DNA of 64,000 bases, taken from assembly GCF_014636865.1 (NCBI RefSeq), contig NZ_BMER01000005.1:308584-372583 (forward strand), written 5' to 3'. This DNA is from Parapedobacter pyrenivorans (GTDB lineage: Bacteria > Bacteroidota > Bacteroidia > Sphingobacteriales > Sphingobacteriaceae). Of this stretch, positions 1-64,000 are shown in pieces; position 1 is the stretch's first letter, and each line of letters opens with the position of its first letter. The notes under the pieces were generated by a model. The model was not told the origin of the DNA, did no database searches, and worked only from the letters and a program-made list of their open reading frames with translations. A program made the translations under genes and the position numbers.

Positions 1-2076
1 TTGCGGCAGCCATTGCCATGCGTAAAATGATGCGTTGGACACCTGCCATTTGTAGCCCGCAGACCAAAGCGGTTTCCATTTGTTGTTGGTGGTTACGCCA
101 AACAGGTTGGAAGCGTCCCGTCTGGCACTTGCCGTAAACACATGGTCGGTTTTGTAGGTGTAGGATGCGTTGGCGAATATCGATACAAACCGGTTCATCC
201 GGCCTGCAAAAGTTGGAGCTTGCCCCAATTGGCTATCAAACGCCATCCCTCCATAAATCGGATACCTGTTTACCATATCAATCGGTTGGGCCAGCATCAG
301 CTCATCGTCATACCCGAATGCGGCAGAAGCGTACGTAGATTCCTCGATCTGCCTGATTTCCCCTCCCGCCAGTACGATCAAGCGGTGGTTCCTTGTCCAA
401 TCCTTTGCAAAGTTGAGCTGCCCGCGTATGTTATGCGCTCGGCGGTTGCTTTCCTGCAATTGAAGGATACCGCCTAGGGGCAATGGATGGTACACATTAT
501 CGCCATTGATTTGCGTAAACCGGTTTATCTGGTTGCGTGTAGAAAATGTCTGGTCGCTGCGGTGGTTTCTGCTACCGGTTTGCTGATGTTGATACTGGTA
601 GCGCACCTCGGCATTTAAAGCCGGTACCAGTTGGTATCTTGCTGAAAGATTGATTAACAGGTCGTTTACCCGAGCAGTATTGTCGGCCAGATCGATCTCC
701 TCCAGCGGGCGGTAGTGCCAGTCAAGCAACTTGCCGCTGCCTACCGTATCCACGAATCCAAGACGATAAGTATGCTCCAGTATGGCCGGCCGGCCGTCAT
801 CGTCTACCAACCGAGCGTACGGATATACCGTTCCGGTGGCGCCGGTCCGCAGCTCGCCGAGACCATTATTCTCCGAGAGGCTGTTTACATACATGATATT
901 GGCCTGTAGCTGCAAATGCTTGATCGGATTGAAGGTGCTTTGCGTGCGTAAAGTAATGCGTTGGGAGCCATCTCCAACCTGATGATTGCGGGCCTTATCC
1001 ATTCCGCCAGCTATGAAATAGCTCAACCGGTCGCCGCCACCGTTCATATTCAGCGCATACTGCTGGGCGAGCGGTCTTTGGTACACATAATTTGCTAGGT
1101 CGTGCCGGATATCGCGTGTGCGCAGCCCATTCAGCAACCGTTGTGCCTCTTCGTCCGATAACTCACCTTGGCGCTGTTTTTCCATGATTTCCACGGCAGG
1201 TGTGATGACAGGCCAGCTAACGGTATTTGCCAAGTCGTTGTCAAATGCACCTTGCTCAAACAGGAAGTGCTCGATATCGATAAAATCCGAAGGGCTCATT
1301 TGCGGCTGGTAAAAAAGGTCCACGCGATCTTGCATGGAAACATTTGCCGTTACCGACACCGAGAACGGTTTGTTTAGTGCCGCCTTTTTGGTAGTAATGA
1401 CTACCACCCCATTACCGGCCTGTGCACCCCATATCGATGCTGCGGCAGCATCTTTTAAGAAGGTGATTCGCTCCACATCGTTTGGATTGATGTTTTGGAT
1501 ATCACCCTCATAGGGAAAATCGTCAACAACAATCAATGGTTGGGCGACTTGGGGTGATATGCTGCTTAGGCCGCGTATCCGGAAGGCTGTGTTACTTCCA
1601 CCCCGTTTGTCAAACAACATGCCGGGCACCAATCCATCAAGGCGGCTGATTACATCCTGGCTGATCTGCCGATTAAACAGCTTGCTGTCTACTTGCTCAA
1701 ACGAACCGGTAAGCCGGTCTTTTGGTAAGTTTTGATAGCCTGTTGATACCATTACTTCCTCGATGACGTTGGAGGTGCGCTGAAGGTTGATGCTTATGGG
1801 CGCAGGCGGGGGCACTTTTATCAGGGTGTCAATCGCGGAATAGCCCAAGTGCGCGATGTGTAACTGCACATTCCCGCTATCGCGGATGATAAAGGAAAAG
1901 CGGCCATTGGCATCCGTGTAAGTGCCCGACTGGCTGCTGGCTACTTTGATGGATGCCCCGTGAATGGCCGTACCATGCTGTGCATCGGTGATGGAGCCTG
2001 TAACACGATGCTGAGCAAAAAGTGTTGTGGCGTATGATACAAGGGCGATCACCGCGCCGATTATTTTAATGTTCAT
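1..2076 (-). CDS. SusC/RagA-type TonB-linked outer membrane receptor (3' end outside window)
   Basis: Outer membrane receptor that would import an oligomeric substrate with TonB energy. The frame is open from the ATG at 2076 to the window edge, about 692 residues, so the C-terminal part of the barrel is missing. In order: a signal peptide ending FAQ, a carboxypeptidase-regulatory-like domain (about residues 22-105), an EEVMVSTGY box leading into the plug, then plug motifs IRGLSS, VVDDFPYEG and LKDAAAASIWGAQAGNGVVVIT, then barrel strands. The start lies 3 nt after the stop of the upstream thioredoxin-like gene, so the two are almost certainly co-transcribed. No SusD follows inside the window. 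The substrate cannot be read from the sequence. Confidence 0.93.
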   Translation of the reverse strand, partial: MNIKIIGAVIALVSYATTLFAQHRVTGSITDAQHGTAIHGASIKVASSQSGTYTDANGRFSFIIRDSGNVQLHIAHLGYSAIDTLIKVPPPAPISINLQRTSNVIEEVMVSTGYQNLPKDRLTGSFEQVDSKLFNRQISQDVISRLDGLVPGMLFDKRGGSNTAFRIRGLSSISPQVAQPLIVVDDFPYEGDIQNINPNDVERITFLKDAAAASIWGAQAGNGVVVITTKKAALNKPFSVSVTANVSMQDRVDLFYQPQMSPSDFIDIEHFLFEQGAFDNDLANTVSWPVITPAVEIMEKQRQGELSDEEAQRLLNGLRTRDIRHDLANYVYQRPLAQQYALNMNGGGDRLSYFIAGGMDKARNHQVGDGSQRITLRTQSTFNPIKHLQLQANIMYVNSLSENNGLGELRTGATGTVYPYARLVDDDGRPAILEHTYRLGFVDTVGSGKLLDWHYRPLEEIDLADNTARVNDLLINLSARYQLVPALNAEVRYQYQHQQTGSRNHRSDQTFSTRNQINRFTQINGDNVYHPLPLGGILQLQESNRRAHNIRGQLNFAKDWTRNHRLIVLAGGEIRQIEESTYASAAFGYDDELMLAQPIDMVNRYPIYGGMAFDSQLGQAPTFAGRMNRFVSIFANASYTYKTDHVFTASARRDASNLFGVTTNNKWKPLWSAGYKWQVSNASFYAWQWLPQ

Positions 2077-2079
2077 GGT

Positions 2080-3609
2080 TTATTGAGTGTTGGTTGATAA
2101 ATACGTATATCCAATATCGGTAAGCTGAAGTGACGCTGGATTGGGATGAAATCCATTTTCGGTGAGTACAAACATGTCCATTTCGCGCTCGGCCCAGCAG
2201 AGTTCCAGTCCTTTGGCATGCAGGAAATCGTTGACGGTTTCTAATGAAGCCTCGCCCGGCGAAGGAAAGTCCAGATCAAATTCACCTTCGTATCCGGTCT
2301 CGTTTAGTATGACCGGTAAGGGTTTGTCGATGATCTGATCGATAACATCGGCTACGCCCGCAAATTTGCTGTACCTCACGTAGGTGTCTACGCCGTTTGG
2401 GAGAGAGCCAACAGTCTTTCGTTTGTCAAAGAAGCGGCTGTTTATGTTGCCGCCTATTACCCTTACCCGATCATTGCCTGCAGATACAAATCGCCTATTG
2501 GAGTCTATGGCAAAAAGAACAAGGCAGTTGACCATGCGGCGTTCTATGCTGCCGGTGAGACCGAGGTATATATCCAGATCATCTTTCATGTTGCTCCGGA
2601 TTTGCGACTCGCTCATCCCTAGGGGCGAGATGCTTTCATAGGTATAGAAGTTTTGGCGCCTTGCATCGATATCCCTGTAATCCTCGGGAAAAACATACCT
2701 TTCTGGTAATGAAGCTTCCAGTATCCGCCTTTTCGGATTGAGGGGCAATGCCGATCGCAACCCTATCGTGTAGAGCTTGGCGACGAATATATTGCTGACC
2801 AAGAACCGCTTGGTTTGAGATGCTGAGTCGGTTTCCAAGCGCGTGTCGTGTGATAGCCCATCGATGAATCCACTCAACGCCCGATGGTAAACACCATTGG
2901 TGATAGCGGCATCTCGGTATTGCTCGGCGACCTGCAATAACGGCTGTTGTAAGCTCTGCCTTTTCGGAGGGATGTATACGTCGGGTTTCCCGGCGAGCAA
3001 CTCCTCAATCACACGTTTATTGAGGTATTCGGCCATAGTGATTGCCCTTACTTTGGCCTTCTCGTCTATCAAAACGATATGTGGCAACGTCTGCGATGGG
3101 AATACCTCGTACAGCGCATCGCCTTTGGTGATGGATGAAATATGCAGGTCTTTCAAGGTGACGTTGGTTTGAAGAAACCGCATTACCCGATTGGAGTCTT
3201 CCCTTGTCACCGGAACAACAGCTAAGTTTTCGGAGAATGTGTTTTCCAAACCATGGAGATAAGGCATGTTGAATATGCAGGTCGTGCAGAAGGTACCCCA
3301 GAAATCCAATATAATCAGCTTACCCCGGTATTCATCCAGCGTAATTGTTGCTTTTCCTTCCGTATGATTCACCACCTGCAATGGCTGGTGCCACAAGTAT
3401 TCGGGGATGGTATCCCCGATTTGCAGGGGAGTAGTAGTGTCTGGTAAATTGCCCGACGCGGCAGCCCCGGACTCCCCCGGAGACTGCGCGTGGGCATACA
3501 AACACATGGTCGTTAAGGCAGCCAATATGCTGCTATATCTTGGCTTTAGGTAGCTAAAGGTACAAATAATTTGGGTAAAGCAAGCTTTTAAGCGTAAATT
3601 TTGCTTCAT
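2080..3609 (-). CDS. TlpA-like thioredoxin-fold protein with DUF3738-like C-terminus
   Basis: Predicted periplasmic thiol-disulfide protein of 509 residues. A hydrophobic N-terminal segment ends near AHAQ (about residue 42). A TlpA/AhpC-type thioredoxin domain spans about residues 60-200, with redox motif CTTC inside FWGTFCTTC and a cis-Pro region TLPH. The C-terminal third (NSRFFDKRKTVGSLPNG onward, ending LELCWAEREMDMFVLTENG) resembles the DUF3738/TIGR03435 domain by eye; that is recognition, not a search result. It lies 3 nt upstream of the SusC gene. Known family pattern: Bacteroidota often pair such redoxins with TonB receptors, but the partner protein is unknown. The long N-terminus before the signal may mean the real start is downstream. 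Confidence 0.8.
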   Translation of the reverse strand: MKQNLRLKACFTQIICTFSYLKPRYSSILAALTTMCLYAHAQSPGESGAAASGNLPDTTTPLQIGDTIPEYLWHQPLQVVNHTEGKATITLDEYRGKLIILDFWGTFCTTCIFNMPYLHGLENTFSENLAVVPVTREDSNRVMRFLQTNVTLKDLHISSITKGDALYEVFPSQTLPHIVLIDEKAKVRAITMAEYLNKRVIEELLAGKPDVYIPPKRQSLQQPLLQVAEQYRDAAITNGVYHRALSGFIDGLSHDTRLETDSASQTKRFLVSNIFVAKLYTIGLRSALPLNPKRRILEASLPERYVFPEDYRDIDARRQNFYTYESISPLGMSESQIRSNMKDDLDIYLGLTGSIERRMVNCLVLFAIDSNRRFVSAGNDRVRVIGGNINSRFFDKRKTVGSLPNGVDTYVRYSKFAGVADVIDQIIDKPLPVILNETGYEGEFDLDFPSPGEASLETVNDFLHAKGLELCWAEREMDMFVLTENGFHPNPASLQLTDIGYTYLSTNTQ

Positions 3610-3689
3610 TTGTTGGTTGGTTATTAATGGTTTATAAAATCATTTGTTCACAAACCGACTCCTGCGCAAACAAGAAAAACAACCGAAAA

Positions 3690-3721
3690 TTTGCAAAAGT
3701 GGAAATGACCATCTACCTTTA
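3690..3721 (+). promoter_or_regulatory. Orphan Bacteroidota-type promoter, near copy of the 57.8 kb promoter
   Basis: TTTG at 3690-3693, a 20-bp spacer, then TACCTTTA at 3714-3721, fitting the TTTG-N19/21-TAnnTTTG consensus except for the last base. The surrounding 41 bp match 57777-57817 with only five mismatches, including the spacer, so the similarity goes beyond the core boxes. No convincing gene follows for about 700 bp; the downstream gene may have been lost or displaced when the neighbouring island arrived. Confidence 0.55.
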
Positions 3722-4098
3722 GGGTGAGAAATTTATAGACCGAAAAGCAGACAACCGCTCCTCACCTAGGCAAACCGTGCAGTTTCCTTATGGCGCAGGG
3801 TCGGTGGCTACCGGGCAGCGGCCAGTGGTGTTTATGCCAATGGCAAGCGTGGCTTAGCGCCAGTGCTTTTTTACTGCCCGATATGTCTTTCGGCCGCCTT
3901 TATTCGGGGGCACATATGATATTTTTTGTAAGTTCCTTGAACGTAACCACGCTCGGCCGTAAGGTAGAGCGGAATTGAGGAACGCCTGCAAACGAGTTGC
4001 AAGGATAATGGGATTGGAGGTTTGGTTTTCTCGTTTTCATAATTTGATGGTTTTGAAAACGGGCCTCATGTGACGAAGCGAATTGGTTAAAACCAAAA
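3722..4098. other. Intergenic stretch without a convincing gene
   Basis: This stretch holds only short open frames. One on the minus strand starts with ATG at 4040 and could encode a 46-residue basic peptide (MKTRKPNLQSHYPCNS...), ending at 3900. It lies downstream of the structured element at 4099-4195 when read on the minus strand, so a leader-RNA-plus-small-protein arrangement is possible. It has no recognisable domain and no clear ribosome binding site. I list it as unexplained rather than as a gene. Confidence 0.4.
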
Positions 4099-4195
4099 GG
4101 GTGGGCTTCGCTACTTTTGCCGAGAGGTACTGTCGAACCCATTCTCTAACCCGAAGGTTGGAGTTACCCACAAAAGGTCATCGCTAGGCCCACCC
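4099..4195 (-). ncRNA. Putative structured RNA or DNA element (nested inverted repeats)
   Basis: A 97-nt block closes with GGGTGGGC (4099-4106) against GCCCACCC (4188-4195). Inside it, CTTTTG (4114-4119) pairs with CAAAAG (4171-4176). Within that, a UUCG-type hairpin AACC-TTCG-GGTT and a second arm GAGA...TCTC are visible on the minus strand. The internal loop between the first two stems carries TCGCTA on both sides. The nesting is too extensive for chance, but I cannot assign it to a known RNA class; it is not a tRNA, tmRNA, SRP RNA or RNase P RNA that I recognise. Strand is uncertain because stems read both ways; minus is preferred because it gives the UUCG loop. Confidence 0.45.
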
Positions 4196-4405
4196 TTCTG
4201 GATGGTATCCGCAAAGATACGAATATCCAGTTAGGTGGAGAACTAACGGCCTCATCGCGGGTGAATTTGACAGTTTTCTCGGGCGCGAGACGTCGTTCAA
4301 ACTCTCTATATGGAGAGCTTATGTTTTATAAATGTCTAACTTATCATATAGCCGTAAATCATTCATTAACAAAGTATTTGATACACAAATATAATATATC
4401 GTATT

Positions 4406-4433
4406 GATATTGGAAAATATATTTTCCAATATC
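4406..4433. promoter_or_regulatory. Perfect 28-bp palindrome upstream of HTH-like gene (operator candidate)
   Basis: The left half GATATTGGAAAATA is followed directly by its exact reverse complement TATTTTCCAATATC, with no spacer and no mismatch. It ends 12 bp before the ATG at 4446 of an HTH-like protein and overlaps the expected promoter/leader region. A dimeric DNA-binding protein, plausibly the adjacent gene product, is the natural ligand; this is inferred. Confidence 0.7.
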
Positions 4434-4445
4434 ACAATAAATAGC

Positions 4446-4967
4446 ATGCAAATGGCTGATAGCAAAGGAAATAAAAGTAAAAAAAAGCTAACCCGATTTG
4501 GACAATATCTGAATAAGAAAGGAGATGTTGACGCAATAGTTCTCGAAAGAACGGGTCTAACTCAACTCCAACTTGATAATCTAAAAGAGAATGAAAAATC
4601 CAACTTATATGGAGCCATTTTAAATGATTCAATAAGAGCTATCGTGAATGACGATGATAATGAATTTGATTTAGCATGCGATTTCATATATATAGACATC
4701 AAAATCCCTACGTATACAAAGAAAACAGAAAATGATCCAGAGCTTACAGATTTTGGAAATTATATTCAGCAATTTGTCGTAGAGAGACGAGATATAGCCG
4801 ATAAAATGGCGTTTAAGCCCGCAAAGCTTAGTAAGTTGATTTTAAAGAAGTATAACAAGACACCTTTAGGATCTGATATATTCATTTTAGCAAAGACACA
4901 TAGCCTGAGACCCAGTCAAGTTTTTAAAGATTTGTATGGAAACGGTAATCAGACTGGGAATGGGTAA
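4446..4967 (+). CDS. Small HTH-like protein with two related halves
   Basis: Hypothetical protein of 173 residues, probably a DNA-binding regulator. The frame opens earlier, at 4404, but that start would place the 28-bp palindrome inside the gene, so the ATG at 4446 (or 4452) is preferred. The N-terminal half (TRFGQYLNKKGDVDAIVLERTG then LTQLQLDNLKENEKSNLYGA) and the C-terminal half (LTDFGNYIQQFVVERRDIADK then PAKLSKLILKKYNKTPLGSD) share an FGxYI/L start and an XRE-like helix pattern, suggesting an internal duplication of a degenerate Cro/C1-type fold. No signal or membrane segment. It is AT-rich like the next genes and unlike the flanking chromosome, consistent with transfer. It may autoregulate through the palindrome. 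Confidence 0.6.
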   Translation: MQMADSKGNKSKKKLTRFGQYLNKKGDVDAIVLERTGLTQLQLDNLKENEKSNLYGAILNDSIRAIVNDDDNEFDLACDFIYIDIKIPTYTKKTENDPELTDFGNYIQQFVVERRDIADKMAFKPAKLSKLILKKYNKTPLGSDIFILAKTHSLRPSQVFKDLYGNGNQTGNG

Positions 4968-5118
4968 GAGTGGTATTGATCATCATAAGTTGCGATGACC
5001 TGTGAACAACTTTTGAGGTTTAAATTGTATCTCAAAGGACGTTTGATAATAAAGATCGATGAAATGCCACAGTCTTTTGATCAGGTTGAAGACGCAACGT
5101 CCGAGCTGGGCAAAATGT

Positions 5119-5214
5119 TGGAGCACCAGTGAACTGCAATAACTGCTTGGTTACGGAAAATGGGAAGATTTCGAGAAAGTAATCGACAAAGCAAAAGATT
5201 TAGACAAAATGCCG
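5119..5214 (+). pseudogene. Fragment of a DinD-type gene
   Basis: One frame reads WSTSELQ, a stop, then LLGYGKWEDFEKVIDKAKD. This is the conserved N-terminal block of DinD (compare WKARTLAKVLGY in the intact dinD at 16444). An in-frame TAA sits inside the motif and nothing DinD-like continues after it, so this is a relic. The surrounding 4968-5301 has no other gene that I can support. It links this island to the dinD-rich zone at 13-24 kb. Confidence 0.6.
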
Positions 5215-5301
5215 TGGAAAGCGTTCCTCATCATTTTTCTGATGTCAGGACAATGATAAATCTGGATAAATATTGAAGCTAAATTTAAAATAGAAATTTA
5301 T

Positions 5302-5928
5302 ATGCGCCGTCAAACTAAATCTTTTGCAATAATCGGTTCAATAATGCTTTTGTTGCTATTTGCCAATGCATTATTCGGACAGACACCTGTCGATTCGAAA
5401 AAGCTCGAAGAACTTACCCGTTATGAACTAATCTCTTTAGTGATCTCCGCAATTTCAGCTGTCTTCCTTCTAATTGGCTTCTACGTTACCGTTATTACTA
5501 TAAGAAAAAACCATGACTGGAATCGAAGGTACAAGTCAATGGAAGCATTGGCTGCTGCGACCGACCAATCCAGAATAGCCGACCTTCAAATCCTTAATAA
5601 ATGTCTCAAATACTCGGATTCATACGAACCAATTCAATTGGACTTGATTGATTCTAAAGTTGAGGAGAACCCTCAGCTGCTACATATTTTATTAAACCGA
5701 CTAAACATCTTTGAACTATATGCCATTGGGGTATTTAATGGAGTTTACGATGAAGAAGTCATGAAACACGCCGTAGAAGCAGTAATGGATAGGGCGTATT
5801 TTCGGTTCGAGAATTTCATAAAGCGACGTAAGGAGAGCAATTCTACTTTCTGCGAACATTTTGAGTCTATTGTCATTAAGTGGCGAAATGACAAACGTAA
5901 AGTAATTCCGAGGAGAAAAACTGCCTAA
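5302..5928 (+). CDS. Membrane protein of DUF4760 type
   Basis: Protein of 208 residues with two hydrophobic segments, at about residues 9-27 (with FGQ after it) and 44-67, followed by a soluble helical part. The block LLNRLNIFELYAIGVFNGVYDEEVM is characteristic of the DUF4760 family as I recognise it. DUF4760 proteins are membrane-anchored, of unknown biochemistry, and often sit in phage-defence or mobile regions. Here it is followed 27 bp later by an HNH nuclease gene in the same direction. A membrane-associated effector is possible but unproven. Confidence 0.65.
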   Translation: MRRQTKSFAIIGSIMLLLLFANALFGQTPVDSKKLEELTRYELISLVISAISAVFLLIGFYVTVITIRKNHDWNRRYKSMEALAAATDQSRIADLQILNKCLKYSDSYEPIQLDLIDSKVEENPQLLHILLNRLNIFELYAIGVFNGVYDEEVMKHAVEAVMDRAYFRFENFIKRRKESNSTFCEHFESIVIKWRNDKRKVIPRRKTA

Positions 5929-5955
5929 TAAGGTTTAAGCAAACCAACTTAGCAA

Positions 5956-6645
5956 ATGAGAAACCCGAAGTGGCATAAGGACGAATTGATACTTGCACTT
6001 GACTTGTACTTCAAGTTGGAGCCTGGACAGATTCATGCGCGGAATCCAGCCACTATTGAGCTTTCTCAGGCTTTGAACACTTTGCCTTTTTCCGCGACAA
6101 AAACGGATGCCGAACGATATCGCAATCCTAATGGGGTAGGGCTTAAGCTAAGTAATTTTTTGGCGATAGATCCAGATTACAAAGGAAAGGGTATGCAGTC
6201 CTACAGTAAGCTGGACGAACAGGTCTTTAATGAGTTTAGAAATAACCGAGCGTTGCTTCGGAGGCTCGCAAATAATATCACAGCTACACTCGCACATGAA
6301 AAGCTGGTCGAAGAGTTGAAAGCGCCTATAGCGGAGGATGAGGAAGACGAGTATTCTGCGCCTGAAGGCAGGTTACTTTATAAGCTTCACCGCTACCGTG
6401 AGCGCAACAGAACACTTGTCAATAAAAAGAAAAAAGAACATTTAAAGAAGCATGGTTCGCTTTCTTGCGAATTGTGCACATTCGATTTCGAAAAGACTTA
6501 CGGTGATGTAGGGAGAGGGTTCATTGAATGCCATCACCGTACACCGCTATCAGAATTAACACCGGATACAAAAACGACATTAAACGACCTTATGCTCATC
6601 TGCTCGAATTGTCATCGGATGGTGCATAGGGGGTGGACAACCTGA
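5956..6645 (+). CDS. HNH endonuclease (McrA-like)
   Basis: Predicted DNA endonuclease of 229 residues. The C-terminal HNH domain is clear: C171-x2-C174, then ECHHRTPL (191-198), then DLMLICSNCHRMVH (211-224), giving the zinc cysteines and the HNH active-site histidines. The N-terminal 130 residues (KWHKDELILALDLYFKL; LSNFLAIDPDYKGKGM) match the N-terminal module found before HNH domains in putative type IV/McrA-like restriction proteins. It sits between the DUF4760-like gene and the ParB-fold gene on the same strand. Whether it cuts modified DNA is not shown by sequence. Confidence 0.85.
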   Translation: MRNPKWHKDELILALDLYFKLEPGQIHARNPATIELSQALNTLPFSATKTDAERYRNPNGVGLKLSNFLAIDPDYKGKGMQSYSKLDEQVFNEFRNNRALLRRLANNITATLAHEKLVEELKAPIAEDEEDEYSAPEGRLLYKLHRYRERNRTLVNKKKKEHLKKHGSLSCELCTFDFEKTYGDVGRGFIECHHRTPLSELTPDTKTTLNDLMLICSNCHRMVHRGWTT

Positions 6646-6754
6646 ACAGTATGACATACGAAGAAGGAACAGAATATTTGTTACGAGCGATACAATGCAT
6701 TTGTCAGCTTTAAGCGACTAGATAGTTGTGCTTATATAACATCAAATTTTTAAG

Positions 6755-6785
6755 CCATTAAGTCTTATGCAACCATTAAGTCTTA
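6755..6785 (+). promoter_or_regulatory. 13-bp direct repeat just upstream of the ParB-fold gene
   Basis: CCATTAAGTCTTA occurs exactly at 6755-6767 and again at 6773-6785, an 18-bp period, ending 7 bp before the ATG at 6793. It could be an operator or simply a short tandem duplication. The 147-bp gap before the gene otherwise contains only a 20-codon open frame (6650-6712). Confidence 0.5.
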
Positions 6786-6792
6786 CACAATT

Positions 6793-8034
6793 ATGACAAC
6801 GGAAAATAGAATCACGGCAATTAACAATGCCACATCAACAGGAGAAAAAAAAACAATTCGATATAAACACGTTGATCATCTGCTTGATGTCAAACAAATC
6901 CCCTTAGGAGCATTACTCTATAATCCATATAATGGACGAATCCGAAGCTTGATTAAATCTTTCGAGTCAGCTCAACAGCGAGAAATTAATAACGAGGACG
7001 AAAAAGATATTGAAATAATCGAACAATACCTATACGACTCGGCCAAAGGAAAGAATGATAAAACGCTAGAAAGCCTACGCGAAAATGGGCAACAAGAGGT
7101 TGGTATTGTAACCAAGGATGGCGTAATTATCGACGGCAACAGGCGAGCATGTCTACTTAATATCATCCGAAAAGGAGATGAATCTAGAAACTATTTCAAA
7201 GCGGTAGTCCTTCCTGACCAATTAAAAGACAATGAAAGGGAAATCACTCTTCTAGAAACCCGATATCAAATGGGTGTAGACAGCAAAGTGGATTACAATC
7301 CTATTGAAAAGTATATTAGATGCTACGAATTGAAAGAGGATCATGATTTAGACTTAAGTGAGATTGCTGAAATAATGGCCGAAAGCGAGCCTCAAATTAC
7401 AGCATGGTTGAGTATATTTAATCTTATGGAGGAGTATCTAATATATTTAAAGACTCCTCGTATCTATACCAGATTGGAAAAAAGAGAGGGACATTTTGTT
7501 GACTTACTTAATTATCTAAATCAGCACGAAAAAAACCTCATATTTTCAGACGATGATTTGGCCAAACTTAAAGAAGTGTACTTCGATTATATCAGACTTG
7601 GTATCCCGGTATTAAGAGCGAGAGTAATTGGGCGGCCAACGGGGGCTAATAGTTTCTTCTCGAGGAAGGAAATTTGGAACGACTTTATAAAAGACCATAC
7701 TGAACTAAAAGCTAGTTATACAGATTTGAGTTTTGACGGGATAAGGGCGAAAAACCCGTCATATTCTAACGAAGATGTAATTAGACAAATTGATAACGCT
7801 TGGAAAGATACTTTGGAAGATTCCTTAATCGAAAACCTCTCTTATTATGAATCCGATTTAAAAGACTTAATAGAAACATATGCACCGCTTAAACTTTTGC
7901 AACGCATTCAAAATAATGTAGATAGAATCAATGTCGAATCTATGGAACCGACCACAAAAGAAGATGTTATTCGTTTAATTAATAAAATACAAAGTAAACT
8001 AACTAACTTGTTACACCTAGTCAACCAAAATTAA
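6793..8034 (+). CDS. ParB/sulfiredoxin-fold protein of a probable defence pair
   Basis: Protein of 413 residues with a ParB/Srx-like N-terminal domain. The diagnostic box is IVTKDGVIIDGNRRACLLNI, with IDGNRR at residues 113-118, corresponding to the nucleotide-binding GxRR-type motif of ParB-N proteins. The middle part (LDLSEIAEIMAESEPQITAWLSIFNLMEEYLIYL, about 185-220) looks like the HTH that follows ParB-N. The C-terminal half is helical and unrecognised. Strongly AT-rich. The gene ends 3 nt before the hydrolase at 8038, implying one transcript and a joint function. No partition partner (ParA) is present, so chromosome segregation is unlikely; a CTP/ATP-sensing role in defence is an inference. 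Confidence 0.75.
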   Translation: MTTENRITAINNATSTGEKKTIRYKHVDHLLDVKQIPLGALLYNPYNGRIRSLIKSFESAQQREINNEDEKDIEIIEQYLYDSAKGKNDKTLESLRENGQQEVGIVTKDGVIIDGNRRACLLNIIRKGDESRNYFKAVVLPDQLKDNEREITLLETRYQMGVDSKVDYNPIEKYIRCYELKEDHDLDLSEIAEIMAESEPQITAWLSIFNLMEEYLIYLKTPRIYTRLEKREGHFVDLLNYLNQHEKNLIFSDDDLAKLKEVYFDYIRLGIPVLRARVIGRPTGANSFFSRKEIWNDFIKDHTELKASYTDLSFDGIRAKNPSYSNEDVIRQIDNAWKDTLEDSLIENLSYYESDLKDLIETYAPLKLLQRIQNNVDRINVESMEPTTKEDVIRLINKIQSKLTNLLHLVNQN

Positions 8035-8037
8035 TTA

Positions 8038-8850
8038 ATGGATTTGCCGAAATTTTTGAAATCGAACAACGACGACACGGCGGTATTATTTATCCACGGA
8101 CTAAGCGGGAACTATTTAACGTGGAAAAGATTTAGTATTCGCCTAAGTGAGGACTGGAAAGAAGAAGACTCTTTTAATTTAGAATATGATGAATATTATA
8201 GCTTGTCATTCCAGATTCCAATTCTGTCGTTTTTCATAAAATGTTACGTTGGAAAAAGCATAGGTGACGTAGCAAGCCACTTAAACTCTATTTTAATATC
8301 AGTGGGTAAAAAATACCAAAATGTAATTTTAGTGTGCCACAGTATGGGTGGTTTAGTGGCTAGAAAACTAATAGTGGATAAGCTAAAAGCTGAAAAATCT
8401 CTAGGAAATATTAAAGCGCTCATTACGTACGCCACGCCACACCATGGTGCTAGATTAGCGAATTGGGTAAGTTTATTCTTCCACAAACCATTAGCATTAA
8501 TCAGAATAAAAAAATTCCTACAGCTAAACGATTTGTCCAGAAGCAGCGCTTTCATAATGGATTTGAATGCAGATTGGAGTCGATTAAATGTAAACGACAA
8601 GATTGACTTTTTGAGAATCGTTGGTTTAGCCGACGGAATAGTAAGTGTCGATAGTGCTGAGCATGAAGCGGGGACGAACGTATTTTCCTTCGCGAACAAA
8701 GGACACTTTTCTATAATTAAGCCGCATAGAAGCATCACAGATGGAGCATTGATGGTTACCTACAACTATTTGAAGGACTTTAAAAAGAATCAAGAATCAA
8801 AAGAGCTTTTGGAAATGGGGTATGAAGAAGAAAGTGAATACGATTATTGA
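8038..8850 (+). CDS. Alpha/beta hydrolase (lipase/esterase-like) paired with ParB-fold gene
   Basis: Serine hydrolase of 270 residues. The oxyanion box HGLSG lies at 20-24, the nucleophile elbow CHSMGG at 100-105 (Ser102), a probable catalytic Asp199 in GLADGIVS and His223 in KGHFSII, so the triad looks complete. ATPHHGA (132-138) is typical of PGAP1/SERAC1-type and lipase families. A hydrophobic stretch (about 56-71) may dock on a membrane. It has no signal peptide, so a cytoplasmic effector such as a phospholipase is plausible. It starts 3 nt after the ParB-fold gene, and an expected trigger-effector relation is inferred only from this coupling. Confidence 0.8.
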   Translation: MDLPKFLKSNNDDTAVLFIHGLSGNYLTWKRFSIRLSEDWKEEDSFNLEYDEYYSLSFQIPILSFFIKCYVGKSIGDVASHLNSILISVGKKYQNVILVCHSMGGLVARKLIVDKLKAEKSLGNIKALITYATPHHGARLANWVSLFFHKPLALIRIKKFLQLNDLSRSSAFIMDLNADWSRLNVNDKIDFLRIVGLADGIVSVDSAEHEAGTNVFSFANKGHFSIIKPHRSITDGALMVTYNYLKDFKKNQESKELLEMGYEEESEYDY

Positions 8851-8882
8851 AACTAATGCCCCTCACTGAAATCTTCGATCAG

Positions 8883-10316
8883 TTAAATGCCTATAACTCT
8901 TCTAATATACGACGCGTTCAACCAATAACACTTTTTCTTTTCCATCCGGTCAGTCGGGGTTTCCATTAAATCGTGGGAATCTGTACCCTTGGGTCGTACA
9001 TGGCAAATCATGTCATCGCTGATGCGGATGAAATGCGTGTAGTCATCTGCTTCGATTTTGGCCTTTGTGTCTTCCCAGAATTGACGGGCAACTTCCAAAT
9101 CCTCCGGAGGCATGGTCCAGAACTTTACACTTTGAAGGCGTAACGTGTTGGTGGCATCACGTTTGAACACCACGAAAAAGAATCGCTTGGTAAGCGTATT
9201 GTACCAATAGGAATCTTCCCAAGTTTCGTGGATGATTTCCTTATATTGAATCTGTGCAAAGGACATGCTTTCCTTGAGTGTGCCACTACGCTCCAACCGG
9301 ATGGTCTTCATCGCCACGTCGCCCTTTTCGAACTCTTCGATTTTTTTGTTGGAAACACCCATAACGGCTTTGGCGATGAGGTAATAACGGCTTTTGGCGG
9401 CGCTGTGCTCCAAACCGAGTGTTTGTACCAGCTCGTCTTCGGACATGCCGATATATGGCTGGAAGCGCGCGATGACCAATTCCTCAAAGGTCTGTCCAGG
9501 AGCGTAATCCTCAATTGACTTGACCACGGGCTCTACCTCACCAAGCCGGATGCGATCATAGCCGCCGGTGGAATCCGCAAAGCCATCGCCCTCCGCCAAA
9601 ACGCGCTCATACTCCTTCTCGTCTATCGTGTTTTCGATACCCTGCCGGGTCTGCTCCACAATGAAATTGAGGTACTTCGATTTGAGCGAAAACGCCCGTT
9701 GCATGGCAGGTTCAGCGCTGAACGGCTGCTTGCGCAGGCTCTCTTTGTTGGCACCCTTGGTGCAGGCGCCAAGGTAAAGGGTATCGCCCTCGGAGAGTTC
9801 ATGGGCGCGGCCTTGGCGAATTTTGGTGACGATTTTCTCCCAGTCGTCTTTGATAATCTTTAGGTCTGTGACCGGAAAGCGCCATAACCGAATAATCTCG
9901 AAAACGTAATCGACGTTGAGCACACCTGCCTCATGTAAGTAGAATAAGAGTAGCAAATGCTGGTTCTTTCGCCAGAAACTGCTCGTGCGGAAGACATGCT
10001 CGTACTCTTCTTCATAATTGATGATGTTGAATACTAGGCGCTCCTTAGATACCATGCCCCTGCCGATTTTTTTGAGCGGTGTAGTCTTGAGCTCTACTCC
10101 GGCTTTTGGGAAGTCAGGCTCGGCTTTGGAGTTGGGTTCGTACAGAAAATACAGCTTCTCGACGAGCTGGCCAAAATCTCCCTTGCCCTTCATCGCTGCC
10201 GCGGCTTGCTCTGCATCATCACCCAAAACCTGGCGCAGGCTCTTCTTGAGTAACCCTTGGGCATACCGATGGATAGATTGCGGGTCTGCTGGATTGTACG
10301 GAAGGGGTGGTGCCAT
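8883..10316 (-). CDS. Sau3AI/MutH-type type II restriction endonuclease
   Basis: Endonuclease of 477 residues. The MutH/Sau3AI active site is seen near the N-terminus: EPDFPKAGVELKTTPL gives D68, E75 and K77, equivalent to the D-ExK triad of MutH. Length and the second half (from about residue 270, EELVIARFQPYIGMSEDELVQTL) fit Sau3AI, which has two MutH-like halves of which only the first is catalytic. Family knowledge predicts cleavage at GATC; that specificity is inferred, not shown. The cognate C5-methyltransferase lies 59 bp upstream on the same strand. It converges on the hydrolase gene with a 32-bp gap. Confidence 0.88.
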   Translation of the reverse strand: MAPPLPYNPADPQSIHRYAQGLLKKSLRQVLGDDAEQAAAAMKGKGDFGQLVEKLYFLYEPNSKAEPDFPKAGVELKTTPLKKIGRGMVSKERLVFNIINYEEEYEHVFRTSSFWRKNQHLLLLFYLHEAGVLNVDYVFEIIRLWRFPVTDLKIIKDDWEKIVTKIRQGRAHELSEGDTLYLGACTKGANKESLRKQPFSAEPAMQRAFSLKSKYLNFIVEQTRQGIENTIDEKEYERVLAEGDGFADSTGGYDRIRLGEVEPVVKSIEDYAPGQTFEELVIARFQPYIGMSEDELVQTLGLEHSAAKSRYYLIAKAVMGVSNKKIEEFEKGDVAMKTIRLERSGTLKESMSFAQIQYKEIIHETWEDSYWYNTLTKRFFFVVFKRDATNTLRLQSVKFWTMPPEDLEVARQFWEDTKAKIEADDYTHFIRISDDMICHVRPKGTDSHDLMETPTDRMEKKKCYWLNASYIRRVIGI

Positions 10317-10375
10317 AAGCCTGTCGGTTCAAAAACTGCTTAATAGCCAAAATAAACGAAAAAATTTGATAAATA

Positions 10376-11608
10376 CTAACGGATACGTCGTGAAAGTTCT
10401 CTGCTGATTTTTTCGATGATGCCAACCACCAATGCATTGCCCATGAAGAACGCCCGCTGTGAGTCAGATGCTCCAGCAGTATGGTTGTCAGGAAACATGT
10501 TGAGTCGTTCGAGTTCCAACGGGGTGAGGCGGCGTAGGCGACCATCTGCCGTCTTGATGACGTGCTTGAAACGTGAAGGCGACGGCCCTCCCTCACCGGT
10601 GATGATGGTGCGCGAGGGTTTATCCAATGGGTCAGGAAAAATCATGGCTCCTTCGTTGTAATGATATTCGAAGCCATTCGTTTTATTGACGCGTTTTTCT
10701 TTCTTGGCGCCCTTTAGGTAATTCCATTTATCGAGTTCTTCCTCGGGAATGTAATAGTTTGGAGGCACAGCTCCATTGAGAAGGATTTTGTTGCCAAGGG
10801 TCTCGTAGGGGCCATCGTACTGTGGCGTGGAGTCGATGGTATATACGCACCGGCCGATGATGACGCCGCTATTGTGAAATGGTGCCCGCGCGGGATGATT
10901 TGCATTGAACTCCTGGGTGATGGTCTCCAATGTGCCTTCTATTTCGAATGTGCGTACTGATTCGGTACTGCCTTCCACCGGAAATGCATTTGCGATGATA
11001 CCCTGCTCCAATATCCAGTCGGCTGGATTTTCCAACGCGCTTACCTCCTGGTGAAGATGGGTGTCTTGGTGGTATGCGAGGATAAATGTTCGGCGCCGGC
11101 GCTGCGGCATGCCGTAATCCGCGGCATTGATAACACGCCACTCGACTATGTAACCCAAGTCTGCTAGCGATGCAAGCATGATGGCAAAGTCGCGACCGCG
11201 TTGTCTTGCGGGTGATTTGAGCAAGCGGTCCACATTTTCGAGGAATACATAGCGGGGCGGATTGGGCTTTTCAGCAAGAATACGGTGGATTTCCCACCAG
11301 AGCACCCCCTTTTTGCCTTGGATGCCGCCCGAACGGTTGAGGGTGCTAGCCACCGAGTAATCCTGGCATGGGAAACCGCCAACGAGCATGTCGTGGTCGG
11401 GGATATCTTGAGTAGGCACTTTGGCGATATCCATATTGCTGTGGTTTTCGGCGCCGAAGCGCAATGTATAGATATGCGAGGCCGGCTGCGCTTTAGTAGC
11501 CGGTTCCCATTGGTTGCTCCACACTACGCGGAAAAGCTCGCGATCGGCCTCTTCTAGGCCTACACGGAAGCCACCTACTCCTGCAAACAGTTCTACTACG
11601 TCCATCAT
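10376..11608 (-). CDS. dcm: DNA (cytosine-5-)-methyltransferase, partner of Sau3AI-type enzyme
   Basis: C5-methyltransferase of 410 residues with all main motifs in order: motif I ELFAGVGGFRVGLE (6-19), motif IV GGFPCQDYS (77-85, catalytic Cys81), motif VI ENV (124-126), motif VIII QRRRRTF (169-175), a variable target-recognition region, and motif IX/X near the C-terminus (LTPLELERLNMFPD, FMGNALVVGII). It should protect host DNA from the neighbouring restriction enzyme; the predicted product is 5-methylcytosine in GATC, by analogy with M.Sau3AI. Two adjacent ATGs (11608, 11605) are possible. A well-formed promoter ends about 18 bp upstream, so the leader is very short. Confidence 0.93.
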   Translation of the reverse strand: MMDVVELFAGVGGFRVGLEEADRELFRVVWSNQWEPATKAQPASHIYTLRFGAENHSNMDIAKVPTQDIPDHDMLVGGFPCQDYSVASTLNRSGGIQGKKGVLWWEIHRILAEKPNPPRYVFLENVDRLLKSPARQRGRDFAIMLASLADLGYIVEWRVINAADYGMPQRRRRTFILAYHQDTHLHQEVSALENPADWILEQGIIANAFPVEGSTESVRTFEIEGTLETITQEFNANHPARAPFHNSGVIIGRCVYTIDSTPQYDGPYETLGNKILLNGAVPPNYYIPEEELDKWNYLKGAKKEKRVNKTNGFEYHYNEGAMIFPDPLDKPSRTIITGEGGPSPSRFKHVIKTADGRLRRLTPLELERLNMFPDNHTAGASDSQRAFFMGNALVVGIIEKISRELSRRIR

Positions 11609-11626
11609 TATCTAATCACGCTTTTG

Positions 11627-11656
11627 CAAAGTTAACATTTGGAAGAGATTTACCAA
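11627..11656 (-). promoter_or_regulatory. Promoter of the methyltransferase gene
   Basis: On the minus strand TTG (11656-11654) is followed by 19 bp and TAACTTTG (11634-11627), matching the Bacteroidota sigma-ABfr consensus. It is correctly placed for the ATG at 11608. Confidence 0.65.
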
Positions 11657-11739
11657 CCTCTATCTTCTCCTTTAGGTGCAGCAAAAATGTAAAATTTATT
11701 TTGATTTATTGCTATTTTTTTTAGTATTTTTACATCATT

Positions 11740-12039
11740 ATGTGGAGCACATTAATTATAGACCTGATGGCGCGACCAAACCATGAAGGACGCGACAGAT
11801 ATTCATTGATGACCTTGCCAGAGGATAGACTACTAACCGAAGTACGGGCGATGAGCCGGGAGCAATTGATTGACTGGCTAAGTTGGAACGACAGAAACGG
11901 CATTTATAGGGACGAAGATTCGTTGGCGGAATTTGGTAACCTCATGACAAAAGAAGAAGGAGAGGAAATCATGTTCAGGCAAATCATGTCTGAGCGTGAT
12001 GGATGGGATGGAAGGATGGACAGTAAGCAGATTTATTGA
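11740..12039 (+). CDS. Small hypothetical protein between methyltransferase and Vsr
   Basis: Acidic protein of up to 99 residues with no domain I recognise. It is predicted soluble and mostly helical (SREQLIDWLSWNDRNGIYRDEDSLAEFGNLMTKEEGEEIMFRQIM). The start is uncertain: ATG at 11740 lies right behind a possible promoter (TTTG 11700-11703, TATTTTTA 11725-11732), while ATG at 11770 begins the more ordinary-looking MARPNHEGRDRYS. It runs divergently from the methyltransferase and converges on vsr. It could be a control or accessory protein of the restriction set, but nothing in it looks like an HTH. Confidence 0.6.
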   Translation: MWSTLIIDLMARPNHEGRDRYSLMTLPEDRLLTEVRAMSREQLIDWLSWNDRNGIYRDEDSLAEFGNLMTKEEGEEIMFRQIMSERDGWDGRMDSKQIY

Positions 12040-12072
12040 AGCGTTAATCATTTTCCTGTATGATGATTGAAA

Positions 12073-12522
12073 TCAATAGTCGGCTGGATAGGGTACACGC
12101 CCTTCCCCGGCCGTCTCGACGTAAAGCTGTATCTGATTGACGCACCTATTCAGGTTCTTTCGCACATCTTCACCCCAAAACCTGAACACGGTATAACCCA
12201 AGGCAATAAGTGCAGCATTGTTTTCCTTGTCGCGCTCGATGTTCCGTTCGATTTTAGATATCCAGAAATCACGGTTACTTTTGATGAGACCTTTGGTCTT
12301 TTCCCATTGGTGACCGTGCCAAAACTCCCCATCTACGAAGATGGCCAATCGGTATTTGCGGATGACGATATCGGGTCTGCCCGGAAAATCTTTGACGTGT
12401 GTACGGTAGCGAACCCCTTTTGCCCAGAGTGCCTTGCGCAATAGCAGCTCGGGCTTGGTATTCTTGGCCCGAATACGGCTCATGATATAGGAGCGCTGCG
12501 GTGTGGTGGGGAGATGGGGCAT
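12073..12522 (-). CDS. vsr: Very short patch repair endonuclease (Vsr)
   Basis: Protein of 149 residues that nicks 5' of T in T:G mismatches created by deamination of 5-methylcytosine, the natural companion of a C5-methyltransferase. The N-terminus RSYIMSRIRAKNTKPEL, then FPGRPDIV with catalytic Asp51, then FVDGEFWHGH with His69 and His71, are all at the positions known from E. coli Vsr. The zinc cysteines of E. coli Vsr are absent: residue 66 is Glu, 73 is Trp and no equivalent of Cys117 is seen, so this is a zinc-less variant. It lies about 850 bp from the methyltransferase, on the same strand, with the 11740 gene between. Confidence 0.92.
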   Translation of the reverse strand: MPHLPTTPQRSYIMSRIRAKNTKPELLLRKALWAKGVRYRTHVKDFPGRPDIVIRKYRLAIFVDGEFWHGHQWEKTKGLIKSNRDFWISKIERNIERDKENNAALIALGYTVFRFWGEDVRKNLNRCVNQIQLYVETAGEGRVPYPADY

Positions 12523-12545
12523 AAAGCAAAGGTAACCAACTTTGC

Positions 12546-12962
12546 TTAGTGTTGGAATACCGACAGATATTGGTTGTAAAGCTGGGCTTTGATGTGTTCG
12601 ATATCGTCTGTATAAAGTACCGACGTACAGTATTGACCAAACTGTAGCGCAGAAGAATCTGCAGGCAGGAATTCGTTTTCAACGAACCGTTGAAAGGATT
12701 CATCGATTTTGCCTTTTGGAAACAATCCCGGATTAGCGTTAAATTCTTCCACTCGCTTGCTGAAAACACTGAAATAGCCCCGGATGGTCTTTTCGGGAAT
12801 GATGTTGTAAGCAAACCGAAGGCGGTTTAAATTCTCGGGGTACAAAAAAGCGAGCTGTCTATGGGTTGGAAAATAGGCGATAAGGCCTATATTCATCACT
12901 TCGCCAAGTGCTTGGGAGTGGCGGTATTGCAATAGCGCATGGTTGTAAGTCTTCGCGTTCAT
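12546..12962 (-). CDS. DUF3037-like protein, possibly truncated
   Basis: Hypothetical protein of 138 residues. NHALLQYRHSQALGEVMNIGLIAYFP resembles the start of DUF3037-type proteins, where a GE-x-NxG motif is typical. No membrane segment or known catalytic motif. It may be shorter than its relatives, because it ends abruptly after YLSVFQH. A second, deleted copy of the same gene plus about 85 bp of upstream sequence lies at 17.49-17.77 kb on the same strand. It sits just upstream of vsr (23 bp) with the 13069 gene before it. Function unknown. Confidence 0.55.
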   Translation of the reverse strand: MNAKTYNHALLQYRHSQALGEVMNIGLIAYFPTHRQLAFLYPENLNRLRFAYNIIPEKTIRGYFSVFSKRVEEFNANPGLFPKGKIDESFQRFVENEFLPADSSALQFGQYCTSVLYTDDIEHIKAQLYNQYLSVFQH

Positions 12963-13068
12963 GGTAGGGGGTACCCATGTAGAATGTTCCAGCGCCTCTT
13001 TTGACGCTGGGCGTTAAAAGTTCTCGTTTAACTAATATCGCCAAATCACTATTTACCGGCCCAAAATA

Positions 13069-13404
13069 TTATTCTACAATGCGCCGATACAATTCTCGCG
13101 CACTATCAATGCCTATACCCCGAAATTTTGCTAATATCACCTCAATATCTTCCATGTTTCTCGGATGGTTGCTCATAATATAATATACGAGATCCTGAAC
13201 GGTGACAATCCCCGCGATTTGCAAGGATTTTAACGTATTTTGGTGAATTCGGAATTGCGATAGTTTTTTAGCAAGTTTATGATCGTCTATTTCCAGTAAA
13301 CTAATGAAGAAATCAGACGTTTCTACCCTTTTTTTACAGTTTAGCAGGTATCGGTATTTTTTATAGGGTATGGTTATTAATTCATCTCCATCAAATTGTT
13401 CCAT
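13069..13404 (-). CDS. Hypothetical protein with helix-hairpin-like C-terminus
   Basis: Protein of 111 residues, no signal or membrane part. The C-terminal 60 residues (IHQNTLKSLQIAGIVTVQDLVYYIMSNH ... ILAKFRGIGIDSARELYRRIV) have the pattern of the RNA polymerase alpha C-terminal-like helix-hairpin-helix fold: a short helix, TVxDL, then a GIG loop and helix. This suggests nucleic-acid or protein binding. It is the first gene of a minus-strand group with the DUF3037-like and vsr genes. Assigned by fold pattern only. Confidence 0.55.
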   Translation of the reverse strand: MEQFDGDELITIPYKKYRYLLNCKKRVETSDFFISLLEIDDHKLAKKLSQFRIHQNTLKSLQIAGIVTVQDLVYYIMSNHPRNMEDIEVILAKFRGIGIDSARELYRRIVE

Positions 13405-13579
13405 ACTCAGCTGTTATTTGGTTAGCGTTTTATAATTTATTGCTATTGCAATGGTTGTATTGGCCGAAACTGCAAATTACAAACTTGCTTTTAATTATCC
13501 AAAAATCAGCTGAATTCGTATTGCTCATCGGCAACCTGGATAAAGGAATAACGATAATTGATGGACAAGCAAGTGTGCA

Positions 13580-13956
13580 GGGATTGGTTTGTGTGCTCGA
13601 TCGTAAAGGTAGGAAAGTTGATTAACTTTTCATTCCGAAGGGTGGTGTTCGACACTGGAAAACCGGGGGTTCGTCACAGGATTTGGGCGTCCGTCACAAA
13701 AAAGCCAGGTATATTAAAAATTTCACGTGGCGGGCAGTACTTTGCCAAAGTGGAGGAAAGTGGGAAGGAGGTGCGGTTTTTGAGCGGGGTTTTGGCGGCT
13801 AGGTGGGAGGTTGGTGAAAGATTTTACTTTTACAAGAGGTTAAAAGATACAGTTGTGGGAAAAGAAAATAAAGCTGCCAGAAGGGGTTTGCTAAAAATAT
13901 TTGCATTTTGTTTGGTAAGATGTATCTTTGCTGTATAACCAAATAACAACCTACCC
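13580..13956 (+). repeat. Dispersed repeat copy A, serving as KilA-N gene upstream region
   Basis: Long copy of the dispersed family. It opens with a 50-bp block shared with copy B (GGGATTGGTTTGTGTGCTCG at 13580). It then has the core with TTCGACAC, TTCGTCAC and TCCGTCAC at roughly 20-bp spacing, then an AAGTGGAGGAAAGTGGG block, and from 13637 a 320-bp stretch also found as copy C (16127-16443). The segment ends at the start codon of the KilA-N gene. Bases 13405-13579 hold nothing I can identify. Confidence 0.75.
13900..13930 (+). promoter_or_regulatory. Promoter of KilA-N gene
   Basis: TTTG (13900-13903), 19 bp, TATCTTTG (13923-13930): a perfect TAnnTTTG box. It is nearly identical to the dinD promoter at 16385-16416. 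Confidence 0.75.
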
Positions 13957-14789
13957 ATGGCAAAGAGTAAGAAATTGGAAGTAAAAGGGACGGAGATAAC
14001 AATATTCCAAGAGAGTACAAGTGATTTTATATCCTTGACAGATATCGCTAGATATCGGGATCCGGAGCGCAGCGACTACATTTTGCAGAACTGGATGAGG
14101 AATCGGAGTACCATTGAGTTTATTGGTCTTTGGGAATTATTCAACAATCCAGACTTTAATTCCATCGAATTCGATGGAATTAAAAATCACTCGGGATCAA
14201 ACAGCTTTGCGCTTACCCCAAAGAGATGGATTGAAGCAACGAATGCTATCGGTATTTTCTCGAGGACCGGAAGGTATGGCGGTACGTTTGCACATAAAGA
14301 TATCGCTTTTGAGTTTGCTACTTGGTTAAGTACGGAGTTCAAGTTTTATTTGATTAAGGAATTCCAAAGGCTGAAAGAAGATGAAAGTAGTAGACTGAAT
14401 GCTGAATGGGACTTCCAGCGTACACTTGCCAAGGTAAACTACCACATCCATACGGATGCCATCAAAGAAAACCTGATCCCTGAGACATTATCAAAAGCAC
14501 AGGTTTCTTTCGTTTATGCAAACGAAGCTGATGTGCTGAATATGGCCTTGTTTGGCAAGACAGCCAAGCAATGGCGTGATGATAATCCGGATAAGAAGGG
14601 CAACATTCGGGATTTGCATCTATCGAGCAACTGGTGGTATTATTAAACATGGAAAGTACAAACGCGCTGCTTATTCACCAGGGCTTGGCCCAATCAGAGC
14701 GCTTGATCCAATTGAACCGGATGGCAATTATGCAATTGCGTTCGCTGGTGGCGCATCGCAAATCGGTGGGAAAACTGAAGAATGGGTAG
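13957..14789 (+). pseudogene. KilA-N domain protein, interrupted by a frameshift
   Basis: Phage-type DNA-binding protein. The first frame runs from ATG 13957 to 14646 and contains the KilA-N domain: ISLTDIARYRDPERSDYILQ, NSFALTPKRWIEATNAIGI, then the GRYGGTFAHKDIAFEFATWL box. After NIRD (about 14612) the first frame becomes nonsense (LHLSSNWWYY, stop). The -1 frame continues sensibly as FASIEQLVVLLNMESTNALL to a stop at 14787-14789, the usual C-terminus of this family. One missing T in the run at 14613-14615 explains it. No slippery heptamer is seen, so mutation or sequencing error is more likely than programmed shifting. If intact it would be 277 residues. Confidence 0.85.
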
Positions 14790-14823
14790 GACAATGACTG
14801 ATAAGTAATAAAGGAACTATACG

Positions 14824-15177
14824 ATGACACCTGAATTGAAGCTTATCAACCTATTGCCTGTTACACTGGACTCCCGCGAGGCAGCCACCCGGCTTGCTGA
14901 TATGGTGAGGGAACACAGCGGTAACAAGCAGATAGCATTGGACTTTTCAGGCATCGAATTCATGTCGCGTTCGTTTGCGGACCAATTCCATAAAGAATTA
15001 TACCTCCGTGACGAAGATGCTTTTGAGATTGTGATTAAAAATGCTGATGCTTTCATCATACGCATGCTGGATGCTGTATCCAAAACGCAGACTAAACGCA
15101 AGGCTGTAAAGAAGACCCACCAAGTAGCTTCATATAACGACTTGAAGCAAATGGAAAGCTTTTTGATGAGTTGGTAA
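14824..15177 (+). CDS. STAS-like protein (DUF4325 type)
   Basis: Small soluble protein of 117 residues. IALDFSGIEFMSRSFADQFHKEL (38-60) matches the STAS-like DUF4325 pattern: a beta strand ending in DFSGIEF, then SFADQF at the helix that carries the regulatory serine in anti-sigma antagonists. It lies 34 bp after the repaired KilA-N frame with a possible Shine-Dalgarno-like AAAGGAAC, so the two may be one operon. DUF4325 proteins often accompany histidine-kinase-like ATPases or defence genes; no such partner is present here. Confidence 0.7.
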   Translation: MTPELKLINLLPVTLDSREAATRLADMVREHSGNKQIALDFSGIEFMSRSFADQFHKELYLRDEDAFEIVIKNADAFIIRMLDAVSKTQTKRKAVKKTHQVASYNDLKQMESFLMSW

Positions 15178-15407
15178 ATTCTCTGTATCGCCTGGGCTAC
15201 GCTAACGCCTAAATATATGTTCCCTATGCCAAACCAATTATCAAGTTGGGGTAGGTATTTTGTCGACTGTGGCCCATTGATTACATGGATGGCTGAAAAA
15301 ATGATTCTACGGATGTTGGTACGATTTCCGCATTTGGGGCACGTAGTCGGCCGGTCAGCGTAGGTATAGAACGTGTGAGGTTTTGAATCTGCTTCTTGTT
15401 GTTTCAT
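15178..15407 (-). pseudogene. Fragment with zinc-ribbon start
   Basis: On the minus strand, a frame from 15407 reads MKQQEADSKPHTFYTYADRP then TTCPKCGNRT, a half zinc ribbon. Plausible protein-like sequence fades after about 70 residues and the frame runs on antisense to the STAS-like gene. The second CxxC pair is missing, so this is probably the 5' end of a broken gene. It could also be a spurious frame. Confidence 0.35.
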
Positions 15408-15410
15408 AAT

Positions 15411-15545
15411 AGGGATTGGTTTGTGTGCTCGATCGTAAAGGTAGTAAAGTTGCTTAACTTTTCATTCCGAACGGTGGTGCTCGACAAAGGAATACCGGGG
15501 GTTCAGCACAATAGTTGAACGTTCGTCACAAAAAAATCGATTTAT
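15411..15545 (+). repeat. Dispersed repeat copy B
   Basis: Short copy: the 50-bp opening block GGGATTGGTTTGTG... as in copy A, then the core with TTCAGCAC and TTCGTCAC, but a changed first box (CTCGACAA). It shares the AATAGTTGAACG variant with copy E. It stops before the AAGTGGAGG block. Confidence 0.7.
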
Positions 15546-15562
15546 TCTTACTATAAGCAATG

Positions 15563-15786
15563 TCCGGTGGTGTATGGAAACCAATCCGGTTTTTCATCCT
15601 ATTGGTAGATACAAGTATAAACCTTAAATATCATGGCTGAATTGAACACCGGACGGAGGCTGCAACCCAGGGTTGACCTCGCCGCAATGGTAGACCTGGC
15701 ATTTTTGCTGATTACCTTCTTTATGCTTACCACTACCCTCAACAAGGAGCAAGCGCTTGATGTGGCGATGCCAGATAGCACGGACT
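15563..15786 (+). repeat. 224-bp segment duplicated at 19255-19478
   Basis: Covers 70 bp of upstream sequence and the first 51 codons of the exbD-like gene. The second copy at 19255-19478 has the same length with only a few substitutions, so the duplication is recent. Confidence 0.85.
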
Positions 15787-16121
15787 CCACTGACTTCGCT
15801 CCGCTGGCAGACAACCGCACCGTTACACTGTTGCTGGGAGAGGATGGCCGTGTAGACTGGTATTGGGGTATGCTGGACAAACCGCTGGCAGGCCCGCACT
15901 CGACGGTAATGGGCAAAGATGGTATCCGGGAGGTGCTACTGCAGAAAAAAGACGAGGTGCCGAAACTGACCGATGACGGTAAGGGCCTTATCGTGGTGAT
16001 ACGGCCGAGTGCACGCGCGGCTTACGCCAGCTTGGTGGACGCATTGGACGAGATGCGGATCTGTGGCATCAACCAGTACATGATCGGCGAGATCAGCCCG
16101 GAAGAGGAGACCATGCTTTGA
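15633..16121 (+). CDS. exbD: ExbD/TolR-family biopolymer transport protein
   Basis: Inner membrane protein of 162 residues that would form the proton-driven motor with ExbB for TonB receptors. PRVDLAAMVDLAFLLITFFMLTTTL (12-36) is the single transmembrane helix with the conserved Asp. The periplasmic domain follows (VVIRPSARAAYASLVDALDEMRICGI). No exbB or second exbD is nearby, which is unusual since these genes normally sit together, so this copy looks transplanted. A truncated copy lies at 19325 and a 3'-end scrap at 25735. Whether this solitary copy is functional is unknown. Confidence 0.88.
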   Translation: MAELNTGRRLQPRVDLAAMVDLAFLLITFFMLTTTLNKEQALDVAMPDSTDSTDFAPLADNRTVTLLLGEDGRVDWYWGMLDKPLAGPHSTVMGKDGIREVLLQKKDEVPKLTDDGKGLIVVIRPSARAAYASLVDALDEMRICGINQYMIGEISPEEETML

Positions 16122-16126
16122 AGTGC

Positions 16127-16443
16127 GCTGCTCGGCACTGGAAAACCGGGGGGTCAGCACAGGATTTGGGTGTTCGTCACAAAAAACCCAGGTATATTAA
16201 AAAAATATCATATAGTAGGCTGTAATTCGCCAAAGTGGAGGAAAGTGGGAATGAAGTGCGGTTTTTGAACGGGGTTTTGGTAGTAAGGTGGAGGTTGGTG
16301 AGAGATTTTGCTTTTACGAGAGGTTAAAAGATACATTTGTGGGAAAAAGAGAATAAAATTTCGGAAAGGGTTTTGCTAAAAATATTTGCATTTTTGTTTT
16401 GCAAAATGTATCTTTGCCTTATAACCAACACGACAACCTGCTC
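16127..16443 (+). repeat. Dispersed repeat copy C, serving as dinD upstream region
   Basis: Full-length counterpart of copy A: the core boxes (GTCAGCAC, TTCGTCAC), the AAGTGGAGGAAAGTGGG block, then the purine-rich stretch and the promoter. Begins right after the stop codon of exbD, as copy F follows an exbD remnant. Confidence 0.8.
16385..16416 (+). promoter_or_regulatory. Promoter of dinD
   Basis: TTTG (16385-16388), 20 bp, TATCTTTG (16409-16416), then a 27-bp leader to ATG 16444. The spacer and leader are homologous to those of the KilA-N gene. Confidence 0.75.
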
Positions 16444-17289
16444 ATGGTAACACATTTACAAACGCAAAGCATTTTCGAACAAATTAAACAGGTTGATACT
16501 GACGGAAATGAGTTTTGGAAAGCAAGAACCTTAGCCAAGGTACTTGGATATCTGGAATATAGGAATTTTAAACCCGTCATTACCAAAGCCAAAGAAGCAT
16601 GCAAAAATAGTAATCAAGACGTATTGGACCATTTCGTGCAATTCCACGAAATGGTCAAAATCGGCTCTGGCGCAATCAGAAAAGTCGAAGATATTAAGCT
16701 ATCCCGCTATGCTTGCTACCTCATTGTCCAGAATGCAGACCCAAGCAAAGAAGTGGTTGCAGTGGGGCAGACCTACTTTGCAGTACAGACGCGCATACAG
16801 GAAATCCAGCAGATGGAAGCCTACAATAGGCTGGCAACTGAAGAAGAGAAGCGGCTGTTTCTGCGCAATGAGCTGAGCAGACACAATACCCAGCTTGCGG
16901 CAGCCGCCAAAAATGCGGGGGTTGTAGAGCCTGTGGATTATGCGATTTTCCAAAACCACGGATACAAAGGATTATACGGTGGATTGGATGCCAAAGCGAT
17001 TCATGCACGAAAAGGACTGAAGAAAAGCCAACAGATTCTGGACCATATGGGCAGCACCGAGTTGGCGGCAAATCTTTTTCGCGCCACGCAGACGGAGGAG
17101 AAGCTGCGCCGGGAAAATACCAAAGGGAAGACCGCTGCCAACCAGACGCATTATGAAGTGGGCAAAACCGTACGCAAGACGATAAAGGAATTGGGAGGTA
17201 CGATGCCAGAAGACCTCCCAACGGCAGATAGTATCAAAAAACTGGAAAAGGGGAAAGAAACTAAGAAGGTTAAGGGAAAAAAACCTTAA
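16444..17289 (+). CDS. dinD: DNA damage-inducible protein D homologue
   Basis: Protein of 281 residues. The N-terminal BRO/DinD-type block is IFEQIKQVDTDGNEFWKARTL then AKVLGYLEYRNFKPVITKAKEA. The middle DinD signature is IRKVEDIKLSRYACYLIVQNADPSKEVVAVGQTYFAVQTR. A C-terminal section has GYKGLYGGLDAKAIHARKGL and MGSTELAANLFRATQTEEKL. E. coli DinD is SOS-induced and inhibits RecA filaments; the role here is inferred from that family. The frame opens upstream at 16399, but that codon lies inside the promoter, so ATG 16444 is chosen. No LexA-type box was seen; control by the repeat boxes in copy C is a guess. Confidence 0.9.
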   Translation: MVTHLQTQSIFEQIKQVDTDGNEFWKARTLAKVLGYLEYRNFKPVITKAKEACKNSNQDVLDHFVQFHEMVKIGSGAIRKVEDIKLSRYACYLIVQNADPSKEVVAVGQTYFAVQTRIQEIQQMEAYNRLATEEEKRLFLRNELSRHNTQLAAAAKNAGVVEPVDYAIFQNHGYKGLYGGLDAKAIHARKGLKKSQQILDHMGSTELAANLFRATQTEEKLRRENTKGKTAANQTHYEVGKTVRKTIKELGGTMPEDLPTADSIKKLEKGKETKKVKGKKP

Positions 17290-17315
17290 TTAAACTGGCA
17301 TATTCTCTGACAACT

Positions 17316-17492
17316 ATGACAACCAAACTTTTCAACACGCATGCTGATTATTTAGTCTCTACTGGGTTGCTTGATTTAAACCCGGATAGTCCCCGCTTTA
17401 CATCATTGCGGAACAATGAGCCGGATGAGGTATTTGATCCGTTTGAAACGATCTGCAAGGTATTCGAGGTCCGGAGTTTGGTGGCGTCAATC
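17316..17492 (+). pseudogene. Possible truncated gene start after dinD
   Basis: A frame starting 26 bp after dinD reads MTTKLFNTHADYLVSTGLLD then LNPDSPRFTSLRNNEPDEVFDPFETICKVFEV. It looks protein-like, but it runs straight into a piece of the duplicated DUF3037-like gene at about 17493, so it would be cut off. It may equally be a chance frame. Confidence 0.3.
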
Positions 17493-17772
17493 GTTATTCG
17501 TTTCAACAAATCGCTGAAAAGATTCATCGATTTTACTTTTTGGAAACAATACGGCGTTGGCGTTAAATTCTTCGACCCGCTCACTGAAAACACTGAAATA
17601 GCCCCGGATGGTCTTTTCGGGAATGATGTTGGCGTTTGGAGTGGCGGTATTGCAATAGCGCATGGTAGCAAGTCTTCGCGTTCATGGTAGGAGGTACCCA
17701 TGTAGAATGCTCCAGCGCCTCTTTTGCCGCTGGGCGTCAAAAGTTCTCGTTCAACTAATATCGCCAAATCGG
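17493..17772 (-). pseudogene. Deleted copy of the DUF3037-like gene
   Basis: Matches 12668-13048 closely on the same strand, including about 85 bp upstream of the original start. An internal deletion of about 110 bp follows GGGAATGATGTT. The 3' part of the gene is absent. Both copies share an odd upstream frame beginning MAILV(K/E)RELLTPS, which suggests an ancestral longer reading or simply conserved leader DNA. Non-functional. Confidence 0.75.
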
Positions 17773-17814
17773 TACTCGCCGTGTTTCTTTAGCAATCATA
17801 AAGAAGTTATCCGT

Positions 17815-18852
17815 TTACTGGTTGGATGTTTCGTCGATTTCCCTGATTTCATGTTCCAAATCTTCGATTTGGGGAAGAACCGATTTAAGTTCTTGCGGTA
17901 TCACACGGCTTAGTTCATAATCCGATATGCTGATGGCATTGTTATATCCCCTTAGTGCATATTCTGCAACTACCTCATCTTTTCCTTTGCAAAGAAGTAA
18001 GCCAATGGTGTCATTATCTGCCGAAGTCTTTAACTTGTCGTTCACCACATTGACATAAAAATTTAACTGGCTTGCGTCACCGGGTTCGAATGGACGTGCT
18101 TTAAGCTCAACGACGATCAATTGTTCTTCAATATCGCGTTCATCGGCTTTCTCTTTTGCCTGTACAAAGTCGAATATGTAAGGATCTTTGAGTATATAAT
18201 TGGCAAAGTCCGTTTGTGGAGCAGGAAGCGTGTGCTCAAAGTTGTTTATTTTCCTCTTGGAAACCTGCCTTTCAAATAGATTACTTTCAATCTGCATCGC
18301 TAAAATATTCCGGCTGATTCCGTGCTCAATGGAATTGAGCATATACCAAAGTCGCTTTCCCAAATGAGGTTCTTTCTGGCGTAATATAATGTGGTGTGAC
18401 CAACTGACCCGTGCAACTATGGAAGAAAGGAAAGTGTCTTCAGGCGTCGCTTCATTGGTGGTTTCCTGAATGGTAAAATTCTCATTGTCAGCTTGTAGTA
18501 ATTTCGCAACAGGTTGTTGCGAAATTGAGGAAGACCTAAGCTTTTCTTCAATCTGTTTGAAAAGTATAAGGGTTTGGACGGTGTAGTCTTCTGCAAACTG
18601 CTTCATATAAAGAAGATTTCTAGGAGACAACCCTTTGATGGCAGGAAACTCTTTTTTCAAATCTGCAGATAGTCGATCGATGATCTTGGCACCCCAACCT
18701 TCTTGTTGCTGGCTGATAAGGATAGACCGGCCTAATTGCCAATAAACGAGCAGCATCTGACTGTTGGCAGCGATAGCGATTTTAACCTGGCTGAGCTTTA
18801 TTTTGTACTTTATATCACTTAGGAGTGATTTATACTGTTCTTCGTTAATCAT
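17815..18852 (-). CDS. yhcG: YhcG-type PDDEXK nuclease (DUF1016)
   Basis: Predicted nuclease of 345 residues. The N-terminal DUF1016_N domain includes LLVYWQLGRSILISQQQEGWG and LSADLKKEFPAIKGLSPRNLLYMKQFAEDY. The C-terminal PDDEXK region has FANYILKDPYIFDFVQAKEKADERDIEEQLI then VVELKARPFEPGDASQLNFYV: the E-x-K of the active site is in VVELKAR, with the FEPGxAxQL box after it. YhcG-like proteins occur with type I restriction systems and mobile DNA. Two broken relatives lie at 19531 and 23782. Intact and apparently complete. Confidence 0.9.
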   Translation of the reverse strand: MINEEQYKSLLSDIKYKIKLSQVKIAIAANSQMLLVYWQLGRSILISQQQEGWGAKIIDRLSADLKKEFPAIKGLSPRNLLYMKQFAEDYTVQTLILFKQIEEKLRSSSISQQPVAKLLQADNENFTIQETTNEATPEDTFLSSIVARVSWSHHIILRQKEPHLGKRLWYMLNSIEHGISRNILAMQIESNLFERQVSKRKINNFEHTLPAPQTDFANYILKDPYIFDFVQAKEKADERDIEEQLIVVELKARPFEPGDASQLNFYVNVVNDKLKTSADNDTIGLLLCKGKDEVVAEYALRGYNNAISISDYELSRVIPQELKSVLPQIEDLEHEIREIDETSNQ

Positions 18853-18914
18853 GGTTCATGATATTTGGTTTTTAGATTGATACAAAGATATGACAATATG
18901 TTAAGCTAAAAAAA

Positions 18915-19210
18915 TTAGATTTGAATCATGGTCCCCCGCACCGGAGGTTGATTCATTAGATGCGACAACCACCATTGGTATAAGGTCAAAGCCCGGCCAT
19001 TATGTAGTGCTGGATATAGTTGGTCTATTGAATTTCCTCGGATTGTTATATTGCATAAATCTAATCCGTAAGGGGCTGAATGATCGGGAAGCCGAACTGG
19101 GATTGTTTGCTTCGTCAAAGGTTACCGACTTCATCACGATTTGGATACTGCCAATAGGCATCTGGTTTGTGCAACCACGGATACAGCGGGTTTTGAAAGC
19201 TTGGGGATGA
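18915..19210 (+). pseudogene. Remnant of a membrane protein gene
   Basis: A frame with no start codon upstream reads FESWSPAPEVDSLDATTIGI then RSKPGHYVVLDIVGLLNFLG, continuing to a stop at 19208. It contains two hydrophobic segments (about VVLDIVGLLNFLGLLYCINLI and FITIWILPIGIWFV). The only candidate start is a GTG at 19007, inside the first segment. It looks like the 3' end of a larger membrane protein gene. Family not recognised. Confidence 0.45.
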
Positions 19211-19324
19211 TTGTGATCGAGATGACCTAACCTTCTGGGTATAGTTCTACAAACTCCGGTGGCGTATGGAAACCAATCCGGTTTTTCATCCTATTGGTAG
19301 AGACAAGTATAAACCTTAAACATC

Positions 19325-19486
19325 ATGGCTGAATTGAACACCGGACGGAGGCTGCAACCCAGGGTTGACCTCACCGCAATGGTAGACCTGGCATTTTTGC
19401 TGATTACCTTCTTTATGCTTACCACTACCCTCAATAAGGAGCAAGCGCTTGATGTGGCGATGCCAGACATCACGGACTATTTGTAA
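19325..19486 (+). pseudogene. Truncated exbD copy
   Basis: Carries the first 51 codons of the exbD at 15633, including the whole transmembrane helix, then diverges into DYL and a stop at 19484-19486. It is part of the 224-bp duplication (19255-19478). A 53-residue membrane peptide could still be made, but the periplasmic domain is gone. Confidence 0.85.
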
Positions 19487-19530
19487 TAAAATAAGGGTAG
19501 ATTTTTACTTAGTTTGTAATAAAATAAACC

Positions 19531-19767
19531 ATGGTGGGGATCGGAAAGGATATTTCTGAAAAAGAGTTCCCTGGCATAGGTGGTTTCTCTGTAGGGAACC
19601 TTTGGCTAATGGCCCAATTTTATAATGAGTATCAAACCAACTGGGAAAATACGTTGCCAGATGTTACAAAAAAGAACGCTACGTTAGCTATAAAAGACCA
19701 TTACACTTTCCAGTTTCTAAACCTTTCGGACGAACATGGCGAAGACGTGCGCAGGTTTCTTTCCTGA
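19531..19767 (+). pseudogene. YhcG (DUF1016) fragment 1
   Basis: Reads GKDISEKEFPGIGGFSVGNL then WLMAQFYNEYQTNWENTLPD, the DUF1016 N-terminal block. It then jumps to KKNATLAIKDHYTFQFLNLSDEHGEDVRRFLS, which belongs to the start of the PDDEXK part, so more than 100 internal residues are missing. The sequence is a different subfamily from the intact yhcG at 17815 and on the opposite strand. Confidence 0.7.
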
Positions 19768-19912
19768 ATTGAAGCTGGAAAAATTCCTATATTTGTCTTA
19801 ATTAGTCTTAAATCACCCAATGCAAAGATGGTTGACTTGATTTAATTCGAAAAATTCCCCTAAAAGTAAAGCGGTATGGAGAAAATTCCCAAATCTCCTG
19901 AGGTATTTATAT

Positions 19913-20012
19913 GGCGATAAAATTGTTTCTCGTGATGGCTATTTTTTCACTTTTACTTCAAAAGAAATACCATAATCGGGCTATCGGTGGCGTGATGGGA
20001 TAACGTGCATTT
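19913..20012 (+). repeat. Duplicated 3' end of the 23299 lipoprotein gene
   Basis: TGTTTCTCGTGATGGCTATT and the following 30 bp match 23698-23750 almost exactly, and the similarity continues about 40 bp past the stop codon (compare 23751-23790). Only the last 20 or so codons are present. The rest of 19768-20090 holds no gene that I can support. Confidence 0.7.
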
Positions 20013-20090
20013 TGCATACGATATTCGGGGTTTTGCATACAAGGTCTTGGCGCATCTTAACGAATTTTGAATCGTTAAAAATATCGCATT

Positions 20091-21094
<1,004 letters not shown>

Positions 21095-21095
<1 letters not shown>

Positions 21096-21991
21096 TGAAC
21101 GCTATTAAATCAATTTCTCAGTTTCACCGACTTTTGTCGCTTCCCGAGCCCCTGCATCCGTTAGTCAGTGTCATCAATCTGGATCATTGCATTTTTCTGG
21201 ATGATGAAATCTGGAAAGGATTTGTGAACCGCTTTTATTGTGTGGCATTAAAAAGGGAAGCCACCGGCAAAATCAGATACGGACAGCAGCATTATGATTA
21301 CGATAAGGGTGTGCTGAGTTTTACTGCCCCTAACCAGGTGCAGCACCTCGATTTGCAAGCCACGGAATGTGGTTCAGGCTATTTACTGATTTTTCATCCC
21401 GATTTTTTATTGAAACACAGCCTGGCCACCAGCATCCATCAATATGGTTTTTTCTCTTATTCCGTAAACGAGGCTTTACATTTATCGGCAGAAGAAGAGG
21501 AAAATCTTGTGGCCATTCTGGACAAAATCGACAAAGAGTGTATGCACATCGACAGGCATACGCAAAAAATTATTCTCTCACAGATTGAACTGCTGTTGGA
21601 CTACTCAAACCGTTTTTACGAACGCCAGTTTATTACGCGTAAAAACAACAATCATCAATTGTTAGCAAAATTTCATCAGCTGGTTGATGATTATTTTAGC
21701 GGGAAGCAAACAGAAACCCGCGGCTTGCTGACTGTGCAGCACATCGCAGAGCTGATGAATCTTTCTCCCAACTACCTGAGTGATTTACTCCGGGTACATA
21801 CGGGCCAGAATACACAACAACATATTCACGAGAAATTAATAGATCAGGCTAAAGAAAGATTGGCAACTACCAATTTATCGGTGAGTGAAATTGCTTATGC
21901 GCTGGGTTTTGAACACGCGCAATCGTTCAGTACGCTTTTTAAGAAAAAAACGAACATGTCTCCAATTGCGTTTCGGCAGGCTTTTAATTAA
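21095..21991 (+). CDS. AraC-family regulator coupled to aldo/keto reductase
   Basis: Transcription factor of 298 residues. The N-terminal cupin-like sensing region (to about 150) includes GKIRYGQQHYDYDKGVLSFTAPNQVQHL. The C-terminal AraC double HTH has VQHIAELMNLSPNYLSDLLRVHTGQ and LSVSEIAYALGFEHAQSFSTLFKKKTNMSPIAFRQ. It is a close paralogue of the regulator at 27365, which follows an SDR gene, so the two are parallel modules. It probably controls its own operon in response to a reactive metabolite. Confidence 0.93.
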
Positions 21992-22201
21992 AGTGCGAAT
22001 TGCCCATCCCGGCGATATTACCTCACAGAAGCTACTGAACAAACCGGGCGGTGCGAACCTGGGAACGAAATATCGACACCTTATGTTACCAACGGCTCCC
22101 TTCGTGGCAATGAGCAAGCTGTTAAGGACTTTGACGGTATGTCTGCGGGGTTGCCAAATGTCGTTTGAGAATCCTACATTTGGCGAATAGACCGTAAAAT
22201 T

Positions 22202-22822
22202 ATGAAACACATCCTATTTGCATTGATAAGCTGCTTGGCTAGCACAACCTCCTTTGGCCAAACCGGTAACGACACAATGGAAAACCTTCGCTTAAAGCGG
22301 GGCATCTACTTTTCGTTTCGGGAAATTGTGGAGAACAACCCATCTTATACCGACACCGTATCGGTTAAAGAACGAACTGATGGGCACATCGCTATGTGGG
22401 GTGGCGGAAAATACACCTTTGAATTGGCTGATGCGGCTAAGCATGAGGTTAAACCATTCAAACGCGCGCTTGTAGGCGTATCTGACGGTGAAACCTTTTA
22501 CATTTCCGACCGGCATACCATTGGAGGCTGGCAGGGTTTGACCAAATGCTTACTTACTGGTCCGTATCTGGTTGCGCCTATACGGGCATCTGCCTCAGCA
22601 TATACCGGTGGGGGGTTAATCCCGGCGATGATAAAAGTGGGTGAAGGTTTTGTGATAAACGTAAACGCCGGCACCTCGGCGAAGCTGACCGAAAAATACC
22701 TGAAGGGCTTGATGTCGAAACACCCCGAAATCGCTGACCGGTATGCGGAAGCGGAGAATCTGATGGATGCTGCACTGGAAATAATTGATGAAATAAATCG
22801 TGTAGAGCAGGGTAGCAGGTAG
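22202..22822 (+). CDS. Secreted hypothetical protein
   Basis: Protein of 206 residues with a signal peptide ending SFGQ (about 20). LRLKRGIYFSFREIVENNPSY (29-49) is a motif seen at the start of a set of small Bacteroidota exported proteins of unknown role. The C-terminal half has a short glycine-rich hydrophobic stretch, then KHPEIADRYAEAENLMDAALEIIDEINR, a helix. No catalytic motif. It stands alone between the AraC gene and repeat copy D. Confidence 0.65.
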   Translation: MKHILFALISCLASTTSFGQTGNDTMENLRLKRGIYFSFREIVENNPSYTDTVSVKERTDGHIAMWGGGKYTFELADAAKHEVKPFKRALVGVSDGETFYISDRHTIGGWQGLTKCLLTGPYLVAPIRASASAYTGGGLIPAMIKVGEGFVINVNAGTSAKLTEKYLKGLMSKHPEIADRYAEAENLMDAALEIIDEINRVEQGSR

Positions 22823-22825
22823 CCC

Positions 22826-22873
22826 CTTTTGCAATCTTTTTCCTCTTTATGTATATCTGGTAGTTTTTATAGC
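22826..22873 (+). repeat. Duplicated 3' end of the 28894 membrane protein gene
   Basis: About 45 bp ending GTAGTTTTTATAG match 29138-29181, the last 14 codons and stop of that gene, with a few substitutions. It begins 4 bp after the stop of the 22202 gene. Confidence 0.6.
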
Positions 22874-22975
22874 TGGCGGTTGATGGGGGTATCCTTGCCT
22901 GTATGCGGCTCATGAGCTTATGACGATAATTAGCTTAAGTGGAGGAAAGTTCGCTGGTGCGACACAGCAACGCTA

Positions 22976-23141
22976 ATCATTCCGAACGGTGGTGTTTGAC
23001 ACTGGAAAACCGGGGGGTTCAGCACAGGATTTGGGCGTTCGTCACAAAAAATCCAGGTATATTAAAATATCACATAGCGGGCAGTACTTTGCCAAAGTGG
23101 AGGAAAGTGGGAATGAAGTGCGGTTTTTGGGCGGGATTTTT
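22976..23141 (+). repeat. Dispersed repeat copy D
   Basis: Core with TTTGACAC, TTCAGCAC and TTCGTCAC at 20-22 bp spacing, then CCAGGTATATTAAAA and the AAGTGGAGGAAAGTGGG block. Lacks the promoter-bearing 3' part found in copies A and C. Apart from this copy, 22874-23298 holds only an extra AAGTGGAGGAAAGT scrap at about 22936. Confidence 0.8.
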
Positions 23142-23298
23142 TCCCCTTGTTCCAGATCACGTACAAATTCAATCCCCACTCCTTGGAAGTTTGTACTGCC
23201 TTTTGTAGCTTTATTTCTAATTCCTTCTACTCAGTTTTTTTCTTTTTCCAAGAGTTGAGATATTTAGAGAAAAACAAGTTGAACTAAAAATAGTATTT

Positions 23299-23751
23299 AT
23301 GATGCCGCACATCAAGTATTCTGTAATTCCTTTATTGGTATTGATGTCTTTTTCATGCCAACAAACGACGAAACCATCCCAAAAAAGTAAGCCGGAGAAT
23401 CTTAAAAAAATCGAAGAAACAAGCAATAATTTTGGGTTTTATAAAAGCTTTGGATTTTGTAATAGTAAGGTAGGATATTTTTCACAGCAGGAAGCGGATG
23501 ATTTATATGCTGATAAAATCATAAAAATTGATAAAAAGAATGAAATAGAATCTGATGCATTTTCAGCTTTTGACGAGGAGCAATGGAAATGTATAAAGGA
23601 GAATTTAAATCTGAAAAACGACACGAGTGTTAAAATAATTAATACTAACGACGATTTCCCGTTTGAAAAGTTGGTGTTGATAGACGACAACTATATAGTT
23701 GTTTCTCGTGATGGCTATTTTTTCACTTTTACTTCGAAAGAAACACTATGA
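23299..23751 (+). CDS. Small lipoprotein of unknown function
   Basis: Protein of 150 residues with a lipobox LMSFSC (Cys19-20 region) after a short hydrophobic start, so it is probably anchored to the outer membrane. The mature part has NNFGFYKSFGFCNSKVGYFS and a C-terminal IVVSRDGYFFTFTSKE. No domain recognised. AT-rich compared with its neighbours. Its 3' end is duplicated at 19913. Start may be 23302. Confidence 0.6.
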   Translation: MMPHIKYSVIPLLVLMSFSCQQTTKPSQKSKPENLKKIEETSNNFGFYKSFGFCNSKVGYFSQQEADDLYADKIIKIDKKNEIESDAFSAFDEEQWKCIKENLNLKNDTSVKIINTNDDFPFEKLVLIDDNYIVVSRDGYFFTFTSKETL

Positions 23752-23781
23752 TGAGGTTGCCGGTGGCATCAAGAGGATAGC

Positions 23782-24104
23782 GTGCGGACTTTTCCGGATG
23801 AAGGTCAAATTCAGCAGACGCTGTCTGCTAAATTGAGCTGGTCTCATTTTCAGCTCATCATGAGAGTCTCCGATCCGAAGGCCCGGCAATATTACCTTAA
23901 AGAAGCTGGTGAACAAAACTGGGCATGCTGCTATGTACAGAAACAGACAGGACGATCGCCAAGTATTCGGTACTAAATGAAAGTAAGCAATTGTTTGCTA
24001 GCAAATATTTACCGTATCTGCCTACGGAAGAGGAGCTAGCGGCCGAAATTGAACGGGAAAAGCAGGTGTTTAGGGAGCAGGCAGAGGGGTACTTTGCTGT
24101 ATAA
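23782..24104 (+). pseudogene. YhcG (DUF1016) fragment 2
   Basis: The first frame reads FPDEGQIQQTLSAKLSWSHF then QLIMRVSDPKARQYYLKEAGEQNW, the central DUF1016 block. It then breaks off and shifts to KYSVLNESKQLFASKYLPYLPTEEELAAEIEREKQVF, the family C-terminus. The PDDEXK core between the two is missing. The last codons run into the leader of the next gene. Confidence 0.8.
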
Positions 24105-24122
24105 CCAAACAGCAATCTTCTC

Positions 24123-24605
24123 ATGGGAAAAAGTTTACGCATTAACGTGAAGTTGCGAATGACGATTGAAATTAAAAAACTGGAAGTAAGTGATCTGGAA
24201 TTATTTTCAAGCATGGTCAGATTATTCGAGGATGTGTTTGAAATGAAGGATTTCGAAATGCCTAGTGCTTCACATCTTCAGCACACCCTTCGGAATGAAG
24301 GTTTTATGGCATTTGTCGCGACATCGGAAGGTGAGGTTGTTGGGGGCATGACGGTGTATACGCTCGCGCAGTACTATGCAGAAAAGAAGTTGGCTTACAT
24401 TTATGACCTGGCGGTTTTGGGTAAATACCAGCGGCGGGGGATAGGAAGCAGGCTGATTGAGTTGCTGAAAAATTATTGCAGGGATAACGGCTATGAAGAA
24501 ATCTTTGTGCAAGCCGATACCGTAGACGATTATGCACTTAGGTTTTACCGCGCTACGGGTATCAATGAGGAAGAAGACGTGCGGCACTTTTATTATACGC
24601 TCTGA
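24123..24605 (+). CDS. GNAT acetyltransferase, AAC(3)-I-like
   Basis: Acetyltransferase of 148-160 residues. The acetyl-CoA loop is YDLAVLGKYQRRGIGSRLIELL (Q/RxxGxG/A motif), followed by IFVQADTVDDYALRFYRATG, the pattern of the AAC(3)-I and related aminoglycoside or small-molecule acetyltransferases. Activity on antibiotics cannot be claimed from this alone. The more natural start is ATG 24159 (MTIEIKKLEVSDLELF). The 24090-24140 segment, including ATG 24123, copies the leader and first codons of the KilA-N gene, so the enzyme appears joined to a borrowed 5' end. Confidence 0.85.
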   Translation: MGKSLRINVKLRMTIEIKKLEVSDLELFSSMVRLFEDVFEMKDFEMPSASHLQHTLRNEGFMAFVATSEGEVVGGMTVYTLAQYYAEKKLAYIYDLAVLGKYQRRGIGSRLIELLKNYCRDNGYEEIFVQADTVDDYALRFYRATGINEEEDVRHFYYTL

Positions 24606-24616
24606 TTCCGTTGATG

Positions 24617-24776
24617 CTTTTCATTCCGAACGGTGGTGTTCGACACAGGAAAACCGGGGGTTAAGCACAATAGTTGAACGTTCGTCACAAAAAAGCCGGT
24701 ATATTAAAAATATCACATAGCAGGCAGTAACGCGCCAAAGTGGAGGAAATTGGAAATGAAGTACGGTTTTTGAGCC
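24617..24776 (+). repeat. Dispersed repeat copy E
   Basis: Core with TTCGACAC, TTAAGCAC and TTCGTCAC, the AATAGTTGAACG variant as in copy B, then the GTGGAGGAAATTGG block. It begins 12 bp after the stop of the acetyltransferase. The rest up to 25004 shows no gene. Confidence 0.8.
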
Positions 24777-25004
24777 AGTTATTTGGTAAGACTCAATAGT
24801 CATAGACCTCAAACATGAATTTCCGGAAATGAATGGTTTTTCGCGAAACTTGTATGCCATGAAGCAGAGGTATGAATTCTATAGGCAGCACTTCGAATTT
24901 GTGCCACAATAATTGCTACCTCATTAAAGTTATAATATTTTTGGATTTAAATCCCGGATTATTATAACGTGTAAATACCAACGGTATTCCGAACGCGGCT
25001 ACCA

Positions 25005-25556
25005 CTACACCCCAACGACGAACGTGTAAAACGTCTTAACCATAACGGTTAAGGATTTAGTCGTACCTCTCCTTGGTTTGACATGTAGCGTATAATCAAA
25101 CTTTTTCTTCATGATATACGGTTTCAGATCTACCGCCCCGTCTGTTACCGGAATGGATAGCGACGTTTCGTATACATCCGGATTGTTGGCAATCTCCGCG
25201 ATAACCTTATCGCCAACACCATCGGCTCCGACCGCCACCCGGATAGTTTCCAGGTTCTGGAGGTTGTTGTCTTCGTCTGCACCCGCCACTTCGATGGTAA
25301 TGCCGGTGAGATTAATCTCCCTCACATTATTGGCACTGACCAACGGGGCATTTTGCTGGATGATCGCATCCAGATCCATCGCTACCTCCTGGGTCACTTC
25401 AATGCCCTCGCCAACAATCGGTACCGCTGGCATGGTGAAGGTAAGAGGCGCTGCTTCATAGTCAAAATCTGCTTTCAGATTTTCTTTGATTTTGCTGCAA
25501 GAAGTTAAAAAGCCTACTGCGAAAATCAAAACTAAAACTGGGTGAATCGTTTTCAT
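25005..25556 (-). CDS. Lipoprotein of unknown function
   Basis: Protein of 183 residues with lipobox LTSC (Cys20) after MKTIHPVLVLIFAVGF. The mature part (about 25-183) is beta-rich with no cysteines or catalytic motif; EINLTGITIEVAGADEDNNLQNLETIRVAV suggests a single all-beta domain. Probably an envelope protein on its own transcript. Confidence 0.7.
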   Translation of the reverse strand: MKTIHPVLVLIFAVGFLTSCSKIKENLKADFDYEAAPLTFTMPAVPIVGEGIEVTQEVAMDLDAIIQQNAPLVSANNVREINLTGITIEVAGADEDNNLQNLETIRVAVGADGVGDKVIAEIANNPDVYETSLSIPVTDGAVDLKPYIMKKKFDYTLHVKPRRGTTKSLTVMVKTFYTFVVGV

Positions 25557-25645
25557 ACGAATGATTATAAATTTTGTCGTAGCGTGAGTTATTCATCAGA
25601 ACGCTTATAGTGTTTAACCAAAACGGATGCCAAAATATATGTGAA

Positions 25646-25730
25646 AGAATGTTTGCCGTTTTCCCGAAAGGATCCGTCACATAGAACCTTCTGACCCCCC
25701 AAGGCTCATTTGCTGGGCCATAGGTAATAG
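25646..25730 (-). pseudogene. C-terminal scrap of a VOC-family gene
   Basis: Translates on the minus strand to ITYGPANEPWGVRRFYVTDPFGKTANIL, matching the last third of the VOC protein at 29195 (IIYGPANEPWGVRRFYVKDP). About 85 bp, no start, joined to an exbD scrap. Confidence 0.8.
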
Positions 25731-25734
25731 GGAG

Positions 25735-25785
25735 TATATGATCGGCGAGATCAGCCCGGAAGAAGAGGCATGCTTTGAAATGCGC
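25735..25785 (+). pseudogene. 3'-end scrap of exbD
   Basis: ATGATCGGCGAGATCAGCCC and the next 25 bp match the last codons of exbD (16079-16121). Repeat copy F follows directly, as copy C follows the intact gene, so the exbD-end-plus-repeat unit moved as one. Confidence 0.8.
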
Positions 25786-25850
25786 TGTTCGACATGGGAT
25801 AACCCGGGGGGCCGTCACAACATATGAGCGTTCGTCACAAAATTATTTTA
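25785..25850 (+). repeat. Dispersed repeat copy F (short)
   Basis: Core with TTCGACAT, CCGTCAC and TTCGTCAC. The most diverged copy; lacks everything downstream of the third box. Confidence 0.65.
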
Positions 25851-25887
25851 GGGCGGGGGGTGAATGGAAGTGTTTTTTTGCCCACAC

Positions 25888-26262
25888 TTAATCGGGGTGT
25901 TCCGCTAAAACAAATACACCGACATACCAACGCATATGTGCAAGGCAGGGGTGTAATTCTTCCGGCGGAAATTGCCCGATCTTCAGTATAACGGTTTGCC
26001 CTTCACGGTAATTTTCCGTTAGATTAACCGCCGACGCAACCCGATTCTCGCGGTATTCTTCAGTGAATTCGACATCAATCAACCGCGCTAGCCGATCAAT
26101 ATCCTTTTTCTCAAAACGGACCAAAGATCCGCCCGGACAGCCATCAGACGGGCCCAGATAGGTAGTACGGAAAACATCTTCGCCCAAATGCTCGGCTTTA
26201 TCGCACGCTTGAAATGTGAAGAATAGCAATAGGACGGCTAAGGGAAACAAGTTGACTTTCAT
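25888..26262 (-). CDS. Lipoprotein of unknown function
   Basis: Protein of 124 residues with lipobox FQAC (Cys20). The mature part has two further cysteines (GPSDGCPGGSLV and EELHPCLAHMRW), which could form a disulfide, and a C-terminal MRWYVGVFVLAEHP. No family recognised. Confidence 0.65.
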   Translation of the reverse strand: MKVNLFPLAVLLLFFTFQACDKAEHLGEDVFRTTYLGPSDGCPGGSLVRFEKKDIDRLARLIDVEFTEEYRENRVASAVNLTENYREGQTVILKIGQFPPEELHPCLAHMRWYVGVFVLAEHPD

Positions 26263-26363
26263 AATTGGCTATTTTGGTATGTAAAGATAAACGATATCAA
26301 TTGACAGACGAAAAAGAATGACGAAGTGCTACTGGATTATATGCTAAAATTAAGCTGCAATAG

Positions 26364-26540
26364 GTACAACTTTCGGATGCGGAGATTATCACTTATATTT
26401 TCCGTATAATTTGCGGAGAATGTATATCGCCGGAAGAAAGTCAATTAAAGAAGCTTCGCCGCCACAATAAGATTATCAAGCCTGTCGCTTCCGCAAAAGT
26501 GACTACAACAATCATAGATTTGGCTACACTTATTTTATGA
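26364..26540 (+). pseudogene. Possible FecR-like fragment
   Basis: A frame without a start codon reads VQLSDAEIITYIFRIICGEC then ISPEESQLKKLRRHNKIIKP. The pattern (helix, GE-x-SPEE, helix) resembles the N-terminus of FecR-type anti-sigma factors. Nothing else of such a gene is present, and the match is weak. The surrounding 26263-26581 is otherwise empty. Confidence 0.25.
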
Positions 26541-26581
26541 AGTTGCCGGAACTTTGTTTTCAATAAATTGAATAAGGAATC

Positions 26582-27346
26582 ATGAACACAAAAAACAAAA
26601 TCGCAGTCATAACAGGCGGAAGCCGTGGACTTGGAAAGAATATGGCTATCGCAATTGCCAAAAAAGGAATAGACGTGGTAATAACTTACAACAGCAACAA
26701 AGAAAAAGCCGAGGAAGTGGTTAGCGAAATCCAGTCGCTAGGACAAAACGCATTTGCCTTTCAGCTGGACACGAGAAAGGTAGGCACGTTTGATGCTTTT
26801 ATCGAAGCGGTAACCGACCACCTACAAGAAAAAACAGGTAGTCCGAATTTTGACTTCCTCATCAACAATGCAGGAACGGCGCTGTATGCCCCCATTACCG
26901 AGGTTACCGAGAACCAAGTGGAGGAGATGTTTGACATACATTATAAAGGGATGTTTTTCTTAACGCAAAAAGCGTTGCCGTTCATCAACGCCGGCGGGGG
27001 AGTTATTAACGTTTCATCCGGATTGACCCGGTTTACCTTGCCGGGCTCTTCCGTATACGCTTCTGTCAAAACTGCCGTGGAAACCTTTACACGCTATCTG
27101 GCCAAGGAATTGGGCGAACGAAGAATCCGGGCCAACGTAGTCGCTCCCGGAGCAATTGAAACTGACTTCGGCGGCGGAAGAACGCGTGATAATAAGGACA
27201 TCAACGCGATGATTGCGGGAAATACCGCACTTGGCAGGGTGGGTTTGCCCGATGACATCGGCGGTGTAGTAGCCTTTTTGTGTACCGAAGAGGCGTATTG
27301 GATCAATGCGCAACGCATTGAAGTTTCGGGCGGACAATCGCTGTGA
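26582..27346 (+). CDS. Short-chain dehydrogenase/reductase (SDR)
   Basis: NAD(P)-dependent oxidoreductase of 254 residues, classical SDR: TGGSRGLG cofactor loop (11-18), NNAG, the active-site Ser in INVSSGL, YASVK with catalytic Tyr and Lys, and APGAIETDFGG. The C-terminus RIEVSGGQSL is typical of FabG-like enzymes. It is followed 18 bp later by an AraC-type regulator, matching the aldo/keto reductase plus AraC pair at 20091. Confidence 0.93.
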   Translation: MNTKNKIAVITGGSRGLGKNMAIAIAKKGIDVVITYNSNKEKAEEVVSEIQSLGQNAFAFQLDTRKVGTFDAFIEAVTDHLQEKTGSPNFDFLINNAGTALYAPITEVTENQVEEMFDIHYKGMFFLTQKALPFINAGGGVINVSSGLTRFTLPGSSVYASVKTAVETFTRYLAKELGERRIRANVVAPGAIETDFGGGRTRDNKDINAMIAGNTALGRVGLPDDIGGVVAFLCTEEAYWINAQRIEVSGGQSL

Positions 27347-27364
27347 TTTTTTTACCTTAGTGGG

Positions 27365-28279
27365 ATGAAGCCGTTAGCAATTAAAACCATCAGCGAATTT
27401 CATCAGCTGCACCGGCTGGCACCACCTGAGCATCCACTCATTAGCATAGTGGATTACGGCCAGGTGGCAGAGGCCAAAAGAAACAATCCGATGCCACCGC
27501 TGGTTGCTGAGTATTATTCGATCTCGGTAAAACGTGGGTTGAACGGAAAAATGCGCTATGGCCAGCAGGAATACGATTTTGATGAGGGCGTGATGTATTT
27601 TTTGGCTCCGAAGCAGGTATTGCATGCATCGCCGGCTCCGGATGAAAATTCCCATCCTTCGGGTTGGATTCTGTTGATTCATCCGGATTTTCTGTGGGGA
27701 ACGTCACTTGCCAAAGCCATCAAACAATACGAGTTTTTCGATTATTCGGTAAGCGAGGCGTTATTTCTTTCGGAAAAGGAGGAAGCGACCCTCAATGGGA
27801 TAATTGCCAACATTAAACAGGAATATCACGCCAATATTGATAAATTCAGTCAGCGTATTATTATTTCGCAAATTGAAACCTTATTGAATTATTCGGAACG
27901 CTTTTATGAACGGCAATTCATTACCCGGAAAATAACGAATCACCAAGTTTTAAATCGTTTGGAAGATTTGCTGGATGATTATTTTAACAGTCATGATCTC
28001 ATGTTAAAAGGAGCACCAACGGTCCATTTTGTGGCAGATGAATTGAATGTGTCGCCTAATTATTTAAGTGGTTTATTAAAAGTGCTAACCGGGCAAAGTA
28101 CCCAGCAGCATATCCACGAAAAGTTGATCGAAAAAGCGAAAGAAATATTATCAACGACCAATTTATCGGTTAGTGAAATCGCTTATGAACTCGGCTTTGA
28201 ACACTCGCAATCGTTCAGCAAACTGTTTAAAGCAAAAACCAATCAATCGCCTTTGGAATTCCGGCAGGCGTTTAATTAA
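27365..28279 (+). CDS. AraC-family regulator next to SDR
   Basis: Transcription factor of 304 residues, close paralogue of the regulator at 21095. It shares GKMRYGQQEYDFDEGVMYFLAPKQV in the sensing domain, FSQRIIISQIETLLNYSERFYERQFITRK in the linker, and the AraC HTH pair ending LSVSEIAYELGFEHSQSFSKLFKAKTNQSP. It probably controls the SDR gene. Confidence 0.93.
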   Translation: MKPLAIKTISEFHQLHRLAPPEHPLISIVDYGQVAEAKRNNPMPPLVAEYYSISVKRGLNGKMRYGQQEYDFDEGVMYFLAPKQVLHASPAPDENSHPSGWILLIHPDFLWGTSLAKAIKQYEFFDYSVSEALFLSEKEEATLNGIIANIKQEYHANIDKFSQRIIISQIETLLNYSERFYERQFITRKITNHQVLNRLEDLLDDYFNSHDLMLKGAPTVHFVADELNVSPNYLSGLLKVLTGQSTQQHIHEKLIEKAKEILSTTNLSVSEIAYELGFEHSQSFSKLFKAKTNQSPLEFRQAFN

Positions 28280-28353
28280 AAAAGTTGACTGAGACCCGAC
28301 AGGGCGGATAGGAAGGAATGCAAATGTACCTTTAACCAAACTTCACAATCGCT

Positions 28354-28743
28354 ATGCTCATCGTTACCTGTGCAGTCATCATCCAGCACGGCAAAATACT
28401 GATCTGCCAGCGCAGCAGCACTATGGACTTGCCACTGAAATGGGAGTTTCCGGGAGGCAAGGTGGAGCCTGGGGAAGATGACGCACTGACCATCGTGCGT
28501 GAGATAACCGAGGAGCTGCATTTGGAGATTGAAGTGGTAAGACGGCTCCAACCGGTGGAACACGATTACCCGGCCTTTCGGATTCGATTGGTGCCTTTTG
28601 TGGCCCGCGTGATCGGCGGCCAACTACGGCTGGAAGAACACGCGGATGCCAGGTGGGTAACCGTAGATGAGCTGGCCGGATACGACTGGGCGCCGGCGGA
28701 TGTGCCGATTGTGGAGGAGGTGAAAGGAGCAATTCGGTTTTAA
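28354..28743 (+). CDS. mutT: Nudix hydrolase, MutT/CTP-type
   Basis: Protein of 129 residues, cytoplasmic, predicted to hydrolyse oxidised or unwanted nucleoside triphosphates. The Nudix box GGKVEPGEDDALTIVREITEEL (34-55) is complete, with the REITEE metal site. The N-terminus VTCAVIIQHGKILICQRSS and the C-terminus DWAPADVPIVEEV fit the MutT/8-oxo-dGTP diphosphatase group. It stands alone. Confidence 0.92.
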   Translation: MLIVTCAVIIQHGKILICQRSSTMDLPLKWEFPGGKVEPGEDDALTIVREITEELHLEIEVVRRLQPVEHDYPAFRIRLVPFVARVIGGQLRLEEHADARWVTVDELAGYDWAPADVPIVEEVKGAIRF

Positions 28744-28893
28744 CATATAAGGCACTGCCTTTATCTGTCTCTCGTTCAATGCGAGTGTCTATTCCAATTT
28801 ACAGCGGTGCAGACATTTTCACACGTAGAAATGGGTATTTATAAAATCCGTATGATAAGGAAATTTGCTACCTTTAACCATGAACCAACGAAT

Positions 28894-29181
28894 ATGAAAA
28901 GGGCTTCCGGCATTTTGGCTTATTTATCGCTGTTGCTCAACATTGCTTACCTATCGCTTTGGATAGGTGTATTTAATGCTTATGAAGGTAGACCTTTTGA
29001 GGAGGTAAAGGCTAAATTTGAATCTTTTATGCCGTTTTCGCACGGGTGGACGGTATTCCTCCTTATATTGCTCTCGGTTTTTTCGTTGATTATCTTGGCG
29101 CGGAAGCCAGCCGTACTCCCCAAAATACTGGCAGTTTTGCAATCCTTTTTCGTGTTTATGTATATTTGGCAGTTTTTATAG
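28894..29181 (+). CDS. Small membrane protein
   Basis: Protein of 95 residues with three hydrophobic helices (ILAYLSLLLNIAYLSLWIGVF, TVFLLILLSVFSLIILA, ILAVLQSFFVFMYIWQFL). The frame is open from 28807, but ATG 28894 gives a normal membrane-protein N-terminus and follows a TACCTTTA box at about 28869. Function unknown. Its 3' end is duplicated at 22826. Confidence 0.6.
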   Translation: MKRASGILAYLSLLLNIAYLSLWIGVFNAYEGRPFEEVKAKFESFMPFSHGWTVFLLILLSVFSLIILARKPAVLPKILAVLQSFFVFMYIWQFL

Positions 29182-29194
29182 CCATAGGTAAGTA

Positions 29195-29545
29195 TTACCT
29201 ATGCGAAAGGATATTTACCGTTTTGCCGAAAGGATCCTTTACATAGAATCTTCTGACTCCCCAGGGTTCGTTTGCTGGGCCATAGATAATCGGAAATCCC
29301 GCATCTTTCATTTTACCGTGTATTTCACCAACGTCATCAACCTCTATGGAAATATCAGGAACCGGCGTACCAGACCCGCCTTGGGTAGCGAAGCTGATTT
29401 GGACCTGCATCTTGTTGTCCGTACCGTAAGTGCGGATCCACGTCTGATCCATCAGTACCTCCAACCCGAGGATTTCGCCATAGAAAAGCTGCGCTGCTTC
29501 GATGTTTGCCGTTGCCGTGTTTACAACAATTCTTCGTACCGCCAT
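29195..29545 (-). CDS. VOC-family protein (glyoxalase/bleomycin-resistance fold)
   Basis: Protein of 116 residues with the two beta-alpha-beta-beta-beta units of the VOC fold: IVVNTATANIEAAQLFYGEILGLEV and then DISIEVDDVGEIHGKMKDAGFPI, RRFYVKDPFGKTVNIL. The metal ligands usual for glyoxalases are incomplete: the first position is Val rather than His, so activity is unsure. Converges on the 28894 gene with a 13-bp gap. A scrap of its C-terminus lies at 25646. Confidence 0.85.
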   Translation of the reverse strand: MAVRRIVVNTATANIEAAQLFYGEILGLEVLMDQTWIRTYGTDNKMQVQISFATQGGSGTPVPDISIEVDDVGEIHGKMKDAGFPIIYGPANEPWGVRRFYVKDPFGKTVNILSHR

Positions 29546-29708
29546 GGCGCAAAGATAATTAATGGATAAAATGCAGACAACACTGGTAGATAAAGCTGCA
29601 TAGGCATAGGATTTGAAAATGGCACGATACTGATATCGGCTCGTGATTAGCCGTCAATTAATGACTATATTGGGGAAGTATAGAGTTAGTACCCAATAAA
29701 AAACTAAA

Positions 29709-30857
29709 ATGCAGCGACGAGAAATGATAAAACATGCTGGGGCGCTGGCCTTGGGGCTGACGGGTTTGCCTTTGCTGCCAGGAGGGAAAATGCTGGCTGC
29801 CGCGCCAACCAATGCGCTTCCGCGATGGAAGGGATTTAATGTGCTGGACTTCTTTAACCCCGACCCGAAGCATCGGCGGCAGCACACCACGCAGGAACAC
29901 TTCCGCTGGATGGCGGATTGGGGTTTCGACTTTGTACGTGTGCCGATGGCTTATCCCTATTATGTGCGTTTCGACCGGTCGAGGCCCATTATGCCACATG
30001 AAGTATACCAAATCGATGAACAGCAGGTGCAGCATGTGGTGGATTTGGTGGAGCATGCCAACCGTTGCGGCTTGCATGTGTGTTTAAACCTGCACCGGGC
30101 GCCCGGATTTTGTATAAATGCGGGATTTGAAGAACCTTACAACCTGTGGAAGGACCCCGAGGCCATGGAAGCGTTTGTATTCCATTGGGCATACTGGAGT
30201 AAACTCTTCCGTGCGAAAACACGCGATCAAATCAGTTTTGATTTGCTGAATGAACCTTGTTTGCGTGAGGACATGAACGATCAGTTTTCACAGCGCAGTG
30301 CCGTACCGAAAGAACGGTACCGCAGCTTGATTGTAAAAGGCTGCGAAACGATACGTGCATCCGATCCGGGCCACCTGGTCATCGCCGACGGCAATAACAT
30401 CGGCAATGAGGTGATCGATAATATCCTGGATTTGGACGTGGGCCAAAGCTGTAGGGGATACGCACCGGGACTGGTATCCCATTACAAGGCGCCTTGGGTA
30501 TTCGAGCATCCCGAGCACCTACCCGAAGTGACGTGGCCGAGCGTGGAAAACGGGCAGGTGCACGACAAGGCTTGGCTACGGGAGCAATTTGCGCCGTGGA
30601 TAGCATTGGTGGAGCAAGGAGGGGGGGTGCATTGCGGGGAATGCGGTGCTTGGAAAGAAACGCCCCATCATGTTGCCTTGGCCTGGATGGACGATATGTT
30701 TTCCGTACTGACTGAACACGATATCGGATTTTCGCTTTGGGAATTTGACGGAACGTTCGGCATCCTCAATTCGGAAAGGAAAGACGTGGCATATGAAGAT
30801 TGGTATGGGCAAAAGCTGGACCGGAAAATGCTTGACCTATTGACGAAGTTTGTGTAA
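29709..30857 (+). CDS. GH5-family glycoside hydrolase
   Basis: Secreted glycosidase of 382 residues. The N-terminus MQRREMIKHAGALALGLTGL is a Tat-like signal. The (beta/alpha)8 GH5 domain shows VRVPMAYPYY, LNLHRAPGF, the acid/base Glu182 in DLLNEPC, and the nucleophile Glu311 in GECGAW, then FSLWEFDG. The overall pattern fits endo-beta-1,4- or exo-1,3-glucanase-like subfamilies; substrate unknown. It stands alone, not in a SusCD locus. Confidence 0.9.
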   Translation: MQRREMIKHAGALALGLTGLPLLPGGKMLAAAPTNALPRWKGFNVLDFFNPDPKHRRQHTTQEHFRWMADWGFDFVRVPMAYPYYVRFDRSRPIMPHEVYQIDEQQVQHVVDLVEHANRCGLHVCLNLHRAPGFCINAGFEEPYNLWKDPEAMEAFVFHWAYWSKLFRAKTRDQISFDLLNEPCLREDMNDQFSQRSAVPKERYRSLIVKGCETIRASDPGHLVIADGNNIGNEVIDNILDLDVGQSCRGYAPGLVSHYKAPWVFEHPEHLPEVTWPSVENGQVHDKAWLREQFAPWIALVEQGGGVHCGECGAWKETPHHVALAWMDDMFSVLTEHDIGFSLWEFDGTFGILNSERKDVAYEDWYGQKLDRKMLDLLTKFV

Positions 30858-30935
30858 ACACGTAGCACTACGGAAAACACGGATTGCGGTGTAGTACGGA
30901 GAAATACGCATTGGCCACACGCTACTTTTGTGGCG

Positions 30936-31484
30936 ATGAAAACACTGCTATTACTTTGTGCTGCTTTGCTAACAAGCGGAAAAACGACCCCCGAAGCAAC
31001 CTTGCCCGCCGATGGCACCTATTTTTACGGTACGCTCAACGGAAAGAAGTTTACCGGCAGGCCGGGCGAATTTTACTACTGGTTTGCAGGCGAAGATTTG
31101 TTTCTGTCTTGTAATTTTTCGGAAAGCGAAATGTTCTATGCAGCGATAAACGGCATGGGGGCCAACGCCCGGACGGGTACGTTTGCCTGGTACGACGGAT
31201 CTTCCTATGCAGGGCAGAAAGGTAAAGCCATCCTACAGCAGATCATTCACGGAGACTCCTATTTTCGCCCAGATACGTGGCGGAAAGTATGTGAAACCGG
31301 CGAGCATACGAAATATCAGGCATCCGAAGGCGGCATCACAATCTCCAAGATTGAAACGGCCAACGGTGAGACCTACCTCGAAGGCACGATGACAGCGACT
31401 TTGTGGGATAACCGGACTCGGTGCAATGCCGCGAAGACTGCCGACGTAACGATTTCCTTCCGCATCGCTGAATCCAAGCTGTAG
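30936..31484 (+). CDS. Secreted hypothetical protein
   Basis: Protein of 182 residues with a short signal (MKTLLLLCAALLTSG). The mature part is beta-rich (GTYFYGTLNGKKFTGRPGEFYYWFAGEDLFLSCNFS ...) and ends VTISFRIAESKL, typical of small Bacteroidota exported proteins. Start 30936 is chosen over 30930 because a TACTTTTG box sits only about 10 bp upstream. Confidence 0.6.
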   Translation: MKTLLLLCAALLTSGKTTPEATLPADGTYFYGTLNGKKFTGRPGEFYYWFAGEDLFLSCNFSESEMFYAAINGMGANARTGTFAWYDGSSYAGQKGKAILQQIIHGDSYFRPDTWRKVCETGEHTKYQASEGGITISKIETANGETYLEGTMTATLWDNRTRCNAAKTADVTISFRIAESKL

Positions 31485-31618
31485 CATCACAGGGTTCGAA
31501 TGGCGCTCAATAGCGTTCTGGTACAACCGAGCTACTAGGCGTAACCGTTAGGTAGGCAAACCATAATATTGAGGTAACATGGGCATGCTATTTTTGCGAA
31601 AAAATAGACGAATCGCTC

Positions 31619-33193
31619 ATGTACAGAAAGACAGTCATCTCACTCGTTTGCCTAGTTGCTTTTTCCGGCGCATGTTTTGGGCAGTTCAGGATATCGCCCT
31701 ACCTGCTGCCTGCTGATAGCGCGGGCGCAGTACGGCTCACTTGGTTTACCGATGAGGAGGTACCGGGTAAACTGGCCGTGTGGGAACTGCATGCGGCAGA
31801 TACCCAATATTACGCACCGGCATCGGTTCTTGTAAAGGCGCTGGACTACTCGGCGCTGGAAGAATCCGAACGGGATAGCTTTCCGGACATGTTTCGCAAT
31901 GCCAACTGGAAGCACACGGTGGTATTGAAAGGCCTGAAGCCAAGGGCAACCTATGGATACCAGGTGATACAGGGTGCGGAGCGCTATACCAATGAGTTTG
32001 CCGTTGCACCGGAGAAGGGCCGGCGAGAACGCATCCGGTTTGTGGCATTTGCCGATAGTGAGACTGACCCGGAAGGCCGGCATACCAAGCGCCCGTGGAC
32101 AGCAGGGAAACAGGCACCGGAGAGTTCTGGCCGGCCGCAGGGTCTGGATAACTACCTGCTCACCGAGACGGCCGGTTTCAAAGCAAACCTGAGGCAAATC
32201 AAGATGGAAAAGCCGGACTTTATCGTGCTACCGGGGGATATTGTGCAGGGAGGGGGCTACCAGCGTGCCTGGGACGAATTTTTCTTCCACACGGCGGGCA
32301 AATTCGATGATGTGCTTGGCCAGGCGCTGCTGCTGCCGGCGATCGGCAACTGGGAAAATTTCGGCGCGCGCAACGGCGGTTATGATCCGCAGGCGGTGTT
32401 TCAATCCAGGGCTAAGTACAAAGCCTACTTTTCGCTGCCTGGCAATGGACACCGAAGTTATCAAGACACCTATTACCGCGCCGACTATGGGCCGGTAACC
32501 GTTATTACGCTGGATTCATCCAACGGGTTGCCCGACAGTACGGACAACGATACCAACATCAACATCAGCGCATCGACCTATCCGGGCGATGACCTGCCCG
32601 ACATCAGCCGCGGCTCTGAGCAATGGAAATGGGCAGAGGCACAGTTGAGGGATGCTCATGAGGCTGGTCAGTTGATCTTCGTGCAGTTCCACCACATCCC
32701 GTACTCCAGCGGTGGGCACATTTTGCCGCTGACCGCGGAAAAGAGCTCGGGGCAAGCGGGTGTGCCGATGCGCGCGTATACCCCGATGTTTAAAAAATAC
32801 GACGTCGTGGCGGTAATCTGCGGGCACAACGAGTCGCTGGAGCATTCGCTGGTAGATGGTATCCACTTTTGGGATGTGGGCATCGCCGGCGATGGGCTCG
32901 GATATTCGCTTGACGACTTGGACCCGCGCCGTTTCAATAAATACCGGCAGTGGGTGGCCCACGTCGATGCGCCGGAAAACTGGCGCGGACGCCAACTCCT
33001 TTCGGGAGGCAAACATTACGGGCATCTGGTGGTAGACGTTGTGCCGAAAGGAACACAGGGCTATGAGGTAACCATGACCCCGCAGTATATTTTTCCGCTC
33101 ACGGATGAGTCGGGGCAGGTGATTGCTACGGAAACGCGGATTTATGACCATGTAGTCACCACGTCGTTGCGGATACCGCCAGTACGCCAGTAA
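31619..33193 (+). CDS. Metallophosphoesterase-like secreted protein with altered metal motifs
   Basis: Protein of 524 residues with signal ending CFGQ (21), an N-terminal fibronectin-like domain (about 25-130) as in purple acid phosphatases, and a calcineurin-like domain (140-430). Motifs are recognisable but changed: DSE (146-148) for DxH, GDIVQ (206-210) for GDxxD/Y, GNWE (243-246) for GNHE, FHH (357-359) intact, and GHNE (402-405) for GHxH. Several metal ligands are therefore missing or replaced. It may bind metal differently or act as a binding protein. It lies just upstream of the SusC-SusD-EEP group on the same strand, suggesting a phosphoester-related role. Confidence 0.82.
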   Translation: MYRKTVISLVCLVAFSGACFGQFRISPYLLPADSAGAVRLTWFTDEEVPGKLAVWELHAADTQYYAPASVLVKALDYSALEESERDSFPDMFRNANWKHTVVLKGLKPRATYGYQVIQGAERYTNEFAVAPEKGRRERIRFVAFADSETDPEGRHTKRPWTAGKQAPESSGRPQGLDNYLLTETAGFKANLRQIKMEKPDFIVLPGDIVQGGGYQRAWDEFFFHTAGKFDDVLGQALLLPAIGNWENFGARNGGYDPQAVFQSRAKYKAYFSLPGNGHRSYQDTYYRADYGPVTVITLDSSNGLPDSTDNDTNINISASTYPGDDLPDISRGSEQWKWAEAQLRDAHEAGQLIFVQFHHIPYSSGGHILPLTAEKSSGQAGVPMRAYTPMFKKYDVVAVICGHNESLEHSLVDGIHFWDVGIAGDGLGYSLDDLDPRRFNKYRQWVAHVDAPENWRGRQLLSGGKHYGHLVVDVVPKGTQGYEVTMTPQYIFPLTDESGQVIATETRIYDHVVTTSLRIPPVRQ

Positions 33194-33298
33194 TTTTTTA
33201 GCATGTTCTCCTAAAACAAACATAGGCTTAATATCTCCGTCACATTGCCTGTTTAGGTTTGCCGGCGAAATACAGAACGAACTAATTTTTTAACAACA

Positions 33299-36200
33299 AT
33301 GAAAGTAGGTGTACCAATAGGTTTATTGGCAGGGACGATATTGTCGTTTCCATTTCTTGGAGAGGCCGCTACGGCTTTTTTAGCAAGCAGCAACGTGCCG
33401 ATTGCAAACAGCAGGCAGCAGACAACACTTTCGGGGCGGGTGGTGGACGGCAATGGTCAGCCGGTTCAAAACGCTACGGTTGCCATCCAAGGCGCAGGCA
33501 AAGCCGCGTCTACAGATGAAAACGGACGGTTCGCCCTGGAATCCGATCGGACAGATGCGACGCTGGTGGTATCTTATGTCGGCTTTGAGACCAAGACTTA
33601 TCAAGTGAGCGGCAGTACGCGTGACATGGTCATCCAGCTGGATAGCAAGAACGATTTGGAAGAGGTGGTGGTGGTTGGTTACGGCACCCAAAAGAAAATC
33701 AACCTTACCGGAGCGGTATCCCAGATTAGCTCAGAAGTGCTTGAAAACAGGCCTCAGCCTAACCTGACCCGCATGCTCCAGGGCACGCTGCCAAACCTCA
33801 ACCTGAGGATGGCAGACGGCGGGCCCACGCGTGGCGCCGCATTTAACGTGAGGGGGATAACCTCTATCGGAGCGGGCGGTAATGCGCTGGTGCTGATCGA
33901 TGGCGTGGAAGGGGATCCTAACTTCGTGAATCCCAATGACGTGGAAAGCGTGACTGTCTTGAAGGATGCTTCTTCTGCCGCCATTTATGGCTCCAGAGCA
34001 GCGTTTGGCGTGGTGCTGATTACGACCAAAAGCCCGGCCGATGGCAAGTCTACGCTCGACGTAAGGGTGAGCCAAACGGTCAATGAGCGTACGGTAGTGC
34101 CTAATCTGGTGACAGATGGTTATACCTGGGCCAAAAATTTCGATGATGCGTTTTACGCCTGGTATGATTATAAGACACATCCCATCACCATCAATGCCAA
34201 TTTTCCGTTCTCGCTGGAATGGCTGGAGCGGCTGAAAAACCATGACCCTGCTCAGGGTGAGGCGGTGTATAACGAATCGCTGGGGCGATATGAATACTTT
34301 GGCAGTACCGACTGGTTTGCCACCCTGCACAGGGATAGAATGCCTGCCACGGAAGCTTCCATCAGCGCATCCGGGGGAAATGACCGGGCACGATATTTCG
34401 TATCGGGGCTTTACTACCATCAAGACGGGATATTCAGGCACTCTCCGGACGATTTTGATAAGTGGAATGTGCGGGCAAAGGGAGAGGTAGACCTGAACGA
34501 TTGGCTTTCGTTCGACAATAATGTCGATATCAGTACATACCAATACGGCTATCCGTTGCTTGCTAATGGTGATGCCGGTATCTGGAGGTATTGGGCCGTA
34601 TCGGGCTTTCCCGTTGCTACGATGTACAATCCCGACGGCACGTTTACCCGGCAGGCGGTTGAATCGGGCGCTTCTTTTGTGGATGGCAGCAGCCGTTCGG
34701 ATCAGGACCGGTTTTTCGTGAGAACCACACCGAGCCTGACAGCCAAGCCCTTTGGCGATCTGGTAACATTTAAGGCTAACTTTACCTACGCCAAGACTTT
34801 CAATAAGGACAAGCGCTACAATAACTTTCTGTATAGCAGTGACGCACCCGGGCAAACGGCCCGGTTTGGGAATAGTTTGTACCGGACTTTATCTGACAAT
34901 ACGACCTATTGGGGATCCAACATTACGGCCGACGTGAAAAAGACCTTTAACGATGTGCATGATCTGGGAGTTTTGGTAGGATATAATATTGAATCTAACC
35001 GGTGGGAAAATTTCGATGCGCAACGGGATGGCATTTTGGTGCCTGACAAGCCTGATTTCAACCTGATGGACGGACTGAACTACAACATCGCGGGGGGAGG
35101 TAACGAGTGGAAATACTTGGGGCTGTTCTATCGATTGACCTATGCCTATAAAAACCGGTACCTGCTGGAGTTCAATGGCCGTTATGATGGGTCTTCAAAG
35201 TTCCCCGACAATCAGCGCTATGGATTCTTCCCCTCGGCTTCTGCCGGTTGGAACATCTCCGAGGAGCCGTTTATGGCTAGCAGCCGCACCTGGCTGGATA
35301 ACCTGAAACTCAGGGCTTCTTACGGATCACTCGGAAACGGAAATGTTGCGCCTTACCGGTATATGGAAACCATGTCTGTATCCAAAACCAGTGTTATCCT
35401 GAATGGGGTGCAGACGCCTTATACATCCATTCCGGGCGTGATTCCGGACGGATTGACCTGGGAAAAGGCCACCACGCTAGACTTGGGTATGGATGCTACC
35501 CTTTTTTCGGGAAGGTTTAACCTGACGTTTGACTGGTACAGCCGCATCACCACGGATATGTTTACGGTGGGGCAACCACTGCCTAACGTATTTGGAGCGG
35601 CGGTGCCTTTCGGCAACTATGCCGACCTGAAAACAAACGGCTGGGAACTGACGCTGGGCTGGAAAGATCAATTTGACGCAGGCGGAACTCCGTTTCACTA
35701 CAGCGTATCCGGCTCGCTTTGGGATAACCAGTCTGAAATCCTCAAATTCAATAACCCGACCAAGTTGATTTCCACGTATTACGAGGGCATGAAGGTTGGA
35801 GATATCTGGGGGTATGAAACGCTTGGATTCTTCGCTTCAGACGAGGAGGCGGCGAACTGGGCAGATCAGAGCTTTCTGCTGAACTCGAATACAAACGAAT
35901 ACCTGGCGGGCGACCTGAAGTTTGCCGACCGGAATGGTGATGGGGTGATTAACCAGGGCAAAAACACCGTAGACGATCCGGGAGACCGGATGATCATCGG
36001 TAACAACTCGCCGAGGTATCAGTATGGTTTCAACCTGTCTGCCAATTGGAAAGGCGTGGGACTTTCGGCCTTTGTGCAAGGCATTGCCAAACGCGACTGG
36101 TACTTTGCTCCTGAGGCCGACCTGTTTTACGGACCGTATAACCGGCCCTATGGCTTTCAGCCGAAGATCATGATGGATGACTATTGGACACCGGAAAATC

Positions 36201-36550
36201 CGGATGCGTATTGGCCGAGATACAGGGGTTATACTGCTTTAGGTACCAACCGGTCGCTGGGAGCGCCACAGACGCGTTATCTTCAGGATGCGAGCTACCT
36301 GAGGCTGAAAAACGTTTCCCTCGACTATACCCTGCCGCAGTCATGGACGGCCAAAGCGGGTATCAGGAAAGCCATGGTATACATCAGCGGGCAAAATATC
36401 CTGACATTCTCCAAACTGTATAAGCACACCGACAACTTTGACCCTGAAATCATCGAGAACCCAGCCGGAGACATGACCAATAGCCATGGTCAGGGAGATG
36501 CTTATCCGATGCTGAAATCGTATACGGTGGGACTTAATCTTACATTCTAA
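33299..36550 (+). CDS. susC: SusC/RagA-type TonB-linked outer membrane receptor
   Basis: Full-length receptor of 1083 residues. It has an N-terminal signal region (to about 40), a carboxypeptidase-regulatory-like domain (LSGRVVDGNGQPVQNATVAI, about 44-125), the EEVVVVGYGTQKK box, and the plug (about 140-260: FNVRGITSIGAGGNALVLIDG, VTVLKDASSAAIYGSRAAFGVVLITTK). The barrel runs to the terminal LKSYTVGLNLTF. It forms the import pore with the SusD lipoprotein encoded 18 bp downstream. The neighbouring phosphoesterase genes suggest a phosphorylated or phosphodiester nutrient. Confidence 0.97.
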   Translation: MKVGVPIGLLAGTILSFPFLGEAATAFLASSNVPIANSRQQTTLSGRVVDGNGQPVQNATVAIQGAGKAASTDENGRFALESDRTDATLVVSYVGFETKTYQVSGSTRDMVIQLDSKNDLEEVVVVGYGTQKKINLTGAVSQISSEVLENRPQPNLTRMLQGTLPNLNLRMADGGPTRGAAFNVRGITSIGAGGNALVLIDGVEGDPNFVNPNDVESVTVLKDASSAAIYGSRAAFGVVLITTKSPADGKSTLDVRVSQTVNERTVVPNLVTDGYTWAKNFDDAFYAWYDYKTHPITINANFPFSLEWLERLKNHDPAQGEAVYNESLGRYEYFGSTDWFATLHRDRMPATEASISASGGNDRARYFVSGLYYHQDGIFRHSPDDFDKWNVRAKGEVDLNDWLSFDNNVDISTYQYGYPLLANGDAGIWRYWAVSGFPVATMYNPDGTFTRQAVESGASFVDGSSRSDQDRFFVRTTPSLTAKPFGDLVTFKANFTYAKTFNKDKRYNNFLYSSDAPGQTARFGNSLYRTLSDNTTYWGSNITADVKKTFNDVHDLGVLVGYNIESNRWENFDAQRDGILVPDKPDFNLMDGLNYNIAGGGNEWKYLGLFYRLTYAYKNRYLLEFNGRYDGSSKFPDNQRYGFFPSASAGWNISEEPFMASSRTWLDNLKLRASYGSLGNGNVAPYRYMETMSVSKTSVILNGVQTPYTSIPGVIPDGLTWEKATTLDLGMDATLFSGRFNLTFDWYSRITTDMFTVGQPLPNVFGAAVPFGNYADLKTNGWELTLGWKDQFDAGGTPFHYSVSGSLWDNQSEILKFNNPTKLISTYYEGMKVGDIWGYETLGFFASDEEAANWADQSFLLNSNTNEYLAGDLKFADRNGDGVINQGKNTVDDPGDRMIIGNNSPRYQYGFNLSANWKGVGLSAFVQGIAKRDWYFAPEADLFYGPYNRPYGFQPKIMMDDYWTPENPDAYWPRYRGYTALGTNRSLGAPQTRYLQDASYLRLKNVSLDYTLPQSWTAKAGIRKAMVYISGQNILTFSKLYKHTDNFDPEIIENPAGDMTNSHGQGDAYPMLKSYTVGLNLTF

Positions 36551-36568
36551 TCGTTAGTAACATTGATC

Positions 36569-38314
36569 ATGAAAAAGTCGATCCTATATATAACTGCCAG
36601 CCTAGGCCTGTTGTTTTCCCAATCCTGCAGTGATTTTCTGGAGACGGAGCCCTTTGACAAACTGGTGCCCAGTTCCTTTTTTGCAACAGAAGTGGATTTG
36701 GAACTCTATACCAACTCATTCTACCAGCAGATGCTTCCTTCTGCGGATGCGGCGACGCAAGGCGATGGTATGGCCGATTATTCTTCGATAACGCAGAGTT
36801 CAAACTTTATCTCCGGGAACTATTCTTCGGTAAACGAAGGCGCCTGGAACTGGTCCAACCTGCGGAATATCAATTATTTCCTGGCTAATTATAACAACGA
36901 GGCCATTCCGGAGGAAGCCAGAAACCACTACGCGGGCATCGCCCGGTTTTTCAGGGCTTGGTTTTATATTGAAAAGGTACAGCGATACGGAAACGTGCCT
37001 TGGTATGATGCGCCATTGGCCACCGATGACGAGGCCCTGTATAAAACACAGGACCCCAGAGAAGTGGTGATGCAGCATGTATTGGAAGACCTGAACTTTG
37101 CAGCGGAAAACATCCGCGAGGCTAAAGACAACACGTCCTCGACGATTACCCGTCAGGTAGCTTTGGCTTATAAATCCAGGATAGCGCTTTACGAGGGAAC
37201 CTACCGGAAATACCATACCGAGCTGGACCTGGCTTCTACAGCAGAGCAGTGGCTTACCGAAGCGGCCAATGCCGCAAAAATGGTGATGGATGCCGGTACC
37301 TATTCGCTTTACAACACCGGAAACCCCACGACGGACTACAGAACATTGTTCATATCCGAAAATGCCGTTAATCAGGAAGTGATGTTTGCACTGGTCTTCA
37401 ACAACGCACTGAGAAGGTGGCACGCCCTGACCTGGAAATTCAATTCCGCTACCTACGGTTCTCGCTGGGGGCTGAACAAGCAGTTCATCAACACCTATCT
37501 GATGTCCGACGGAAGCAGATTTACGGATAAGGCCGGCTACGACGAGCTGTTATTTGTGGATGAGATGGCAAACCGCGACAACCGGCTGGCACAGACTGTG
37601 AGGTCCCTCGGTTATAAAAGAAGCGATGGAAGCGCAGCGCCACCGAACTTCGGCTATACCTTTACCGGCTATCACCTCCTCAAGTGGAGCATGGATGACA
37701 AAAGGCTGGACGGACTCGGTGAAGCATATAATACCATACCAATGATGCGCTATGCGGAAGTACTCTTGAATTACGCCGAAGCGAAAGCCGAGTTAGGAGA
37801 ATTTGACGAAACGGTGTGGGCGCAGACCATCGGACTGCTCAGGCAGCGGGCTGGGGTAAACACGGCCATCCCGCAAACGGCAGACCCCTATCTCCAAGAG
37901 GTATATTTTCCCGAAATTGCAGATCGGTATCTGTTGGAGATCAGAAGAGAGCGCGGTATTGAGCTATGCTATGAAAACCTCCGATATCAGGATCTGATGC
38001 GGTGGAAAAAAGGGAAATTGGTGGAAATGCCATGGAAGGGCATCTATGTGCCGGCCATGAACCGCCCCATGGACCTGGATGGGAATGGTACACCCGATGT
38101 ATCGTTCGTCTCCGAAACGCCGGATGCCCCGCAGGCAGGGGTAACGTACTTTGTGATCGATGGCAATATTTCCAAACTCAGTGACGGAACCTCCGGCCAC
38201 GTGATCTGGGGCGCGAATGAAGCGCGTAGTTTTGATGACAAAAAGTATCTTTATCCGATTTCCAATTCGGATATCGTACTCAATCCGGATCTGGTCCAAA
38301 ATCCGGGTTGGTAG
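36569..38314 (+). CDS. susD: SusD/RagB-type outer membrane lipoprotein
   Basis: Protein of 581 residues with lipobox QSCSDFLE, the SusD hallmark start. TPR-like helices follow (RNHYAGIARFFRAWFYIEKVQRYGNVPWYDAPL), and the family C-terminus has YAEVLLNYAEAKAELGEF and EIRRERGIELCYENLRYQDLMRWKKG. It binds the nutrient at the cell surface as the lid of the SusC channel. Start 36569 (MKKSILYI) is preferred over 36563. Confidence 0.96.
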   Translation: MKKSILYITASLGLLFSQSCSDFLETEPFDKLVPSSFFATEVDLELYTNSFYQQMLPSADAATQGDGMADYSSITQSSNFISGNYSSVNEGAWNWSNLRNINYFLANYNNEAIPEEARNHYAGIARFFRAWFYIEKVQRYGNVPWYDAPLATDDEALYKTQDPREVVMQHVLEDLNFAAENIREAKDNTSSTITRQVALAYKSRIALYEGTYRKYHTELDLASTAEQWLTEAANAAKMVMDAGTYSLYNTGNPTTDYRTLFISENAVNQEVMFALVFNNALRRWHALTWKFNSATYGSRWGLNKQFINTYLMSDGSRFTDKAGYDELLFVDEMANRDNRLAQTVRSLGYKRSDGSAAPPNFGYTFTGYHLLKWSMDDKRLDGLGEAYNTIPMMRYAEVLLNYAEAKAELGEFDETVWAQTIGLLRQRAGVNTAIPQTADPYLQEVYFPEIADRYLLEIRRERGIELCYENLRYQDLMRWKKGKLVEMPWKGIYVPAMNRPMDLDGNGTPDVSFVSETPDAPQAGVTYFVIDGNISKLSDGTSGHVIWGANEARSFDDKKYLYPISNSDIVLNPDLVQNPGW

Positions 38315-38351
38315 CGAGGCGATATAGACTGGATAACGTAAATAGCTGTTT

Positions 38352-38378
38352 GTTGATGCTCCAAAAAGGGGCATCAAC
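38352..38378 (+). terminator. Strong hairpin between susD and the EEP gene
   Basis: An 11-bp stem GTTGATGCTCC / GGGGCATCAAC with an AAAAA loop, followed by an AT-rich run. It may end or weaken the susCD transcript or mark a processing site. It lies only 17 bp before the ATG at 38396. Confidence 0.65.
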
Positions 38379-38395
38379 ATTTAATTTATTTGAAC

Positions 38396-39163
38396 ATGTC
38401 AAGCAAGAACTTCCTTTTTACCATCGTCAGCCTGTTGCCTATGCTGTGCAGTTTACCTTCACAGGCCCAAAACCTGAAGGTGATGAGCTATAATATCCAT
38501 CACGGCGCAGATGCCGCAGAACGGATGACACTGCACGAAATCGGAGCGTTCATCAAAGAATCAGGGGCAGATCTGGTAGGTTTGCAGGAAGTGGACAGCC
38601 TTTGCGGGCGATCCGGAAACGTAGATCAGATGAAAGTGCTTGCCGAGATCACGGGCATGCACTATGCATTTTACCGGCATTTTGCCTATGATGGCGGTGC
38701 CTATGGCTTAGGGATTCTGTCCAAATATCCGATCAAGGAGCAAAGCAACAAACGCATCACTTCCATGAAGAACGGAAGGAAAGAATCGTTGGCCTTCTTG
38801 GCCGTCAAACTCCATACGGGTAAAAAAGAACTGGCGTTTGCCACGGTGCATATGGCGCTGGACCAGGCGACAAGATTGATCCAAGCGGAGGAAGTCATGC
38901 ACCATTTAGCGGGGAGCGAACCTGTGATATTGACCGGCGATTTCAATGCCCTGCCCAACACCGAAGAGATTCAATTGATTTCGGAACGGTTAACGTTTAT
39001 GGATCGGGGTCTGGCACATACCTTTCCGGCAGCCGAGCCTGTCAAAAAAATAGACTATATTTTCGTATCTCCATCACTTCTTAAAAAGAAGAGCAGTACC
39101 TTCGTCTGGAAAGAGATCCAATACTCCGATCATTTGCCCCTGGAGGCAAAACTCAAATTATAG
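38396..39163 (+). CDS. Secreted endonuclease/exonuclease/phosphatase-family hydrolase
   Basis: Protein of 256 residues with a signal ending SQAQ (about 23). The EEP motifs are complete: MSYNIHHG (Asn), GLQEVD (Glu metal ligand), ILTGDFNALP (Asp/Asn), IDYIFVS and the catalytic pair SDHLPL. Members cleave phosphodiesters in nucleic acids, sphingomyelin or inositol phosphates. The lack of an obvious DNA-binding insert leaves the substrate open. It sits behind susCD, so it probably acts on the imported or surface-bound phosphoester. Confidence 0.9.
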   Translation: MSSKNFLFTIVSLLPMLCSLPSQAQNLKVMSYNIHHGADAAERMTLHEIGAFIKESGADLVGLQEVDSLCGRSGNVDQMKVLAEITGMHYAFYRHFAYDGGAYGLGILSKYPIKEQSNKRITSMKNGRKESLAFLAVKLHTGKKELAFATVHMALDQATRLIQAEEVMHHLAGSEPVILTGDFNALPNTEEIQLISERLTFMDRGLAHTFPAAEPVKKIDYIFVSPSLLKKKSSTFVWKEIQYSDHLPLEAKLKL

Positions 39164-39167
39164 GTAA

Positions 39168-39803
39168 ATGAAGCGACCGCTATGCGTTGCAATGCTCGGT
39201 ATAATCTGCAGCTTGCCCTGCGCTTTTGCGCAACAGGAATTTGGTATAAAAGCTGGTGTTAACCTGAGCGTTAACAAAACGTATGAAATGTACGATTCGT
39301 TCAGCGGCCGATCAACGACAGCTGGTCGGCGAACAGTAGCCCGGTTTATGGGCGGACTTTACGGGAGCTTCCATGTGGCCAACAAATTTTACGTTCAACC
39401 TGAATTGCTGTATTCACAGCAATATAACATGATTAAGAACAGCGGCGAAGCTAACGGCGGATACTGGCATTCACTGTATAGTGGCAAGGTAGATTATTTG
39501 AATATACCTGTTTTCTTGCAATACGAGGCGACCGACGGGCTGAAGCTAGGAGCTGGTCCTCAGTTTGGTTTCCCTATATATACACCAGAGATGGTGGACG
39601 GAGCGCCTAATATCTTGGAATCTATGCGCGCGTTTGACGTTGGGGTGGCGGCAGAGATAAGCTATCGATTCCGCGACCTGGGGCTCGGGGTCTTTGCGCG
39701 CTACAGTGAGGGGCTATCCAATATTGCCAAAAAGGAAAAAGGCAGCGATAAAAACAGGCTCTTTTCTTTCGGGCTGAGCTATGCCGTAAGTGAGCTGTTT
39801 TAA
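39168..39803 (+). CDS. Outer membrane beta-barrel protein (PorT-like)
   Basis: Protein of 211 residues with a signal ending AFAQ (22). FGIKAGVNLSVNKTY starts the barrel, with FYVQPELLYSQQYN, VDYLNIPVFLQYEATDGLKLGAGPQFGF and the terminal FSFGLSYAVSELF. This is the Bacteroidota PorT/OMP_b-brl_2 pattern, about eight strands. It is 4 bp after the EEP gene, so part of the same operon. Confidence 0.85.
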   Translation: MKRPLCVAMLGIICSLPCAFAQQEFGIKAGVNLSVNKTYEMYDSFSGRSTTAGRRTVARFMGGLYGSFHVANKFYVQPELLYSQQYNMIKNSGEANGGYWHSLYSGKVDYLNIPVFLQYEATDGLKLGAGPQFGFPIYTPEMVDGAPNILESMRAFDVGVAAEISYRFRDLGLGVFARYSEGLSNIAKKEKGSDKNRLFSFGLSYAVSELF

Positions 39804-39862
39804 CCTTGCCGTAATGGGGATGGGACCGCCAAGATTGAGATAATACCATGGTTATTGGGATA

Positions 39863-40393
39863 TCACCACTCCTGTGGTGGGTGCTGATCGGCCCACCAAG
39901 TGAATCCCGTTATCCCTTTCGCCTTTAATCGTTCGATGATTTGTGCGGTATGGTGCTGTATGTGGCGGATACTGTTGATGTGGAGCTCCAACCGGCTGTA
40001 TGGATACCATTCAAAGCCCGAATTTTCGTTAAGCGCCAACTTTGCAATGTCGTTTTGTAAGTTGCTTTCTAGGGAGCCGATAAATGAAAGCAGCTCTTCT
40101 TTGGTATGGAATCCTTCGACCGTTACGTTGTCATCGGGATTTTCCCAATCACGTGTTCCGCCAAGGCTTTCGGCACCTTCAATGGCATGCTCCAAGGGGG
40201 TATAGCTTGCCGGATTGGCACCCAAATAGAACTTTACACCCCATAATATATGGTATGCCAGTTGCCAGTTTGGGTTGTTGTATTCTTCATTGTTCCATTG
40301 CGCCTCGGGTATTTTTTCGATTGCACTGCGCAACATGCCGAGGCCGGCTTTGTACTGTGAGGCAAGGATTTCGATAAGGACTTTGTTTTCCAT
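39863..40393 (-). CDS. DinB-like protein
   Basis: Protein of 176 residues with the four-helix DinB/YfiT fold: the first metal His in WQLAYHILWG and the pair in SIRHIQHHTAQI fit the three-His site. DinB-fold proteins in Bacteroidota include thiol-dependent enzymes, but most are uncharacterised. It is 13 bp downstream of the DUF418-like gene on the same strand. Confidence 0.85.
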   Translation of the reverse strand: MENKVLIEILASQYKAGLGMLRSAIEKIPEAQWNNEEYNNPNWQLAYHILWGVKFYLGANPASYTPLEHAIEGAESLGGTRDWENPDDNVTVEGFHTKEELLSFIGSLESNLQNDIAKLALNENSGFEWYPYSRLELHINSIRHIQHHTAQIIERLKAKGITGFTWWADQHPPQEW

Positions 40394-40406
40394 GATTATA
40401 TGTGTT

Positions 40407-41558
40407 TTAGTTAATGCTGCGGTTGGCTAATTTTCTTAAAAGATGGTCGAAAGGCCCCGCTAAATGATTGCGTTCAAGTACATGGGAAAAGGTAACGGCG
40501 GCTAGCCAAACGGCTAGACCTACTAGCGCACTTTGAAAATCGGACAATTGGGTGCCGAGGTTTCCAAAATGGGCTGCCATTATTAACATGATGGCGGCAC
40601 TTTGCAACAAGTATCCTGTAAGGCTTCGTTTTCCGAGTGCAGAGACTGCTTGTACGACAACGGTATTTCGATCTCGTATATTAAGTACAACGACACCCAG
40701 CAAAGCTGCGTAGCCTACGCCGCCTACTGCTCCGGAAATGAGATGCAAAGCGTGGGCAAGCGCATCAATCTCATACACGGATCGCCAAAACTGAAATTCC
40801 TTGAGCAAAAGCGGCACCGCGCCTAAAATGGAAACCGTGATTCCAACCCGAGCTATCCGTTTTAGGGATTGACGATGCGCGGGTCTATCGTCCAACAACT
40901 GTTTCCGGGCGGCCAGCATTCCGATAATCATGAGGGGGATAATGGGATATCCCAGCACCATGCAAGCAGACATGGGGAAATTGATGATCCCATTAATAAC
41001 CGTTTCCCAATAGGTACTTACCTGTGTAGCGGTGGCCCCGCTTCCGTACGTTTCGGGCGGCAGGGCGTACATAAAGCCAACGCCGATAAGCATCAAAGTA
41101 AATACTGGTATCAGAAATTTCAGTATTTTTTTTAACTGGATGTCTGTTTTGAATAATAGAGGTGCCGTGATTAGCAGGGCAATACCATACGGAGCCAGTA
41201 TTTCATAATTGAACACCAATACGGAATGAAAAAATCCGAAAATCAATAACCAGCATGCCCGCCGCCGTAACCGGCTTAAGATCTGTTTACGATCGAAACC
41301 GGCGCGTTCCATCTTTTGGAACAGCAATACACTTCCGTAACCAAATAAAAACGCAAACATGGGATAAGCCCGGTTGTCTCTGAATAGGGTTTTAAACGCA
41401 ATCGCTAACCGCTCGGTTGGCTGCAGATCGACTGCTTGATTTGCTGGTGTGCCCCAGTTGCCCAAATGAGCGTCTGTATAGGCCATCGCGATGAGCAGCA
41501 ACATGAACCCTCTTGCCAAATCTGGCGTTAAACTTCTTGATGATTGGATGGTTTGCAT
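40407..41558 (-). CDS. DUF418-family membrane protein
   Basis: Inner membrane protein of 383 residues with about eight to ten hydrophobic helices. The start SLTPDLARGFMLLLIAMAYT and the middle FAFLFGYGSVLLFQKMERAG then RRACWLLIFGFFHSVLV match the DUF418/YeiB type. The C-terminus GKRSLTGYLLQSAAIMLIM and VLERNHLAGPFDHLLRKL is the family signature. Transport or acyl-related function is unknown. Confidence 0.88.
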   Translation of the reverse strand: MQTIQSSRSLTPDLARGFMLLLIAMAYTDAHLGNWGTPANQAVDLQPTERLAIAFKTLFRDNRAYPMFAFLFGYGSVLLFQKMERAGFDRKQILSRLRRRACWLLIFGFFHSVLVFNYEILAPYGIALLITAPLLFKTDIQLKKILKFLIPVFTLMLIGVGFMYALPPETYGSGATATQVSTYWETVINGIINFPMSACMVLGYPIIPLMIIGMLAARKQLLDDRPAHRQSLKRIARVGITVSILGAVPLLLKEFQFWRSVYEIDALAHALHLISGAVGGVGYAALLGVVVLNIRDRNTVVVQAVSALGKRSLTGYLLQSAAIMLIMAAHFGNLGTQLSDFQSALVGLAVWLAAVTFSHVLERNHLAGPFDHLLRKLANRSIN

Positions 41559-41626
41559 CTTGTCTATCTATTTCTGCCGCAAAAATAGTTGAGGGATTGA
41601 TGGCAGAATTGTAAAAAATAGACATG

Positions 41627-42382
41627 CTAATAGCCGCTCAGTGCAAGGAATTTATTGGGGCTGTAGCCAGCAAATGTTTTAAAATCGTTGATAAAATGGG
41701 CTTGGTCATAATAGCCGGTTGCGTAAGCCGCCTCGGTCAGATTTGTATAGTTGGAATAATTGTTTAGGACAGTTTCAAAACGGACGATCCTTGAAAATAA
41801 TTTGGGATTAAACCCGGAGGCAGCTTTGAATCTGCGTTCAAACTGTTTCTGGGAAAGGCAGAAATGATCGGATAATGCTTCAATGTTGACATTGCCCTGG
41901 CGTTGTCGTATAAATTGTGTCGCCTGTTTGATGAGGGAATCTCCAATACGTTGTTTACGTAGCTGTGAAACGAAATGGTCCGACAGGATGCGGATACGAT
42001 CTGGTGTTGAACGGGCTAACGCAATTTTTTCAACGAGCGTTTTCCCGTCAGTGCCCAACAGGGTTTCAAGTGAGAAAAAATGCCCGTTGAGCTCCGAAGC
42101 GGGCATATGGAATAGGAAGGGGATGGAATGCGAATAGAGCGAAACACCAAACATACGGTAAAAGCCGCCGGCCGGGAATTGGCCGTGACGATGGGTGTGT
42201 CCCTGCACGGAAGAGAAGACCAGGTCAGAACCGCGAAAGGCAAACGCGATTTCCGTAAGGCTGTTTGCGGTCATGTAATACGTTGAGCTTGCCTCCAAGG
42301 ATTGAACGGTCCATGCTGCCGCCCAAAAATGACTGACAAAATCGCTAAGCTCTTCACAAGGAGCGATGGTGATAAGGCTCAT
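41627..42382 (-). CDS. AraC-family regulator
   Basis: Transcription factor of 251 residues. The N-terminal part is of the DUF6597 type often attached to AraC domains (LSDFVSHFWAAAWTVQS; YRMFGVSLYSHSIPFLF). The C-terminal HTH has LSDHFCLSQKQFERRFKAASG and LTEAAYATGYYDQAHFINDFKTFAGYSPNKF. It lies 68 bp upstream of the DUF418-like gene on the same strand and may control it. Confidence 0.9.
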   Translation of the reverse strand: MSLITIAPCEELSDFVSHFWAAAWTVQSLEASSTYYMTANSLTEIAFAFRGSDLVFSSVQGHTHRHGQFPAGGFYRMFGVSLYSHSIPFLFHMPASELNGHFFSLETLLGTDGKTLVEKIALARSTPDRIRILSDHFVSQLRKQRIGDSLIKQATQFIRQRQGNVNIEALSDHFCLSQKQFERRFKAASGFNPKLFSRIVRFETVLNNYSNYTNLTEAAYATGYYDQAHFINDFKTFAGYSPNKFLALSGY

Positions 42383-42503
42383 TAATATGTGATTTCCGTG
42401 CCGGTAAAATTAAGAAAATAACTTGGAAGGCAAACGAGAGGGTATGCATTCCGAGTTTCGCCCGCAAATCATATATTTGGTGTTGTAAAAAACGGCAAGT
42501 AAC

Positions 42504-43190
42504 ATGAAGTCTAATCTTATCCTGCTTTTAGCAGCTGCAATAGCAATGACTGCCTGTAGCAAAAATGGTGGCGGTGATCCCGCAGGTGCGTTCCCGATGG
42601 AGTTGAAAGCGGTGGCGCTGGAAAGCCGAGGTGATGTTAAATTATACACGAAATCCGGTGAAGTAAAGGATAAGGAAATGATTGCAAATTTTATTGCCAG
42701 CGAGGCGGGATTTAATGCATCGTTTGAACCACAGCCCGACAACATCATCACGTTTATGACGGACAGTACGGCCCAACTCGGAATTTCGGCGATACGTTAC
42801 AAGGCAGCTCGTGAGGGTAGCGATGCCATTGTGTTCCGCTCCCCTTTTATACTTGGGCCTGCTGGGCCGCGCGAGGTGCAGTGGACGGCGCTGGATACCT
42901 ATCGATTGAGTAAACACAATGATCCGCTGCAGATGTTTCATTCGCCGGGCGAAATCTTGTATAAAGGGGAGGCTGTAATCCGTTGCGAAGGAATCGACGA
43001 ATCTTTTTTGCTACCCATCATGATCTATAAGCTTAGCCGCCGTATTGGAGACGCAGGACAAGCCAGCATAAATGTCGTTTCCGGTAAACTGTTTAACGAA
43101 TTTAATGAAGATTTCTTAACTACACTGGGTGATAAGGACACGGTTGCTTATCAGCAAAGCTATGTGAGGTATAGTATTAACAAAGAATGA
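42504..43190 (+). CDS. Lipoprotein of unknown function
   Basis: Protein of 228 residues with lipobox MTACSKNG (Cys18). The mature part has an acidic beta-rich pattern (VALESRGDVKLYTKSGEVKD) and no family that I can name. A TATATTTG promoter box lies at 42472-42479. Divergent from the AraC gene, followed by a strong terminator. Confidence 0.7.
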   Translation: MKSNLILLLAAAIAMTACSKNGGGDPAGAFPMELKAVALESRGDVKLYTKSGEVKDKEMIANFIASEAGFNASFEPQPDNIITFMTDSTAQLGISAIRYKAAREGSDAIVFRSPFILGPAGPREVQWTALDTYRLSKHNDPLQMFHSPGEILYKGEAVIRCEGIDESFLLPIMIYKLSRRIGDAGQASINVVSGKLFNEFNEDFLTTLGDKDTVAYQQSYVRYSINKE

Positions 43191-43286
43191 GATGAAGGTT
43201 TGTGGCATAAACCAGTTTATGATGACATTCTTCGTAATACCACGGGTTGACGAATGTTATTAGCCAAAACTACAAAAATTAATGGA

Positions 43287-43310
43287 GGGCGCTCCCCAAC
43301 GGGGACGCCC
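43287..43310. terminator. Bidirectional hairpin between converging genes
   Basis: GGGCG-CTCCCC pairs with GGGGA-CGCCC around a short AAC loop with one bulge; T-rich DNA follows on the minus side. Placed between the lipoprotein and fasciclin genes, which converge. Confidence 0.7.
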
Positions 43311-43348
43311 TTCGATTTGATGGTCCGTATTGATTGAGATACCCAGCG

Positions 43349-44302
43349 TTACGGCATGAGCACTTGATCGATTGTATGGACGACCCCGTTTTCCGTAACC
43401 CAATCCGCTTGGGTAATGGAGGAGGGGGTTTCGTTGCCATTTCCTGCTACCATCGCACCATCATCGGTGAGGGATATACTAAGGTTTTCACCGTTTACAG
43501 TGGTCGGTGTAGCACCATCGACCAAATCCGTCGAGAATACCCATGCGGGTATGACGTGGTAGGTAAGGATCGTGGTAAGCATATCGGGGTCAGCCGCCTG
43601 AATGGCCGCGACGCTGCTGAAACCGGCATCTATAAAAGCTTGGTTGGTAGGGGCAAAGATCGTAAAGGGGCCTTCGCCCATCAGCACTTCGGCTACATTT
43701 GTGGACCCCTCACTTGCCCTGACCACCGCAGCAACCAGCATGCTGAAGTTATCATTATCCATCAATGCTTCTACGGCATTTCCCATGGGTGGCATCAACA
43801 CCTTGTTAATGACATGGATAACACCGTTGGTGGCCATAACGTCGGCCTGCAAAACGGCAGATCCATTGATCGAAGCTGACCCGTCTGACTTGCGGGTGAC
43901 GTAGGCGTCTACCTCGGCAGCGGTTTCGATGGACGTATTGGCCGCTTCAGGAATCGATGACGCGGGCACCGCTTGGCCTAATACATGGTACATCAAAATG
44001 CCGCGAACCGTCTCTGCAGGTAAGGCTTGTATGGCGGCCGTTGAATTAAGCCCTGCTGCTACGAATGCGTCATTTGTAGGGGCGAATACCGTAAACGGAC
44101 CGGACCCGGAGAGGGTCTGCACTAAACCCGCATGCGTAACTGCGGCAGCTAGCAGCGAAAAATCGTTGTCTGACGTAACGACCTCGACGATGGTCTTTTC
44201 GGGCTGCGGATCGGGATCATTGTCCTTGGTGCAGGCAACTGGTAACATGCCGACCATGGCAACTGCCATGGCCAGCTTTGGAAAGGAAATCAGTGTTTTC
44301 AT
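43349..44302 (-). CDS. Lipoprotein with two fasciclin domains
   Basis: Surface protein of 317 residues. Signal/lipobox LPVACTKD (Cys24), then two FAS1 domains: residues about 38-170 (FSLLAAAVTHAGLVQTLSGSGPFTVFAPTNDAF) and 178-317 (FSMLVAAVVRASEGSTNVAEVLMGEGPFTIFAPTNQAF), each with the YHV and NGVIHVI/NGVVHTID H2 motifs. FAS1 domains mediate adhesion or polysaccharide binding. A promoter lies at 44325-44355. A convergent terminator follows. Confidence 0.93.
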   Translation of the reverse strand: MKTLISFPKLAMAVAMVGMLPVACTKDNDPDPQPEKTIVEVVTSDNDFSLLAAAVTHAGLVQTLSGSGPFTVFAPTNDAFVAAGLNSTAAIQALPAETVRGILMYHVLGQAVPASSIPEAANTSIETAAEVDAYVTRKSDGSASINGSAVLQADVMATNGVIHVINKVLMPPMGNAVEALMDNDNFSMLVAAVVRASEGSTNVAEVLMGEGPFTIFAPTNQAFIDAGFSSVAAIQAADPDMLTTILTYHVIPAWVFSTDLVDGATPTTVNGENLSISLTDDGAMVAGNGNETPSSITQADWVTENGVVHTIDQVLMP

Positions 44303-44324
44303 GATACTGTAAATTAATTCAGTT

Positions 44325-44355
44325 ATAAAGTATAATAATATACCATTATATCAAA
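44325..44355 (-). promoter_or_regulatory. Promoter of fasciclin gene
   Basis: On the minus strand TTTG (44355-44352), 19 bp, TACTTTAT (44332-44325), close to consensus and well placed for ATG 44302. Confidence 0.55.
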
Positions 44356-44538
44356 GAATTGTTTGTTCCTTGAAGAAATAAGTTCAGCAATATTCTAGCG
44401 TGAAAATGCGATAAAGATGTATATTGTTGAAAAACCAATAACCGATGTGGTTTTTAAAGTGAGTGGGTTGGCGATCGTCAGTCCATAAAAAGTTTATTTA
44501 TATACTTTATTTGTGGGTGCAATTAAAACAATGCACGC

Positions 44539-45237
44539 CTAGGTTTCATCGGACGGCGTTTTTTGAAAAAGCTTAAACAAGTAGATATTGAGGAGAAAAA
44601 GGGTATAGCCGTAAACGCTGTCTTCGATCGGTATGGAGAGTATGCGGATATTGAGTATTTCTTTTGCGTTATAGTTGACGATGGGCGATTCCAGCCCGGT
44701 GCCGGTAAGCACACCGTTTACCGGTATGAAGCCCAGCATCAAAATGAGGTATACAAAGGAGGCTTTCCCAATCCACCGTGCCTTGGCGATAAGCTTTAGG
44801 TACACCAGCGCGGCAGCTGTCATCATGGCGGTAAGGGTGGTGTAGATACGGTCGTGAAAAAAAAGGACAACCATGATGCAAACCGCTATACTGAACCAAG
44901 CGATGTGAGTGCTGAACTTTTCCGCCCACTTCAGGTCGAAAAATTTATCCAAGCAGTGGTACGTAAACACGCAGGAAAAAGGAATGCAAATGAAAAAAAG
45001 CCATTCTTCAACAGGAAGCCCCAGTAGGGTGGAGCCTATTGTATAGCGGTAATCAAACCACCAAACGCCCATGTTGGTGAACCACACATCCCACAGTAGG
45101 AAAGGAGTGGCTACCAAAACTGCTGCCTTAATGAAGGCTGCGAAATGCCGGTCGAAACGGATCTTGGGATGGAAAGAAAAAATAAAGCAGATGATGATGG
45201 TAAGAAAATTGATGAGGAGGTAGGTATAAGGTGTCAT
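44539..45237 (-). CDS. crtY: Lycopene cyclase (CrtYcd-type, fused)
   Basis: Inner membrane enzyme of 232 residues that would cyclise lycopene to beta-carotene. Two repeated lycopene-cyclase domains of three helices each are visible; the first carries FDYRYTIGSTLLGLPVEEWLFFICIPFSCVFTYH and the second YNAKEILNIRILSIPIEDSVYGYTLFLLN, each with the P-x-E-(E/D) box. ATG 45237 is chosen because it overlaps the crtZ stop by 4 nt (ATGA); the frame itself extends further upstream. Last gene of the operon. Confidence 0.92.
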   Translation of the reverse strand: MTPYTYLLINFLTIIICFIFSFHPKIRFDRHFAAFIKAAVLVATPFLLWDVWFTNMGVWWFDYRYTIGSTLLGLPVEEWLFFICIPFSCVFTYHCLDKFFDLKWAEKFSTHIAWFSIAVCIMVVLFFHDRIYTTLTAMMTAAALVYLKLIAKARWIGKASFVYLILMLGFIPVNGVLTGTGLESPIVNYNAKEILNIRILSIPIEDSVYGYTLFLLNIYLFKLFQKTPSDET

Positions 45238-45692
45238 CGCTGTTTTTTCGTAAAGTACATCTTGAAATATTTGATCGGTACCCACAGAAAGCCGAAACAT
45301 TCGCCTCGTTCCTTACCGGTATGTTTGTGGTGTTGCTTGTGTGCCCTGCGGATGGCAAGCAGGTAGGGGTTTTGGGTGTTTTTTAAGAAGCTGATGCGCT
45401 GGTGGATGAAGATATCATGCACAAAAAAATAGCCCATCCCGTACAGGGTAACGCCCATGCCGATATAGAACAGGTAATTGAAGCCCTGTTGGCTGCCGAA
45501 ATACATCAGTGCGAAAGAAGGGATGGCGAAGATGATGAAGAAGTAATCGTTTTTTTCGAGATGCCCCGTGTTGCTGTGGTCGTGATGGTCGCGGTGCAAC
45601 ACCCAAAGCAAACCGTGCATCGCGTATTTGTGAATTGTCCAGGTAAGCCCTTCCATCGTTATAAAAGTAATGAGTATAATCAGTAGGTTCAT
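45234..45692 (-). CDS. crtZ: Beta-carotene hydroxylase
   Basis: Di-iron membrane hydroxylase of 152 residues that converts beta-carotene to zeaxanthin. All four histidine clusters of CrtZ are present: HKYAMH (21-26), HRDHH (33-37), HDIFIHQ and HKQHH. Helices surround them. Overlaps the neighbouring genes by 4 nt on both sides. Confidence 0.95.
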   Translation of the reverse strand: MNLLIILITFITMEGLTWTIHKYAMHGLLWVLHRDHHDHSNTGHLEKNDYFFIIFAIPSFALMYFGSQQGFNYLFYIGMGVTLYGMGYFFVHDIFIHQRISFLKNTQNPYLLAIRRAHKQHHKHTGKERGECFGFLWVPIKYFKMYFTKKQR

Positions 45693-46174
45693 GTCTCCTG
45701 TTTTTTGTTGTTAAACAGATTATCCAACACTCCGCACCGGTAATCAAAGATATGGTGGATTTTCTTCTTAACGATCCAACGATGGGCGACCTCTCCCAAT
45801 ACGCCAAACGGTAGTTCATACTCCACGGTATCTTTCATCAATACGCCTCCATCCCAGGGTAAGAATTCATGGACATGTTTCCAAAGCCGGTATGGTCCTT
45901 TCTTCTGGTAGTCCGTGAAGCTTTTGTACGGCTCTACCTGTGTGATTTCCGTTTGCCATTTCATCGGGATGCTAAACAATGGCGATACCCTGTAATCGAT
46001 GATCATCCCTTCATAAATGCCGCTTTCCGGTAAGTCCGAAATCACGGAAAACCGCATTTCCGGAGGGGTGATACGCGCGAGGTTGTGCGGCGAGGAGAAG
46101 AATTGCCAGGCGGTATCGATGCCGCAATGCAAGTATTGTGCCCAACGGAGCTGATGTGATACTGCGGTCTTCAT
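45689..46174 (-). CDS. SRPBCC-fold protein of the carotenoid operon
   Basis: Soluble protein of 161 residues with the START/polyketide-cyclase-like fold: CGIDTAWQFFSSPHNLARIT, a central groove region MIIDYRVSPLFSIPMKWQTEI, and a C-terminal helix GVLGEVAHRWIVKKKIHHIFDYRCGVLDNLF. Bacteroidota carotenoid clusters often include such a protein, whose role in binding or delivering hydrophobic intermediates is unproven. ATGA overlaps join it to crtB and crtZ. Confidence 0.85.
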   Translation of the reverse strand: MKTAVSHQLRWAQYLHCGIDTAWQFFSSPHNLARITPPEMRFSVISDLPESGIYEGMIIDYRVSPLFSIPMKWQTEITQVEPYKSFTDYQKKGPYRLWKHVHEFLPWDGGVLMKDTVEYELPFGVLGEVAHRWIVKKKIHHIFDYRCGVLDNLFNNKKQET

Positions 46175-47007
46175 GAGATGGCCATTTTATATTGGATATA
46201 ACTGGTCATCATCAACCGCAATTTTTTACGGTTGGAGATGCGGATACGCTCTTTTAGCATATGCTTTGCAGGTGTTACCTGTATTTTTTTGAATAAAGAC
46301 AGGTAGTAGCTATAGGCCAGGTAGACGCCAAACCTGGAACATAAGGGCAGCATTTTTATGCCGATCAATGCCTCGCGGAACTCGCCTTCGATTTCCTGTT
46401 CGATAGCCGATTTGATATGATCGTCAAACACCGCCATATCCACATCGGGAAAGTAATTGCGGCCGAGGATCCGGTAATCCTCTTGCAGGTCTCGCAGGAA
46501 ATTTACTTTTTGGAATACAGAGCCGAGTTTCATTGCGTACGGTCTCAACGTTTCATGCGCTGCTTTGTCTCCTTCAACAAATACATGAAGACACATCAGT
46601 CCCACTACTTCTGCCGAGCCCAGGATATATTCCTGATACCGTTCCCGGTTAAAATCTACCGGTTGTAGGTCCATCTCCATACTTTTAAGGAATTGGCTGA
46701 TCAGCTTTCGGTCTATGCCGTAGCTGTGGACGGTTTGCTGGAAGGATTGTATAATCGGGTTGAATGAGATGCCTTCTTCCAATGCCTGGTGGGTCTGCTC
46801 CCTAAACCGCCGGAGCAGCGTAGCCCTATCAAAACCGTGGAAACTATCCACGATTTCATCCGCCAGCCTTACATAGCCATAAATGGCATAGATAGCCGGC
46901 CGTATGGATGGGTGCAGGGCCAGGATACCAAGCGAAAAACTGGTGCTGTATTTTTCGGTGGTGGATTTACTTACCTGATGGGATAACTCGTCATACAGCT
47001 TTTTCAT
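46171..47007 (-). CDS. crtB: Phytoene synthase
   Basis: Condenses two geranylgeranyl diphosphates into phytoene; 278 residues. Both Asp-rich motifs are present: DEIVD (50-54) and DLQEDYRILGRNYFP (173-187). SAEVVGLMCL and the conserved YAMKLGSVFQKVNFLRD block confirm the family. It overlaps crtI by 17 nt. No crtE is in the window. Confidence 0.96.
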   Translation of the reverse strand: MKKLYDELSHQVSKSTTEKYSTSFSLGILALHPSIRPAIYAIYGYVRLADEIVDSFHGFDRATLLRRFREQTHQALEEGISFNPIIQSFQQTVHSYGIDRKLISQFLKSMEMDLQPVDFNRERYQEYILGSAEVVGLMCLHVFVEGDKAAHETLRPYAMKLGSVFQKVNFLRDLQEDYRILGRNYFPDVDMAVFDDHIKSAIEQEIEGEFREALIGIKMLPLCSRFGVYLAYSYYLSLFKKIQVTPAKHMLKERIRISNRKKLRLMMTSYIQYKMAIS

Positions 47008-48484
47008 AACGGTGTAATTTCAGTTTATTCACTTCAGTCGCTGCAATGTTTCCGGAAATGATGGAAGGTGGCACGCCAGGACCGGGAACCGTAAGCTGGC
47101 CGGTATAAAAGAGATTGGCTAGCTTTCTGTTTTTTATGGACGGCTTCCACACCGCCGTCTGTCGCAAGGTATTCGCCAACCCGTAGGCATTGCCCCGATA
47201 GGCATTGTAGTCTTGCAGGAAATCACTGATGCAGTAGCTTTTTTTATAGTCGATTTGCTTGGCTAAATCGGAAGCGCCCGTATGTTTTTCCAAGCGGTGG
47301 ATCATTTCCGACAGATAGCGTTCGCGTATCGGTTCGCTATCGTGGATCCCAGTAGCCAAAGGCATGAGTAAAAACACATTCTCATGGTGCTCAGGAGCGA
47401 CACTTGGGTCGGTCTTGGATGGGCAGCAGGCGTAGAAAAGCGGCTTTTCCGGCCATTTGCGATTAATATAGATATCGTTGATATGAGTGTCCAGATCATG
47501 CTCAAAAAAGAGCGTGTGGTGTTTCAGGTTTGGGATTTTTACGTTAAAACCCAAGTAATAAATCAGGCAGGATGGCGCAAAGGTGCGACTTGACCAGTAT
47601 CGGTCGTCGTAGTTCCTGTACTTTTTTTCCAGTAATGTTTCGGTATGGTGGTAATCCGAAGAGGCAACCACGGCATCAAAACGGTGAGCTTGCCCATTGA
47701 TGACCAACTCCGTGACCATACCACGGTCGGCACGGATATGTTCCACGGTGTGGTTGAAGTAGAACCGGGCACCGAGCTGCTCCGATATGGCTTTCATGGC
47801 TTTCACCACTTCATGAAACCCGCCCATGGGATACCAAGTGCCCAGTGCGTACCCACCGTAAGCCATGAAACTATACATGGCTGGAATGTCCTTCGGCGAA
47901 GCGCCCAGAAAGATAACCGGGAATTCCATAAGGGCAATCAACCTGGGATCGGAGAAATATTTTTTTACATAAGACCGGAAACTTGATAGCAAATCCAATT
48001 TGAGCGCACTGGCGACAATCTTCGGCGATACGAATTCCCACCAGGTATGGCAGGGTTTATTCACAAACTCGAGCATACTTACCTCATATTTATATTTGGC
48101 TGCCATCATAAAGGCGTCCAACCGGTTACCGGCTCCACGCTCGATAGTTTCAAACATTGCCCGTAGTTGAGGATAAGTGCCCGGTACGGATAACGTGCTG
48201 TCGGGAAAAATCATATCGAATTGAGGGTCAAGCGCAGTTAGCTCATAGAAATCAGTGGCTCCGTGTCCGAAATCGCGAAAAAAACGGTCAATGATATCAG
48301 GCATCCAATACCAGCTTGGTCCCATGTCAAACGTATATCCATTTTCAGTAATAAATTGCCTGGCGCGACCGCCAGCACTGCTGTTCTTTTCGAAAACATG
48401 AACCAAATGACCTTCTTTGGCCAAATAGGCGGCAGCGGAAAGACCGGATATTCCCGAGCCTATGATGGCAGTCTTTTTAGTCAT
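46991..48484 (-). CDS. crtI: Phytoene desaturase
   Basis: FAD-dependent desaturase of 497 residues converting phytoene to lycopene. The N-terminal dinucleotide fold is IIGSGISGLSAAAYLAKEGHLVHVFEKNSSAGGRARQF, followed by FDMGPSWYWMP. The C-terminal signature NLFYTGQLTVPGPGVPPSIISGNIAA is the CrtI bacterial motif. First gene of the five-gene operon, with a promoter at 48554-48584. Confidence 0.97.
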   Translation of the reverse strand: MTKKTAIIGSGISGLSAAAYLAKEGHLVHVFEKNSSAGGRARQFITENGYTFDMGPSWYWMPDIIDRFFRDFGHGATDFYELTALDPQFDMIFPDSTLSVPGTYPQLRAMFETIERGAGNRLDAFMMAAKYKYEVSMLEFVNKPCHTWWEFVSPKIVASALKLDLLSSFRSYVKKYFSDPRLIALMEFPVIFLGASPKDIPAMYSFMAYGGYALGTWYPMGGFHEVVKAMKAISEQLGARFYFNHTVEHIRADRGMVTELVINGQAHRFDAVVASSDYHHTETLLEKKYRNYDDRYWSSRTFAPSCLIYYLGFNVKIPNLKHHTLFFEHDLDTHINDIYINRKWPEKPLFYACCPSKTDPSVAPEHHENVFLLMPLATGIHDSEPIRERYLSEMIHRLEKHTGASDLAKQIDYKKSYCISDFLQDYNAYRGNAYGLANTLRQTAVWKPSIKNRKLANLFYTGQLTVPGPGVPPSIISGNIAATEVNKLKLHRYEKAV

Positions 48485-48553
48485 AATTAATCTTTTACCG
48501 TATAAGGGATTGCCTTGCTTGCAGAGTTTCCCATATTTTACAATAATGGTTTA

Positions 48554-48584
48554 CAAATATACTTTATTTCATGATTTGCAACAA
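48554..48584 (-). promoter_or_regulatory. Promoter of the carotenoid operon
   Basis: On the minus strand TTG (48584-48582), 20 bp, then TATATTTG (48561-48554). The box lies in GTATATTTGTAAACCA (48562-48547), which recurs with one change at the facing regulator's promoter. Confidence 0.65.
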
Positions 48585-48731
48585 GGTATAAGCCAATTAT
48601 TGTGGAGTAAAAGTATTTTATTATACCAATTAAATTTTTTCACTAATATAGTTTGCTGACGAACTATGGTTCAGTAATGCACTTATTTTAAGGTGAGATG
48701 CGTAAATCCACTAGATATGCAGTTAATTAAT

Positions 48732-48747
48732 GTATTTTTGTAAACCA
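48732..48747 (+). promoter_or_regulatory. Regulator promoter box sharing a 16-bp motif with the crt promoter
   Basis: GTATTTTTGTAAACCA contains the TATTTTTG box (48733-48740) for the MarR-type gene and differs by one base from 48562-48547 on the other strand. The upstream TTTG element is not clear here. A shared operator for the regulator is a reasonable inference. Confidence 0.5.
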
Positions 48748-48775
48748 AATAAATGCAGACATCAGCAATCTTTAA

Positions 48776-49450
48776 ATGACGAATTATACATTGATAAAAG
48801 ACACCATTAAGCTGCTGGAGTCGTTTGAAGCGGCGAGGCTAACGAAAGATAATTACACCAACGACATCAACGGCCTCAAGCAGTGGATCGCTGATGATGC
48901 CGGCACGCATGTGCCTTTGTCGGAACCAGATTGGGAAGGTAAGGAAGACGGCAGAAGCGCGGAAAGCGTGATTAACACGCTCATCGTGCACATGAATAGG
49001 TATGCAAAAGCGTATTCCAAATCTGCCATATATGATTCTGACTTTTCAACGCAGGAGGATTTTATTTACCTCATCAACCTAAAGGCCTTTGGTGCAATGA
49101 CCAAAATGGAATTGATAAAAAAGAATATCCAGGACAAGCCCGTTGGTATGCAAATAATCAACAGGCTTATCAAGAATGGGTGGGTATTACAGAAGGATTC
49201 GGAAACAGATAAGCGAAGTAAGATCATACAGATTACAGCGGAAGGATTGACTGCCCTACAACAACAGATGGGAAAAATTCGGCGTGCTACGGAATTAGTT
49301 ACCGGCAACCTGACCCGTTCCGAAAAAATGGAACTTATACGATTACTGAAGAAATTGGAAGACTTCCACCATCGGATATTCGCTCAAAACATGGACAGCG
49401 CTGAATTATTGGAACGGGTAGCAAATGAATATCTGCCTTTAAAACCATGA
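48776..49450 (+). CDS. MarR-type regulator facing the carotenoid operon
   Basis: DNA-binding protein of 224 residues. The winged HTH spans about 75-190: FIYLINLKAFGAMTKMELIKKN then PVGMQIINRLIKNGWVLQKDSETDKRSKIIQITAEGLTAL, the MarR helix-turn-helix and wing (the DKRSK wing tip is standard). The first 65 residues are an extra N-terminal part. It is transcribed away from crtI, 291 bp apart, with a repeated 16-bp motif at both promoters. Probable control of carotenoid synthesis; not proven. Confidence 0.85.
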   Translation: MTNYTLIKDTIKLLESFEAARLTKDNYTNDINGLKQWIADDAGTHVPLSEPDWEGKEDGRSAESVINTLIVHMNRYAKAYSKSAIYDSDFSTQEDFIYLINLKAFGAMTKMELIKKNIQDKPVGMQIINRLIKNGWVLQKDSETDKRSKIIQITAEGLTALQQQMGKIRRATELVTGNLTRSEKMELIRLLKKLEDFHHRIFAQNMDSAELLERVANEYLPLKP

Positions 49451-49572
49451 ACTCGTATGTGAGATGCCGTTGTTGCCACATTAAACACGGTTTTCAAGGG
49501 TTGGCATATACCTGCGATGAATAATCCTCCTATTAGAACAATAAAGTTATTTAGCAAGAAAACCGCCGCACA

Positions 49573-50448
49573 ATGGCTGAGCCTAAGCGAGTTTTAATTA
49601 CCGGCGCAACGACAGGTATAGGAAAAGAAGCCGCTTTTCAATTGGCCAGGCGGGGCTATGAGGTCATCTTACATGGGCGCAATGCGGAGAAAGCCGCATC
49701 GGTAAAAGCGGATATACAGGCCAGGCATCCGAATGCGAAACTAGATATCTTGATTGCCGACTTGGAAAGCAAGGCGGACACGATTAAGCTTGTAGACACC
49801 TTCTATCAACGGTATGATGCGTTGGATGTGCTCATCAACAATGCGGGCGGTGTAATGAACAAGGTGCGACAGGAAACCGTGGATGGCTGGGAAAGGACAA
49901 TTGCATTGAATGTGTTGGCTCCATTTATGTGTTCGGCACTGCTACTGCCCGCTTTGCAAAGAGGAACCGATGCCAAAATCATCAACACGTCTTCGATGGC
50001 CCATATCATGGGGAAACCCAGCTTCGACGACTTGATGTATGAAACGAAGTTCAATACGCACCGGGCTTATGGAGATGCCAAATTATATGTTATTCTCTTG
50101 GGCATTGAGTTTGCAAGGAGGCAGCAGTTGATAGACGAAAACAATCCAATCGGTATGTATGCGTTCCACCCCGGCGTGATTGCTTCTGATTTTGCCAAAA
50201 ACAGCACATCTTTATACCATCATTTTTTTAGGTTGTTCCGTCCGTTTTTGAGTTCGGTGGAGCGGGGTGCAGATACGATGGTTTATCTGGCGACGCAAAA
50301 TAATGATGCCTTGCAGAATGGCGGTTATTATGTAAGAAGGAAGGCCAGGAATGCAAGGCTGCCTACTAAGACCCTTGATGCGGCTGCGCAGTTATGGGAG
50401 CGATGCGAATCGCTGACGGGAATCCGCTTCGGGGTTGAAAGCCGGTAG
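49573..50448 (+). CDS. Short-chain dehydrogenase/reductase
   Basis: Oxidoreductase of 291 residues of the retinol-dehydrogenase-like SDR type: TGATTGIGKEAA (10-21), NNAGG, INTSSMAH with active-site Ser, and YGDAK with catalytic Tyr and Lys. FHPGVIASDF follows. Longer C-terminus than FabG types. It stands alone; being near the carotenoid genes does not itself mean a carotenoid substrate. Confidence 0.92.
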   Translation: MAEPKRVLITGATTGIGKEAAFQLARRGYEVILHGRNAEKAASVKADIQARHPNAKLDILIADLESKADTIKLVDTFYQRYDALDVLINNAGGVMNKVRQETVDGWERTIALNVLAPFMCSALLLPALQRGTDAKIINTSSMAHIMGKPSFDDLMYETKFNTHRAYGDAKLYVILLGIEFARRQQLIDENNPIGMYAFHPGVIASDFAKNSTSLYHHFFRLFRPFLSSVERGADTMVYLATQNNDALQNGGYYVRRKARNARLPTKTLDAAAQLWERCESLTGIRFGVESR

Positions 50449-50625
50449 GCGGTGCTAAGAAACGCATAAGATTTTGGAAAATCGGCAGATTTTAGTATAA
50501 TGCAGCGCGGTAATAGTCCGTGCAGTGGGCGAAATCCGGTATAACCAAGGATAAACAATTGATCAAATCGGTTTTGTATAGTTCGGGACGGAGAAACGGG
50601 AATGATAGCTCAAAAATAAAAAGCG

Positions 50626-50814
50626 ATGGCAACCATACTGCGATTGACTAAACTGAAAGGAGAAGAACCCGTACGGGTGAACTTTGACAACGTGGCGTAT
50701 TACAAAGCCAAGGGCGAGCATACGGAAATTTTATTCGTAGCACCTCGATATTATGAAAATACAATCACGGTGAAGGAGTCGTTGGCCCAGGTGGATAGAC
50801 TTTTGGGGATTTGA
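50626..50814 (+). CDS. Small conserved-looking protein
   Basis: Protein of 62 residues: ILRLTKLKGEEPVRVNFDNV then AYYKAKGEHTEILF, ending ITVKESLAQVDRLL. The length and pattern (strand, loop, VKES, helix) resemble FlbD-like small proteins, but Bacteroidota of this type are usually without flagella, so only the fold is suggested. Overlaps or abuts the next gene's frame. Confidence 0.5.
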   Translation: MATILRLTKLKGEEPVRVNFDNVAYYKAKGEHTEILFVAPRYYENTITVKESLAQVDRLLGI

Positions 50815-50849
50815 GAGCCGGATCGAGTATCCGGAAAAAGGAAATAACA

Positions 50850-51065
50850 ATGAATGAAATTAATAAATCAAAACTATACCTCGCCGTACTCATGATTGCA
50901 ACCTTGCTGTCCTTCGCGGTGCTGGAGGGGTTGAAGAAAATGGGGCGGCTCCCAGAGTTCAGCGATGATCATCGGCTATACGCGATTACAGCGGGCATAG
51001 TCCTTGTTGTCGTCATCGGGGTGGTTTCGGCGGTGCCGCGGCAACGGGATAAGGCGAAGGGGTAA
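50850..51065 (+). CDS. Small membrane protein
   Basis: Protein of 71 residues with two hydrophobic helices (LYLAVLMIATLLSFAVLEGL; LYAITAGIVLVVVIGVVSAV). ATG 50850 with AAAGGAAATAAC upstream is preferred over the earlier in-frame ATG at 50811. The end overlaps the convergent DinB-like gene by 53 bp. Function unknown. Confidence 0.55.
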   Translation: MNEINKSKLYLAVLMIATLLSFAVLEGLKKMGRLPEFSDDHRLYAITAGIVLVVVIGVVSAVPRQRDKAKG

Positions 51066-51567
51066 GTATGCCATCCAATTGGTGGTTATGCCGCATGGTA
51101 TGTACACGTACAAAATTCAACCATTCAATTCGGGTAAGTGTGCCGAGTGTGGGTACTTCAAAGTCGAGGCAAGTCAATGTCATATCCGCATCGCTATCGG
51201 CAAATTCGATTATCGAAGCCATGCGGGCACGTAGCCCAGCTAACAATTCTTCTTTGCTGATTGTGCCCGTGCTGGGCAAAATAAAATCCGGAGATTCCAT
51301 CTTGATGTCGAAATTGAGAAATGCTTCACTGAGCGGCGCTATCAGGGCTTCCGGATCCCGTTGGGTGTGGGCGGTCTGCCCCGTAAGGCACCCCACCACA
51401 TCATATGATCTTAGCAGATGATCTCCCGCCTGTGCTGCCGTCCAGCTGCCGCTAAACGGAACCCGGTTTAATGCGGGCTCATCTTGGGTTTCCAACCTGC
51501 TCAGCAGCCCGGCGAAGACGGCCTGTAACTCGATTGATAGGTTGTCCTTTTTCGTTGTACTCATCAT
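51013..51567 (-). CDS. DinB-like protein
   Basis: Protein of 184 residues of the DinB/DUF1569 type: WTAAQAGDHLLRSYDVV with the first His, and VRVHTMRHNHQLDGIL at the end with the second and third. The middle has SPDFILPSTGTISKEELLAGL. Cytoplasmic, role unknown. Overlaps the 50850 gene tail to tail. Confidence 0.85.
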   Translation of the reverse strand: MMSTTKKDNLSIELQAVFAGLLSRLETQDEPALNRVPFSGSWTAAQAGDHLLRSYDVVGCLTGQTAHTQRDPEALIAPLSEAFLNFDIKMESPDFILPSTGTISKEELLAGLRARMASIIEFADSDADMTLTCLDFEVPTLGTLTRIEWLNFVRVHTMRHNHQLDGILTPSPYPVAAAPPKPPR

Positions 51568-51687
51568 ACTACAAAATTAAGAACCGGCTGCCTGTTTCGT
51601 GATTGGCAAAACAGACAAAGTAAGGGGGTGAACACGACAAAAGATTAAAAAGATGGATGGGATGATTTGATTAGCTTTGCAGCCACT

Positions 51688-52878
51688 ATGCAGCATGCCT
51701 CACAGTCGATTTATCGTTTGCCGTTTGTGCTTCTCTGTTTGAGCTCACTGCTCTTTTCGGCAAGTTTTAATATGCTGATCCCGGAGTTGCCGGCATACCT
51801 AAGTAGCATGGGTGGCGGAGAACATAAAGGCCTTATCATTGCGCTGTTTACGCTTACGGCGGGCATTTCAAGGCCGTTTAGCGGTAAGCTGACCGATACC
51901 GTAGGGCGGGTGCCGGTAATGGCCGTGGGCTCCTTTGTATGTTTTGTCTGCGGATTCCTCTACCCGGTACTTTCCAGTGTGGCGGGTTTCTTGTTTCTAC
52001 GCCTTATCCATGGTTTTTCTACCGGCTTTAAGCCTACGGCAACGGCAGCGTATGTGGCTGATATCATACCGCGCGAGCGATGGGGCGAAGCGGCAGGTAT
52101 GCATGGACTGAGCTTTAGCCTGGGAATGGCGATAGGCCCGGCAATAGGGAGTGCCATTAGCCAGGCCTACTCGATCGATGCGCTTTTTTATTGCTCTTCG
52201 GTATTCGCGCTGCTCTCTATCGTGATTTTGATGAACATGAAGGAGACACTGCCGGCAGCGCAGCGGCAACGGTTGCGGAGGGCTTCTTTTCGTATATCCC
52301 GCACCGACATTATCGACCCAAGGGCGATTCCGGCCGCAATTGTCACGCTGTTATCCTACGTGGCATATGGTGCAATCCTCACGCTCATTCCGGATTGGAC
52401 AACACATCTGGGCATCGCTAACCGCGGCGTGTTTTTCGTGGCTTTCACGATTGCGTCGGTAGCCATCCGGTTTTTCTCGGGCAGGCTTTCGGATCAATAC
52501 GGACGTGTACCGATAATCCGTTACGGGCTGGCTACGCTTATCTTATCGCTTGGTATCTTGGCATGGGGCAATAGCCCCGTTTGGCTGATTGTGGGTGCTG
52601 CGGTTTATGGTGTCGGTACGGGTATCCTCTCACCGGCCGTGAATGCATGGACCATAGACCTGAGCCATCCACAGCAACGTGGCAAGGCAATGGCTACGAT
52701 GTACATCGCCCTGGAAGCAGGCATCGGACTGGGGGCTTTAATCACCGGGTGGGTGTACCACGATGCGATTGGCCGAATTCCGTACATCTTTTTAGGAACG
52801 ATGGCAGTAGCCGCATTGGCTTGGGGCTACCTGTGGGCTTATAGGTCGGAAAGTGAAGGCAATGATGTGCCGGTGTAA
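51688..52878 (+). CDS. Major facilitator superfamily exporter
   Basis: Inner membrane transporter of 396 residues with about 12 helices. The MFS signature after helix 2 is GKLTDTVGRVPVMAVGS, and its counterpart in the second half is GRLSDQYGRVPIIRYG. The pattern fits drug or sugar efflux of the DHA1 type. Start ATG 51688 is chosen because a TAGCTTTG box (51672-51679) sits inside the upstream extension, which would make the message nearly leaderless. Confidence 0.9.
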   Translation: MQHASQSIYRLPFVLLCLSSLLFSASFNMLIPELPAYLSSMGGGEHKGLIIALFTLTAGISRPFSGKLTDTVGRVPVMAVGSFVCFVCGFLYPVLSSVAGFLFLRLIHGFSTGFKPTATAAYVADIIPRERWGEAAGMHGLSFSLGMAIGPAIGSAISQAYSIDALFYCSSVFALLSIVILMNMKETLPAAQRQRLRRASFRISRTDIIDPRAIPAAIVTLLSYVAYGAILTLIPDWTTHLGIANRGVFFVAFTIASVAIRFFSGRLSDQYGRVPIIRYGLATLILSLGILAWGNSPVWLIVGAAVYGVGTGILSPAVNAWTIDLSHPQQRGKAMATMYIALEAGIGLGALITGWVYHDAIGRIPYIFLGTMAVAALAWGYLWAYRSESEGNDVPV

Positions 52879-52996
52879 CGAGCGCGCTCCATCCGCTGAA
52901 TAGAATAGCGAACATCTTCCAAGCCACACGGTAACGTTGTATTCGTAGACTGCATCTACGGCATTTTCGCCCTGCGTTTTACGATCCATCCAGCAG

Positions 52997-53860
52997 TTAC
53001 TTTTTCCTTACTGGAATCCATACTTCGCTATACGCATGACCCATTTTTTGCCCGTCCATTTTCGTAAAAGAAAAAGAAGGGATATCAATCACCTCATAGT
53101 TGGACGAAGGCAGCCACTCGGCGTAAATGCTAGCCATGGTCTGCTGCAATGCCGTGGGAAACGGACCCTCGTTTGGAAACACAGCCCAGGAGCAGGCTTC
53201 AACGGATACCTTATTTAGTCGCTCGCTTACCTGGTTTTCAGTGGTCAACACGCCGATCATGTGGGTTAAGTCGCCCTCCTCCTTCAAAAACTTGGCATCG
53301 GCATCGTATGAAACGTTGACAATCTCATAGGGTGCGATGTTTTGAAGGGAGTGCATTTCTTTCTTTTGCTCATCTGTAATGCTTCGTGCAAGCTTGACAA
53401 GCTCGTTGTTGATTCCTTCAAATTGCATCGGTACGCGTTTACTTACGCCTACAAAGTGAAATGCGGATTTGTCTTCAATGCGAAATTCCATGGTAGTTCC
53501 TCCTGTGACAGTAATGATAAATGAGAGTTTGGGAAATGATTTGCTGACCTTTTTTTTGATGATGTCCGATGGCAACAGCCCGCTCCATTTTTTGAAAGCG
53601 CGGGTAAAACCGTCCATCGACTGATAGCCATATTTAAAGGCAACATCGGTGACCCGTTTTCCGGCCAGTAAATCCTTATTGGCTTCCGACAGTTTCCGGT
53701 TTTTGATGTATTCACTAAGCGTGAGCCCGGAAAGGTAAAAGAAGACCTTCCTGAAATGGAAGTCGCCAATTCCGGCGTATTCGGCAATCGATTCGAGTGA
53801 TAACTCCTCGGTTATGTGATCTTCTATATATTCAATCACCCGGTTTAATTCGTGTAACAT
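52997..53860 (-). CDS. AraC regulator with GyrI-like effector domain
   Basis: Protein of 287 residues. The AraC HTH is N-terminal (about 8-105): LSLESIAEYAGIGDFHFRKVFFYLSG and VTDVAFKYGYQSMDGFTRAFKKWSGLLPSDI. The C-terminal half (125-287) is a GyrI/SOUL-like ligand-binding domain (MEFRIEDKSAFHFVGVSKRVP; VSVEACSWAVFPNEGPFP). This order is typical of Rob/SoxS-like regulators that sense small hydrophobic compounds. It converges on the MFS exporter and may control it. Confidence 0.92.
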   Translation of the reverse strand: MLHELNRVIEYIEDHITEELSLESIAEYAGIGDFHFRKVFFYLSGLTLSEYIKNRKLSEANKDLLAGKRVTDVAFKYGYQSMDGFTRAFKKWSGLLPSDIIKKKVSKSFPKLSFIITVTGGTTMEFRIEDKSAFHFVGVSKRVPMQFEGINNELVKLARSITDEQKKEMHSLQNIAPYEIVNVSYDADAKFLKEEGDLTHMIGVLTTENQVSERLNKVSVEACSWAVFPNEGPFPTALQQTMASIYAEWLPSSNYEVIDIPSFSFTKMDGQKMGHAYSEVWIPVRKK

Positions 53861-53966
53861 GCTGCTTTCCTTTGATGGAACAAAATTACCATTGCTTTTT
53901 TTGCGATGCTCGACTTCTGATTACAAAAAATATCGGATTGAGGGTGTTGTGCCGGGAAACTTGCAG

Positions 53967-56684
53967 TTACGGCGACTTGACTTCATAAACCAGCTGTTCG
54001 TAGCCAATCCGGCCATCATCCGTCATAGCTTCCACGATAACGACAGTTTGGCCGGCGACATCGGAGTGGTAAAATGAGGTGGAACACGTGCCTTGTTCGT
54101 CTGTGCCCAGGGAATCTACCCAATGGAGCAGCGTACGCAAGTCGGGCCGACGATCATCGTCGGCATCGGGTTTGTGGCTGACTGCCTGAAACGGGGTGAC
54201 CGGCGAGTAAACGGGAACAGTGGCCTGCAACAGGCCAACCGGTTTGCGTGCCGCATACAGTCCTTTGCCCGCATGGGTGTAAATCGCCACGACACTCCCG
54301 GTCATGGGCGCAGACATCGGCGACGCTTCGGGGTAGGTCTCTAGGTATAACGTGCTGAATCCTCTGGCAAATTTGATTAACTCTACACTTTTGACTTCGC
54401 TAGGAGGGATGTTGGGGATGAGTTCATAGCTGTACCCCGGTACAGGTATGCCATCGATGACAACGAGCGTCGGTTCGTTGCCAACAACTTGTGCGCGTAG
54501 GTATCCGCCGTTACCGCCGACGCGCTGGATGCGGATTTCTTCTGGAAAATTGAACAACAGTACGCTATACAATCCGTAAGACCACTTTTCTTCTTTGTCT
54601 TGGATGGCTTTGCCAGCGATGACGACATCGGCTTCGCCATAACGGTCTTGCACCTGTTGCTGCTGCGGGCTTAAGGCTTTCCGGACAACCTCGACTTCTT
54701 CCAGGAGGATTTCACCGGATGCTAATTTGTATGACAACTCCCGTTGGGCACGCTCCTGCCGCTGCTTGGCCACATAGGCGACTACGCTGTCTACCTGGCT
54801 GATCAGCCGGTGTTGGTCAAACTCAACCTCTGGAGGTATGCGTTCATCCAGCGAAATCGTATAATTTTGGTTTTTGCCTTTTTTGTTGGTGCTTTGGAGT
54901 AGGATAGCCAAGGAATCGACATATTCTTCGCCCAAACCGAAGGCAAACCGGCCGAGGTTATCGGTATCCTGGGCATCCATGCCTTTGGTTTGACCGAAGG
55001 TTAATAACGTAATGCCGACGCCATCCCGCCCGCGTTTCGAAAACGCACCCGAGACGCGGCCGGTGATATAGGGTTGCGGCTCGTTGGCATAGTGAAACGT
55101 ATCTTGTAGGGGTATAAGGTAACGATAGCGCGATGTGTGCGTAAGCAGGAGTGCATCGATATCGGCATACGGGGTTTCCCGCAGGAAATAGTAGCCCGGT
55201 TCATTCACACCGCCTTGCAACTCGGAATCCAATAAGATACGGCTCTGGAGCGTTTGCCGACCGGTAGGTAAGCGACCGAATTGGTCTTTGTTCATGACCC
55301 GGACAGTTAGGGCGGCCTTGACGGGTCGCCCGGCATCGTCTGACACGCGAACGGATAACAGGCCTTTTTCCCTTTTGTCGTAGCTTGGATTATCCATGGA
55401 TGCCTGGACCTGCAGCCGGTTTTGGTTGGGACGATTGAAGAACAGACGCATGGCTACGGGCTGCAGCTGTTTATCCATTGCTTGGAACGCGATAATCCCC
55501 TCAGGCAAGCTGCTGTATGGAAGATCAGTGGCGAGCAAGCCGTTTTTGGCTACTCCCTTGATTTGATAATACGGTACGCCCCGGCTGCTGACTTCGACCT
55601 GTAGCGTGTCTGCCAGTGAACCATTGGTGCGCAATTCCAAATGGACGGCCGTATCGCGCGGTTCGACAGCCAATACCCAACCGGTGTCAGACACGGCAGG
55701 AAGTGGATAACGGTCTGTGCCCTTGCCCGCATTGCGGGGCGCTAGCACGGCGTTATAGGTAAGCCCGCGAAGTGGAGTCAACTTGACGCTGCCAATACCC
55801 AGGTGGTTTGTACGGAACGGTGCAACCGTATCGCCCCGACTATCCACAATGAACCCTGAGGTAGCGACGCCTTTTCCGGTAGCATTGCGAATGCGGATGC
55901 CTATGCGGCTTTGGATTCCGAGCACGAGTTGCCCGCTTTCAGCAAAAAACTGGACTTCGAGGCTGTCCGGTTTTGCCAAAACCGTCCGGGTATACCGGGC
56001 GCCGTTTTGTGTCTCAATCGTCAGCGTAGCCAGTGTGGCGTCAGCTGGCAACGGATAATCCAATAGGTAGTTGCCGCGCGCTCCTTTGACAACCAACGTA
56101 TCCCGGTGCTGATCGACCGTCAAAAATGCGGTCAGGTCTTTTTTGTGCGTTTCATCAATCATCGTCGGGATCAACTGCGCGTATAGCCAAAAGTGATTTG
56201 GCTCTTTTTCACGGAGCTGGAAGGCGGTGATTGGTGTGCGTTCAATCTCGGCAGTACTCGGAAACAGGTTTACATAACACCGCGCGATAAAATCCGAGCC
56301 GAAATTTTTATTCCACTCCGTGTATGCCCGAATTTGGTATACGCCCTGGGGGTAGGTTTTTTCAAGCTGGAAGCTGCCTGCCCCCCTGCCTGCTGCCAAT
56401 TGGATCCGTTTCCTTTGGATAACGCGCTCATCTGAAGCGATCAGTTCGACATGGAGCACTCCCGAAAGGATGCTGGGGTGAAGATCCTGGGAGGAGACGA
56501 CGATTGCGGTAAACCAGATGGTCTGGTCGGCGGTATAGACTTCGGCATCGGTCTGTAAATAGATCTTTTCTGCATAGGCGGCTGCAGAGATAACCGGGAT
56601 TTCCTGCGCATGGAGGTTTTTGGCTGACATCAAAACTGACACCAAGGAAAAAAGTAAGAGCCGGATAATATGCGCGTAGCCCAT
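53967..56684 (-). CDS. Large exported protein with MG2-like and plug-like domains
   Basis: Protein of 905 residues with signal ending LHAQ (27). The N-terminal part (about 35-135) is alpha-2-macroglobulin MG2-like: AEKIYLQTDAEVYTADQTIWFTA and AGSFQLEKTYPQGVYQIRAYTEW. The centre is beta-rich. The C-terminal third includes a plug-like segment LVVIDGIPVPGYSYELIPNI then PPSEVKSVELIKFARGFSTLY, as in TonB plug domains but with no barrel. Known Bacteroidota proteins of this design are probably periplasmic or outer-membrane-associated; function unknown. Confidence 0.75.
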   Translation of the reverse strand: MGYAHIIRLLLFSLVSVLMSAKNLHAQEIPVISAAAYAEKIYLQTDAEVYTADQTIWFTAIVVSSQDLHPSILSGVLHVELIASDERVIQRKRIQLAAGRGAGSFQLEKTYPQGVYQIRAYTEWNKNFGSDFIARCYVNLFPSTAEIERTPITAFQLREKEPNHFWLYAQLIPTMIDETHKKDLTAFLTVDQHRDTLVVKGARGNYLLDYPLPADATLATLTIETQNGARYTRTVLAKPDSLEVQFFAESGQLVLGIQSRIGIRIRNATGKGVATSGFIVDSRGDTVAPFRTNHLGIGSVKLTPLRGLTYNAVLAPRNAGKGTDRYPLPAVSDTGWVLAVEPRDTAVHLELRTNGSLADTLQVEVSSRGVPYYQIKGVAKNGLLATDLPYSSLPEGIIAFQAMDKQLQPVAMRLFFNRPNQNRLQVQASMDNPSYDKREKGLLSVRVSDDAGRPVKAALTVRVMNKDQFGRLPTGRQTLQSRILLDSELQGGVNEPGYYFLRETPYADIDALLLTHTSRYRYLIPLQDTFHYANEPQPYITGRVSGAFSKRGRDGVGITLLTFGQTKGMDAQDTDNLGRFAFGLGEEYVDSLAILLQSTNKKGKNQNYTISLDERIPPEVEFDQHRLISQVDSVVAYVAKQRQERAQRELSYKLASGEILLEEVEVVRKALSPQQQQVQDRYGEADVVIAGKAIQDKEEKWSYGLYSVLLFNFPEEIRIQRVGGNGGYLRAQVVGNEPTLVVIDGIPVPGYSYELIPNIPPSEVKSVELIKFARGFSTLYLETYPEASPMSAPMTGSVVAIYTHAGKGLYAARKPVGLLQATVPVYSPVTPFQAVSHKPDADDDRRPDLRTLLHWVDSLGTDEQGTCSTSFYHSDVAGQTVVIVEAMTDDGRIGYEQLVYEVKSP

Positions 56685-56703
56685 GTGATTTATAAGGTAA
56701 ACG

Positions 56704-57702
56704 TTATACCAACAACGCCGCAGGATTTTCGGGTGCCTGTCCCTGCTCCAAACGCGAAAGGCTACTCAGCGTGGTACGGGCAATCTGTTCCAGCGCTTCT
56801 TCCGTGAAGAAGGCTTGATGGCCGGTGACCAATACGTTGGGAAAACTCATCAGCAGCTGGATGGTGTCGTCATTGAGTATCGTATGAGAGAGATCGCGGA
56901 AAAACAGCTTCTCTTCTTGTTCGTAAACATCGATACCCAGAGAACCGATGCGCTTGGTCCGTAAGCCTGCAATCACCGCCGGGGTGTCAATAAGGCCTCC
57001 GCGGCTGGTGTTGATGATCATCACCCCGGGTTTCATTTGTTGAAGTGATGCTTCATTGATCAGGTGCTTGGTGCTTTCCAGCAAAGGGCAGTGCAACGAA
57101 ATGACGTCTGACTGTGCTAAGAGGTGTTGTAGCGGTACGTATCGGACACCAAGCGCCTTGAGCTCGTCGTTTTCGCGAATATCCGTAGCGAGCAACGTGC
57201 AGCCGAAGCCGCTCATGATGCGGGCGAAGGCCTGGCCGATGTTTCCCGTGCCTACGATGCCCACAGTTTTCCCATGTATGTTGAACCCCATAAGGCCGTT
57301 GAGCGCGAAATTTTGTTCGCGTACCCGGTTGTATGCCTTGTGGGTTTTGCGGTTGAGTGTAAGAATCATGGCTAGTGCGTGCTCGGCCACCGCCTCAGGC
57401 GAATAGGCGGGAACCCGGCATACCCGCATACCGTACTGTTTGGCTGCTTCCAGATCGAGGTTGTTAAACCCTGCGCATCGCAAAGCGATGTATTTTACCC
57501 CTTTTTCTGCCAGGACACGGAGCACGCCGGCATCTAGCTTGTCATTTACAAATGCACAGATGGCCGCCGAGTTTTCGACGGCATTGACAATATGCGGGCC
57601 GAGGTGGGTCTCGTAGTACATCAGCTCGAAGCCGACGTCCGCGTTAAGACGGTCAAAGAACTCCCTGTCGTACGGTTTGGCAGAAAAGAAAGTTACTCTC
57701 AT
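56704..57702 (-). CDS. ldhA: D-lactate dehydrogenase / D-2-hydroxyacid dehydrogenase
   Basis: NAD-dependent enzyme of 332 residues. NAD-binding fold VGIVGTGNIGQAFARIM (about 146-162), catalytic Arg in NTSRGGLID, Glu in DVYEQEE, His in GHQAFFTEEAL. The D-LDH-type YSPEAVAEHALAMIL confirms the family. Reduces pyruvate to D-lactate under low oxygen. 19 bp downstream of the MG2/plug gene on the same strand (order on the minus strand: ldhA first). Confidence 0.94.
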   Translation of the reverse strand: MRVTFFSAKPYDREFFDRLNADVGFELMYYETHLGPHIVNAVENSAAICAFVNDKLDAGVLRVLAEKGVKYIALRCAGFNNLDLEAAKQYGMRVCRVPAYSPEAVAEHALAMILTLNRKTHKAYNRVREQNFALNGLMGFNIHGKTVGIVGTGNIGQAFARIMSGFGCTLLATDIRENDELKALGVRYVPLQHLLAQSDVISLHCPLLESTKHLINEASLQQMKPGVMIINTSRGGLIDTPAVIAGLRTKRIGSLGIDVYEQEEKLFFRDLSHTILNDDTIQLLMSFPNVLVTGHQAFFTEEALEQIARTTLSSLSRLEQGQAPENPAALLV

Positions 57703-57778
57703 GCCATAAAGATAGCAATATATCGATGTTGCGCTGTATTTTGCGCACCAGTTTATGTAACAAAAAAATAAGAGATAA

Positions 57779-57810
57779 TTTGCAAATATGGAAATGACCC
57801 ACTACCTTTA
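57779..57810 (+). promoter_or_regulatory. Promoter of the small membrane protein at 57851
   Basis: TTTG (57779-57782), 20 bp, TACCTTTA (57803-57810). Near-identical to the orphan promoter at 3690-3721, including much of the spacer (TGGAAATGACC). Confidence 0.65.
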
Positions 57811-57850
57811 GTGTGAGTAATAAGTCCTAAAACTAACTAACATCTACCCC

Positions 57851-58054
57851 ATGAAACATCTTTTTGTAGGCGCACAGGAATTCATTTTGATTTTCTTGCC
57901 ATCGGTTCTTTTCTTATCCTTGATCGGGCTGTTTATCTATGTAGTTTATCGTATGGTAGACCGCTGGGTGGATAAGTCGGTCGCTGCACGCCATGAGCAG
58001 AATGTACTGCTGGCGAAATTGATTGAGCTGGTAGGCAAGAAACAGGACGGATAA
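57851..58054 (+). CDS. Small membrane protein
   Basis: Protein of 67 residues with one long hydrophobic helix (FILIFLPSVLFLSLIGLFIYVVYRMV, 12-37) and a basic, charged C-terminus (DKSVAARHEQNVLLAKLIELVGKKQ). It follows a well-formed promoter with a leader of about 30 nt. Function unknown; size and layout suggest a regulator of a membrane complex or a stress peptide. Confidence 0.65.
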   Translation: MKHLFVGAQEFILIFLPSVLFLSLIGLFIYVVYRMVDRWVDKSVAARHEQNVLLAKLIELVGKKQDG

Positions 58055-58126
58055 TAAAATGCCGCACACAATGTCTGGATACTGTAATTTAAATTGATAT
58101 TTTTACGGCCGTATAATGAATACCAT

Positions 58127-58984
58127 ATGGCATCAGGTTTTTTTGCAGTTTTAGATGATATCGCGGCGTTGATGGATGACGTTGCGGTAACCAGTAAAAT
58201 TGCGACTCGTAAAACAGCGGGAATATTGGGCGACGATTTGGCTGTCAACGCGGAAAAGGCAACAGGTTTCCTGGCTTCACGTGAATTGCCCGTACTATGG
58301 GCAATTACCAAAGGGTCGTTTCTTAATAAGCTGATCATTGTTCCTATTGCTTTGCTGCTGAATGTTTTTTTTCCGGTAGCCATAAAATTCATCTTGATTC
58401 TGGGCGGGCTTTATTTGGCCTATGAGGGCGTTGAAAAAATTGTAGAGTATCTTTTTCATCGTTCGAAAACGGGACATGAGGTCATTGAAGAAAAGGCAGT
58501 GGATGATGGGAGCCTGGAAAAAACTAAAATCCGATCCGCGATAACCACTGATTTCATCCTATCGGTAGAAATCGTAATCATTGCGCTGGGAACGGTGCTG
58601 ACAGAGAGTTTGACTCTCCAGATCATAACGGTCTCGGTGGTGGCGTTGGTAGCAACAGTAGGCGTGTATGGCATTGTTGCCCTCATCGTCAGGATGGATG
58701 ATACAGGCTATCGGCTGATCAAGTATTCGGAAGACAAAGGGTTGCTATCCAAATTGGGGCACTTACTGGTGAAGCTACTGCCGATTGTGATCAAGTCTTT
58801 GGGCGTAATCGGTACGGTTGCACTGATTTTGGTTGCTGGGGGTATTTTTGTACACAATATCGAATACCTGCACCATATTTTTCCGGAGCTACCGCCCATT
58901 GTGAAGGAAGTGGCCGCGGGGCTGATTGCTGGGTTGCTTGCAGTGGCAATCATAGCCGGGGGCAAGAAATTATTTAAACGCTAA
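58127..58984 (+). CDS. DUF808-family membrane protein (YedI-like)
   Basis: Inner membrane protein of 285 residues. The diagnostic start MASGFFAVLDDIAALMDDVA at 58127 is the family signature, followed by TRKTAGILGDDLAVNAEKATG. Five or more hydrophobic helices follow. The earlier in-frame ATG at 58094 is rejected because the conserved start is at 58127. Function unknown across the family. Confidence 0.92.
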   Translation: MASGFFAVLDDIAALMDDVAVTSKIATRKTAGILGDDLAVNAEKATGFLASRELPVLWAITKGSFLNKLIIVPIALLLNVFFPVAIKFILILGGLYLAYEGVEKIVEYLFHRSKTGHEVIEEKAVDDGSLEKTKIRSAITTDFILSVEIVIIALGTVLTESLTLQIITVSVVALVATVGVYGIVALIVRMDDTGYRLIKYSEDKGLLSKLGHLLVKLLPIVIKSLGVIGTVALILVAGGIFVHNIEYLHHIFPELPPIVKEVAAGLIAGLLAVAIIAGGKKLFKR

Positions 58985-58994
58985 TCTGTTATCC

Positions 58995-60566
58995 ATGAAG
59001 AAAACTTTTGGAATTTATCTGGCCATGTTGTTGCCAATCGTATACAGCTGTACCGGCAATCGATCGGCTGATGAGCAGCATGAGGAAACGACCATTGTAA
59101 ATCCGGTATTGCCGGGCGACCACCCAGACCCGACGGTCATCAAAATCGGTGACACCTACTGGGCGTCCGCAACCTCGAATGAGTGGGCTCCCTTATTCCC
59201 GATCTATAAATCTACAGACCTCGAAAACTGGGAGCAGGTTTCCTACGCATTCGCCGATCTGCCTGAATGGGCAAGAAATAATTTTTGGGCTCCGGAATTG
59301 GCGTATGATGAACAACAGGGTAAGGTATACCTGTACTATACCGCCCGCGATAAGTCGACCGGACGCCTCGCTGTGGCGGTGGCCAGTGCTCCTTCACCCG
59401 AGGGTCCCTATACCGACCACGGGCCATTGGTAAGCCAGGAATTTGGTTCTATTGATGCGTATGAAGTGAAGGACGAAGACGGAAAAATTTACTTGATGTG
59501 GAAGGAAGATGGCAACAGCAAGGGCCAGCCTACTCCCATGTGGGCACAGGAAATAAATCCGGAAAGAACGGAACTGAAAGGGGAGATGCATCAGTTGTTT
59601 GTAAATGATAGCGAATGGGAGGGACAGCTGGTAGAAGGGATAAGTGTATTCAAACATAACGATTACTACTACGCTACCTATTCGGCGGGAGGATGCTGCG
59701 AAGTGACCTGTAATTACAAAACAGGCGTTGCGCGTGCCAAACACCTACTGGGACCCTGGGAGAAGTACGAAAACAATCCGGTATTGATAGACAATGACCA
59801 CTGGAAGTGCGCCGGACATGGAACGGTGGTGAAGCGAGACGGCGACTTTTACTACCTTTATCATGCGTATAACCAGGCAGGTAGTGTGTATGTGGGTAGG
59901 GAAGGCGTGTTGGAGAAGATCAATTGGACTGCCGACGGTTGGCCGGTGTTTGCCAATGATGCGACGTATAACCGGGATCTGGCATCGGTGGATTATACCG
60001 ATGATTTCAAAACGTTGAACCCTGTTTGGCGGTGGCGGGTAAACCAGCCTGCTAAATATACGGTGGGCGACAACGGGCTGTTCCTTACGGTATCGCAAGC
60101 GAATGATGGCATTGGCTCACTCCTGGTGCAGCCCATTACATCGATTGCTTATGAAGTATCTGCAGCTGTGGTGGCGAGCACAACGAGTGAGCAAGCAGGA
60201 GCGTCCGTAACAATGGTGGGAGGTGCCAACAATCGTTTCGGTGCACCGATTGCTGGTATCGGCATCGGCGTTTTCGGCAAGAAAGTGAAGGTGTGGCGAA
60301 TTGCTAAGGATGATGTACAAAGCCTAAAAGAATTGGATATCGCTAGTACAGAAGAAACCGTAACGGTGAAAATGGCTGTCACTGAAGGCCATACCGTAAA
60401 TTTTTCATGGAAGGAAGGCGATGCAGGCGAATGGAAAACGGCATTAGAAAACTACGATGCTGCACCGTTGGTGCCTTGGGGCATGGGATTCCGGGTTGGC
60501 GTCGCAGCCCAGGGAACAGGTGGAGAGCAACTCAATATCACCCAGTTTGAAATCAAGAACAGGTAA
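58995..60566 (+). CDS. GH43-family glycoside hydrolase
   Basis: Secreted lipoprotein glycosidase of 523 residues, lipobox VYSCTG (Cys19). Five-bladed propeller with catalytic base Asp45 in GDHPDPT, the pKa modulator Asp154 in GSIDAYEVKD, and the acid Glu in LVEGISV (Glu214). WAPELAYD and GHGTVVKRDGDFYYLYHAY are typical. A beta-sandwich C-terminal domain follows (about 345-523). Probable beta-xylosidase, arabinofuranosidase or galactosidase; the substrate is not decided. 10 bp after the DUF808 gene. Confidence 0.92.
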   Translation: MKKTFGIYLAMLLPIVYSCTGNRSADEQHEETTIVNPVLPGDHPDPTVIKIGDTYWASATSNEWAPLFPIYKSTDLENWEQVSYAFADLPEWARNNFWAPELAYDEQQGKVYLYYTARDKSTGRLAVAVASAPSPEGPYTDHGPLVSQEFGSIDAYEVKDEDGKIYLMWKEDGNSKGQPTPMWAQEINPERTELKGEMHQLFVNDSEWEGQLVEGISVFKHNDYYYATYSAGGCCEVTCNYKTGVARAKHLLGPWEKYENNPVLIDNDHWKCAGHGTVVKRDGDFYYLYHAYNQAGSVYVGREGVLEKINWTADGWPVFANDATYNRDLASVDYTDDFKTLNPVWRWRVNQPAKYTVGDNGLFLTVSQANDGIGSLLVQPITSIAYEVSAAVVASTTSEQAGASVTMVGGANNRFGAPIAGIGIGVFGKKVKVWRIAKDDVQSLKELDIASTEETVTVKMAVTEGHTVNFSWKEGDAGEWKTALENYDAAPLVPWGMGFRVGVAAQGTGGEQLNITQFEIKNR

Positions 60567-60578
60567 GGAAAATAACGG

Positions 60579-61748
60579 TCATTGTTTACGCGGTGTGTGA
60601 AGGCACCGCGCTAAACGGGCCAATCCATCTTGGAGCAAAGAACGGGGACAGGCGATATTGATGCGCAGGAATCCTTCACCGACTTCGCCATACATGGTGC
60701 CGGGGTTTAACCATAGTTTTTCCTGATGCTTCAGCTTGTCCGTGAAATCTGCCGTGGACGTTATCATGGAACGGCAATCTAACCAAACCAGATAAGTGGC
60801 CTGCAAGGGAATGACGGTAATCTGTGGGAGGTGCGTGGAACAGAAGTCGGTCAAATAAGCGAGATTGTCGACTAAATAATCTTTAAGGGCTTCTAACCAA
60901 TCTTCCCCTTGACTGTAAGCGGCGACGAGTGCTTCGATAGCAAACGGGCTCAATAATACCGTATCCTGCGCATCTAGCACCTGCTGGATGCGCCTTCTAA
61001 AATCCGGATTTGCTGAAAATAGATAACCTACCTGCAACCCGGCAAGGTTGAAGGTTTTACTGGGTGAACTTACGGTAACGGATTGTAAGCTGATTTCTTC
61101 TCCCAACGAGGCAAATGGAATATGCTTATGGGGTTGATAAACGAGGTCGGAATGGATTTCGTCTGAGAGAATTATCACTTGATGCTTGGTGCATATGGCA
61201 CCGATGCGGCGCAGCTCTTCATCGGTCCAGACTCGGCCCGCTGGATTGTGGGGATTGCATAACAGCATCAGTTTGACAGCGGGGTCCGCTGCCTTGGCCT
61301 CCAGATCTTCGAAATCGATGTGGTAATGTTTGCCGTCGAGACGCAGGTTGTTTTCAATGATCTGGCGGTCGCAATGTGCCGCGGCAATAAAAAAATGGTT
61401 ATATACTGGGGGCTGGATTAAGATTTTATCCCCTTCGGCCGTCAGCGCACGAATCGTGGCGGATAAGGCGGGGATGACTCCTAATACCGGAAGTATCCAG
61501 TCGTTTTGCAACGCAAAGCCATGTCGTTTACTCCACCACTGTGCGATGGCATAGTAGAATCTGGGCGGCGTTTGCGTGTATCCGAAAATACCGTGTGCCA
61601 CGCGTTCTTGCAACGCTTTCGTAATGGCGGGCGCCGCTTTGAAATCCATATCGGCAATCCACATGGGCAGCAGGTCTTGCTCGGAAGCGTTCCATTTTAT
61701 GCAATCTGTATTTTTACGGTCAATCTGTTCGTCGAAATGATAGTCCAT
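60579..61748 (-). CDS. patB: PatB/MalY-type C-S lyase (PLP aminotransferase fold)
   Basis: PLP enzyme of 389 residues, cystathionine beta-lyase type: LPMWIADMDFKAAPAITKAL start motif, the cofactor region CNPHNPAGRVWT, the SDEIHSDLVY box, and the Schiff-base Lys in SPSKTFNLAGLQ. The C-terminal RINIACPR carries the substrate-binding Arg. It cleaves C-S bonds in cystathionine or cysteine conjugates. Divergent from the TIM-barrel gene at 61993. Confidence 0.93.
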   Translation of the reverse strand: MDYHFDEQIDRKNTDCIKWNASEQDLLPMWIADMDFKAAPAITKALQERVAHGIFGYTQTPPRFYYAIAQWWSKRHGFALQNDWILPVLGVIPALSATIRALTAEGDKILIQPPVYNHFFIAAAHCDRQIIENNLRLDGKHYHIDFEDLEAKAADPAVKLMLLCNPHNPAGRVWTDEELRRIGAICTKHQVIILSDEIHSDLVYQPHKHIPFASLGEEISLQSVTVSSPSKTFNLAGLQVGYLFSANPDFRRRIQQVLDAQDTVLLSPFAIEALVAAYSQGEDWLEALKDYLVDNLAYLTDFCSTHLPQITVIPLQATYLVWLDCRSMITSTADFTDKLKHQEKLWLNPGTMYGEVGEGFLRINIACPRSLLQDGLARLARCLHTPRKQ

Positions 61749-61902
61749 GTGCCTCGTTTTAGCTACGTCGACTAATATAGGATTTATCGCTTACTTCCAA
61801 AATATTCCTGTTGAATGCTGCGTTATGCTTTCCGCTATAAAAGTAATTTCCCGTCGGCAACCGAGCAGATCTTATAGTCCCTTTTATTTAACACGATTAT
61901 AA

Positions 61903-61933
61903 TTGCATACAAAAGCAACTTTATCTAAGTTTG
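61903..61933 (+). promoter_or_regulatory. Promoter of the isomerase/dehydrogenase genes
   Basis: TTG (61903-61905), 20 bp, TAAGTTTG (61926-61933), a good consensus match about 60 bp before ATG 61993. Confidence 0.6.
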
Positions 61934-61992
61934 AATGCAGTAACCAATAGAATAGACCGGCCGATTGAAAGCCGCAAACAGCTAAAAAGAGG

Positions 61993-62871
61993 ATGAAGAA
62001 CGTCAGCTTGTATAATAGGAGATCATTACTGAGAGGATGCGTTGCAACAATAGGTGTGTTTGCGATGGGTAACTTGGGGCTGCCAGTTATGTCAAGAAGT
62101 AAACGCGGGTACCGCATCGGCGCGTGCGACTGGTCGATCGGTAAGCAAAGTGATACAACGGCATTAGTGCTGGGCAAGACGCTCGGATTGGACGGCGTGC
62201 AGGTGAGCTTGGGTACGGTGGCTAACGATATGCATCTGCGCAATAAAACGGTGCAGGATACCTACCTGCGGATGGCTTCAACATACGGTATCCAGGTATC
62301 TAGCCTAGCCATCGGCGAGTTAAATAATGTCCCTTATAAATCGGAGCCAGAAACGGAGGAATGGGTCAGTGACAGCATCGATGTGGCCAAGGCAATGGGG
62401 TGCCGGGTTGTTTTACTTGCTTTTTTTGGCAAGGGTGATATCAAAGGAGATAAGGCGGGCATTGCAGAAGTGGTAAGTAGACTGAAGAAAATCGCACCAA
62501 AGGCGGAAAAAGAAGATATCATCTTGGGGATAGAATCTTGGCTTAGTGCCGATGAACTCTTGGCGATCATCGATGAAGTCGGGTCAAAACATGTGCAGGT
62601 GTATTATGATGTGGCAAACGCTAGCGACATGGGATACGATATTTATCAGGAAATGAGACGCCTTGGTAAGGAATATATCTGTGAGGTACATGCCAAGGAA
62701 AATGGCATGCTGCTTGGCCAGGGAAAGATCGATTTTGTAAAAGTGCAGAATACACTGGATGAGATCGGTTATGATGGATGGATTGTTTTGGAGGGAGGCG
62801 TGCCCGATGGGATGGATCTGACGGAAGCCTATATAGCCAATACACATTATATCCGGTCCGTATTCAGCTGA
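61993..62871 (+). CDS. Sugar phosphate isomerase/epimerase-like TIM-barrel protein
   Basis: Secreted protein of 292 residues with a Tat-like start (NRRSLLRGCVATIGVFAMG). The xylose-isomerase-like barrel shows LGLDGVQVSLG, VVLLAFFGKGDIK, the metal site ILGIESWLSADEL with Glu, VYYDVANASDMGYD with Asp, CEVHAKENG with His and Glu, and IVLEGG with Glu. The set of ligands is complete. The partner 62927 dehydrogenase-like gene follows 55 bp later on the same strand; such pairs occur in sugar-acid or inositol breakdown in Bacteroidota. Confidence 0.85.
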   Translation: MKNVSLYNRRSLLRGCVATIGVFAMGNLGLPVMSRSKRGYRIGACDWSIGKQSDTTALVLGKTLGLDGVQVSLGTVANDMHLRNKTVQDTYLRMASTYGIQVSSLAIGELNNVPYKSEPETEEWVSDSIDVAKAMGCRVVLLAFFGKGDIKGDKAGIAEVVSRLKKIAPKAEKEDIILGIESWLSADELLAIIDEVGSKHVQVYYDVANASDMGYDIYQEMRRLGKEYICEVHAKENGMLLGQGKIDFVKVQNTLDEIGYDGWIVLEGGVPDGMDLTEAYIANTHYIRSVFS

Positions 62872-62926
62872 ACGGTTAACCGCGGGTTCACCAATGGTTT
62901 TTTACAATCAAGAAAAACGTGTAACG

Positions 62927-64000
62927 ATGATCAATAAGATTTTTTTTGGCTTGCTGTTGTTATCATTATTTGGGGTTTGGGCTGCTTGCCATTCGGAACA
63001 AGAAGCGCAAACCGGCGCCAAGTTGTTTGTTGCGAATGACCTCGAAGCTACCATATGGGCTGAGTCTCCGATGTTCTATAACCCTACGAATATTGATGTA
63101 GACATCAGGGGCCGGATTTGGGTAACCGAAGCGGTTAACTACCGGAACTTTAACAACGATTCGGCGAAACACCTATCGCATCCCGCTGGAGACCGTATCA
63201 TCATCATGGAGGATACGGACGGAGATGGCGTAGCGGATAGCTCAAAGGTATTTGTTCAGGATAAGGATATGGTGTCTCCATTGGGTATATCGGTCATCGG
63301 CAACAAGGTGATCGTATCCTGCTCGCCTTCCGTCATTATCTATACCGATATCGACGGCGATGATAAGCCGGACAGCAAGGAAGTGTTTCTTACGGGATTT
63401 GGCGGTTTGGATCATGACCATGGTTTACACACGGGGATACCCGGTCCGGATGGAAAATGGTACTTCATCACCGGAAATGCCGGTTCCCATGTAGTTACTG
63501 ATAAAAGCGGGTGGACACTTCGCTCAGGAAGCGTGTATAATGGCGGGTCGCCCTATAACACATCCAATACGCCCGCCCAGCAAAGTGATGATGGGAAGAT
63601 ATGGACCGGTGGGGTGGTATTCCGGATAAATCCGGATGGAACGGGGTTGGAGGTTTTGGGTCATAATTTTCGCAATTCATACGAAGTGGCGGTAGATTCT
63701 TATGGCAATATGTGGCAAAACGACAACGATGATGAAGTGGATGCCTGCCGGGTAAGCTGGATCATGGAAGGGGGAAATGCGGGCTTTTTCAGCGAAACCG
63801 GGACACGCACGTGGCGTGCTGATAGGAGGCCTGGGCAGTCTATACAGACGGCGCATTGGCATCAGGACGACCCCGGGGTCATGCCAGTCGGCAAAATCTA
63901 CGGTGCCGGGGCTCCTACAGGTATGGTAGTGAACGAAAGCGATGCCCTTGGTGAGGCGTATCGGGGATTGCTGCTGAGTGCGGATGCTGGGAGAAACGCC
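62927..64000 (+). CDS. Membrane-bound dehydrogenase-like protein (3' end outside window)
   Basis: Open to the window edge, about 358 residues visible. Lipobox-like WAACHS after MINKIFFGLLLLSLFGV. The beta-propeller of the TIGR02604/PVC-type dehydrogenase follows: FYNPTNIDVDIRGRIWVTEA, GDRIIIMEDTDGDGVADSSKVF, DHDHGLHTGIPGPDGKWYFI, FRNSYEVAVDSYGNMWQNDNDDEVDACRVSWIM. In this family a cytochrome-c or HEAT part comes later, and it would lie beyond the edge. ATG 62927 is chosen over 62894 for the signal. It probably oxidises a sugar with electron transfer to the envelope. Confidence 0.85.
   Translation, partial: MINKIFFGLLLLSLFGVWAACHSEQEAQTGAKLFVANDLEATIWAESPMFYNPTNIDVDIRGRIWVTEAVNYRNFNNDSAKHLSHPAGDRIIIMEDTDGDGVADSSKVFVQDKDMVSPLGISVIGNKVIVSCSPSVIIYTDIDGDDKPDSKEVFLTGFGGLDHDHGLHTGIPGPDGKWYFITGNAGSHVVTDKSGWTLRSGSVYNGGSPYNTSNTPAQQSDDGKIWTGGVVFRINPDGTGLEVLGHNFRNSYEVAVDSYGNMWQNDNDDEVDACRVSWIMEGGNAGFFSETGTRTWRADRRPGQSIQTAHWHQDDPGVMPVGKIYGAGAPTGMVVNESDALGEAYRGLLLSADAGRNA

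Follow-up and report, generated by a model that had tools for sequence, protein, structure and literature searches.

The two facing promoters between crtI and marR in Parapedobacter pyrenivorans carry 16-bp motifs that comparison with related genomes identifies as imperfect copies of an 18-bp palindrome, TAGTATA-N4-TATACTA. We consider it highly probable that these motifs are the autoregulated operators of a CrtR-like, MarR-type repressor encoded at 48776, which would govern a photoprotection regulon. The palindrome itself, its conservation, its dependence on the presence of MarR and the genes that it precedes all emerge from sequence comparison. Since the same palindrome stands before carotenoid, light-repair and fasciclin genes across Bacteroidota, a MarR-type protein probably switches them together.

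The carotenoid locus and the neighbouring MarR-fold regulator

In the 64-kb window, by which we mean the whole stretch of DNA analysed, the crt genes run leftward (crtI, crtB, the 161-aa gene, the crtZ-like gene and the lycopene cyclase gene, in that order) and are followed by a fasciclin gene, and marR runs rightward:

46991-48484, minus strand: crtI (NF058655, 650 bits, cut-off 640)
46171-47007, minus strand: crtB, phytoene/squalene synthase (PF00494)
45689-46174, minus strand: 161-aa protein with no Pfam or NCBIfam match, present in many crt operons of relatives
45234-45692, minus strand: crtZ-like protein of 152 aa, named by eye and gene order, with no family match
44539-45300, minus strand: lycopene cyclase, crtY-type (PF18916, TIGR03462)
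43349-44302, minus strand: two-domain fasciclin (FAS1) protein of 317 aa (PF02469, two stretches)
48776-49450, plus strand: marR, MarR-fold regulator of 224 aa (PF13463, over its cut-off)

Among family models, the marR product exceeds the cut-off of PF13463 and falls below those of MarR_2 (just) and BilQ. Its predicted structure (pLDDT 82.0) places it in the MarR winged-helix fold, which spans about residues 51-206 of the model; against E. coli MarR (3vod_A) the fold is matched across residues 51-196, with a VIA Z of 15.9 and an rmsd of 3.0 for 135 aligned residues, and a second structural comparison covered residues 52-204. Ahead of the fold lies a conserved N-terminal helical extension, modelled as two extra helices at residues 3-23 and 31-45. 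In non-phototrophs, LitR and CarH are described as controlling genes for carotenoids and other light responses (PMC5401885, PMC6739363), but they are MerR-family proteins with B12, whereas the window protein has a MarR fold; its Pfam and NCBIfam matches include no MerR or B12 domain, so it does not belong to the LitR/CarH group.

Of the 201 genomes examined in the family, 87 have a relative of marR (E 1e-10 or better), and a further genome scan yielded 78 loci in Olivibacter, Sphingobacterium, Chryseobacterium, Flavobacterium, Chitinophaga and others. Together these gave 107 loci (29 + 78), of which 97 were left once identical upstream regions had been removed. Among these 97, crtI is a same-strand neighbour of marR in 76, shares its strand at a distance in 2, is opposite in none and was not seen in 19, with 29 of the original loci spanning only 1.5 kb on each side. 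Divergent genes, as in the window, are therefore unusual; the commonest arrangement in relatives puts marR ahead of crtI in a single operon, where two or three sites lie about three helical turns apart.

An 18-bp palindrome behind the paired motifs

The initial annotation had placed a 16-bp motif at both facing promoters, and its coordinates are correct: GTATATTTGTAAACCA lies on the minus strand (48562-48547) and GTATTTTTGTAAACCA on the plus strand (48732-48747). Exact matches to GTATWTTTGTAAACCA occur at 2 places in the window and at none in 100 dinucleotide shuffles, and these 2 are also the only ones across the 5.93-Mb genome; the sole one-mismatch place elsewhere, C1:2547148, falls within a coding frame and was dropped as chance. 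Among simulated intergenic sequences (first-order Markov), 2 of 400 contained a 16-mer pair with at most one mismatch. Each motif also encloses, as first described, a box matching TAnnTTTG, the Bacteroidota -7 consensus: TATATTTG on the crtI side and TATTTTTG on the marR side. The 16-bp unit did not survive, because the conserved element is 18 bp long and palindromic. TAAACCA does extend beyond the box, as had been noted, but it is better read as the degenerate right half of the palindrome, the left half being the one that overlaps the -7 box.

This revision comes from a motif search in related genomes, a check that the initial annotation had itself suggested. De novo discovery in 85 non-redundant marR upstream regions, with the window left out, returned TAGTATATTTgTATACTA, an 18-bp near-palindrome spanning the TAnnTTTG box, with an LLR of 579 versus 55-62 in five mononucleotide shuffles. 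A strictly palindromic model scores lower than this asymmetric one (483), as expected because the -7 box overlaps the site. The palindrome recurs in held-out regions, reaching at least 10 bits in 42 of 43 and 35 of 42 in a split-half test versus about 2% of shuffled sequences, and all ten marR genes taken from outside the family have an upstream site scoring 15 bits or more, though one of the ten repeats a training region. Across 73 loci, 106 sites fall within 10,950 bases upstream of marR and 42 within 911,971 bases elsewhere. The best site stays below 10 bits in 6 of the 85 training regions (L052, L059, L099, L119, L126 and L127); in L059, L099, L119 and L127 the sites precede a fasciclin or crtI gene instead of marR. 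In L126, from Faecalibacter, a marR relative is present and no such site lies just upstream of it.

At a threshold of 8 bits, 49 of 73 neighbouring pairs in the 85 regions are spaced by 31-33 bp, and most of the remaining pairs lie near whole helical turns. Flavobacterium supellecticarium carries two marR-crtI units in one region (L055:1-8175), the second with three sites at 31-bp steps (2721, 2752, 2783). In Chryseobacterium, single 13-15-bit sites stand by a Crp-like gene (named by eye) near marR (L116:8385, L129:8402).

Scanning the window with a matrix built without it, and taking the five best distinct places in the 64 kb, gave the following predicted operators:

48547-48564, minus strand: operator 1, crtI promoter, AAGTATATTTGTAAACCA, 24.4 bits, best in the window
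48611-48628, plus strand: operator 2, mid-intergenic, AAGTATTTTATTATACCA, 18.3 bits
48730-48747, plus strand: operator 3, marR promoter, ATGTATTTTTGTAAACCA, 16.1 bits, weakest of the five
44328-44345, minus strand: operator 4, fasciclin gene, TGGTATATTATTATACTT, 21.0 bits, 25 bp before the ATG
44490-44507, plus strand: operator 5, gap between crtY and the fasciclin gene, AAGTTTATTTATATACTT, 21.5 bits, 187 bp before the fasciclin ATG

Operator 1 lies 62 bp before the crtI ATG, contains the -7 box TATATTTG and agrees with the consensus at 15 of 18 positions; operator 3 lies 28 bp before the marR ATG, contains TATTTTTG and agrees at 9 of 14 half-site positions. The three top intergenic scores (24.4, 18.3 and 16.1 bits) exceed those of all 2000 simulations, and two weak intergenic places of 5.8 bits, at 48649 and 48667, are not counted as operators. 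Sixth in the window is a minus-strand place at 4379-4396, far from the crt locus, with 15.5 bits versus 16.1 for operator 3; every place of lower rank has less than 12 bits. Operators 1 and 2 are separated by 64 bp, about six helical turns, and this spacing (48547-48611) is the only one in the window that fits, those of 119 and 162 bp not being near whole turns. Searching the 258 bp ahead of the fasciclin gene gave no TAnnTTTG box.

A degenerate pattern for genome-wide counting was modelled on the five window sites themselves, and its genome count is therefore not independent; with one mismatch it gives 17+13 matches versus 15+11 in a backwards control, hardly above it. Its further exact matches, C2:246537 and C6:44001, lie at or in unrelated frames and were treated as chance, the latter reaching 18.4 bits with the operator matrix.

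Dependence on MarR and the extent of the proposed regulon

Sites follow MarR across genomes. The 201 genomes contain 17 fasciclin orthologues (E below 1e-80). Upstream sites are present for 9 of the 10 that share a genome with a close MarR, versus 0 of the 7 whose genomes have none or only a weak MarR relative (hypergeometric, 4e-4); in the tenth MarR-bearing case, G046, the fasciclin gene sits inside a marR-crtI-fasciclin-crtB operon. None of 13 fasciclin paralogues has a site at 10 bits, and G470, a genome of the class-level sample with the fasciclin gene and no close MarR, lacks one ahead of the gene and has a 9.7-bit site on the opposite side. Upstream of crtI, none of 20 MarR-less genomes has a site of at least 9 bits (best 8.3), and one of them, G146, belongs to genus g16, home of most MarR-bearing genomes. 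These contrasts are not fully independent, because the MarR-less genomes cluster in a few genera. Stop codons interrupt the matched stretch in several crtI matches of genus g16 (G053, G189, G016). In a clade whose MarR is about 50% identical, 15 of 20 MarR regions have a site and 5 have none, and crtI is mostly without one (1 of 16 with).

An operator shared by the two promoters and read by the MarR-type protein had been proposed at the outset. That proposal is supported by the palindrome that precedes marR homologues even when the window is excluded, and by its presence at fasciclin and crt promoters in genomes with a close MarR and its absence there in genomes without one. Its reach covers the crt and marR promoters as suggested, but appears wider than claimed, taking in the fasciclin gene here and photolyase, ferrochelatase and GTP cyclohydrolase genes in relatives. 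Where marR stands away from crtI, its neighbours include photolyase with ferrochelatase (L083, L098), with lipocalin (L079), with fasciclin (L119) or with a NUDIX protein (L130). In L098, L123 and L089 photolyase has sites immediately ahead of it (the genes of L123 and L089 being named by eye), and in L274, from the clade with the 50% identical MarR, a site heads GTP cyclohydrolase I, SDR and marR. In L098, L123 and L089, ferrochelatase shares a MarR-type operon with photolyase. The two photolyase loci of the window's own genome have no site.

With two predicted operators upstream, the fasciclin gene at 43349-44302 is a probable member of the same regulon. Its product has a lipoprotein-like N-terminus (by eye) and a predicted structure with pLDDT 89.9, and both the PF02469 matches and the model place it among FAS1 proteins. 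Fasciclin lipoprotein genes are linked to marR and crt genes in several genera, and lie inside the crt operon in L064 and L071.

A probable CrtR-like repressor of photoprotection genes

We propose that a MarR dimer binds the 18-bp palindrome, and that at the crtI and marR promoters the operator covers the -7 box and the start region; because of this position, the bound protein would block RNA polymerase and shut both the crt operon and marR. Light itself, a signal generated by light or an isoprenoid precursor may then lift the repression. The nearest known counterpart is CrtR of Corynebacterium glutamicum, which is reported to repress crtE and itself in a light-dependent manner (PMC6739363, PMC5401885), with a 52-bp footprint over both divergent promoters and a mutant that is pigmented without light (PMC6739363); a footprint of that length suggests more than one site. 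The likeness, drawn from layout and published descriptions rather than sequence, lies in a MarR-type gene divergent from, and next to, the crt genes, with a predicted site over the crt promoter and its own. An N-terminal extension in the window protein also recalls the 72 residues described before the CrtR HTH (PMC5401885). The two systems differ in that CrtR is described as actinobacterial, with a required TTAA motif, one known locus and, according to one group, no inverted repeats, whereas the window system has an 18-bp palindrome at several promoters and predicted targets that include the fasciclin gene and, in relatives, photolyase.

The presence of the MarR family at photolyase-ferrochelatase and GTP-cyclohydrolase operons points to a likely photo-oxidative or light-response repressor. 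The link to light, which is likely, draws on these target genes and, by analogy, on a crt cluster of Chryseobacterium lacus that is reported to have this gene order and to be light-induced without car or lit genes, and for which the authors proposed a new light-induced regulator (PMC7064467). In the titles and abstract openings of the open-licence literature, we recognised no MarR-type carotenoid regulator in Bacteroidota.

It is possible, if rather unlikely, that MarR binds the palindrome as an activator, or controls crt genes only and senses a precursor such as GGPP instead of light, as the reported release of C. glutamicum CrtR by isoprenoid pyrophosphates might suggest; an operator placed on the -7 box, however, fits repression, the photolyase, ferrochelatase and GTP cyclohydrolase targets of relatives exceed isoprenoid flux, and the Chryseobacterium cluster is reported to respond to light. 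We regard it as very improbable that the palindrome serves another regulator that merely co-occurs with MarR, which would then act elsewhere: co-occurrence cannot prove which protein binds, but marR accompanies the sites throughout, in Sphingobacterium, Chryseobacterium, Flavobacterium, Chitinophaga and other loci, while the remaining genes vary, and palindromes of 16-20 bp are reported as typical of MarR proteins (PMC5401885). Slimmer still is the chance that the likeness reflects promoter sequence only, both genes using a -7 element with a common discriminator that no regulator reads, for although both motifs contain TAnnTTTG and the matrix centre is asymmetric (TTTG), as promoter overlap would give, TATACTA on the right is the mirror image of the left half, further copies stand 31-33 bp upstream and off the -7 position, sites vanish from the same genes where MarR is absent, and the five strongest places of the 64 kb are all at linked genes.

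The fasciclin protein is a candidate carotenoid carrier. The microalgal carotenoid-binding protein AstaP, reportedly inducible by photo-oxidative stress (PMC7477208), shares with it the FAS1 fold, a likeness of fold alone; the window protein differs in having two FAS1 domains and a lipoprotein-like start. Its model matches 8c18, with TGFBI and periostin matching better, and another FAS1 protein, SynAstaP, is reported not to have bound carotenoid (PMC10147662).

We raise, tentatively and as a doubtful possibility, that in Bacteroidota without LitR/CarH the missing regulator of light or photo-oxidative responses is a MarR repressor acting through helically phased arrays of operators. It would switch carotenoids, photolyase, ferrochelatase and pterin synthesis in concert with a surface fasciclin lipoprotein, and the fasciclin protein would be an AstaP-type bacterial carotenoid carrier. 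Light-induced carotenoid synthesis without a known regulator is reported in at least one of the Bacteroidota (PMC7064467), and, given a single protein, a defined 18-bp operator and a list of targets, the question can be put directly to experiment in many culturable species. Ferrochelatase in a photolyase operon would take away a photosensitiser while light damage is repaired, and a regulon linking the fasciclin lipoprotein to carotenoids would give a clue to the role of fasciclin.
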